The position numbers and the translations under genes were made by a program. 35,444 bases of DNA from an uncultured bacterium (lineage in GTDB: Bacteria > Atribacterota > Atribacteria > Atribacterales > Caldatribacteriaceae). Positions 1 to 35,444 of the stretch are shown here, in pieces; positions within the stretch are counted from its first letter, which is position 1, and every line of letters begins with the position of its first letter. The notes under the pieces were generated by a model. The model made no database searches, had not been told where the DNA came from, and was given only the letters and a program-made list of their open reading frames with translations. The stretch is taken from contig CAKZPS010000065.1 of the NCBI GenBank assembly GCA_937139415.1, positions 1 to 35,444 on the forward strand, written 5' to 3'.

Positions 1-644
1 CCGCTGGATTCACCCCTGCAGTTTCAGCGGCGAGTCCCAGTGCTTTTGATGCTGATGAGTTAGGTTTCGGTGTTGCCGCGAGCTTTGATCTCTCCAGTGA
101 AGATAGCGCTGATAAGTGGACGCTCGACGTTGAATACGATTACGCTCAAGCCATCTCTACCAGTGCGGTAACTACGAGCGAGGTCACTGGTACCATTACT
201 TACGTTCCCGAAGATGCAGCTGAAGAAGAAGAATTAATGGTCGAGGTTACCTATGACTTACTCACCAGTGGTGTTACCATCTACGGTGGATACCTCAACT
301 ATCCGCTTGATCTCGATAGTGAAGACAGCGAAGCCTATCTCTCGGTGGGTGGAGAGTATGACATGGCTGCCCAAGGCTTCACCTTGGCTGGTCAGCTCGT
401 GTACAAGTGGTTGGACAAGAACACTACTCTTACCGTAGAAGGTCGTTATGACAGTACGCCCCCTGCTGGTGTACAGCCGTGGAGTGCGTATGCCGAGCTC
501 GCTTGGGATATGGCAGAGAACACTGCTTTGACCTTGGGCTATGAATACAACACTTGGGATGCTGGTGATGACGATAACCTTGGTCAAGGGAACGTTATCG
601 ACGGTGCCGGAACGATCACTGCAGAGTTGAGCGTGTCCTTCTAA
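1..644 (+). CDS. Outer-membrane beta-barrel (porin-like) protein, C-terminal part
   Basis: The frame is open from the window edge (codons in phase from base 3) to TAA at 642-644, about 213 codons, so the 5' end lies outside. The protein is acidic and rich in Gly, Thr, Tyr, Ser and Asp. It shows repeated alternating hydrophobic/polar strands such as SAYAELAWDM, TALTLGYEYNTW and TITAELSVSF, separated by acidic turns. The last residue is Phe, the usual C-terminal signature of barrels inserted by the BAM machinery. The likely role is a porin or structural outer-membrane barrel; substrate and family are not identifiable from this fragment. It implies a diderm envelope. It ends directly before a strong terminator, so it closes its transcription unit. 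Confidence 0.7.
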   Translation, partial: AGFTPAVSAASPSAFDADELGFGVAASFDLSSEDSADKWTLDVEYDYAQAISTSAVTTSEVTGTITYVPEDAAEEEELMVEVTYDLLTSGVTIYGGYLNYPLDLDSEDSEAYLSVGGEYDMAAQGFTLAGQLVYKWLDKNTTLTVEGRYDSTPPAGVQPWSAYAELAWDMAENTALTLGYEYNTWDAGDDDNLGQGNVIDGAGTITAELSVSF

Positions 645-663
645 GGAGGAATTTGGTGAAAAA

Positions 664-693
664 GCCCTGGGGATTATCCCCAGGGCTTTTTTT
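664..693 (+). terminator. Rho-independent terminator after the barrel gene
   Basis: A perfect 9-bp stem (GCCCTGGGG at 664-672 with CCCCAGGGC at 678-686) has a 5-nt ATTAT loop and is followed by T7 (687-693). The flanking A661-663 can pair with the first Ts. It lies 20 nt past the barrel stop and separates that gene from bactofilin. Confidence 0.9.
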
Positions 694-708
694 ATGCTCT
701 TTTTTCAG

Positions 709-714
709 TATAAT
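709..714 (+). promoter_or_regulatory. Putative -10 box for the bactofilin operon
   Basis: A perfect TATAAT lies 7 nt before the ATG at 722 and just after the terminator T-run. No good -35 hexamer is visible at the right distance. If used, the transcript would start almost at the ATG and be essentially leaderless. Confidence 0.4.
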
Positions 715-721
715 TGAGAAC

Positions 722-1129
722 ATGGAAGCTCAGATGGTTCTTGCCCGTTTGAAGCAGTTTCTCTCACGGAAACTGCGTCATTCTCTTAATCACTCTTTTT
801 CACGCCTTCCGGTGAGCGTTTTTCTCCCTACGCGTTCCTCTTTTGAGGGGGATATCGAAACTGATGCTTTAGTGAGGATAGAAGGGAAAATGATCGGTCG
901 TATCAAATCCTCGGTAGTTATCGTCGCTCAACAGGCAAAAACTACTGCCGAGGTTGAAGCAGATTGTCTCTATGTGGAAGGCAACTTTCAGGGCATTGCC
1001 CGTACGCGCTTATTATATCTTGCTCACGGGGGATCAGTGAATGGGGAGGTAAGGGCAGAGAGTCTCTACGTCCATCAAGGAGCCTTCATGAAAGGAAAGG
1101 TTGCCATATCTAAACGCGAAGGTGAGTAA
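722..1129 (+). CDS. Bactofilin family cytoskeletal protein
   Basis: This 135-residue protein has a basic N-terminal segment (residues 1-33, with a KQFLSRKLRHSL stretch that could be amphipathic). The bactofilin (polymer-forming cytoskeletal) core follows from about residue 39 to 130, with the usual short repeats of a right-handed beta-helix: FEGDIETDALVRIEGKMIG, VYVEGNFQG-like and SVNGEVRAESLYV. Bactofilins polymerise without nucleotide and usually act at the membrane in shape or envelope tasks. The ATG at 722 is chosen because the frame upstream runs through the terminator. In-frame TTG (653) and GTG (656) codons exist behind an AGGAGG at 645-650, so a 22-23 residue longer form starting inside the hairpin cannot be excluded. 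The next gene starts 1 nt after the stop. Confidence 0.8.
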   Translation: MEAQMVLARLKQFLSRKLRHSLNHSFSRLPVSVFLPTRSSFEGDIETDALVRIEGKMIGRIKSSVVIVAQQAKTTAEVEADCLYVEGNFQGIARTRLLYLAHGGSVNGEVRAESLYVHQGAFMKGKVAISKREGE

Positions 1130-1130
1130 A

Positions 1131-2126
1131 ATGGTGTATCTCGGGAAATTACCCCCGCCACTCTTGGAGAAAATTGTTTTTCCCTTTCAGGGGACAAAAC
1201 GAAAAGAAGTGCTCTTCGGAGCCGGATTAGGCCGAGACTGTGGAATCGTCAATTTCGGAGAGGATTTGGTGGCGGTGACTTGTGACCCTATTACCGGTGC
1301 TCCTGGGTTTTTGGGGATTTTTGCCGTCCAAGTAGTGGTCAACGATTTGGTATGTAGCGGTGCGGAGCCGGTTGCTCTTCTCTTGAGCTTGATTTTTCCC
1401 CCCCACAGTTCGCCTGAGGAAATCGAAGGAATCATGCGAGAAGTTGATACCGTGTGCCGGGAGTTCGGTATCGCCGTGTTGGGGGGGCATACGGAGATTT
1501 CTCCTGTGGTTACCAAACCCTTGGTTCACTGTGCTGGTTTAGGGAGGGTGAGACCTGGCTTTGTGCCTGACGTCACCGCGGTCGCTCCTGGGGACGCTAT
1601 CCTTATCACCAAAGGGGTGGGTATCGAGGGGACGGCTATTTTAGCCTGGGAGAGAGAAAGCGAGTTACAAGAAGCCTTTGGTGCTCGTTTCGCGGAGAGA
1701 GCGAAGGGATTCCTCTCCATGATGAGTGTCTTTCCTGAAGCGCGGGTAATTTTACCTCTCAAGCCTCATTGTTTGCATGATGTTACCGAGGGAGGACTCT
1801 TAGGTGCCCTGTGGGAAGTGTGTTCGGGGAGGGGACTCGGTTTTGAAATCGAGGAACAACGGGTTTTCGTTTTTCCCGAAACGGAAAGTATCGCCCACTA
1901 CTTTCACATTGACCCCTTACGTTTGATTTCCAGTGGAACTCTACTCGTCTTCACTCCTTCCCCTCGTGAAATTATGTCTACCCTCGAGGCTCTTTCTATC
2001 CCTGTTTTTGAGATTGGAGTGGTGACTGCTTGTCGGTCGATGAAAATTCGGCGGAAAGACGGTAGAATCGAGGAGGTTACCACATGTCCGCAGGACGAAT
2101 TGTGGAGAGTCATAGCTCGCTTGTGA
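1131..2126 (+). CDS. AIR synthase-related protein (HypE/PurM-like ATP-binding fold)
   Basis: This 331-residue protein belongs to the PurM/HypE/SelD/ThiL superfamily. N-terminal AIRS-type motifs include GRDCGIV, VTCDPITG and VNDLVCSGAEP. GGHTEISP and a C-terminal AIRS domain with HDVTEGGLLGALWE follow. Members bind ATP and generate phosphorylated intermediates. A true HypE ends in a PRIC-type Cys tail that takes the carbamoyl group; this protein ends in ELWRVIARL and lacks it, and no hydrogenase genes are nearby. It is therefore better called HypE-like with unknown substrate. The start is the ATG at 1131, 1 nt after the bactofilin stop and preceded by AAGGTGAG. It overlaps the next gene by 43 nt. 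Confidence 0.75.
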   Translation: MVYLGKLPPPLLEKIVFPFQGTKRKEVLFGAGLGRDCGIVNFGEDLVAVTCDPITGAPGFLGIFAVQVVVNDLVCSGAEPVALLLSLIFPPHSSPEEIEGIMREVDTVCREFGIAVLGGHTEISPVVTKPLVHCAGLGRVRPGFVPDVTAVAPGDAILITKGVGIEGTAILAWERESELQEAFGARFAERAKGFLSMMSVFPEARVILPLKPHCLHDVTEGGLLGALWEVCSGRGLGFEIEEQRVFVFPETESIAHYFHIDPLRLISSGTLLVFTPSPREIMSTLEALSIPVFEIGVVTACRSMKIRRKDGRIEEVTTCPQDELWRVIARL

Positions 2127-2716
2127 CCGTAATCGGTCGAAAGCTTTTCCCCTATCGTGGTCTTGTCTGGGGGGGAGTAGGGTTTTTGGTTTTTTGCTTG
2201 GCGCGTCCTTGTTGGTCTCTCTTCAGTTACGGGTTATTGCTTGTCCTGGGAGGAGAAATTTTGCGTCTTTGGGGAGTAGGGTATATCAAGAATTACCGGG
2301 GGGATATGGAAAGCGAAGTATGCCAATTAGTTACCTCTGGGCCATATGCCTACATGCGCAATCCTTTGTACCTTGCCAATGGCATTATTGGTATAGGCAT
2401 TACCTTCCTCTCCGGATTGTGGTGGTCAACGGTCCTCTTTTTGTTGCTTTTCGTGGTACTTTACGGTACCATTGTGAAGGCAGAAGAAGCCTTTCTTGAA
2501 GAAAGATTTCAGGACAAGTATCGCCTCTACCGAGAATGCGTTCCTGCCTTTGGATGGCGTCTTCCTCCGTATCGAGGGGAAAAACAGACCTTCTCCTGGC
2601 GAATTATCCTCAAAGAAGAAGTGACTACTCTTGTGACCCTCTTTCTCGTTACCCTCCTTTTCTACTGGCGAGGGTTTGGTTTTTTGCGGCTTTTAGATCG
2701 CCTCTTCTTTTTTTAG
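2084..2716 (+). CDS. Isoprenylcysteine carboxyl methyltransferase (ICMT)-like membrane methyltransferase
   Basis: This 210-residue integral membrane protein has about five hydrophobic segments. It carries the ICMT/PEMT-type SAM-binding signature GPYAYMRNPLYLAN near the middle, then the characteristic EEAFLEERFQDKYRLYRECVPAF segment. Bacterial members methylate lipids or small lipophilic acceptors; the substrate here is unknown. The ATG at 2084 has an ideal AGGAGG (2071-2076) 7 nt upstream, so the 43-nt overlap with the preceding gene looks real and implies translational coupling. A GTG at 2123 overlapping the upstream TGA is a weaker alternative. The 3' end overlaps the convergent AmaP gene by 24 nt. 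Confidence 0.75.
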   Translation: MSAGRIVESHSSLVTVIGRKLFPYRGLVWGGVGFLVFCLARPCWSLFSYGLLLVLGGEILRLWGVGYIKNYRGDMESEVCQLVTSGPYAYMRNPLYLANGIIGIGITFLSGLWWSTVLFLLLFVVLYGTIVKAEEAFLEERFQDKYRLYRECVPAFGWRLPPYRGEKQTFSWRIILKEEVTTLVTLFLVTLLFYWRGFGFLRLLDRLFFF

Positions 2717-3232
2717 GTCGACGGATAAATAAATGTCTGAAAGGGCGATACCCGTTTGCCGTTCGATTCTCTCTCTCACCTTGCTCTTCACCGCGGCAGA
2801 AAGTTCGGGAATGGAAGTGTCAGGTTTGACCCCCAGGATGAGCGAAAGAATGAGGTTATTCCCTCTTTTTTCCACCTGTGATTCGGTGGAAATAATTTCG
2901 CTGAACCCTTTGAGAGCTTCTTCAGCCAAGGCTTTGATTGATTCAAAAGAAATTTTTACCTCTCCTTCGCTGGTAGCGTAGGTAACCGTCTTGTCACGCG
3001 AGGGCAAAAGGAAACGAAACAGGAAAAAGGCGACCCCAAGGAAAGCTACCACCACAAGAAGACCTAAAATCTGGAAAAAGATGTTGAGGCGAAAGAAGAG
3101 GTAAAAGGAAGTAACCCACTCTTGAACCGTGATCACCGGGATAATATTGAAGATAACGGTAGCGATACTCAACGCAATGAGGACTAAAAGCAATCCCAAG
3201 AGAAACGCGAAAAGTCGACCCCAAAACACCAT
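2693..3232 (-). CDS. amaP: Alkaline shock response membrane anchor protein AmaP (Asp23-related)
   Basis: This 179-residue protein has two N-terminal membrane segments (about residues 5-32 and 50-77). A cytoplasmic Asp23/DUF322-like domain follows, recognisable from GEVKISFESIKALAEEALKG through LSLILGVKPDTSIPELSAAVKSKVRERIERQTGI. In Firmicutes AmaP anchors Asp23 at the membrane and is linked to envelope or alkaline stress; no separate asp23 is present here. It is the last gene of a minus-strand operon after GNAT and rad52, 14 nt from the latter. Its 3' end overlaps the convergent methyltransferase. Confidence 0.75.
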   Translation of the reverse strand: MVFWGRLFAFLLGLLLVLIALSIATVIFNIIPVITVQEWVTSFYLFFRLNIFFQILGLLVVVAFLGVAFFLFRFLLPSRDKTVTYATSEGEVKISFESIKALAEEALKGFSEIISTESQVEKRGNNLILSLILGVKPDTSIPELSAAVKSKVRERIERQTGIALSDIYLSVDLKKEEAI

Positions 3233-3246
3233 GGTTCTCGCCTCCT

Positions 3247-3783
3247 TTAATGAGCTTCTTCTTTTTTGAGCTTGTCAATGAGTTCCGAGGCTTCCTGAAA
3301 AGTTAATTGGTGAAGGGTTTCTTCGGGGATGGTTTTCCCCTTGGATTTGAGAAGCGTGCGAATGAATTGCTTCTGTTTTTCCGAAGCAAGACGGGGCAAA
3401 GAAGCCTCCTCTTCTTCTTGATAGAGGTATAAACCCACACCAAGGAGCGTAGCGCATTTTTTCAGTGCGTCAGAGGCAGCCGCTTTGAGATCGTCACCGA
3501 AATCGACCAGTCCTCCTTGACGGTCAGACGAGAATGCCTTAAAGCCAAACTGCTCCTTCACCACATTTCCGCAGGTGAGTCGGCCTAAAACCCACACGTA
3601 TCCCCTCTCAAGATCGATGGCTTTTTCCTTAATCTCGAACGACCATTCTCCCTCGAAAGCCTCATTCAGTCGCTTGATAATCGAGAGAGTTTCAAGATAA
3701 TAGAGTTCCTTACCATCTTTTCCCAAGCGAGATTTAATCTCTTTTTTGGGGAATTTTTTTTCCAAGATATCTCGGTTACGCAT
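3247..3783 (-). CDS. Rad52/Rad22 family single-strand annealing protein
   Basis: This 178-residue protein shows the Rad52_Rad22 core: an N-terminal LYYLETLSIIKRLNEAFEGEWSFE segment, then DFGDDLKAAASDALKKCATLLGVGLYLY, the typical signature of the family. These proteins bind ssDNA and promote annealing in double-strand-break repair or phage recombination. The short C-terminal tail (ASEKQKQFIRTLLKSKGKTIPEE onward) resembles the helical tail found in many phage and bacterial members. It overlaps the upstream GNAT gene by 8 nt. No phage genes surround it, so it appears to be a resident chromosomal copy or a stranded recombinase. Confidence 0.85.
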   Translation of the reverse strand: MRNRDILEKKFPKKEIKSRLGKDGKELYYLETLSIIKRLNEAFEGEWSFEIKEKAIDLERGYVWVLGRLTCGNVVKEQFGFKAFSSDRQGGLVDFGDDLKAAASDALKKCATLLGVGLYLYQEEEEASLPRLASEKQKQFIRTLLKSKGKTIPEETLHQLTFQEASELIDKLKKEEAH

Positions 3784-4318
3784 GTCTTCCCCCTTCGAGG
3801 TTTCTCTCTCCTCTCTCGTCGATCATTTTTTGGTAAATGCATACATCAACCCATCTATCGAATTTGTACCCTACTTCTCTCATGATTCCGCATAATCGGA
3901 ACCCTAACTTTTCGTGTAATTTGATGCTCGGAAGGTTCTCTCGGGCAATGAAAGCGAGCACCGAATGGTAGCCGATGCGTTTCGCTTCCTCTAAGAGATA
4001 ACTCAAGAGTTCATATCCGATGCGTTGACGGCGAAACTCTTCTCGAACGTAGACGGAGTCGGAAACCGTATACTGGTATCCTTCCCGTTCGGAATAGGGA
4101 CTCAAACAAGCCCAGGCAATCACCATGCCGCCTTCTTCGGCGACCAAAAGGGGATATTTCTCGCTATGTTCTTCATACCATTGTTTCTGCTCTTCTAAGG
4201 AACGAGGGTAGAGGTGAAAGGTGGCTATGGTATAGAGAACCGCCTCGTTGTAAATAGCGGTAATTTGGGGAAGATCTCTTTCTTGAGCTCGACGGATCAC
4301 TAAAACCTTTTCTTTCAT
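3776..4318 (-). CDS. GNAT family N-acetyltransferase (phosphinothricin acetyltransferase-like)
   Basis: This 180-residue protein has a full GNAT fold. The N-terminal part VIRRAQERDLPQITAIYNEAV is typical of the Pat/YncA group. The acetyl-CoA-binding motif A (RRQRIGYELLSYLLEEA) lies at about residues 96-112, and the C-terminal ENLPSIKLHEKLGFRLCG follows. It probably acetylates an amino group of a small molecule; the substrate is unknown. The ATG at 4318 is preceded by AGGAAC at close spacing. The reading frame continues further upstream, but that region overlaps the divergent lipoprotein gene and has no family similarity. It is the first gene of the GNAT-rad52-amaP operon. Confidence 0.85.
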   Translation of the reverse strand: MKEKVLVIRRAQERDLPQITAIYNEAVLYTIATFHLYPRSLEEQKQWYEEHSEKYPLLVAEEGGMVIAWACLSPYSEREGYQYTVSDSVYVREEFRRQRIGYELLSYLLEEAKRIGYHSVLAFIARENLPSIKLHEKLGFRLCGIMREVGYKFDRWVDVCIYQKMIDERGERNLEGGRHA

Positions 4319-4392
4319 AGCGTTCCTATTGTATATCTTTTTCTTCCGATAGAAAAGAGAGAGAAATAATCCTCTTCCTACCATATTTTGTG

Positions 4393-4398
4393 TATAAT
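4393..4398 (+). promoter_or_regulatory. Putative -10 box for the lipoprotein gene
   Basis: A perfect TATAAT lies 33 nt upstream of the ATG at 4432 in the divergent intergenic region. A strong AAAGGAGGGG ribosome site lies between. No recognisable -35 element is seen. Confidence 0.5.
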
Positions 4399-4431
4399 GG
4401 AAGAAAGTTCTTAGAAAAGGAGGGGAAAAGA

Positions 4432-5007
4432 ATGGTAAGGAAGATGGTGTGGATCGCAGTGTTATGCGTGTTTTTGGGGGCGTGTTCAAGTACTCTTTTG
4501 GCCCAAGGAGAAGTGGACCTTTTGCAAAAAGCAGTCGCTCTCTTAGAGCAGGGACAGGGAGAAGATGCCCAGAAACTCCTTGAGGAAGTACGATTACTCT
4601 TGTGGAACCAGTTACCCTTACGGGTGGAAAATGTCACCCTGATTGAGGAATCGGCGGGAGGATTTGGATACTTTCGCCCGCGGAATTCTCGTCTCTACGC
4701 TCAAGGTGAGGAAATACTTGCCTACGCCGAACCCAAGAATTACACCATTTTGGTTGAAGATGGTGCCTATCACATCTTTTTGGTCTTGGATGCCCAATTG
4801 TATGGTCAGGAAAGAAATCTTCTTTTTGAACAGAAAGAATTTCTCTCTTTTCGCTATATTACCTTAACCCCGGTCTTTGAGGTTTTTTTCAATCTCTCTT
4901 TCCATCTCGATGAGGTTCCTCCGGGAGAGTATGTTTTGGTGGTCGTGGTGAATGATCGGTTGGGAGGGAAGAACACTACCTTTGAAATTCCCATCATGTT
5001 GAGGTGA
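4432..5007 (+). CDS. Putative lipoprotein of unknown function
   Basis: This 191-residue exported protein has basic start MVRK, a hydrophobic core, and a lipobox LGAC with Cys at residue 18, so lipidation is likely. An alternative signal-peptidase I site (LLAQG) follows a few residues later. A short helical stretch (about residues 30-50, LLQKAVALLEQGQGEDAQKLLEEV) resembles a single TPR-like hairpin. The C-terminal two thirds looks like a beta-sandwich. I do not recognise a family. The start at 4432 is set by the AAAGGAGGGG ribosome site. It is the only gene between its promoter and the peptide operon 41 nt downstream, so read-through into that operon is possible. Confidence 0.65.
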   Translation: MVRKMVWIAVLCVFLGACSSTLLAQGEVDLLQKAVALLEQGQGEDAQKLLEEVRLLLWNQLPLRVENVTLIEESAGGFGYFRPRNSRLYAQGEEILAYAEPKNYTILVEDGAYHIFLVLDAQLYGQERNLLFEQKEFLSFRYITLTPVFEVFFNLSFHLDEVPPGEYVLVVVVNDRLGGKNTTFEIPIMLR

Positions 5008-5048
5008 TATCAAGGATATCCAAAGAATTTAGAAGGGAGTGATGGTAT

Positions 5049-6094
5049 TTGCCCAAGCTCTATGAGTACGAATTAGGGAAAGCAGCCTTGATTCTCACCA
5101 AAGAACTTTTTAAGCTGAAGGAAGGAGAGACTTTCCTCATCACTGCCGATACGGAAAGTGATGAACGAGTCGTCGATGCTACCGCGAGTGCTGCTTTCGC
5201 ATTGGGAGCAAAACCAATAGTAACTTGGATCCCGCGCCTTTGGGGGTGGGCAAAGCAGCAGATAGTATGCTCCCCATGGATGCTCTTACCGCTTTGCTCA
5301 CTTCGGTGGACGCCTGGGTAGAATTTAATAATCAGTGGCTTTTGTATTCGACGCCCTACGACGTTGCTCTAAAGCGTAATCCTCGACTGAGACATTTGTG
5401 TCTTGTGGGAATGAATGTGGATATGATGATTCGTTGTATCGGTCGGGTCAATTATCCAGTGTTGCGAGAATTCGAAGAGCGACTGGTGGAAATGACTCGC
5501 GGGGCGAAAAAGGTCCGTATGACTACACCGGCGGGAGAAGAAGTGGAATTCGAAAACGACCCCAATCATCCTGTGAACTGTGAGTTGGGGTATGCTGATA
5601 CTCCTGGTTCACATATGATGGCGGGACAGGTTGCTTGGTCGCCCAAACTTGGCACCATTAACGGTGTGATTGTCTTTGATGGGTCGGTAGTGCCCCCGGT
5701 TGGAATTCTACGGGAACCCATTCGTTTGGTGGTAGAGCGAGGAAAGATTGTCAAAATAGAGGGAGGAAAAGAAGCCCAAGACTTTGAATCGTGGCTCCAT
5801 AGCTTTAACCATCCGCAGATGTTTCAGATGGCTCATGTCTGTTATGGTTTTCATCCCGGAGCGAAGTTAACCGGAGATATTCTCGAAGACGAACGAGTGT
5901 GGGGGTGTACCGAGTGGGGCGTGGGGAATATTGGTGCCATTTTGATTCCTCCTCACGGCATTCCTGCCCCTTCTCATTCTGACGGTATTTGTCTCAATAC
6001 CTCAGTATGGTTAGATGGTGTTCTCATTATCGATCGAGGACAGGTGGTCGATGCAAAACTTCGGAAGCTCGCTCGCCAACTGGGAAGAGGATAG
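5049..6094 (+). pseudogene. COG2309 metalloenzyme, NicX-like (M29 aminopeptidase superfamily), frame broken near 5225
   Basis: Two overlapping frames together give one protein of about 348 residues. The first (TTG start 5049) reads through GAKPIVT; the second resumes as DPAPLGVGKAADSM near 5228 and runs intact to TAG 6092-6094. The switch equals one missing base around 5223-5228. The protein is like M29 peptidases, but the conserved region reads MAHVCYGF (His near residue 262) and SHSDG (His/Asp near 309/311). That His plus His-x-Asp set matches what I recall of the Fe(II) ligands of 2,5-dihydroxypyridine 5,6-dioxygenase (NicX). Actual substrate is unknown. It is followed 11 nt later by an intact paralogue. 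The break may be a sequencing error or a recent inactivation. Confidence 0.65.
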
Positions 6095-6105
6095 GAGGGA
6101 GTGGC

Positions 6106-7077
6106 ATGAATATCACGCCCTTAATGAGAGGGGCTATGATTGCGGTCCGAGATTGTATGGGCGCGAAGCCGGAAGAACGGGTGCTCATCGTGACCGATAC
6201 CGGCAAAATTTCTTTGGCGCAGTCCTTTCTCTTGGCCTCACACGCCTTAGGAATTGATGCTACCTTGTTTTTGATGGCTCCTCGTTCCCACCACGCCGAA
6301 GAGCCGCCGCAAGAAATCGCCGCAGCCTTGGAAGCTTGCGATGTGGCACTCCTTGTGACCACGATGAGCCTTACCCATACCCACGCCCGCATGCGGGCTA
6401 CGGAAAAAGGAGTCCGGGTTGCCAGTATGCCTGGTCTCACCGAAGACATGATGACGGTTGGGGCGATGACCGCTAACTATAAGGAGGTATCGGAGTTGAG
6501 CTGGAAGCTCAACCGCCTTCTTGAAGAGACCAAAGAGGTAGAAATTGCGAGCGAGAAGGGGACGTCCTTGCGGATGAGCCTTGTGGGGCGGAAACCGGGA
6601 ACTCCTCCTGATGATGGACTGTATCGTGAAAAGGGGCGATGGGGTAATTTGCCCGCCGGCGAGGTCTATGTTGCTCCGGTTGAAGACTCGGTAGAAGGGA
6701 TAGCGGTCATTGATGGGTCCATGTCTCCTCTCGGGATACTCAGTGAACCCATTCGTCTTGTCATTGAACGGGGAAAAGTAACCCGGATCGAGGGCGGGAG
6801 AGAGGCGAAGGCCTTCCTTCAATTTCTCCGTAACCTCGACGATCCCAATTCTTACATGATCGGCGAACTCGGCATCGGCACGAATCCCAAAGCGCGAGTC
6901 ACCGGAAATATTTTGGAGGATGAAAAGGCATTTCGTACCATTCATATCGCCTTAGGGATGAATGTCGATATGGGCGGGGTCATTGAAGCGAAAACCCATA
7001 ACGATGGAATTATTTGTGATCCTACGGTCAAATTTGATGGCAGAGTCATTATGGAAAAAGGTATTTTCACCGTGTAG
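6106..7077 (+). CDS. M29 aminopeptidase superfamily protein (COG2309), intact paralogue
   Basis: This 323-residue metalloenzyme is homologous to the preceding gene; both share an SxPxGIL-x-EPIRLVxERGKxxxIEGG segment and a GxILEDE motif. Candidate metal ligands are Glu254 (GELGIGTNP), His280 (IHIALGMN) and His298/Asp300 (THNDG). Having Glu at the first position, where the upstream paralogue has His, makes this copy closer to M29 aminopeptidases (AmpS type). At 323 residues it is shorter than the roughly 410 of classical members. ATG 6106 has AGGAGG (6093-6098) 7 nt upstream, overlapping the previous stop. It lies just before a peptide-binding protein gene, so cytoplasmic processing of imported peptides or related compounds is plausible. 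Confidence 0.75.
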   Translation: MNITPLMRGAMIAVRDCMGAKPEERVLIVTDTGKISLAQSFLLASHALGIDATLFLMAPRSHHAEEPPQEIAAALEACDVALLVTTMSLTHTHARMRATEKGVRVASMPGLTEDMMTVGAMTANYKEVSELSWKLNRLLEETKEVEIASEKGTSLRMSLVGRKPGTPPDDGLYREKGRWGNLPAGEVYVAPVEDSVEGIAVIDGSMSPLGILSEPIRLVIERGKVTRIEGGREAKAFLQFLRNLDDPNSYMIGELGIGTNPKARVTGNILEDEKAFRTIHIALGMNVDMGGVIEAKTHNDGIICDPTVKFDGRVIMEKGIFTV

Positions 7078-7112
7078 AGCGGAAAGGGGGAGTCGGTATG
7101 TGAGGGAAATGG

Positions 7113-8735
7113 TTGGTTTTGGTCACCTTGTTTCTTGTTCTGGGAGTGGGGAGTGGAGCACTTGCCGAGTCGCAGAAAATTGTGCGCTTTACCGAGGCTT
7201 GGCCGACCTATATCGATCCAGCGATTGGAAATGATTTTTCTAGCTCGGTTTCCTTAGCCAATCTCTATGACACTTTGGTGTTCCCAACCTATGACGGAGA
7301 GATCGTTCCTCATCTTGCAACTTCCTGGGAGGTTTCCGACGACCACTTGACGTATACTTTTTACCTCCGTCAGGGAGTGAAATTTCATAGTGGAAGGGAA
7401 TTGAAAGCTGACGATGTTGTGTTCAGCATGGAAAGGCTTTTAGCCATCGGTCAAGGGTATAGCTATATTTTTAAGCCGGTAGTTGATAAGGTTGAGGCCG
7501 TTGATGATTACACGGTTCGATTCACCTTAAAAGAGCCGTTCGGTCCTTTTCTCTACGCTTTGGTGCGTCTTTACATCCTCGATAAGGAAGAGGTTTTGGC
7601 CCATATCGAGAAGAACGGGGAATACGGGGAATACGGTGACTACGGCAAGAAATGGCTTCTCACCAATGATGCCGGTTCCGGTCCCTACATGGTGAAAGAG
7701 ATGAAATTGGAAGAATATCTCCACGCGGTGAGATTCCCCGACTATTGGAAGCAGTTTGACGCGGATGCTCCTCAAGAATTTAAATTCATTGGAACTACCG
7801 AGACTGCGACCGTCCGCACTCTGATGAAAAAGAGAGAGCTCGAAATTTCCGATTTTCGCCAACCGGCAGAGTTTTACGAAGCCATGGAGAAGCTCGAAGG
7901 TGTTAAAGTCGCTAAACTCTTTGGAGGAAGCACCTTCTACTGCATGATGCACACCCAAAAACCTCCTACCGATGACGTTCATTTCCGCAAAGCCTTGGCG
8001 TACATTGTTGATTATGAAGCCATTGCCAAGCAAATTTTCCCTGGTGCAAGACAAGCACAGGGACCTGTTTCTTTCATTCTCCCCGGCCACAATCCGGATG
8101 TGTATCAATATACCCGCAATCTTGAAAAAGCCAAAGAAGAGTTGGCTCAGTCTAAATATGCTCAGGAGCTCGATAAATACCCGGTCGATTTAGTGTGGTG
8201 TGCCGAAGTTCCCGATGAAGAAAAGGTAGCTTTACTCATTCAGTCGAACGCGAGCGAAATTGGTATTACCGTCAACGTGATTAAAACGCCGTGGATGAAA
8301 ATCATGGAAGAGGTTGCCAAACCTGAAACCACCGCCAATATGTATCTCATTTTCGTTTCTCCCCACTATGCTGAAGCGGGTTCGATGATTCAATCTAAAT
8401 ATCATTCCTCTTCGGCCGGGACTTGGGAACAGACCGAGTGGTTACAAGACCCAGAGTTAGATAAGATGATCGAGGATGCCATTGCCACGGTGAACGATGA
8501 AGAACGTTTTGTCAAGTATCGCCAAATTCAAGATTACGTAGTAGAGCTCTGTCCGTCCCTCTTCCTCATCGACCAGCCAGAGAATTATGCTTACCAGGAT
8601 GCCTATCTTGACTGGATTGCGGCAGAACGGGCAGAAAGAGGTGAAAAAGTGAATCCGGTGATGGGTTATAATCACTACATGGTAGATATGAAGGTTTATC
8701 CGGAAAAGCGGGAAGAACTCTTGCAGAAGAAGTAG
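7113..8735 (+). CDS. Peptide ABC transporter substrate-binding protein, family 5 (DppA/OppA-like)
   Basis: This solute-binding protein of about 540 residues has the SBP_bac_5 hallmarks: LYDTLV, LATSWEVSDDHLTYTFYLRQGVKFHSGRE and DVVFSMERL near the N-terminus, then VRFTLKEPFGPF and the long peptide-binding lobe ending in a YNHYMVDMKVYP region. It has a secretory signal (LVTLFLVLGVGSGALA). The open frame begins at TTG 7113 without a ribosome site and lacks the basic residues a signal peptide needs. A GTG at 7100, nine nt after AAGGGGG (7084-7090), would give M-R-K-W-L-V-L if one G of the GGG at 7104-7106 were absent, so the true start is probably 7100 with an indel. A terminator-like hairpin follows it. 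Confidence 0.85.
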   Translation: MVLVTLFLVLGVGSGALAESQKIVRFTEAWPTYIDPAIGNDFSSSVSLANLYDTLVFPTYDGEIVPHLATSWEVSDDHLTYTFYLRQGVKFHSGRELKADDVVFSMERLLAIGQGYSYIFKPVVDKVEAVDDYTVRFTLKEPFGPFLYALVRLYILDKEEVLAHIEKNGEYGEYGDYGKKWLLTNDAGSGPYMVKEMKLEEYLHAVRFPDYWKQFDADAPQEFKFIGTTETATVRTLMKKRELEISDFRQPAEFYEAMEKLEGVKVAKLFGGSTFYCMMHTQKPPTDDVHFRKALAYIVDYEAIAKQIFPGARQAQGPVSFILPGHNPDVYQYTRNLEKAKEELAQSKYAQELDKYPVDLVWCAEVPDEEKVALLIQSNASEIGITVNVIKTPWMKIMEEVAKPETTANMYLIFVSPHYAEAGSMIQSKYHSSSAGTWEQTEWLQDPELDKMIEDAIATVNDEERFVKYRQIQDYVVELCPSLFLIDQPENYAYQDAYLDWIAAERAERGEKVNPVMGYNHYMVDMKVYPEKREELLQKK

Positions 8736-8762
8736 GCTATCGGGTAGAATTTCCTTAGTAGG

Positions 8763-8789
8763 GAGGGCTCGAAGGAGCCCTCTTTTTTT
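8763..8789 (+). terminator. Terminator/attenuator between binding protein and permease genes
   Basis: A perfect 8-bp stem (GAGGGCTC 8763-8770 with GAGCCCTC 8775-8782) has a GAAG tetraloop and T7 at 8783-8789. It lies 27 nt after the binding-protein stop and 23 nt before the permease start. It probably lets only part of the transcription continue. Confidence 0.85.
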
Positions 8790-8812
8790 GGAGATAGAGC
8801 GAGGAAAGAAGA

Positions 8813-9836
8813 ATGAATTTTTCACGGTATCTTTTGCGTCGTTTGGGGTATTCATTTTTTGTCCTCTTGGGATTGTCGATCGTCGTTTTTATCATTGCCC
8901 GTTTAGTACCGGGTGATCCGGCACGCCGCCTTGGGTCCTCGAGCCTCGCAAGAAGCAGTAGAGGCTTTAAGGGCTCGCTTGCATCTTGATAAACCCATTT
9001 ACATCCAATATCTTTATTGGCTCAAATCGGTAGCCCAGGGTGACTTCGGTGAGTCACTCTTCACTCGCCGTCCGGTGGTTGAGGATGTAAAAGAGTTTCT
9101 CCCCGCTACCCTGGAATTGGCTCTGTTTGCCGGCGTTTTTATGACCCTTTTTGGTTTACTCCTCGGTATCCTTTCTGCTCGCCATGCGAATACCTGGATT
9201 GATGATCTCGTGCGAGTACTTTCTTACCTTGGTATTGCCACTCCTGCCTTTGTAGTAGCCATCGTGCTTCTTTTAGTATTTGGTATGTATTACGAAATTT
9301 TCCCTACCATCGGTCGCCTCACACCCGGGGTTACGGTACCTCCTCGGATCACCGGTTTACTCACCTTAGACAGTTTGCTGACCGGTCATTTTCACGCTTT
9401 TTGGGATGCACTCAAGCATCTCTTTCTCCCCGGAGTGAGTTTGTCCTTGGGAGGGCTTTTCCAAGAGGCCCGTATTACCCGTTCCAGTATGTTAGAAAAT
9501 GCGAAGAAAGATTACGTGAGTGCAGCTCGTGCCTATGGTGTTCCTGAACGAGTGGTGTTTGCCAGGTATCTCTTCAAACCTTCGGTGATTCCAACGGTTT
9601 CCATTTTGGGTCTTGATTTTGCTTCACTCATCGGTAACGCCTTTTTGGTCGAACTCCTCTTTAATTGGCCGGGACTCTCACGTTATGGGATTAACGTGAT
9701 GTTACGCAAAGATGTGGAAGCCATTGTGGCAGTGGTAATGGTATTGGGAATTGTTTTCACGGTGGTGAATATCATCGTCGATCTCTTGGTTGCTTATCTC
9801 GATCCCCGGATTCGTCTGGTGGCCAGGGGGGAATAA
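8813..9836 (+). pseudogene. Peptide ABC transporter permease, DppB-like, frame broken near 8927
   Basis: The N-terminal frame starts at ATG 8813 (MNFSRYLLRRLGYSFFV, the usual DppB/OppB opening, then RLVPGDPAR). Continuation is in another frame from codon 8928 (ALGPRASQEAVEALRARLHLDKP) to the TAA ending at 9836. Removing one C of the CC at 8926-8927 restores the expected PGDPARALGPRAS junction, so this is a single-base insertion or error. The restored protein has about 340 residues, six membrane spans, and an EAA loop region near ARITRSSMLENAKKDYVSAARAYG, which contacts the ATPases. It abuts the next permease with no gap. GAGGAAAG precedes the ATG. Confidence 0.8.
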
Positions 9837-10699
9837 ATGAACACAAGGAAGAGAACCACATGGGGAAAATGGTGGTATAAATTTTCACGGAATCCACTCC
9901 CTACGGTGGGGTTATTCATTGTATGTGGGATTGTGTTTTGTGCTCTCTTTGCTCCTTGGGTAGCTCCTTACCCTACTCATGCCGGACCATACGTGAATTA
10001 TGATGAAGCCAATCAGCCTCCCTCCCTCGTTCACCTTTTTGGGACTGATGCTTTTGGGCGGGATATCTTGAGTCGTGTGTTTTTTGCTTTTCGATCCTCT
10101 CTCCTGATGGGCATGGTGGTGTTGGCCATTGTAGTATCGGTAGGGGTTACACTGGGTTTAGTGGCCGGATACTTTAAAGAATCGTGGCTTGACGTGCTCA
10201 TCATGCGCATCACCGATATTTTTCTTTCTGTTCCTTCTTTGATCTTGGCTTTAGCAATTACCTCGGTGTTGAAACCGAATCTGACCAATGCCATGATTGC
10301 CGTATCAGTGATGTGGTGGCCTTGGTACGCGCGTTAGTGTATGGCATGGCTACCTCCCTGCGTAACGAGTATTTCGTCCAATCAGCAGAACTCTTAGGCG
10401 CAAGCAAATGGCACATCCTCTTTCGTGAAATACTCCCCAATTGTGTGTCTACTATCTTGACCAAAATGACCTTGGATATGGGATGGGTCATCCTGATCGG
10501 GGTAGCCTTGAGTTTTGTGGGTTTAGGAGAACAACCTCCCAAACCTGCCTTGGGAACCATGGTATCTGATGGGGCACGGTATCTTCCCGAATACTGGTGG
10601 ATTGCTGTTTTTCCAGGGTTGGCAATCATGCTCATTGTTTTAGGTTTTAACCTCCTTGGTGACGGAATCAGCGATCTCTTCTCGTTGGAGGAAGCATAA
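9837..10699 (+). pseudogene. Peptide ABC transporter permease, DppC-like, frame broken near 10333
   Basis: The first frame (9837-10337) encodes the N-terminal part: NPLPTVGLFIV, HLFGTDAFGRDILSRVFF and the first membrane spans up to WWPWYAR, then a stop. The second frame carries RALVYGMATSLRNEYFVQSAELLGASKWHI (EAA loop) through ALSFVGLGEQPPKPALGTMV to TAA 10697-10699. DppC proteins normally read WYARLVRA here. One extra copy of the 13-nt unit CTTGGTACGCGCG (10321-10333) restores exactly WWPWYARLVRALVYG in frame. A 13-bp contraction (slippage or assembly collapse) is therefore the best explanation. The restored length is about 291 residues. Confidence 0.8.
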
Positions 10700-10702
10700 A
10701 TA

Positions 10703-11682
10703 ATGTCTTCGCCACTCCTTGAAGTTCATGACCTCTCGGTTCACTTTCGCGTCTACGGAGGGTATTTGCAGGTTTTAGATAGAGTTCATTTGAACGTATC
10801 CCCTCGGGAGAAAGTAGGATTAGTCGGAGAAACTGGTTGTGGCAAAACCACTACCATGAAGACCATTATGAGAATTCTTCCCCAACCTCCGGGAGTAGTG
10901 AAGGGAGGGAGAATTCTCTTTAAAGGGAAAGATGTTTTGCGCATGGAGCCTGGAGAGATGGAACGATTACGCCGTCAAGAAATAGCCATGATTTTTCAGG
11001 ATCCCACTGCTGCCCTGAACCCGTTTTCACCGTGGGAGAACAACTTCTTGATGCGATTCGTTACGCGGTCGGAAGAAACGAAGATCGGCATTCTCTCCGT
11101 GAGATTGCCTTGCAAGCTTTGGAAGAAGTGGCTCTTCCCGACCCGGCACGGATTCTTGAAAGCTATCCGATTCAGCTTTCTGGGGGTATGCGTCAGCGGG
11201 TGTGTATCGCCTTAGCCTTGGCGTGTCCGAAGGAACTCCTCATTGCCGATGAACCTGGAACCTCTTTGGACGTCACTATTCAAGATCAGATTTTGCGCCT
11301 TATTCACCGTCTGGCCGAAGAGCGAAAGATGGCGGTTATTTTGATCTCTCATTCTCTGGGAGTGATCCGTGATTGGACCGAAAGAGTGTGGGTGATGTAC
11401 GCCGGAACCATTGTCGAAGAGGCTTCAACCCAAGAACTTTTTGCTCAACCGCTTCACCCTTACACCCAAGCCCTTTTGCGGTGTGTGCCTAAATTGACTG
11501 GGGAAGGAATTGCGGAGGGAATTCCGGGGCGAATTCCCGATTATTTCCAACCACCTCCAGGATGTCGTTTCCATCCGCGGTGTACATATCGAATGAAAAT
11601 CTGTGAGCAGGAGAAGCCCCCTCTCTATGACCTCTCCGGACGCCGGGTGGCATGTCTTCTCTACAAGGAGGCGTCACGGTGA
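10703..11682 (+). pseudogene. Peptide ABC transporter ATPase, DppD-like, frame broken near 11021
   Basis: The first frame from ATG 10703 carries Walker A GETGCGKT (residues 42-49) and the Q-loop FQDPTAALNP. It then goes out of frame. The second frame resumes as VGEQLLDAIRYAVG and carries signature LSGGMRQR, Walker B LLIADEPG, switch His in ISHSLG, and the oligopeptide-transporter C-terminal Cys cluster CRFHPRC...C. One missing base in the CCCG run at about 11019-11022 would restore ALNPVFTVGEQ. The restored protein has about 326 residues. Its TGA (11680-11682) overlaps the next start in a GTGA arrangement. Confidence 0.8.
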
Positions 11683-12653
11683 GTGAACCACTCTTAGAAG
11701 TTCGTGATTTGCAGAAGTTTTTCTTGACCAGTAGAGGGACGGTAAAGGCAGCACAGGGGGTGAGCTTCGCCCTCTCCCCTCAAGAAACCTTAGGATTGGT
11801 AGGTGAGTCAGGTTCTGGGAAAAGCACCGTTGCGTATACCATCATGGGAATGTACAGTCCAACGGGGGGGCAAATCCTCTTTCGTGGGCAAGATATTACC
11901 ATGTCCCATACGAAACGCCCCCTCTCTCTCAAAAAAGAGTTACAAATTGTTTTTCAAGACCCGGGCTCCTCTTTAAATCCTCGTCGTTCGGTGGAAAAAA
12001 TTTTGGAACTCCCCTTACGAATCCACGGAAAAGTTCGAGCTCAAGAGATGTCACAAGCGGTTGGAGAACTCCTCGAAATGGTTGAGCTCCCTCCCGACTA
12101 TGCATTGAAATACCCTCGTGTCTTAGGAGGCGGGGAAAAACAGATGGTAGCAATTGCACGAGCTCTGGCCGTTCGGCCATCTCTCCTTGTGCTCGATGAG
12201 CCTACCTCGGCTTTAGATGTTTCGGTACAAGCGAAAATTATCAACATGCTCATTCGCATTCAAAAGGAACGTGGTTTAGGGTATTTATTCATTACTCATG
12301 ACCTCAGTTTGATGCGCAATATTGCCCATCGCGTGGCCATCATGTATCTTGGGCAAATTATGGAACTCGCCCCCGCGCAAGTTTTTTTCGAACAGCCTCT
12401 CCACCCTTATACTCGGATGCTCGTCTCTTCTATTCCGGTAGTTTCTCAAGAAGAAGAGAAATTGAAGCCGACCAAAATTATTCCTAAGGGGGAAATTCCA
12501 AGCCCGGTGAATTTACCCTCGGGGTGTGTTTTTCATCCTCGGTGTGGCGAAAGAATAGAGGAATGTAGTCATGAAGAGCCCGAGATGCAAGAAGTGGAGC
12601 CGGGCCACTGGGTGAAGTGCCACCTCAGGGCATCTTTATCCACAAAGGGATGA
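11679..12653 (+). CDS. Peptide ABC transporter ATPase, DppF/OppF-like
   Basis: This 324-residue ATPase has Walker A GESGSGKS (42-49), Q-loop FQDPGSSLNPR, Walker B LLVLDEPTSAL, switch His in FITHDLSL, and the oligo/dipeptide C-terminal region with CVFHPRC...C. The signature motif reads LGGGEKQ instead of the usual LSGGQRQ; it is unusual but does not break the frame. The GTG start at 11679 has AAGGAGG (11665-11671) 7 nt upstream and a 4-nt overlap with the preceding stop. It pairs with the DppD-like subunit to drive the two permeases. Its 3' end overlaps the convergent LysO gene by 29 nt. Confidence 0.9.
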   Translation: MSEPLLEVRDLQKFFLTSRGTVKAAQGVSFALSPQETLGLVGESGSGKSTVAYTIMGMYSPTGGQILFRGQDITMSHTKRPLSLKKELQIVFQDPGSSLNPRRSVEKILELPLRIHGKVRAQEMSQAVGELLEMVELPPDYALKYPRVLGGGEKQMVAIARALAVRPSLLVLDEPTSALDVSVQAKIINMLIRIQKERGLGYLFITHDLSLMRNIAHRVAIMYLGQIMELAPAQVFFEQPLHPYTRMLVSSIPVVSQEEEKLKPTKIIPKGEIPSPVNLPSGCVFHPRCGERIEECSHEEPEMQEVEPGHWVKCHLRASLSTKG

Positions 12654-13227
12654 AGATCGGTACCGCGAGAGAATGGAGAACGCCGCTTGTCAGGGAGAGG
12701 GTGTTGAGACGCCCTTCGCTTGTCTCCGAGATGAGTCCTAAGGTGGTATCCATACTCGTTGCTCCGCCCAGGGCGACGGTTGCCCATCCACCGAATCGCG
12801 GGTAAATCCATTCGACACTGAAAAAGGTAAAAATCTCTCGCAGCAAATTGGCCAGAAACGCGGTGGTACCAAGGTACGGTCCGGCCAGGTGGGTGAGCAT
12901 CGCCCCCGCCAGAGAGTACCATCCAAATCCGGAAACAATAGCGGCACTCTCGCGCATCGGGATCTTGAGTAACGGGCTGACCATACTACTGAGCACGATA
13001 CTGCCCACCATGGCCGAGAGAGGCAAGAGAAGAATTTTCCATCCCCATTGACGGATTTCTTGAAGAGTGTTTCGATTACACCCGAGATCCATTCCTACGC
13101 TGAAAACCGCGATGAATAAGGCACAGTCGGTAAATACGTGGAGGTGGTTCGTGAAGGAAGGAGGCAAGATGTGCCCATAGCCCAGTGCAATTCCCAGAAA
13201 GAGGCTAACCATGATGGTTTTGGTCAT
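12625..13227 (-). CDS. LysO family transporter, C-terminal half (lysine exporter)
   Basis: This 200-residue membrane protein covers the main DUF340/LysO (YbjE) domain. Characteristic segments are SVGMDLG, SGFGWYSLAGAMLTHLAGPYLGTTAFLANLLREIFT and GGATSMDTTLG. LysO of E. coli exports lysine and the antimetabolite thialysine; a role in basic amino-acid export is inferred. The N-terminal part of the full-length protein is encoded by the overlapping upstream gene. This half has its own ATG (13227) behind AAAGGAG, about 7 nt away, so it is probably a natural two-gene form. It is the last gene of the minus-strand operon beginning at 15167. Confidence 0.8.
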   Translation of the reverse strand: MTKTIMVSLFLGIALGYGHILPPSFTNHLHVFTDCALFIAVFSVGMDLGCNRNTLQEIRQWGWKILLLPLSAMVGSIVLSSMVSPLLKIPMRESAAIVSGFGWYSLAGAMLTHLAGPYLGTTAFLANLLREIFTFFSVEWIYPRFGGWATVALGGATSMDTTLGLISETSEGRLNTLSLTSGVLHSLAVPIFIPLWIKMP

Positions 13228-13513
13228 TTTCGTGCTCCTTTCGCGCTATTTGGCGGAGATATTTTTCGGTGAAAAAGGCAAAGAGGAGTGCCCCTAAGGT
13301 TGAAGAGAGGGCAAGAAAGAAGGCTCTGCTTCCTACTGACTTCAGGTTGTGAATGATTTCGGGATTGGTCCCAATACTCACCCCCATAGTAAAGATGAGG
13401 AAGACTATACCTCCTTTGAGAAGGGTATGTCGCATATCAGTTACTTTCTGGGGAGTGCTCCGAAGCGTTCCGATGAAAAGACCAAGAAGGAGAGCGATGA
13501 GAAGGGTCATCAT
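13205..13513 (-). CDS. LysO family transporter, N-terminal half
   Basis: This 102-residue protein has three membrane segments (about residues 3-18, 31-48 and 64-80). It corresponds to the N-terminal portion of LysO: LLIALLLGLFIGTL, then GIVFLIFTMGVSIGTNPEIIHNL. It ends in a charged tail rich in His, Glu and Asn. Its stop lies 23 nt inside the C-terminal-half gene, which has its own ribosome site, so the two are likely translationally coupled subunits of one transporter. It starts 8 nt after the rhomboid stop. Confidence 0.75.
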   Translation of the reverse strand: MMTLLIALLLGLFIGTLRSTPQKVTDMRHTLLKGGIVFLIFTMGVSIGTNPEIIHNLKSVGSRAFFLALSSTLGALLFAFFTEKYLRQIARKEHENDQNHHG

Positions 13514-13521
13514 AACATCAC

Positions 13522-14439
13522 CTATGGTGTTTCGATGATAATACCCTGGTATTTTTTGATAATTTCCTCTCTCCAGGTGGAAAAGGAATGCTCTATTTCC
13601 TCTAAGAGAGAAACTCTTTCCTGATCTTCCTCGACAAAGCGACGCAAGAGTTCTTTAATGTGGTGGGCTTTGCGGTCGGGAGGGGAGAGATTTTGTATCG
13701 CAGAAAGAGGAGGGATTTGCCCATTTTCAATGCTCGCGAGAATCTCTTGGGTACGGTTATGGAAGGTGATAATTTGGTCGAGGGGAGCTCTCCCCAAAGA
13801 GAAGGAGGGGAAAAAGAAAGTGATCATGCTGAAGGCAACAAAACCGATGAGCACACAATAGACCACTTCTTCGGCATATTTTCCCCACTGTTTCCACGGT
13901 GTTCCCGGGGTGACGATCCATCCTAAAAGCATTCCTCCTAAGAGTCCTCCGATGTGGGCGGCATTGTCAATCGCGGGAACGGTGAAACCAATGGCTAAGT
14001 TAATGAGTATGAAAGGGAGGATACTCATTCCTAAACGGTGCAAGGAGGTATTGCGGTACTTGATGCCTCCAGCGAAGAGCGCGCCCGCCAACCCAAAAAT
14101 GGCTCCGCTTGCTCCCACTCCAACCCGCTCAAAGTTGAGAAGAAACGAGAAGATACTTCCCACGGTGCCTGAGGCGATATAAATCGCTAAGAATTTTCGT
14201 GGTCCATAAACGCTCTCGGTGAGTCTTCCCAGCTGAAAAAGGGCATAGGTATTGAAGAAGAGGTGCCAAAGGTTGCCATGGAGGAAAATGCAGATGAGCA
14301 ATCTCTGCCATTCTCCTCCAGCAATGAGGGGGCCAAACTTTGCTCCCCAGCGCAGGAGATTAGGGAGAGAAAAGCCACCGCTTAACACGGTGGCGAGAAA
14401 GAAGAGAAAATTGAGCGCAATGAGGTAGGCAATCATCAC
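13522..14439 (-). CDS. Rhomboid family intramembrane serine protease
   Basis: This 305-residue protein has about six membrane spans in the first 180 residues. The catalytic dyad is visible: Ser111 in GASGAIFG and His162 in DNAAHIGGLLGG. The oxyanion/structural motif HGNLWHLFFN has His54, His59 and Asn63. The C-terminal 100 residues are soluble and helical, with no recognised domain. Rhomboids cleave membrane proteins within the bilayer; the substrate is unknown. GTG 14439 and ATG 14436 are both possible starts; GTG overlaps the upstream TGA by 4 nt. The neighbouring multi-TM protein is a possible partner or substrate. Confidence 0.9.
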   Translation of the reverse strand: MMIAYLIALNFLFFLATVLSGGFSLPNLLRWGAKFGPLIAGGEWQRLLICIFLHGNLWHLFFNTYALFQLGRLTESVYGPRKFLAIYIASGTVGSIFSFLLNFERVGVGASGAIFGLAGALFAGGIKYRNTSLHRLGMSILPFILINLAIGFTVPAIDNAAHIGGLLGGMLLGWIVTPGTPWKQWGKYAEEVVYCVLIGFVAFSMITFFFPSFSLGRAPLDQIITFHNRTQEILASIENGQIPPLSAIQNLSPPDRKAHHIKELLRRFVEEDQERVSLLEEIEHSFSTWREEIIKKYQGIIIETP

Positions 14440-15167
14440 GGTTGGAGAAAAGCTTGCTCGATACGGGCACGGATGGTCTCGTCAGTTTCTACATAACGGT
14501 TAATCTCTACACTCAGTTTCACTAAGACGTACAACCAGTAAATGGCAAAGGTAATAATGCTCAGGATGATAAAAACGATGATGTTGTAGCGTTTAATGCG
14601 ATATACTTCTCCTTCGATCATCATATGCTTCTTTTCTTGGAGGTAACGGTAAATCTTGTCCTTGAGATCGGAGAGTTTATTCGCCGATTTGAAAATGCTC
14701 GAAAGGTATACGGCAACGAAGATAAACCCGATGAGGTAGAAGAGGAGAGCGTACATCCCGGTAAAGAGACCGATAATGTAGGTGACCACGTAGATCCAAA
14801 AGGGCCAGGTGATCACCCGGAATTCCTCGACTCGGGAGAGGAAAAATCCTATCTCTCCTCGCAGGGGGTCTTCCAATCGCTCTTTGATGCTCTGAAATAC
14901 TCGCTCGGTGTTGGTGATGTTCTGATTCATTACCTTCGACCACTGGTAGAGAACGATCACTTGCAGGATTCCACTGATAATGCCAAAGACCAGGGTAAAG
15001 GCGGTAACGCCTATACTTGCCACCGGGACTTGCCCCATGATTAGGGCACTAAAGGTCATCATCATTCCAGCGAAGGCTACACCTACCGCCGAAACGACGA
15101 AAATGACCGCAAGAATTGCCATGGTTACACTCACTCGTTCCTCTTCCAAGAATTGCGCAATCGCCAT
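14436..15167 (-). CDS. Multi-spanning membrane protein of unknown function
   Basis: This 243-residue protein has five or six hydrophobic segments. Two are N-terminal (about 15-40 and 46-75), two central (about 125-165), and one near 205-225 (IIVFIILSIITFAIYWLYVLVKL). A charged helical linker after the first pair (RVFQSIKERLEDPLRGEIGFFLSRVEEF) suggests a cytoplasmic amphipathic region. I do not recognise a family. ATG 15167 is chosen because GGAGG lies about 10 nt upstream; an in-frame start 15 nt further up lacks one. It is the first gene of the operon with rhomboid and LysO, overlapping rhomboid by 4 nt. Confidence 0.65.
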   Translation of the reverse strand: MAIAQFLEEERVSVTMAILAVIFVVSAVGVAFAGMMMTFSALIMGQVPVASIGVTAFTLVFGIISGILQVIVLYQWSKVMNQNITNTERVFQSIKERLEDPLRGEIGFFLSRVEEFRVITWPFWIYVVTYIIGLFTGMYALLFYLIGFIFVAVYLSSIFKSANKLSDLKDKIYRYLQEKKHMMIEGEVYRIKRYNIIVFIILSIITFAIYWLYVLVKLSVEINRYVETDETIRARIEQAFLQP

Positions 15168-15194
15168 TTTCGACCCCTCCAAGATTTTTTATTC

Positions 15195-15203
15195 ATTGTA
15201 GCA
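15195..15203 (-). promoter_or_regulatory. Extended -10 promoter for the multi-TM/rhomboid/lysO operon
   Basis: On the minus strand the sequence reads TGCTACAAT, an extended -10 (TGn plus TACAAT), 27 nt before the ATG at 15167. A GGAGGGG ribosome site lies between. No consensus -35 is present, as is common for extended -10 promoters. Confidence 0.5.
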
Positions 15204-15265
15204 TGAGAAACCTGGTTTGACGAGGAGTGGAGGAGATATATTGCTCAACTATGCTCCCTTTGGCC

Positions 15266-15286
15266 GGGAGGGGACTCACCCCTCCC
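15266..15286 (-). terminator. Stable hairpin at the end of the ABC-2 operon
   Basis: A perfect 8-bp stem (GGGAGGGG 15266-15273 with CCCCTCCC 15279-15286, 5-nt loop) starts right after the stop of the exported-protein gene. On the minus strand there is no T-run after it; the T-run is on the plus side. It is more likely a 3'-end stabilising or weak terminator hairpin than a classical terminator. Confidence 0.45.
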
Positions 15287-15287
15287 A

Positions 15288-16622
15288 CTATTTTTCTATT
15301 TTGGTTGCCCTTCCAATTATGGTAACGACACCGACAAAGAGGGGGAGAAAAGCGACCAGGTAAAGGTAAGGAGCGTTTTCTTTCTTCAGCATGCGTACGG
15401 TGCGTTCGCTCTTTTCCTCCGGTTGTCCACTACCGCTTGAGACCAACGAAATTTGGTAATCGGTTTTGGGGAGATGAGGGGGGAGACTCACTTTATAGCT
15501 TTCAAAAGTAGGCTGATACCCCTTCTTTTTGAGCTCCTCATCGTACTGGATGATTTCGTATCCTAATTCCGGTCCGGGAATTTGCTTGACGAAATAGGGG
15601 GTTCTCTCCACGGTTTGGAGAATTTCTTTCCCCCTCCCGAAGAGGAGGGTAACGTTCTCTATGGGGTCAATATGGACCCATTTGAATCGCTCCAGGCGGC
15701 CAATCTCTTGGGGATCAACCAGTTTGTTGTAGTAGAGCTCGTTGTATTCTTCCTGTTTATAAGGGTTGAAGTAGAGGTCGTTTTTCCCCACCGCGTGGAT
15801 GATCCAAGACGGGTCGTCACAATTTTCTTTTTTCGTCCAGCGGTTACCGGGGATAATTTCATAACCTACACCACCCTTGCGGCGGGAAGTAAAAACGAAG
15901 AGTTTCTTTTCGCTCCCTTCGAAAATAGTCCCGTCGTCCCGACGCAAGCGAATTTCGTATTTCCCGGGAGGGAGGTTGAGGATAAACCCAGAAGCAGGTT
16001 CAGAGGTGTAAAAGTCGACAAAATCGGGGGCCTTGGGTTCTTTGGGAATGGGAATATTGAGCGGTCCTTCTTCGCCGGCTTCGCGACGTCTCCGTACCTC
16101 TTCAAAGAATCGGTTGAGTACTTCCCGGTATCGTTCCATGGCTTGGTAGTACTCACGGAGCTTTTGATTGAAGACGTCTACTGCCTGTTTGTACTTCTTA
16201 TAGTAATTCTCTGCCTCTTCGTCTAAGTACATGACCGCTTTCTCCGACCAATACCCCTTGGGATAGTAGAGAACGTATTTTTGTTCGGGTTGGGTGGCGA
16301 TAACTTTTCCGTTGTGCACAATCTCCAGTTTGCCGTTGATTCTCTCGTTGAGCGTACTGAAACCGGCCATATAGCGGCGGGTTATCGGCCAATAGTAGAC
16401 GATCGTTTTTACCGGGGTAACCACACTATTCTCATGGGCGATGAGGTAAATCGTGTCTTCGCTTTGGGGACAGAAATTCTTACTGAAGGAGGACCCGTTG
16501 AAAGAAGTGAGAGAATACACGAGTTGCTCTTTGAAAGGAGATTCTGGTTGGGCGATGGCCAACGATCCGCCAAGGGTGAGCATACCGACTAACAGTAATA
16601 CTCCGTACCGATACCACTTCAT
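15288..16622 (-). CDS. Large exported protein of the ABC-2 unit, C-terminal membrane anchor, unknown function
   Basis: This 444-residue protein has a signal peptide (MKWYRYGVLLLVGMLTLGGSLAIAQ), an extracytoplasmic region, and a C-terminal hydrophobic segment (about 420-437) followed by RATKIEK, predicting a tail anchored in the membrane. A central charged helical part (about 145-195, ENYYKKYKQAVDVFNQKLREYYQAMERYREVL) looks like a coiled coil. A Pro-Gly-Lys-Tyr beta region (LPPGKYEIRLRRDDG) resembles the PGKYxLxA motif of the other extracytoplasmic protein in this operon. I do not recognise a family. It overlaps the permease gene by 4 nt, so it is probably a dedicated partner of that transporter. 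Confidence 0.65.
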   Translation of the reverse strand: MKWYRYGVLLLVGMLTLGGSLAIAQPESPFKEQLVYSLTSFNGSSFSKNFCPQSEDTIYLIAHENSVVTPVKTIVYYWPITRRYMAGFSTLNERINGKLEIVHNGKVIATQPEQKYVLYYPKGYWSEKAVMYLDEEAENYYKKYKQAVDVFNQKLREYYQAMERYREVLNRFFEEVRRRREAGEEGPLNIPIPKEPKAPDFVDFYTSEPASGFILNLPPGKYEIRLRRDDGTIFEGSEKKLFVFTSRRKGGVGYEIIPGNRWTKKENCDDPSWIIHAVGKNDLYFNPYKQEEYNELYYNKLVDPQEIGRLERFKWVHIDPIENVTLLFGRGKEILQTVERTPYFVKQIPGPELGYEIIQYDEELKKKGYQPTFESYKVSLPPHLPKTDYQISLVSSGSGQPEEKSERTVRMLKKENAPYLYLVAFLPLFVGVVTIIGRATKIEK

Positions 16623-17440
16623 GCTTTGACCCCCCTCTTCCCCATGGTGTAAATGGAGAGAAAAACGAATACGAGCGAGTAAATCACGCAGTAGAGCACG
16701 TGGGTAACGTAGAGCGTCCGATTTTCGAGGATGACGCTATCTAACCCTCTACTCAGGTAGGCAAAAGGAGAAATCCAATTAATTCCTCGGAAGAGGTAAG
16801 AGGTGGTTTGGCGCAGGTAGAGGAGTGACGGGGAGAGCGACTCTTTTTCGATCCCGAGGAGCATATTGTAAACGAACTGAATGGCGAGAAAGGCACCCAA
16901 AATGGCCATGAGGGTGATGATGGAGCTCCGCATTCTCCCGGTGAGTGAGGAGATAAAGAGTCCGAAACTCACCACACAGGAGATGAGGAAAATACCCATA
17001 ATGAGTGCTTTTGCGAGCCCGATGGTAAAACCGAGGTTGGTGAGAACGCTTGCCACATAGAAGTAGAGAGCGGTGAAAGCCAGGGCCAGGATTCCCAAGG
17101 TGAGATCTTTGAGGTATCTACTCCACAGAAAACTCGCCGGTGTTACCGGTCCGTAGAAGAGCACCTCTAAGGTTCCCTGCTCGCGCTCCCGGGAAATGGA
17201 GATCGCCGACATGATCACGAGATAGAGAGAGATGACGATGAGGGTAATGTAGAGGGGATAGTTCAACGGAAAGGCAGAGACTAAAATATCTTCCTCGCGG
17301 ATGGCATCCAGGAAATTTTTGAGGAGGAAAGAAGAAGCAAGGAAAGAGGCGAAAATCGCTCCGTAATACCCCCAACTATACAGAGCGTAAAGTAAATCCC
17401 GTTTCAAGAGAGTCTTCATCACTTTGCCGTTTTTCATCAT
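16619..17440 (-). CDS. ABC-2 type transporter permease
   Basis: This 273-residue permease has six membrane spans. The ABC-2 pattern includes a large first extracytoplasmic loop (FLLKNFLDAIREEDILVSAFPLN) and the conserved ISISREREQGTLEVLFYGPVTPASFLWSRYLKD segment, which is the coupling region before the third span. These permeases move polysaccharides, lipids, drugs or proteins outward, or act mechanically in gliding (GldF-like). The nearest matches in layout are GldF/NosY-type proteins. It has 4-nt overlaps on both sides, making it the third gene of a four-gene unit with the ATPase at 18146-19102. Confidence 0.85.
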   Translation of the reverse strand: MMKNGKVMKTLLKRDLLYALYSWGYYGAIFASFLASSFLLKNFLDAIREEDILVSAFPLNYPLYITLIVISLYLVIMSAISISREREQGTLEVLFYGPVTPASFLWSRYLKDLTLGILALAFTALYFYVASVLTNLGFTIGLAKALIMGIFLISCVVSFGLFISSLTGRMRSSIITLMAILGAFLAIQFVYNMLLGIEKESLSPSLLYLRQTTSYLFRGINWISPFAYLSRGLDSVILENRTLYVTHVLYCVIYSLVFVFLSIYTMGKRGVKA

Positions 17441-18159
17441 TGTGCGCCTTCCTCCTTTAACTTGAGTTCCACATCCTCAATGGTATCCTCAAAATCACCC
17501 TGAGGGGTGTGCAGGAGGAGCTCCAAGAGGCCATACTGTTCTTTCTCCTCTACTTGGATTTTACTCCAGGGAATGAGACCTTTATTACGGGCGAGATAAG
17601 CCTTGGGATCCCAGAAGAGCTCGATGGGACCGGAAAAGATGGGCCTCCCACGAGAGAAATTGTCTGCGTCTCCTTCTCGAACGTAGAGTTTCCCCTCTAA
17701 TTGGAGAGGTAAGCCGGGAAAATCAGAAATACCTACTCCTTGGGCATCTTTGAACCGGATTTCGATTTCAATCCCCCGGTTGGTGGGATCGGTAAAACAA
17801 ATGATGCCAGCTAAGCCCGGTATTTCTTTTCCTTCCATAGTGAAGTCGAAAACATTCTCGCCTCGCTTGATTTCTAACTCTTGCGTGACGGGGTGGTAAT
17901 GAGGAGCTTCGGCGGTGAGGGTATATTTCCCTGGGGGGAGATGGGTGATTCTATACTCTTTGCTTTGGAAGAGAATGTCCGAGCGCCCCCCAATGTTTAA
18001 GGTTAATTTTCGGACCACGTCTTGCGAGTAGAGATCGGTGACCTTTCCTTTGAGAATTCCGTAAGGTACTCGAGTGGTGAAATAAGAAACCACTAAGAGG
18101 AAGATGATAACGATACCGAGAAGTGAAGCGACAAGGATTGCCATTCTATTTCTTTTCAT
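17437..18159 (-). CDS. Membrane-anchored extracytoplasmic protein with carboxypeptidase-regulatory-like domain
   Basis: This 240-residue protein has one N-terminal membrane segment (about residues 6-28) and an external part. From about residue 33 to 105 it shows a CarboxypepD_reg/PEGA-like beta-sandwich: GILKGKVTDLYSQDVVRKLTLNIGG, then the classic ITHLPPGKYTLTAEAPHYHPVTQELEIKRGEN. The remainder (about 115-240) is beta-rich and unrecognised. ATG 18159 is chosen because it gives a normal signal-anchor (MKRNRMAILVASLLG) and has a purine-rich GGGGGGAAG upstream. It overlaps the ATPase gene by 14 nt and the permease by 4 nt. It may act as an extracytoplasmic adaptor for the transporter. Confidence 0.7.
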   Translation of the reverse strand: MKRNRMAILVASLLGIVIIFLLVVSYFTTRVPYGILKGKVTDLYSQDVVRKLTLNIGGRSDILFQSKEYRITHLPPGKYTLTAEAPHYHPVTQELEIKRGENVFDFTMEGKEIPGLAGIICFTDPTNRGIEIEIRFKDAQGVGISDFPGLPLQLEGKLYVREGDADNFSRGRPIFSGPIELFWDPKAYLARNKGLIPWSKIQVEEKEQYGLLELLLHTPQGDFEDTIEDVELKLKEEGAQ

Positions 18160-19102
18160 GAGTGTCTTCCCCCCGTGTGAGAAGTGAAACATTTTGCTGG
18201 GTAATGGTAATAAAAGCCTCCTCTAAGCTCATTTCTTTCGTTTTCATGGCCAAGATCAAAAAACCTTTCTCATAGAAGAAACGGGAGATTTCGCCTCGGT
18301 GGTCACGGTCGGTTTCGAGTTCTACTTCGATCCGGTGTCCTTCGGCGTGCCAATTTTTGACGAAGGGAAATTGGGTCAGTTCCTTCCCGACCTCGCTGAT
18401 CTCCCGGTTCAATTCGATCTCTAAGAGGATGGTATCGGTGAGTTTCCGTTTGATATTTTCCATGGTATCTTCTGCTAAGAGTTTTCCGCGATTGATGATG
18501 GCCACCTTTTTGCACAGTCGCTCTACCTCGGAGAGGAGGTGAGAGGAAACGAAAACGGTTCGGCCTAAACGGTTTTCCTCTTCAATGAGGTCACGAATTT
18601 GTTTGATGCTCGTAGGGTCTAAATTGGCCACTGGTTCGTCGAGGATCAGGAGTTCTGGGTCATGCAAGAGAGCTCGGGCAAAAGCGAGTTTCTGCTGCAT
18701 CCCTTTGGAATAGGCACCCAGCTTCTTATTCCGATCGTTGGAGAGGCCTACTGCCTCAAGGAGGCTATCAATGCGCTTTTGCGAGTTCGGAACTTGGTAG
18801 AGTTCGGCGAAAAAGATCAAGTATTCTTGAGCGGTCATTTCTTTGTAAAAGTATTGGTTTTCTGCTACCACGCCGATTCTCCTTTTCACCGCTACATTCC
18901 GAGGATGAAAAGGTTCACCCAAGAGGTAAATCTCTCCCTTAGTTGGAGGGATGAGACCGAGGAGCATCATAATCGTGGTGCTCTTCCCCGCTCCGTTGGG
19001 ACCAAGAAACCCGTAAATATCACCCTTTTCTACCCGGAGATCGAGGTTATCTACTGCCTTAAAACCGTTGAATTCTTTGGTGAGCCCGATGGTCTGAATC
19101 AT
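18146..19102 (-). CDS. ABC-2 type transporter ATP-binding protein
   Basis: This 318-residue ATPase has Walker A GPNGAGKS (34-41), Q-loop VVAENQYFYKEMTA, signature YSKGMQQ, Walker B LLILDEPVANLD and switch His in VSSHLLSEVE. A C-terminal extension (about 225-318) is typical of the CcmA/GldA/NosF class. It energises the permease encoded two genes downstream. It is the first gene of the minus-strand unit. The upstream region contains AT-rich stretches (TATAAA, TACTAT on the minus strand), but no convincing -35/-10 pair. Confidence 0.9.
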   Translation of the reverse strand: MIQTIGLTKEFNGFKAVDNLDLRVEKGDIYGFLGPNGAGKSTTIMMLLGLIPPTKGEIYLLGEPFHPRNVAVKRRIGVVAENQYFYKEMTAQEYLIFFAELYQVPNSQKRIDSLLEAVGLSNDRNKKLGAYSKGMQQKLAFARALLHDPELLILDEPVANLDPTSIKQIRDLIEEENRLGRTVFVSSHLLSEVERLCKKVAIINRGKLLAEDTMENIKRKLTDTILLEIELNREISEVGKELTQFPFVKNWHAEGHRIEVELETDRDHRGEISRFFYEKGFLILAMKTKEMSLEEAFITITQQNVSLLTRGEDTHEKK

Positions 19103-19236
19103 AAAGCATTCTTCAACCTCCCTTCCTTCATATCATAGTATTTTTTATATCGCTCAGAAGTTCCCAAAAAATCGTCCCTTCTCTTAGTGTAGACACGAAA
19201 AAGGAGGATGTCAATTTACTCCCTTTTCTCCTCTCA

Positions 19237-19265
19237 TTGACAGTTAGTAGTGAAAAAAATAGAAT
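19237..19265 (+). promoter_or_regulatory. Near-consensus sigma70-type promoter of the CUT2 sugar operon
   Basis: TTGACA (19237-19242), a 17-nt spacer, then TAGAAT (19260-19265). This is the best -35/-10 pair in the window. The start codon is at 19297 with AAGGAGGTG between. An imperfect inverted pair, AGGAGG near 19203 and CTCCTC near 19229, lies just upstream. Confidence 0.85.
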
Positions 19266-19296
19266 AGAAAGGGGATATTTTAAGGAGGTGGATGGA

Positions 19297-20313
19297 ATGA
19301 AGTGGTTTTGGTTTCTTCTCGTTGTGGTGCTCGGTGTCGTGAGCCTCGTGGGTGTTTCCTTCGCTCAAGAGAAATACGAGATCGCCGTAGTGGTAAAGAT
19401 TGCAGGGATTCCTTGGTTTAACCGTATGGCAGAAGGAGTCGATCAAGCGGCGAAGGAATTGGGTGTCAATGCTTACCTCATCGGTCCTTCCACCGCCGAT
19501 CCTGCACCTCAGGTGCAGATGGTGGAAGATTTGGTTACGCGCGGGGTAGATGCGATTTGTGTAGTACCGAACGATGCGAAGGCTTTAGTTCCCGTGTTTA
19601 CCAGGGCTCGTGAGAAGGGAATTGTCGTTCTCACTCATGAATCTCCTTTCGAAACCGAGGCTATCGATTGGGACGTAGAAACCATCGACAGCGTTCAGTA
19701 CGGTAAAAACCCTGTTGACGCCATCGTGCGAGAGCTGGAAGAGAGTGGAGAAATCAGTAAGTATAGCCCTGAGAACCCTGCCGGTTTTGTCATGTTGGTG
19801 GGTAGTCTCACCGTGCCTCTCCACAACTTCTGGGCAGATGTGGCCTTAGAGTACGCGAAAGAGAAGTATCCTTTCCTAAAAGAGTTGACTTCTCGTCTTC
19901 CCACCGCAGAGAGTGTTGAGGCCTCGCGGGCGGCAGTATTGGACCTCATGACTACTTACGGTGAGCAGTTCAAGGCAGTGATCGGATGGGGGAGTCTGGG
20001 ACCGATCGGTGCGGCACAGGCGGTAGCAGAAAAGGGTATGGAAAATAAGGTCATCGTGGTTGGAAGTGCCATTCCTTCTACGGTGGCGCCGTATCTTGCT
20101 ACCGGGGCAGTCGACTGGGCGCAACTTTGGGATCCCAAAGATGCTGGCTACGCTATGGTGTATATTGCCAAACAAATTTTGGATGGGAAAGAAATTAAAC
20201 CGGGCTTGGAGATTCCAAGTCTTGGAACTATTGACGTTCAGGATAAGGTTATTATCGTCAACCAGACCAAGATCATGGGGAACGCCGAAGCTGCAGAAAA
20301 GCTCGGATTCTAA
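19297..20313 (+). CDS. CUT2 sugar ABC transporter substrate-binding protein (RhaS/LsrB-like)
   Basis: This 338-residue protein has a signal peptide (MKWFWFLLVVVLGVVSLVGVSFAQ) and a peripla_BP_4 fold. The KIAGIPWFNRMAEGVDQAAKELGV opening is typical of the autoinducer-2/rhamnose-binding group (LsrB, RhaS), followed by VEDLVTRGVDAICVVPNDAKALVPV. The start is fixed by AAGGAGGTG (19282-19290), 6 nt away. Downstream genes supply a two-domain ATPase and two separate permeases, the same subunit layout as Lsr or Rha systems. The substrate cannot be assigned further. A strong hairpin follows the gene. Confidence 0.9.
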   Translation: MKWFWFLLVVVLGVVSLVGVSFAQEKYEIAVVVKIAGIPWFNRMAEGVDQAAKELGVNAYLIGPSTADPAPQVQMVEDLVTRGVDAICVVPNDAKALVPVFTRAREKGIVVLTHESPFETEAIDWDVETIDSVQYGKNPVDAIVRELEESGEISKYSPENPAGFVMLVGSLTVPLHNFWADVALEYAKEKYPFLKELTSRLPTAESVEASRAAVLDLMTTYGEQFKAVIGWGSLGPIGAAQAVAEKGMENKVIVVGSAIPSTVAPYLATGAVDWAQLWDPKDAGYAMVYIAKQILDGKEIKPGLEIPSLGTIDVQDKVIIVNQTKIMGNAEAAEKLGF

Positions 20314-20327
20314 AAGCTTCTCATTCT

Positions 20328-20365
20328 ATGCTCTTGGGGGAAGGTCTTCCCCCAAGAGCATTTTT
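20328..20365 (+). terminator. Terminator/attenuator between binding protein and ATPase genes
   Basis: A perfect 15-bp stem (ATGCTCTTGGGGGAA 20328-20342 with its complement 20347-20361) has a GGTC loop and T5 at 20361-20365. It lies 14 nt after the binding-protein stop and 11 nt before the ATPase start, so it should give partial read-through. Confidence 0.9.
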
Positions 20366-20376
20366 GAGGCATTCCC

Positions 20377-21894
20377 ATGGAATCCGCTGTGAACCAACCT
20401 GTTTCGGAAAAGGAACCCTTTTTACTCTTGCGACAGGTGAGTAAACGCTTCGGAGGGGTGCGAGCCTTAGACAAGGTTGATTTTGAAATTATCCGGGGCG
20501 AAGTCCATTGTCTCGTGGGAGAAAATGGTTCGGGGAAGAGTACCCTGGTCAAAATCGTGACCGGGGTGGTCGCTCCGGAGGGAGGAGCAGAGATGGTTAT
20601 CGATGGGAAACCGTATTCCTCTCTCCGTCCTTTCGAAGCCTATCGTTTGGGTATCCACGTGGTCCATCAAGACCTCTCTCTGTTCCCCAATCTTTCGGTG
20701 GCCGAGAACATTGCTTCACACTTCTACCTTGAGCCTCGCTCTTTCGTGGATTGGAAGAAGATCCGCAAGCGGGGAATGGAAGTGATGGAGAAATTGGGAA
20801 TTACCCTCCATCCGGATACGGAAGTGCGCAAACTCTCGGTTGCCGATCAGCAGCTCGTGGCGATATGTCGAGCCATCGCCAGTGATGCCCGGCTCATCAT
20901 TCTGGATGAACCGACTTCTTCCCTCACCTGGAAAGAGGTGAATCGTCTCTTTGCCTTCCTCCGAGAACTCAAAAGCAAGGGGATTGCCGTTCTCTTCATC
21001 AGTCATCGTCTCGATGAAGTTCTGGAGATTGGAGACCGGGTGACGGTTATCCGTGACGGGAAAAAGGTGGGAACTTTTGTGGCGCAAGGATTGACCCGTG
21101 ACGAGCTCTCCTTTCTCATGACCGGGAAAAAGCTTGCCTTTACGCGGGAGGTTATGCTTCAAGAGAATCGACCAGAAATCCTCCGGGTGGAGCGTTTGAG
21201 TCGTACCAACCAGTACCATGAAGTTTCCTTTACCCTTCGGAGGGGGGAAGTGTTGGGTCTCATCGGTCCGCGGGGTTCGGGACGGACGGAAATTGCTCTC
21301 TCCCTTTTCGGTTTGAACCCTCCGGATGAGGGGGCGATTTTTGTGGACGGAAAGAGATTCCGTGCCCGTTCGGTGCAGGAAGCCATCCAATACGGGATCG
21401 GATACGTTCCCGAGAATCGCTTGTTGCAGGGCTTGGTTTTGGATCAGAGCGTGGAGAACAATTTGGTCATTACCGTTTTTGAGCAACTGAAGAGACGAGG
21501 ACTTTTCGTTCCTCCTCGGGAAAAGCACGCCTTTGCCGAAGAAACGGTGCTGGCCTTCGGAATTAAAGTGGCCGATATCGAAGCGCCGGTACGCTCTCTT
21601 TCTGGAGGCAACCAGCAAAAAGTGGTCCTCGCCAAGTGGATTCTCACCGAACCCAAGATTCTCATCCTCGATACTCCCACCCATGGAGTGGATGTAGGGG
21701 CTAAAGAGAGTATTTATCAGTCGATTATAGAGCTCGTCGGGAAGGACTTGAGCATCATTCTCATTTCCGATGAGGAACAAGAAGTGAGGTTAGTGTGTGA
21801 CCGAATTTTGGTCATGAAGGGTGGGAAGATTGTGAAAGAGTTTTCCCCTGGTACGATGACTGAAGACGATTTACGTCAGAGCATTCGAGAGTGA
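20377..21894 (+). CDS. CUT2 sugar ABC transporter ATPase, two-domain (RbsA/LsrA-like)
   Basis: This 505-residue protein has two nucleotide-binding domains. Domain 1: Walker A GENGSGKS (48-55), signature LSVADQQLV, Walker B LIILDEPTSSL, switch His in FISHRLDEV. Domain 2: degenerate Walker A GPRGSGRT, signature LSGGNQQKVVLAKWI, and Walker B ILILDTPTHGVDVG, where the catalytic Glu is replaced by Thr. Domain 2 lacks the P-loop Lys, as is usual in this family, so only domain 1 is expected to hydrolyse ATP efficiently. It follows the attenuator hairpin and precedes the first permease by 13 nt. Confidence 0.95.
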   Translation: MESAVNQPVSEKEPFLLLRQVSKRFGGVRALDKVDFEIIRGEVHCLVGENGSGKSTLVKIVTGVVAPEGGAEMVIDGKPYSSLRPFEAYRLGIHVVHQDLSLFPNLSVAENIASHFYLEPRSFVDWKKIRKRGMEVMEKLGITLHPDTEVRKLSVADQQLVAICRAIASDARLIILDEPTSSLTWKEVNRLFAFLRELKSKGIAVLFISHRLDEVLEIGDRVTVIRDGKKVGTFVAQGLTRDELSFLMTGKKLAFTREVMLQENRPEILRVERLSRTNQYHEVSFTLRRGEVLGLIGPRGSGRTEIALSLFGLNPPDEGAIFVDGKRFRARSVQEAIQYGIGYVPENRLLQGLVLDQSVENNLVITVFEQLKRRGLFVPPREKHAFAEETVLAFGIKVADIEAPVRSLSGGNQQKVVLAKWILTEPKILILDTPTHGVDVGAKESIYQSIIELVGKDLSIILISDEEQEVRLVCDRILVMKGGKIVKEFSPGTMTEDDLRQSIRE

Positions 21895-21907
21895 AAGAAG
21901 AAGGCTT

Positions 21908-22927
21908 ATGAAGATACCTTGGAAGATCCAAAGACAAACGGAATGGTACCTCCTCTTTGTGATTATCGTTCTCTCTGCCTTTCTCACCGTGGTGAATCCT
22001 AAATTTTTCACTCTGGAGAATATTTTCGATTTTCTGCGGAATAACTCCTTCTTGGGAATCGTGGCTTTAGGGGAACTCGTGGTCTTGATTTCCGGTGGTA
22101 TCGATGTATCCTTCACCGCCATTGCTACTGTTGCCCAATACCTTATGGGTCTCGTAATCAGTACTACCATGGTCAATAATGTGCTCCTTGCTTTCCTCAT
22201 CCCCATCCCCATCGGTATTGCCTTGGGAGCAGTGAACGGGGTTTTAGTGTACTATACCCGAGTCCATCCGGTGATTATCACCATTTCTACCTTGAATTTT
22301 TACTATGGGGTCTTAATGTTCCTGACTAAGGGAACGTGGATTTATAAATTTCCTCCCGCTTTCCGGGAATTCGCCAAGCTCAAGGTTGTTACCTTCATGG
22401 GAGCACAGGGAGTTCCCTTTGGCTTTTCTTTTTTCACCCTTCTCTGGATTATTTTGGGTTTCTTCACTTTCGTCGTTCTCCGCTATCTGACCATAGGGAG
22501 GAAAATCTATGCGGTGGGGGGAAACCTCGAAGCAGCCCGCAGGGCCGGTTTCAACATCTTTCGGGTCCAACTTTTCGTGTATTCCTATATTGGACTTCTT
22601 GCCGGAATTGCTGGCTTCGTCCATGCCCAGCTCAATCAGATGATTCAGCCTAATGCCATTGTGGGGAGGGAACTCGACGTTATTGCCGCTACCATTCTCG
22701 GTGGGGCGAGTATCTTCGGTGGTTCCGGAACGGTGTGGGGGGCATTTCTTGGCGTACTCCTCATCGCCATTATCAAGAATGGTCTCATTCTCATGAAGGC
22801 TTCCGCATACTGGCATGAAGTCATTATGGGGTCGATCATCGTTCTTGCGGCAAGTATCAGTGCTTACCAGCGGAAATTGCAGATAAGGAGGGAGAAAGGG
22901 CGCTTTGCTGAAGAACAAATCTTTTAG
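21908..22927 (+). CDS. CUT2 sugar ABC transporter permease 1 (RbsC/LsrC-like)
   Basis: This 339-residue protein has eight to ten membrane spans with BPD_transp_2 signatures: ELVVLISGGIDVSFTAIA, LGAVNGVLVYYTRVHPVIITISTLNFYYG and the C-terminal GRELDVIAATILGGASIFGGSGTVWGAFLGVLL. The ATG at 21908 follows AAGAAGAAGG. Its 3' end overlaps the second permease by 23 nt. Together with that permease it forms a heterodimeric channel, as in Lsr and Rha systems. Confidence 0.92.
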   Translation: MKIPWKIQRQTEWYLLFVIIVLSAFLTVVNPKFFTLENIFDFLRNNSFLGIVALGELVVLISGGIDVSFTAIATVAQYLMGLVISTTMVNNVLLAFLIPIPIGIALGAVNGVLVYYTRVHPVIITISTLNFYYGVLMFLTKGTWIYKFPPAFREFAKLKVVTFMGAQGVPFGFSFFTLLWIILGFFTFVVLRYLTIGRKIYAVGGNLEAARRAGFNIFRVQLFVYSYIGLLAGIAGFVHAQLNQMIQPNAIVGRELDVIAATILGGASIFGGSGTVWGAFLGVLLIAIIKNGLILMKASAYWHEVIMGSIIVLAASISAYQRKLQIRREKGRFAEEQIF

Positions 22928-23858
22928 AGTAAGAGATATGCAAATTGTGGCTTTGATGGTTCTTTTGGGTGTCCTTTTCGCTTTGATGGCTTTTCTCACC
23001 CAGGGGAAACTCTTAGAAGCGCAGAGTTTTCAAGCCATTGCTTTTCAAATGCCTCTTTTAGGGCTTTTAACCTTGGCACAAATGGGACCCATGTTATCGG
23101 GAGGCATTGATCTCTCCATCATTGCTACCGCCAATTTGGTGAGTATCGTCATGGCTCTGAGCATGACCCAGTTTTTCCCCGCTTTACAGGCTCCCTTTGC
23201 CATTCTCCTGGGCTTGGGGTTGTCGCTCCTTTTGGGAATACTCAAGGGCTTTTTCATTGCTCTCGTTTCGGTGCCGGCCATCATTGCCACTTTGGGTCTC
23301 ATGATTTTCATCCGGGGGTTGGCTTTGGTGATCACCCGAGGGTACGTCATCGCCGGTTTCCCCCCGGATTTCCTCTTCATCGGTAATGGAACGGTGGTGG
23401 GCATTCCCGTTCCCTTTCTCGTTTTCGCTATTTTTGCCTCGCTCATGTACCTTCTCCTCTCTCGGACCCAATTCGGTTTAGAACTCTACCTTTTCGGATC
23501 AAATCCGGTAGCCACCCTCTTTTCGGGGGTCAATAACCGTAAGGTGGTCTTCCGTACCTATCTTTTGTCGAGCTTCCTTGCCGGGATAGCCTCGTGCGTT
23601 ATGGCTTCACGTTTCAATGCTGCACAAGCCGATTACGGAGAGTCCTACCTCCTTTTGACTGTTCTCGCTTGTGTGTTAGGAGGGGTCAGCCCTTCCGGTG
23701 GTTCAGGGAGAGTGTGGGGTATTGTGGTTTCGGTCGTGGTTTTACAAGTTGTGGCTACCGGCTTTAATTTGCTCGGCTTTAGTTCCCATCTTGCGAGTGC
23801 CTTGTGGGGCATGATTCTCTTAGGAGTAGTGCTCTTTAACCGCTTATTCTTGGCCTGA
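22905..23858 (+). CDS. CUT2 sugar ABC transporter permease 2 (RbsC/LsrD-like)
   Basis: This 317-residue paralogue of the preceding permease has GPMLSGGIDLSIIATANLVSIVMAL, FIALVSVPAIIATLGLMIFIRGLALVITRGYVI and GGVSPSGGSGRVWGIVVSVVVLQV. The start could be TTG 22905 (behind AAAGGG) or ATG 22938; the longer form is listed. The final span ends near the C-terminus (MILLGVVLFNRLFLA). It closes the operon. After the stop there is only a weak hairpin with T6 at 23909-23914. Confidence 0.9.
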   Translation: MLKNKSFRVRDMQIVALMVLLGVLFALMAFLTQGKLLEAQSFQAIAFQMPLLGLLTLAQMGPMLSGGIDLSIIATANLVSIVMALSMTQFFPALQAPFAILLGLGLSLLLGILKGFFIALVSVPAIIATLGLMIFIRGLALVITRGYVIAGFPPDFLFIGNGTVVGIPVPFLVFAIFASLMYLLLSRTQFGLELYLFGSNPVATLFSGVNNRKVVFRTYLLSSFLAGIASCVMASRFNAAQADYGESYLLLTVLACVLGGVSPSGGSGRVWGIVVSVVVLQVVATGFNLLGFSSHLASALWGMILLGVVLFNRLFLA

Positions 23859-24024
23859 TTTTTGCGGTTTCGAGGTGATTGCCAAAATCGAAGGGACTCC
23901 CTGGGAACTTTTTTGCATTTTGCCGGTATAGACATGGTAAGAAATTTTATCATGGAAGGTGAGAGGGGCAAAAAAGTTGGAGGAGAGGTCTTGATTTTTG
24001 TTTCCTTTCTGAATATTATCTTAT

Positions 24025-24112
24025 GAAGTTTGGAGTCACCCGGGGGCTGACCGAGTGCTGCATCGACCCCCCCCGGGCTCCCCCTCCTTAAGGTCACCGG
24101 TGGGAGAACTTC
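24025..24112 (-). ncRNA. Candidate structured RNA, three-way junction, unassigned
   Basis: Three helices fit with almost no unpaired junction bases. P1 is GAAGTT 24025-24030 with AACTTC 24107-24112. P2 is CCCGGGGG 24039-24046 with CCCCCGGG 24070-24077. P3 is CTCCC 24078-24082 with GGGAG 24102-24106. P2 and P3 abut directly, as do P3 and P1; the only linker is the 8-nt stretch 24031-24038. An extra AT-rich 9-bp stem (24114-24122 with 24135-24143) lies beside it. The GC-rich block stands out from AT-rich surroundings. Strand is inferred from the promoter at 24130-24159. It does not match any riboswitch, tRNA or SRP RNA consensus I know. It could also be a repeat element. Confidence 0.4.
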
Positions 24113-24129
24113 AAAAATTTCTCCTTTCT

Positions 24130-24159
24130 ATTATAGAAATTTTGGGCAATAATCTACAA
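24130..24159 (-). promoter_or_regulatory. Putative minus-strand promoter of the structured RNA
   Basis: On the minus strand, TTGTAG (24159-24154), an 18-nt spacer and a perfect TATAAT (24135-24130). Transcription would begin at about 24123, eleven bases before helix P1 of the RNA candidate. The -10 overlaps one arm of the AT-rich stem. Confidence 0.4.
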
Positions 24160-24208
24160 GCACTGTCCATGTTTTTTTCACGATTTTTTTCTTCGCTTAG
24201 AGGAATTT

Positions 24209-25633
24209 TTACCCTTCCTCACCTGAGGTACTTTCTCTCTCCATTTCCTGGAAGTACTCTTCTAATTGCGAGCTCTCTTTTTCCTCCAGAAGAGGGAGAG
24301 GCAGAGAGAGTAAACATTCCTTTTCTTCTTTGACCTGTGACACAATACCTTGGTTCCCTTCTCGAAAGGGACCACGAAAACTCACTTGGGGAAGCCATAG
24401 TTCCTCGCGGAAGAGCCGTGCAGTCTCTTCTAAACCGAAAAAGGTGCCTTGAGCTATTCCTTCGCAGATGGACGTTTCGCTCGCCGTTTCTAAGTGAAAA
24501 TTGATACCCCTCACGATTCTCTTGCAAAAGGAAATGAGTTCGTGGTCGAGGAGGAGTTGTTCTAAACTCCCTCCTTGATCACATCCCACAATTCCCATAT
24601 GCCCAAAGGTGGTGGCGCCTGCAAGCATTCCCAGGATTAAGGTGATGCCCTTTTCCCAACCGTTTTGGGTATCGAAGGAGAGGCTATCGGTGAGCCCTAC
24701 GTTGATGTAGCTGGGGAACCCGTAGAAGGAGGTTCCCATTTCGGCCATCACTACGCCGAGAAGGGCTTGCTCTGGAGAGCCGAAAGAGATACTACCGGTG
24801 CGTGGATCGGTAACGTGGGGGATACCCCCGTAACAGATGGGAGTTCCGGGACGAAGGAGCTGGGTGACCACGATTCCTGCCAGGATTTCAGCATTTTCCT
24901 GGGCTAAAGTTCCCGCGAGGGCTATCGGAGCACTCATTCCACTCTGGGCCATAGGCCCGATCATCACCGGTAAACCTAAGGAAGTGGCTTCCTTGAGAAT
25001 CTCGAGGCCTTTTTTGGGAAAACGCAAAGGACTGATCGGTTCCAGGAAAGCAAAGAGCCGAGGTTTCTCTCGGGCCTCTTTTTCCCCTGAGGCAAGGAGG
25101 ACACTCATTTCAAAAACCGCTTGAAAGGATCGACGCTCGGAAAACCAGAGGAAAATGGGCTTAGTGGTCCGAGAGAAGAGTTCTTTGGCCATGTACGCTT
25201 CCCGTTGGGAGGGAGGGATGTCAAGAGGCATAGCCAATCCTCCCACGAGATCGATGTGAGGAAGATGGTGGGCGACGTGAATTGCCTGGAGGAAATCTTG
25301 ACTCCTTGCTTCCCGCCGTCTCCCGTTTTCAAACCGGGCAAACTGTCCTGGTGAGGAGCAGAAAATGGTGTTTCCCGTGGCGAAATGAATCCCTTCTTTT
25401 CCCTCTCGTCCGTAAAGGGTGAAGGATTTACCCGCCTTCTCTAAGCTCTCCTCTACTAACTCAGGGGACAAGAGGAGGCGTTCTCCTTTGGGTTGGGCTC
25501 CGTGATCGCCGAGGAGGGAAAATACCTCTTCGTCGGGAATGGAAACCCCGATATGGGCGAGGAGGTCCAAGCTCTTTTCGTGGAGTCGTTTCCGCTCGTC
25601 TTGAGAAAGGAGAGTGAGGGCGATGTGACTCAT
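24209..25633 (-). CDS. MttB family (trimethylamine methyltransferase-like) protein, non-pyrrolysine
   Basis: This 474-residue protein of the MttB/COG5598 superfamily has N-terminal LHEKSLDLLAHIGVSIPDEEVFSLLGDHGA and SPELVEESLEKAGKSFTLYGREGKEG. The TIM-barrel core includes RPGTPICYGGIPHVTDPRTGSISFGSPEQALLGVVMAEM and MLAGATTFGHMGIVGCDQGGSLEQLLLDHE. Family members transfer a methyl group from quaternary or tertiary amines to a corrinoid protein. No in-frame stop codon interrupts the frame, so this is a non-pyrrolysine member like the glycine- or proline-betaine enzymes. No corrinoid protein or reductive activator is nearby. ATG 25633 overlaps the upstream dehydrogenase stop by 4 nt, so both are co-translated. 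The tail (about 420-474) is acidic. Confidence 0.88.
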   Translation of the reverse strand: MSHIALTLLSQDERKRLHEKSLDLLAHIGVSIPDEEVFSLLGDHGAQPKGERLLLSPELVEESLEKAGKSFTLYGREGKEGIHFATGNTIFCSSPGQFARFENGRRREARSQDFLQAIHVAHHLPHIDLVGGLAMPLDIPPSQREAYMAKELFSRTTKPIFLWFSERRSFQAVFEMSVLLASGEKEAREKPRLFAFLEPISPLRFPKKGLEILKEATSLGLPVMIGPMAQSGMSAPIALAGTLAQENAEILAGIVVTQLLRPGTPICYGGIPHVTDPRTGSISFGSPEQALLGVVMAEMGTSFYGFPSYINVGLTDSLSFDTQNGWEKGITLILGMLAGATTFGHMGIVGCDQGGSLEQLLLDHELISFCKRIVRGINFHLETASETSICEGIAQGTFFGLEETARLFREELWLPQVSFRGPFREGNQGIVSQVKEEKECLLSLPLPLLEEKESSQLEEYFQEMERESTSGEEG

Positions 25634-26724
25634 GGAGCTTCACCGAGCCACAGGTCGATGGGCTTTTTCACTCCTTGAGGGGTGAAGGGGAGAATGATTT
25701 TTCGTCCTTCTCTCGCCGATTGGTACGCCGCCATGATCACCTCAAGCACCGTTTTCCCGTCTTCGCCGGTTTCGATGGGTTTTTCCAGTCCCATCACACA
25801 TTTGGCAAAGTGTTCCATTTCCTGAGGGAAACCGTAATTCCACAGTTCTTCGTACACGGTAAAAGTCCACCCCTTGGTGGTGGGGGCTTTTTCTACCGCA
25901 TATCCATAACCATATTCGCTATAGGTGATGAGCGAGATACCCATATGGAGGATGGCGTAGGTCACTCCCCCTTCGCCATAGATTTCCGCGCGGTCATCCA
26001 TCCCTCCTCTTTTTGCCCAGCTATCCTCGATCACCGCGTAGGCGTTGTCTTCGAATTCCAGAATGGTGAGCGACTCATCCTCTCCTTTAGTTTTGCCGCC
26101 ATGGACATAGGTACCAAGATGAGCATAGACACTTTTGATTCTCTTCTTATTCAAAAACCAGCGGGCGAATTCAATACCGTGGCAACCCATGTCCATGAGT
26201 ACCCCACCGCCGGAACGCTCCACATCCCAAAACCACGCGGAGTGAGGTCCAAAGTGTTTCTCGCTCTGTTTCACTAAGTACACCTTACCGAAAGCGCCCT
26301 CCTCGGCGAGTTCTTTGGCCCGCACGTACTTGGGAGCGAAACAGAGCTCTTCGGCGTAAAAGAGGAAGACGTGATTCCTCTGGCAGGCTTGAATCATTGC
26401 CTCGGCCTCTTCCAAATTGAGGCAGAGGGGCTTTTCGCACACCACGTGTTTCCCGCTCTGGGCGGCATCGATGGTAATCTGGGCATGGAGATCGTTGGGG
26501 GCGCAGATGGTGATGAGGTCGATATCTCGATCTTCCAGCATCCGACGGTAATCAGTGTAAGCCCGGGGGATGCGAAAACGTTGTACAAAAGCTTCTACAT
26601 GCTCTCTCTGGGGAGAAGCGGCGGCAACCACTTCGGCAAGATGGGGAATTTTGGCAAAGGAGAGGGCATGGATTTCCGCTTCAAACTGTGAACCCACGAT
26701 ACCAACTCTCACCTTATCCTTCAT
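25630..26724 (-). CDS. Gfo/Idh/MocA family NAD(P)-dependent oxidoreductase
   Basis: This 364-residue dehydrogenase has an N-terminal Rossmann fold (VRVGIVGSQFEAEIHALSF), DIDLITICAPNDLHAQI, and the family's EKP motif in GKHVVCEKPLCLN with the catalytic-loop Lys. The C-terminal domain includes GGGVLMDMGCHGIEFARWF with the conserved Asp/His pair. Members oxidise sugar, inositol or amino-sugar derivatives. ATG 26724 is chosen because the family N-terminus starts there, with AAGGAGG about 10 nt upstream; the longer frame upstream is unrelated. It lies between the CUT1 binding protein and the MttB-family gene, so it probably acts on the imported compound. Confidence 0.9.
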   Translation of the reverse strand: MKDKVRVGIVGSQFEAEIHALSFAKIPHLAEVVAAASPQREHVEAFVQRFRIPRAYTDYRRMLEDRDIDLITICAPNDLHAQITIDAAQSGKHVVCEKPLCLNLEEAEAMIQACQRNHVFLFYAEELCFAPKYVRAKELAEEGAFGKVYLVKQSEKHFGPHSAWFWDVERSGGGVLMDMGCHGIEFARWFLNKKRIKSVYAHLGTYVHGGKTKGEDESLTILEFEDNAYAVIEDSWAKRGGMDDRAEIYGEGGVTYAILHMGISLITYSEYGYGYAVEKAPTTKGWTFTVYEELWNYGFPQEMEHFAKCVMGLEKPIETGEDGKTVLEVIMAAYQSAREGRKIILPFTPQGVKKPIDLWLGEAP

Positions 26725-26753
26725 GGGAGAAGAGCCTCCTTGGGAATTGATTT

Positions 26754-26776
26754 CCTGGGGGGGGAACCCCCCCAGG
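26754..26776 (-). terminator. GC-rich hairpin after the CUT1 binding-protein gene
   Basis: CCTGGGGGGG pairs with CCCCCCCAGG around a 2-3 nt loop, 6 nt past the binding-protein stop on the minus strand. There is no U-tract after it, so it may stabilise the upstream message rather than terminate. Confidence 0.5.
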
Positions 26777-26782
26777 AGTAGG

Positions 26783-28176
26783 TTACTTGTTCTTGGGATT
26801 ATTGGGACTGGTATCGAGCACGTTCTGCTGGAGGAGAGCGATATTATTGAGGGCATCCTGGGGCGATTTTTGTCCGATGTAGGCAAGGTTGAGTTCTCGC
26901 TGTTGGATGTCTAAGAGCTCGGCATACTCGGGCCAGGTCCACACATCACGGACGATTCCCTCCATGATGCTCCGGATCGAAGCCCACTTGGCTTCGAAGC
27001 CGCGTTGATAGTCGAGGAGATCTATCCGGCTACTCGCATATCCGGCAGTAGGATCGTCGACCAGCATCTTCTCTATTTCATACGATTTGAGCCACTGCAG
27101 GTACAACCAAGCTTCTTTCTTGTGTTTGGAATAGGCGTTGATTCCGATTCCCTGGGAACCGAAAGTAGTAGCCCGACGGATTTGTCCGGTTTGGGGGTCC
27201 CGATACCCGGGCATAACCGTGTATCCCCACTTGCCGGCGGTTTTGGAGAGAGCAGGGTTATCGGCCACGTTGGCAAAACTTACCCAGGTGAACCACATGG
27301 CACATTTGTCTTGAGTGGCGGCATTCATGATTTCGTCCACGAACCAGTTAGCGGTAGCCGGGTCGACAACCTTGTGTTTGAGGTTGAAGTCTACGAAGAA
27401 CCGTAAGGCCTCTACCGCTCGGTTGGAGTTAATGATGCCCTGCGCTTTCCAGTTCTGAGGATCCCATAGCTCGGCACCAAAAGAGAAATGGAAGGGGAGC
27501 CATTGCTGGGTGATACCGTCGCTGAGCCGAGTAGCATACCAGGCCATACCGTAACGGTCGATTTTGCCATCTCCATTGAGGTCAACGGTGAGTTTTTTGG
27601 CGTAATCGAGGAATTCTTCCCAGGTGTCAGGAGGTCCGGCAATACCGGCTTCTTGGTAGAGATCTTTTCGGTAACTGAAGATCAGTCCACCACACGTCCA
27701 AGGGAGACCATAGAGGGGTGCATCTTGGTACTTTTTCCATGCCTCGCCGGGAAGCAGGGCATCATCACCTAAGGTGGGGAATTTCCCGATGTAGGTGGCG
27801 AAACCTTGGAGGAAATCCTTTTCAAAGTTGAGGGTACTCTCGGGGACAAAGAGAAATTCTTCGGTGTCCAAACGCTCTAAACCCCCCCGAGGACCATGTG
27901 TCCGATCCATTGGCTGTCGTATTCGAAGAGGTCGTACTCATCACTCTTGCTATCGATGATTTCACGGATCTTGTACTCCACGAACTGGTAAGGGGGGCTT
28001 TCAATTTCCACTCGGATGCCGGTTTTCTGAGTGAAGATTTCGTTGGCCAACCGTTGTTCCACCGGGGTTTGCGGCCAGGGAAGGCTTAGGATGCGCAAAG
28101 TCACCTCTTCCCCATAGACCCCACTTCCGATCAGAAGGATACCTACCACCACCAACACCCACAAGAGTTTTCGCAT
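26783..28176 (-). pseudogene. CUT1 ABC transporter substrate-binding protein (family 1), frame broken at a G7 run
   Basis: The N-terminal frame from ATG 28176 (MRKLLWVLVVVGILLIGSGVYG signal peptide, then LRILSLPWPQTPVEQRLANEIFTQKTG) runs to DSQWIGHMVLGG and then hits TAG. The rest (LERLDTEEFLFVPESTLNFEKD through GLPWTCGGLIFSYRKDLYQEAGI to the C-terminus) continues in another frame. The switch falls in a run of seven G (C7 at 27882-27888 on the plus strand), a typical place for a homopolymer error or slippage. The restored protein is about 464 residues, a normal SBP_bac_1 length. AAGGAGGAGG precedes the ATG. It sits between the ATPases and the dehydrogenase. Confidence 0.8.
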
Positions 28177-28251
28177 GATTCTCAACCTCCTCCTTGAGAG
28201 TACTCATGGTCCTTTATCAAAGTAGAGGTTAACTGGTCTTCTCACCCCCTT

Positions 28252-29346
28252 TCAGTTGAAACGTTCTTCACTCTTCCTGTCGAAGAGGTGAATGGCCTCT
28301 TTTTCAAATTGTACCCACACTTTCTCCCCTCCTTCGGGGCGAAAGGAGAGTTCATTTCGTTGGTAACGGACCTTGAAAACGATCCCTTCCCCCCGCAGGG
28401 AGAGGATGAGTTCGTTACTCTGCGGCTCGATCACCTCGATATTGGCGGGAAAAGCTTCTTCTTGGGGGATAGGAGAAAGGAAAACATTTTCTGGACGCAC
28501 TCCTAAAATACATTCTCTCTTCCGTTCCCGGAGGAGCGCTTGTTCTTGTGGCAGGGGAAGGAAGGTGAAGGCAGAGTGACGCAGGAAAATTTTGCCTCCC
28601 TCCTCTTCGACACTGACGGGAAAGAAGTTCATTCGCGGAGTACCAATGAAACCGGCAACGAAGAGATTGCGCGGTTTTTCATAGACCTCTTCAGGTGTTC
28701 CCACTTGTTTCACCTCTCCGAAGTCCATGACCACCATCTGGTCCGCTACTGCCTGAGCCTCGGTCTGATCGTGGGTGACGTAGAGGGTGGTGATGTGACG
28801 GGTCTCTTGAATTTTGCGAATCTCTGCTCGCATCTCCACCCGCAGTTTGGCATCTAAGTTTCCCAGCGGTTCGTCGAGGAGGTAGAGTTGGGGTCGACGC
28901 ACCAACGCTCTCCCCAGAGCTACCCGTTGCTGTTGTCCTCCAGAGAGTTGTTTGGGATAGCGGTAGAGGAGCGGTTCCATGTGGAGGAGAGTGGTGATCT
29001 CGGTGAGGCGTGCCTTGGTTTCCTCAGGGGAAAGTTTTTCCGCGTAGAGGGGGAAGAGCCAATTTTCCTCCACCGTCATGTGGGGATAGAGAGCAAAACT
29101 CTGAAAACACATGGCTACATCCCGTTCGCTGGGGGGAACGTGGATCATTCTTTGCCCATCGAAATAGACCTCTCCTCTTTCAGGATGGGTGAGACCCGCT
29201 ACCACACGGAGTACGGTGGTTTTACCGCATCCGGATGGACCGGTGATGACACACAAGCTCCCATTGGGGACGGAAAAGGATACCTCTTTGAGCACCACGC
29301 GTTTTCCATAACGAACTTGGATTCCCTCTAAGCGTATTTCCGCCAT
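28252..29346 (-). CDS. CUT1 ABC transporter ATPase (MalK/UgpC-like), copy A
   Basis: This 364-residue ATPase has Walker A GPSGCGKT (36-43), Q-loop CFQSFALYPHMTVEENWLFPL, canonical signature LSGGQQQR, Walker B LYLLDEPLGNLD and switch His in YVTHDQTEAQAVADQMVVMD. A C-terminal TOBE/regulatory domain (about 240-364) includes LGVRPENVFLSPIPQE. It starts 6 nt after the copy-B stop. With copy B it presumably forms the ATPase dimer for permeases 31300-32226 and 30461-31288. Confidence 0.93.
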   Translation of the reverse strand: MAEIRLEGIQVRYGKRVVLKEVSFSVPNGSLCVITGPSGCGKTTVLRVVAGLTHPERGEVYFDGQRMIHVPPSERDVAMCFQSFALYPHMTVEENWLFPLYAEKLSPEETKARLTEITTLLHMEPLLYRYPKQLSGGQQQRVALGRALVRRPQLYLLDEPLGNLDAKLRVEMRAEIRKIQETRHITTLYVTHDQTEAQAVADQMVVMDFGEVKQVGTPEEVYEKPRNLFVAGFIGTPRMNFFPVSVEEEGGKIFLRHSAFTFLPLPQEQALLRERKRECILGVRPENVFLSPIPQEEAFPANIEVIEPQSNELILSLRGEGIVFKVRYQRNELSFRPEGGEKVWVQFEKEAIHLFDRKSEERFN

Positions 29347-29352
29347 GCTCTC

Positions 29353-30453
29353 TCACCTGATTCGTTTTTCGCTGGAAGGGTCAAAAAAGTACACGTGTTC
29401 CTCTTCCGGCTTAATGAACATGATATGTCCCTCCGTGGGACGTAAGGGGAGCTTTCGCTTATCGACCCGTACTTTTACTATCTCCTCTCCTACCTTGAGG
29501 TCTAAGATGAACTCGTTACTTTGGGGTTCCACCAGGTACACCTCGCCTGGCCATGCTCCCTGAGAGGTTGCTACGGGATGGAGGTGTTCGGGGCGAATAC
29601 CCATAACCGCCTCCTGGGTGGTGTAAGTCCCGAAAAGGGGGAGAAGAGAAGGAGGAAGGGGGAGAGTGATCCCTCGCCCTTGAAAAGTTACCTCGGAAGA
29701 GGAGGTGGTCACCGTGCCTCGCCAGAAGTTCATGGCCGGCATACCGATAAAACCAGCTACGAAGAGATTGTGGGGATTTTCATAGATTTCGGTGGGTTTA
29801 CCAATTTGTTGTACCCTCCCTACATTCATGACCATGATTTTGTCTGCCAATCCTTGTGCTTCGGTCTGATCGTGAGTGACGTAAATGGTGGTAATTTTGA
29901 GCTCTTGCTGAAGTTTCCGGAGTTGGGCGCGCATCTCTACCCGTAGGCGGGCATCGAGTTGACTGAGGGGTTCATCCATCAAAAAAAGTTTCGGTTGGCG
30001 AATGAGTGCCCGTCCAATGGCAACCCGTTGCTGCTCGCCGGTGGAGAGTTCACGAGGGTAACGGTGGAGAAGGTCCTCAAGGTGGAGAAAATGAGCGATT
30101 TCTCTCACCTTTTGAGTGACCTCTTGTTTGGTCCTCTTCCCCTTTGCATACAAGGGAAAGGCCAGCTGTTCCTGTACCGTCATATGGGGGTAGAGGGCAT
30201 AGCTTTGAAAGATCATGGCCACGTTGCGGTCTCCGGGATAGAGATCGTTGATCACCTGTCCATCGAGGTAGATCTTTCCCGAAGTAGGAGTGAGGAAACC
30301 GGCAATCATCCGCAGGGTGGAAGTTTTCCCACATCCTGAGGGTCCCAAGAACACGCATAGTTCTCCATCTTCCACGGTGAGGTCCACGTCCCGTACCGCA
30401 TGAGTGTGTTTTCCATACCAGAGATTGAGTTTCTCTAACACGAGAGTCGCCAT
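29353..30453 (-). CDS. CUT1 ABC transporter ATPase (MalK/UgpC-like), copy B
   Basis: This 366-residue paralogue of copy A has Walker A GPSGCGKT (37-44), Q-loop IFQSYALYPHMTVQEQLAFPL, Walker B LFLMDEPLSQLD, switch His in YVTHDQTEAQGLADKIMVMN, and a TOBE domain with MGIRPEHLHPV. The signature motif reads LSTGEQQR instead of LSGGQQQR, so one composite ATP site of an A/B heterodimer would be non-canonical. ATG 30453 is the family-consistent start; an in-frame TTG at 30477 would overlap the permease. It begins 8 nt after the permease stop. Confidence 0.9.
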   Translation of the reverse strand: MATLVLEKLNLWYGKHTHAVRDVDLTVEDGELCVFLGPSGCGKTSTLRMIAGFLTPTSGKIYLDGQVINDLYPGDRNVAMIFQSYALYPHMTVQEQLAFPLYAKGKRTKQEVTQKVREIAHFLHLEDLLHRYPRELSTGEQQRVAIGRALIRQPKLFLMDEPLSQLDARLRVEMRAQLRKLQQELKITTIYVTHDQTEAQGLADKIMVMNVGRVQQIGKPTEIYENPHNLFVAGFIGMPAMNFWRGTVTTSSSEVTFQGRGITLPLPPSLLPLFGTYTTQEAVMGIRPEHLHPVATSQGAWPGEVYLVEPQSNEFILDLKVGEEIVKVRVDKRKLPLRPTEGHIMFIKPEEEHVYFFDPSSEKRIR

Positions 30454-30460
30454 AGGCCCA

Positions 30461-31288
30461 TCACTGCATCCGTCCAAAACTCATTCCCCGAATTAACTCG
30501 TTACGCACCAGGATAGTGAAAACCACTACGGGGATCATGAAGATTACTGCGGCGGCCGATATCCTTCCCCAATCGGTACCCAGAAAAGTTTGTAATTTGG
30601 CCAATCCTACTGGAGCGGTCACTGCTTTACGGGTGGTGAGGGTGAGAGCTACCAAGAATTCGTTGAGGGATTGGATGAGACAGAAAATGGCGGTGGTGGC
30701 GATACCCGATCGTGCCAGGGGTAAACTCACCTTCCAGAACACTTGTAGGGGAGAGTATCCGTCTAATTTGGCTGCTTCTTCGAGTTCGATGGGAATTTCG
30801 TCGAAAAATCCCTTAAGTACCCAGATAGAGAAAGAAATGTTGAAAATGCAGTAAACGAGGATGAGAGCCGCATTGGTATCGAGAAGTCCTAAGGAACGAA
30901 AGAGGAGATAGAAGGGGATGACCACCGCGATGGGGGGAAGCATGCGAAGCGATAGAATCCAGAAGAGTAAGCCCTCACTGCCTCGTATGGAGTAACGGGA
31001 AAAACCGTAGGCGGTGAGACTTCCCAGGAAGAGGGAAATGCCCATGGAGAGGGCGGCGATGATCAGGCTGTTGCGAAACTGGTACATGAAGTCAGAAGTG
31101 AAAATGTCGCGGTAATTTTGTGCGGTAGGTAGGAAAATCCACTTTGGAGGTAGGAGAAAGACCTCTAAACGGGTTTTGAAAGAGGAGACAATCACCCAAA
31201 GGAGCGGGAACATAAAGATCACGGTGATGGCAATCGCCACGATCAGGAATACCGTTTGGCGGATGGCGCTTTTCTTCTCTCCATGCAT
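30461..31288 (-). CDS. CUT1 ABC transporter permease (MalG-like)
   Basis: This 275-residue protein has six membrane spans, opening with FLIVAIAITVIFMFPLLWVIVSSFK (typical of MalG-class subunits). The EAA loop is ELEEAAKLDGYSPLQVFWKVSLPLARSGI at about 180-210, with the conserved EAA-x-x-DG. The ATG at 31288 follows GGAGGGAG. The gene lies 11 nt after the MalF-like permease and overlaps no neighbour. It pairs with that permease to form the channel. Confidence 0.92.
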   Translation of the reverse strand: MHGEKKSAIRQTVFLIVAIAITVIFMFPLLWVIVSSFKTRLEVFLLPPKWIFLPTAQNYRDIFTSDFMYQFRNSLIIAALSMGISLFLGSLTAYGFSRYSIRGSEGLLFWILSLRMLPPIAVVIPFYLLFRSLGLLDTNAALILVYCIFNISFSIWVLKGFFDEIPIELEEAAKLDGYSPLQVFWKVSLPLARSGIATTAIFCLIQSLNEFLVALTLTTRKAVTAPVGLAKLQTFLGTDWGRISAAAVIFMIPVVVFTILVRNELIRGMSFGRMQ

Positions 31289-31299
31289 TGTTCTCCCTC

Positions 31300-32226
31300 C
31301 TATAAGCCGGTATCCACCGTCTCCGTTGGGATTTTCCTCTTAGGACTCAGAATTTTGAGGAGGATGTTTACCAGCACATTGACAATAATGACCACAAACC
31401 ATGAGATTGCCGAGGCCACGCCTACCTTGAAGAAGGCAAACAGATTACGATATCCGAGGAGGGAAAGAGTAGTGGTGAGATCCCCTGGGCCGCCACCGGT
31501 GAGGATGTAGGGTACGTCGAACATCTTGAGGGTATCGATGGAACGGAAGAGAACGGCGAGCATAATGGGCATGCGTAAATAGGGTAGGTAGATATGCTTG
31601 AAACGCATCCAAGGGTGAGCGCGGTCCAAGGTGGCTGCCTCTTGGAGCTCTGGGGGGATGGTGCCCAGGCCGGCTAAGGTGAGTAAGACTACGAAAGGAG
31701 TCCACTGCCACACGTCGGTGAGGATGATTCCCCAGATGGCGAAGCGAGGATTGGTGAGCCATTCTACCGGTTGCAGGCCGATTCGTTCTAAAAAGAAGTT
31801 CACTAAACCAAAGGTCTGATCGAGGAGCAAGCGCCAGAAGAGTCCTGCTACCAAGGGGGCAAGCATCATGGGGAGGAAGATGATCAACCGGAAGAATCCC
31901 ATTCCTGGAATCCGTTGGCTGAGCGCAAAACCAAGGAGAAGCCCCAGGCCCATCTCGATGGCTACGCAGGTCAGAGTGATTCGGAGAGTGATCCAGGTGA
32001 CCAACCAAAATTGTTCGCTCTGGAAGAGTTGGAGGTAGTTCCCCAAACCGATGAAGCGGGGTTCCCTTCCTCGGACGTAATCGTAGAGGCTGATGTTCAC
32101 CGAGTAGACCAAGGGGAAAATGACCATGAGGACCAAAAACACCATAGTAGGTACGAAGAGGAGAAAACGAAACCAACGCTCCTGGCTTCGGCGTTTGGGG
32201 ACAAGAATTTGATTTAACTCCCTCAT
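31300..32226 (-). CDS. CUT1 ABC transporter permease (MalF-like)
   Basis: This 308-residue protein has six membrane spans: a first span FLLFVPTMVFLVLMVIFPLVYSVNISLYDY, the IGLGNYLQLFQSEQFWLV loop, and the EAA region ELQEAATLDRAHPWMRFKHIYLPYLRMPI. It is the first gene of the minus-strand CUT1 operon. It is preceded by GAGGAGGGG and a TTGATC/TATAAT promoter. Downstream order is MalG-like permease, two ATPases, binding protein, dehydrogenase, MttB-family protein. Confidence 0.92.
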   Translation of the reverse strand: MRELNQILVPKRRSQERWFRFLLFVPTMVFLVLMVIFPLVYSVNISLYDYVRGREPRFIGLGNYLQLFQSEQFWLVTWITLRITLTCVAIEMGLGLLLGFALSQRIPGMGFFRLIIFLPMMLAPLVAGLFWRLLLDQTFGLVNFFLERIGLQPVEWLTNPRFAIWGIILTDVWQWTPFVVLLTLAGLGTIPPELQEAATLDRAHPWMRFKHIYLPYLRMPIMLAVLFRSIDTLKMFDVPYILTGGGPGDLTTTLSLLGYRNLFAFFKVGVASAISWFVVIIVNVLVNILLKILSPKRKIPTETVDTGL

Positions 32227-32252
32227 ACGCCCCTCCTCAAAGCTCTGTTATA

Positions 32253-32280
32253 ATTATATCACGGCTTACGCTTGGATCAA
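32253..32280 (-). promoter_or_regulatory. Promoter of the CUT1 operon
   Basis: On the minus strand, TTGATC (32280-32275), a 16-nt spacer and perfect TATAAT (32258-32253), 27 nt before the ATG at 32226. It lies in the 62-nt gap after the Frc-type ATPase gene, so the CUT1 operon can be expressed separately. Confidence 0.7.
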
Positions 32281-32288
32281 GTAGGGAT

Positions 32289-33044
32289 CTACAGCATCTC
32301 GGCGCCGACGATGAGCTTCACAATCTCATCCGGAGTAGTTTCGTTCTTTTTCTTGTCGCCCACTTTTTTCCCGCCCCGGAGGACCACAATCCGGTCGGCT
32401 ACATTAAAGACATGCCGCATGTTGTGGCTGACCACGATGACCGAACACCCTTTCTCTTTGAGTTGAAGAATGAGGTCTAAGACTTTTCGTGATTCCCTGA
32501 CTCCCAAGGCGGCAGTGGGTTCATCCATGATGATCACTTTCCCCCCCCAGGGCATCACCCGGCCGATGGCGAGCGCTTGTCTCTGTCCGCCGGAGAGATA
32601 CCGTACCAGAGTGCGCAGGTGAGGGAGCACAATGCCCAAGTCTTTGAGGGTCCGCACCGTATCTTCAACCATTTTTTTGCGGTCCACAAAGATCCCCAAG
32701 CGTCCCCTTACCGGTTCTCTTCCCAGGAAGAAGTTGGCAGGAACATCGCGGGTTTCGATGAGCGCCAGTTCTTGATAGACGGTTTCGATACCCAAGTTCT
32801 GAGCATCATGGGGGCTGTGGATTTCCACCGGGCGATCCATGAAGTAAATTTCCCCCTTGGTGGGCTGATATACCCCGGCGACGATTTTGATGAGGGTCGA
32901 TTTCCCCGCACCGTTATCTCCTACCAAGGCGACGATCTCCTGGGGATAGACCTCGAAGTCCACGTTTTCCAGAGCGTGGACACCACCGAAATATTTACTG
33001 ATCCCTCGCAAGCTTAAGATCGGTTGACGGGCTTCAGGATCCAT
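32289..33044 (-). CDS. CUT2 sugar ABC transporter ATPase, single-domain (FrcA-like)
   Basis: This 251-residue single-domain ATPase has Walker A GDNGAGKS (42-49), Q-loop TVYQELALIETRDVPANFFLGREP, signature LSGGQRQALAIGRV, Walker B VIIMDEPTAAL and switch His in VVSHNMRHVF. It is half the length of the two-domain ATPase at 20377-21894. This half-size form is typical of Frc-type fructose/ribose importers. It starts 12 nt after the permease and is the last gene of this minus-strand unit. Confidence 0.92.
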   Translation of the reverse strand: MDPEARQPILSLRGISKYFGGVHALENVDFEVYPQEIVALVGDNGAGKSTLIKIVAGVYQPTKGEIYFMDRPVEIHSPHDAQNLGIETVYQELALIETRDVPANFFLGREPVRGRLGIFVDRKKMVEDTVRTLKDLGIVLPHLRTLVRYLSGGQRQALAIGRVMPWGGKVIIMDEPTAALGVRESRKVLDLILQLKEKGCSVIVVSHNMRHVFNVADRIVVLRGGKKVGDKKKNETTPDEIVKLIVGAEML

Positions 33045-33056
33045 GGGTATTCCTCC

Positions 33057-34055
33057 CTACACCTTTCTCTTCCGGTACATGTCGATCATCACCGCACCGA
33101 TAATCACCGCGCCGATGGCTGCCGGTTGCCAATAGGCAGGAAAGCCTAAGAGTACCAAGGCATTGCGTAAAATCTGCATGATTGCCGCTCCGATGAGCGC
33201 TCCCCATACGTTCCCTTCTCCACCGGTGAGACTGATCCCACCGATGACCGCGGCAGCGATGATGTCCAGTTCGTACCCTTGAGCGGCGGTCGGTGCAGCT
33301 ACTCCTAAGCGGGCGGTCATGAGAATTCCACCGATCCCGGCTAAAAGCCCCGATAGGGTGAAGGCGATATTTTTCACCCGACCGGTGTTAATACCTGCTA
33401 ACCCGGCGGCGTACTCGTTCCCTCCCACTGCGTAGGTGTGATAACCGAGTTTGGTCCGGTCAAGGAGGATGAAACAGAGGATGGCGAAAATCACCATCAG
33501 AATAGCGGGGAGAGGAATTCGCCAGAGAAAAAAATGAATGTCGGTCTGGCCCAAGGCGAGGAATCCCCGGGGGAGACTCCGTATCGGCCATCCTTCAGTC
33601 ATCCCGTAACAAAACCCCCGAATGATACTCATGGTCCCCAGAGTGGCAATGAAGGGGGGAAGCTTGGCTTTACTCACCATGATACCGTTGAAAAAGCCAA
33701 CAAGAAGGGTGACCGCAAGGCCGAGGATGACCGAGAAGGTGATACTGTACCCGCTATTCAAGAGCATTCCGGTAATGATTCCTGAAAAGGCCATATTGGA
33801 ACCGGAAGAGAGATCGATTCCGCCACTGATGATCACGATGGACTGACCGAAAGAAGCAATCGCAATCCAAGAAAAAGCCCGTAAGACGTTGAAAATGTTA
33901 TTGGCGGTGAGGAAAGTCCGGGTGAGAAGGCTCAAGACCATTACCATACCGAAGAGGATGAAGAGGAGTGCTGCCAATTGATTACGGGCTAAACGGACAG
34001 CAAAACTCGGTTCGACGTAACGTTCTTCCTGAGAGCTCAATTCAGGGTGTTCCAC
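33057..34055 (-). CDS. CUT2 sugar ABC transporter permease (RbsC/FrcC-like)
   Basis: This permease of about 332 residues has eight to ten spans. Signatures are SFGQSIVIISGGIDLSSGSNMAFSG, GFFNGIMVSKAKLPPFIATLGTMSIIRGFCYG and the C-terminal GYELDIIAAAVIGGISLTGGEGNVWGALIGA. The start is uncertain: GTG 34055 has GGAGGGA 6 nt upstream and is chosen; ATG 34061 and TTG 34070 are in frame but lack proper spacing. It follows the binding protein after a strong hairpin. A single permease gene implies a homodimeric channel. Confidence 0.9.
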   Translation of the reverse strand: MEHPELSSQEERYVEPSFAVRLARNQLAALLFILFGMVMVLSLLTRTFLTANNIFNVLRAFSWIAIASFGQSIVIISGGIDLSSGSNMAFSGIITGMLLNSGYSITFSVILGLAVTLLVGFFNGIMVSKAKLPPFIATLGTMSIIRGFCYGMTEGWPIRSLPRGFLALGQTDIHFFLWRIPLPAILMVIFAILCFILLDRTKLGYHTYAVGGNEYAAGLAGINTGRVKNIAFTLSGLLAGIGGILMTARLGVAAPTAAQGYELDIIAAAVIGGISLTGGEGNVWGALIGAAIMQILRNALVLLGFPAYWQPAAIGAVIIGAVMIDMYRKRKV

Positions 34056-34086
34056 AACCATTCCCTCCAATGAGCGTGAGTGAGTG

Positions 34087-34120
34087 AAAATTGAGGTCGG
34101 GGGAATTCCCCCGACCTCAA
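34087..34120 (-). terminator. Terminator/attenuator after the Frc-type binding-protein gene
   Basis: A perfect 13-bp stem (TTGAGGTCGGGGG with its complement, 34091-34120) has an AATT loop and is followed on the minus strand by T4 (34090-34087). It lies 4 nt past the binding-protein stop and before the permease. Confidence 0.85.
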
Positions 34121-34124
34121 TAAA

Positions 34125-35144
34125 TCAACCTTCCGGAAAAGCGGGAGGTAAAGGTTTGGTGAAATCACTCGTTTTCCAAGCTTCAATCATGGCATCCACA
34201 TTGTGGATGGTGACGATGTCCATACCGGAGTCGGTCCAGGAGGGGAACTGTTTGCCATTGACGATGTGATCGAAGAGCATTTGGATGGTGTCGTATCCCC
34301 AACCCCAGTATTTTTGACCGACCAGACCAACCAGTAACCCTTCTTTGAGGTATTCTAATTCCACGGGGAGCGTGTCAAAGGCGACCGTTTTGACCCGTCC
34401 GGCCTTGGCTGCTTCTTCCCACAGAGGCATAGAACCACGCTCAGCAAAAAGAGGCCACAAACCGACAAAGAACCACCCGGTGAGATCGGGATAGGCCTGC
34501 ATCACTTCTTCTACCACTTCGACACCTTTGTTTATGTCGTCGTAGCAGGCGACGGTAGTCACGATCTCGATCTCGGGATAGTTTTTGATCACATCTTTGA
34601 ACCCACGAATCCGCTCCTCCAAGTTGAACGCACCGGGTACACCGGTGAGGAGGGCCACCTTCCCCTTTTCGCCCATGTAGCGGATCAAGAGTTCTGCCGC
34701 TGCCTTTCCGCCATCGTAATTGCTGACGCCAAGGTAAGTGAAACGCTTGCTGTTTGGGGCATCGGCATCCCAGGTCATGACCGGGATTCCCGCATCGACT
34801 GCCTTATTGATTACATCCACCAAGGCATCAGGGTCGTTGCAGGAAATACCGATCCCATCGACACCCCGGGCGATAACGTCCTCCACCACCCGTACTTGTT
34901 CGGCGGCATCGGAAGCCACCGAGCCGACATAGAGCACTTCCACCTCGTAATCGGTAGTTTCACTCAATTCTTTGGCTTTGGCGAAAGCTCCATCCCGTCC
35001 TAATTCGAACACGGGGTTATTGAGTGCTTTGGGAATCCAAGCAAAGGTGAGTTTCTTTTTCTCTTGTGCTCCCGCGTATCCAAGTGCAATTCCCCATACA
35101 AGACACGCACACACCACAATCCAAATCCATTTTCCTCTCCTCAT
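34125..35144 (-). CDS. CUT2 sugar ABC transporter substrate-binding protein (RbsB/FrcB-like)
   Basis: This 339-residue protein has a signal peptide ([27 protein letters not shown]) and a peripla_BP_4 fold: [71 protein letters not shown], and [29 protein letters not shown] 35144 is chosen because AAGGAGG lies 8 nt upstream and it starts a clean signal peptide. An ATG at 35210 (behind GGAGAGG) would add 22 residues ahead of the signal. It is the first gene of the Frc-type unit. A pentose or hexose substrate is likely but not determined. Confidence 0.92.
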
Positions 35145-35444
35145 CGTTTTAACCTCCTTTTTCGCTTGGTTCATGAACATAAGAAAAGCCATGGCGTGAA
35201 GACACGACATTCCTCTCCCGAGAGCTTTTCACATCCTTTGTCTCTCACCAAGCGGTATCTTGCAGCAATATGAAAGAGTGTTTTGTTGCTGAATTCTTTA
35301 CTAATCCTACCATTCTCGCATGAAGAGGTCAAGGTGCAATGTCAGTTCGGATAGTGTCAACTTTCCTTAGGAGTATTCCTTACGATCCCCTTCTTTTCTC
35401 ATTCTGTTGAGCATAGTTTTCTCTCTCCTCGCCATCCAGGGGTG
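35145..35444. other. Leader and upstream region, no gene seen
   Basis: These 300 nt hold no credible coding frame. A promoter-like pair on the minus strand (35332-35304) would give a leader of about 150 nt before the binding-protein ATG, longer than elsewhere in the window. I see no known riboswitch in it. The last 100 nt are unassigned. Confidence 0.6.
35304..35332 (-). promoter_or_regulatory. Putative promoter of the Frc-type sugar operon
   Basis: On the minus strand, TTGACC (35332-35327), a 17-nt spacer and TAGGAT (35309-35304). This is a good sigma70-type pair and resembles the TTGACA/TAGAAT promoter of the other CUT2 operon. The start codon is about 160 nt downstream. Confidence 0.55.

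Follow-up and report, generated by a model that had tools for sequence, protein, structure and literature searches.

In excludon-type transcription, two transcripts running towards each other overlap, with possible mutual regulation (PMC7154746), and in the face-to-face promoter switches prgX/prgQ and scbA/scbR, convergent promoters lie close together and give rise to complementary RNAs (PMC3134472, PMC4519249). Comparative genomics has, furthermore, yielded structured leaders and riboswitch candidates (PMC6429828, PMC11109978). We analysed a 35,444-nt stretch of DNA from an uncultured bacterium of the Atribacterota (contig CAKZPS010000065.1; hereafter, the window), in which a short intergenic unit shares features with each of these systems. 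As in the excludon, two predicted transcripts face each other and overlap, and in genera g5 and g7 the likeness extends to the genes, as mutM and an ABC-2 exporter operon diverge there with overlapping leaders; unlike in the excludon, the predicted transcripts of the window lead to no sense gene, and their overlap is short, conserved and structured instead of being a long UTR across a gene. With prgX/prgQ and scbA/scbR the unit has closely spaced convergent promoters and complementary predicted RNAs in common, whereas here conservation is confined to the non-coding overlap and includes neither a regulator gene nor a coding frame. Like the leader and riboswitch candidates, it contains a covarying hairpin with conserved flanks, and in g3, g5 and g7 a transporter operon follows it; in contrast to them, it has one supported helix, no ligand pocket that could be drawn, and two genera that carry it without the operon. 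A literature search on non-coding RNA in Atribacterota returned nothing on point.

Conservation of antisense promoters from one species to the next is generally held to be poor. For that reason, a pair of facing promoters that five genera have retained, in two of which the operon has moved away, makes a good natural test of selection on cis-antisense transcription. The gene order adds a before-and-after pair, with the exporter operon attached in g3, g5 and g7 and detached in g1 (the genus of the window) and g2.

Extent and distribution of the conserved unit

The GC-rich block between convergent genes from which the preliminary description set out was confirmed at 24024-24112, in the AT-rich gap between a sugar ABC permease gene and an MttB-type methyltransferase gene (Table 1). 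Conservation among all homologues extends beyond this block, beginning with the bases CTTGT and ending with AAAAATCAAG, which are, respectively, the -35 box of a minus-strand promoter and the complement of the -35 box of a plus-strand promoter. We found the unit in 11 Atribacterota genomes belonging to five genera (g1, g2, g3, g5 and g7) and three families, as a single copy in every carrier (11/11); two of the 11 homologue sequences are identical. The element is thus single-copy and lineage-restricted, and the suggestion that it might be a structured repeat found no support. A dispersed repeat or mobile element was likewise rejected, as no repeats and no further copies in the element's own genome were found.

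Plain BLAST with the block returned two genomes of the sister genus g2 and no homologue past that genus. Upon searching the phylum's 50 genomes with a sequence profile built from the window and the two sister-genus copies (R1), we obtained ten genomes, each with a single strong copy; an 11th, in G012 (g5), was spotted by reading upstream of the ABC-2 operon and confirmed with a CM built from genus g3 alone (R2). This g3-only model retrieved the window copy (24091-23989) at an E-value of 3.6e-11 and the G012 copy at 1.7e-6, values that are rough, as are all E-values from the two models. Run over 386 genomes, many of them outside the phylum, R2 gave ten matches, all in Atribacterota and all at known loci, with G012 the sole known copy missed under the stricter filters of that search; further copies at E<=0.01 were not found in these genomes. 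An exact-pattern search of named genomes hit one contig only, from Candidatus Atribacteria bacterium isolate Ch31, and the unit was not matched in plasmids or, by pattern search, in viral contigs.

Between g1 and g2, coding DNA is identical at ~72% of nucleotides, and the gap holding the unit aligns at 61-65% overall, its core of 120-200 bp reaching 70-73%, whereas intergenic DNA elsewhere in the synteny block aligns at only 51-58%. The proposed check against Rfam 15 gave no family at the gathering threshold for the window or for six homologous loci, and a permissive E-value added none; the top sub-threshold match, BTnc231, scored 20.6 bits against a cut-off of 80.4 and adjoins the block instead of lying on it. 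A tRNA/tmRNA scan found none. A comparison of G001, G004 and the window showed frameshifts or stops in the short reading frames of either strand, and a small protein gene was rejected on these grounds. Judged from this comparison, the locus is a conserved, previously undescribed putative non-coding RNA locus of Atribacterota.

Predicted facing promoters and transcripts

The minus-strand promoter proposed beforehand, a TATAAT with a TTGTAG 18 nt upstream, proved exact and is kept in 11/11 homologues; tabulating all copies gave TTGT(A/C)(G/C/T), a spacer of 16 or 18 and TATAAT, and only two TTG...TATAAT pairs of such kind occur in the whole window. While this promoter was borne out, a second one had been missed on the plus strand (TTGATT-17-TATTAT, 23991-24019), in which the distance from TTGATT to TATNNT is 17 in all 11 copies, though the intervening sequence varies. 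The hexamers and the spacing of both promoters are kept in 11/11, and the two point at each other across the GC-rich block. From the predicted starts, the transcripts would overlap by 80-111 nt across the 11 copies, an overlap that corresponds to the GC-rich block, so that, at the level of sequence, a convergent sense-antisense promoter pair with overlapping predicted transcripts is found at this locus. In g3, a creatininase-like gene contains the minus-strand promoter and the plus-strand T-run in its 3' end, and their conservation there is therefore partly coding; the -35/-10 elements lie within the last codons of that gene at L043 6568-6860 and L044 7414-7700.

Table 1. Coordinates of the conserved unit, its predicted elements and the surrounding genes in the window
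Feature	Position	Strand	Basis or remark
Conserved unit	23989..24160		Spans both -35 boxes inclusive; 11 homologues, conservation stops at the -35 boxes
-35 box TTGATT	23991..23996	+	Invariant 11/11; consensus scan
-10 box TATTAT	24014..24019	+	TATCAT in g2, g3; TATTTT in g5, g7; spacer 17 in all
Predicted structured minus-strand RNA	23989..24123	-	Start near 24123 inferred from -10 box; 3' limit is the end of the conserved part
P2 3' arm CCCCCGGGU	24038..24046	-	Pairing and changes on both sides
P2 apical extension, GGUCGA 24068-24063 with UCGGUC 24054-24049	24049..24068	-	MFE fold of window; register varies by genus
P2 5' arm GCCCGGGGG	24070..24078	-	Pairing and changes on both sides
Purine tract AAGGAGGGGG, Shine-Dalgarno-like	24080..24089	-	Immediately 5' of P2; RRGGAGGGG in 11/11
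-10 box TATAAT	24130..24135	-	Spacer 18 (16 or 18 in relatives); invariant 11/11
-35 box TTGTAG	24154..24159	-	TTGT invariant in 11/11 homologues
Predicted plus-strand (antisense) RNA, ~153 nt, T-run end	24026..24178	+	T-run after opposing -35 box 11/11
TTTTTTT, candidate end of plus-strand RNA	24172..24178	+	Sequence; 11-copy tabulation
Sugar ABC permease	22905-23858	+	Convergent flanking gene
MttB-type methyltransferase gene	24209-25633	-	Convergent flanking gene
Sugar ABC operon	19237..23858	+	Between RNA and ABC-2 operon in g1 and g2 only
ABC-2 exporter operon	15288..19102	-	Orthologue directly after RNA in g3, g5, g7
ABC-2 operon, ATPase	18146-19102	-	
ABC-2 operon, CarboxypepD_reg-like	17437-18192	-	
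ABC-2 operon, ABC-2 permease	16619-17440	-	
ABC-2 operon, unknown-family protein	15288-16622	-	

The three-way junction of the preliminary description turned out to be window-specific: it is possible to draw helices P1 (24025-24030 with 24107-24112), P2 (24039-24046 with 24070-24077) and P3, and a junction of this type appears in the minus-strand MFE fold of 24020-24123, but P1 is interrupted by mismatches in the remaining genera, and g2 and g7 lack the 5' arm of P3, the window carrying an insertion of ~13 nt in the P3 region relative to the sister genus. Nor is the stability of the fold unusual, with z-scores moderately below shuffles (-1.6 to -1.9 on the minus strand, -1.1 to -1.5 on the plus strand), and whole-fold energy alone would not point to more than chance. 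P2, by contrast, is conserved with covariation and longer than the 8 bp first ascribed to it, comprising 9 pairs plus an apical extension in the window and 12 pairs by the CM. In the CM-guided alignment of the homologues, which was fitted to P2 and so leans in its favour, 98.2% of P2 cells are paired and 4/12 pairs changed on both sides; upon moving the partner by 1-3 columns, pairing fell to 28-65% and all double changes were gone. The double changes (A-U to G-C, G-C to U-A, U-A to C-G and C-G to U-A) are plain in the sequences, the register being taken from the CM-based alignment, since MAFFT on all ten misaligned P2. A second hairpin with the loop AAGAUGAUA pairs in g2 and g3 in different registers and was not counted, which leaves P2, on this comparative evidence, as the only helix with support. 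A helix of an upstream CUCC with the GGAG of the purine tract can be drawn in several lineages with variable pairing probability, and the tract has no start codon at Shine-Dalgarno spacing. Conserved unpaired nucleotides flank P2.

Which strand is selected for structure can be read from the variable and wobble positions of P2: in 18 cells, a G.U pair of the minus strand would turn into an A.C mismatch on the plus strand, against 2 cells of the reverse kind. The folding of the core agrees, with z-scores of -3.0, -3.4 and -2.4 on the minus strand and -1.6, -1.9 and -0.6 on the plus strand. Because these two lines of evidence coincide, the predicted minus-strand RNA is, in our reading, the structured strand. 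The original proposal, in which a minus-strand promoter of its own serves a structured non-coding RNA, hence gains support from the promoter in 11/11, the covariation of P2, the wobble bias, the single copy per genome and the lack of an Rfam match, whereas we found no support for a ribozyme. No terminator of the minus-strand RNA was consistent across the homologues. In the plus direction, a T-run of at least 5 follows 1-13 nt past the opposing -35 box in 11/11 copies, where termination of the plus-strand RNA is likely; up to this T-run, the predicted plus-strand RNAs measure 124-154 nt over the 11 copies. The hairpin preceding the run varies: g5 and g7 have a good one, whereas it is poor in the others, among them g1, g3 and G004.

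Gene order and possible function

In seven genomes of three families, the predicted minus-strand RNA lies directly upstream of, and co-directional with, the ABC-2 operon. In g3, G014 (g7) and G012 (g5), it stands ~110-200 nt ahead of the operon's start codon, and the genes that follow encode an ATPase, a CarboxypepD_reg-like protein, an ABC-2 permease and a 442-aa protein of unknown family; the contig of G016 ends too early to place the operon relative to the RNA. On the other side, G014 has a divergent mutM, the same mutM start lies upstream in G012 and the f3 genomes, and g3 has MttB and creatininase-like genes in place of mutM. Hence, the earlier view that a cis role is unlikely, as no gene lies downstream, is true for the window and false for g3, g5 and g7, where the RNA would form the leader of the ABC-2 operon. 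The sugar ABC operon separates the two in g1 and g2, genera in which the ABC-2 operon has its own promoter, read from the sequence as TTGACA-17-TACACT/TAAACT. Since the RNA precedes the ABC-2 operon in g3, g5 and g7 and the sugar operon is common to g1 and g2, we take the order of RNA then ABC-2 operon to be ancestral and to have been broken by the sugar operon in the common ancestor of g1 and g2. A look behind the sugar permease orthologues of g3 and g4 showed no unit, its link being to the ABC-2 operon instead. Genomes of family f3 and genus g4 do contain the ABC-2 operon, with no unit visible upstream.

We consider it about evenly probable (roughly 0.5) that the locus encodes a structured small RNA together with a cis-antisense partner, which ancestrally controlled the exporter leader and is free-standing in the window. 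This reading builds on the homology of the copies, both promoter sequences, P2, the strand bias and the gene order, all of which are established by sequence comparison. The minus-strand promoter would drive an RNA in whose core the purine-rich tract AAGGAGGGG precedes the GC-rich hairpin P2, and the plus-strand promoter a complementary RNA of ~150 nt that would end just past the minus-strand promoter. In the ancestor, the ABC-2 exporter operon would have had the minus-strand RNA as its 5' leader, and the plus-strand RNA would have been the cis-antisense partner of that leader, with both RNAs being made and leader synthesis presumably tuned by complementary pairing or by polymerase collision. 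In g1 and its sister genus, the inserted sugar-transporter operon would have severed this link, leaving a free-standing sense-antisense small-RNA pair that persists. Conservation although the old neighbour genes have departed suggests that the unit may work on its own; as a tentative extension, a self-contained sense-antisense RNA cassette might have been kept across families independently of its neighbours, with the pair itself, through the RNAs or promoter collision, as the function.

The main rival is that the minus-strand RNA acts purely in cis, as an attenuator or riboswitch-like 5' leader of the ABC-2 operon that is stranded in the window, the split being recent or the RNA acting through something unseen. 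The co-directional position in the seven genomes fits such a leader, as do the conserved unpaired nucleotides around P2 and, in g3 and g7, terminator-like hairpins that separate the RNA from the ABC-2 ribosome-binding site. Yet the separating operon is shared by g1 and g2, which differ to the extent of ~72% coding identity, and a pure leader should have decayed by then, whereas the unit is conserved; the downstream part of the leader is, moreover, not clearly conserved in these genera. This continued conservation after the split leads us to regard a pure leader as rather unlikely, if somewhat less so than the remaining alternatives.

It is more doubtful still that the locus makes a free-standing small RNA from the minus strand only, with the plus-strand promoter a by-product of conserved RNA sequence (AAAAAUCAAG and AUGAUA). 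The wobble bias favours the minus strand, the AUGAUA segment can be placed in the loop of a hairpin in g2 and g3, and in g1 and g3 pairing of UUUUUG...CAAAAA could close the RNA. Likewise, AAAAAUCAAG, taken here as the plus-strand -35 box, could in part form the 3' strand of an AU-rich stem that closes the minus-strand RNA. Such a by-product would sit poorly with the constant TTGATT-TATNNT distance across a variable spacer and the plus-strand T-run in every copy; the loop hairpin, in turn, differs in register between g2 and g3 and is absent in g1, g5 and g7. The least probable of these explanations, to which we give little credence, is an element acting as DNA, either a protein-binding site or a bidirectional terminator between operons: P2 is also an inverted repeat in DNA, and in g2 the motif GGTCA-N9-TGACC is palindromic, but a DNA site would not be expected to show strand-asymmetric wobbles, the hairpin is not followed by a U-run and both promoters point into the element. 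The sense-antisense pair is, in comparison, the reading that we prefer.

Observations on neighbouring genes

The last protein of the ABC-2 operon in the window (15288-16622, minus strand; 443 aa, REQLVYSLTSFNGST...) had no Pfam or NCBIfam match, and its orthologues come after the ABC-2 permease in the related loci that were read. In G002 (g3), a terminator-like hairpin, AAUUCCUCUUGAGGAAUUUUU, lies ahead of the ABC-2 ribosome-binding site. The sugar ABC operon encodes a RhaS/LsrB-like binding protein, an ATPase and two permeases, and the g3 orthologue of the permease is located elsewhere. The MttB-type gene scored 265 bits, under the NCBIfam cut-off of 525 bits for pyrrolysine trimethylamine methyltransferase, and adjoins a GFO/IDH/MocA oxidoreductase gene; it probably encodes a non-pyrrolysine MttB-like enzyme. 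In g2 (L029 12989-13912 and L030 around 4126-4635), the unit stands beside a gene for a secreted-looking protein of 169-179 aa with a CPACPQE motif, which is followed by a small lipoprotein gene on the other strand.
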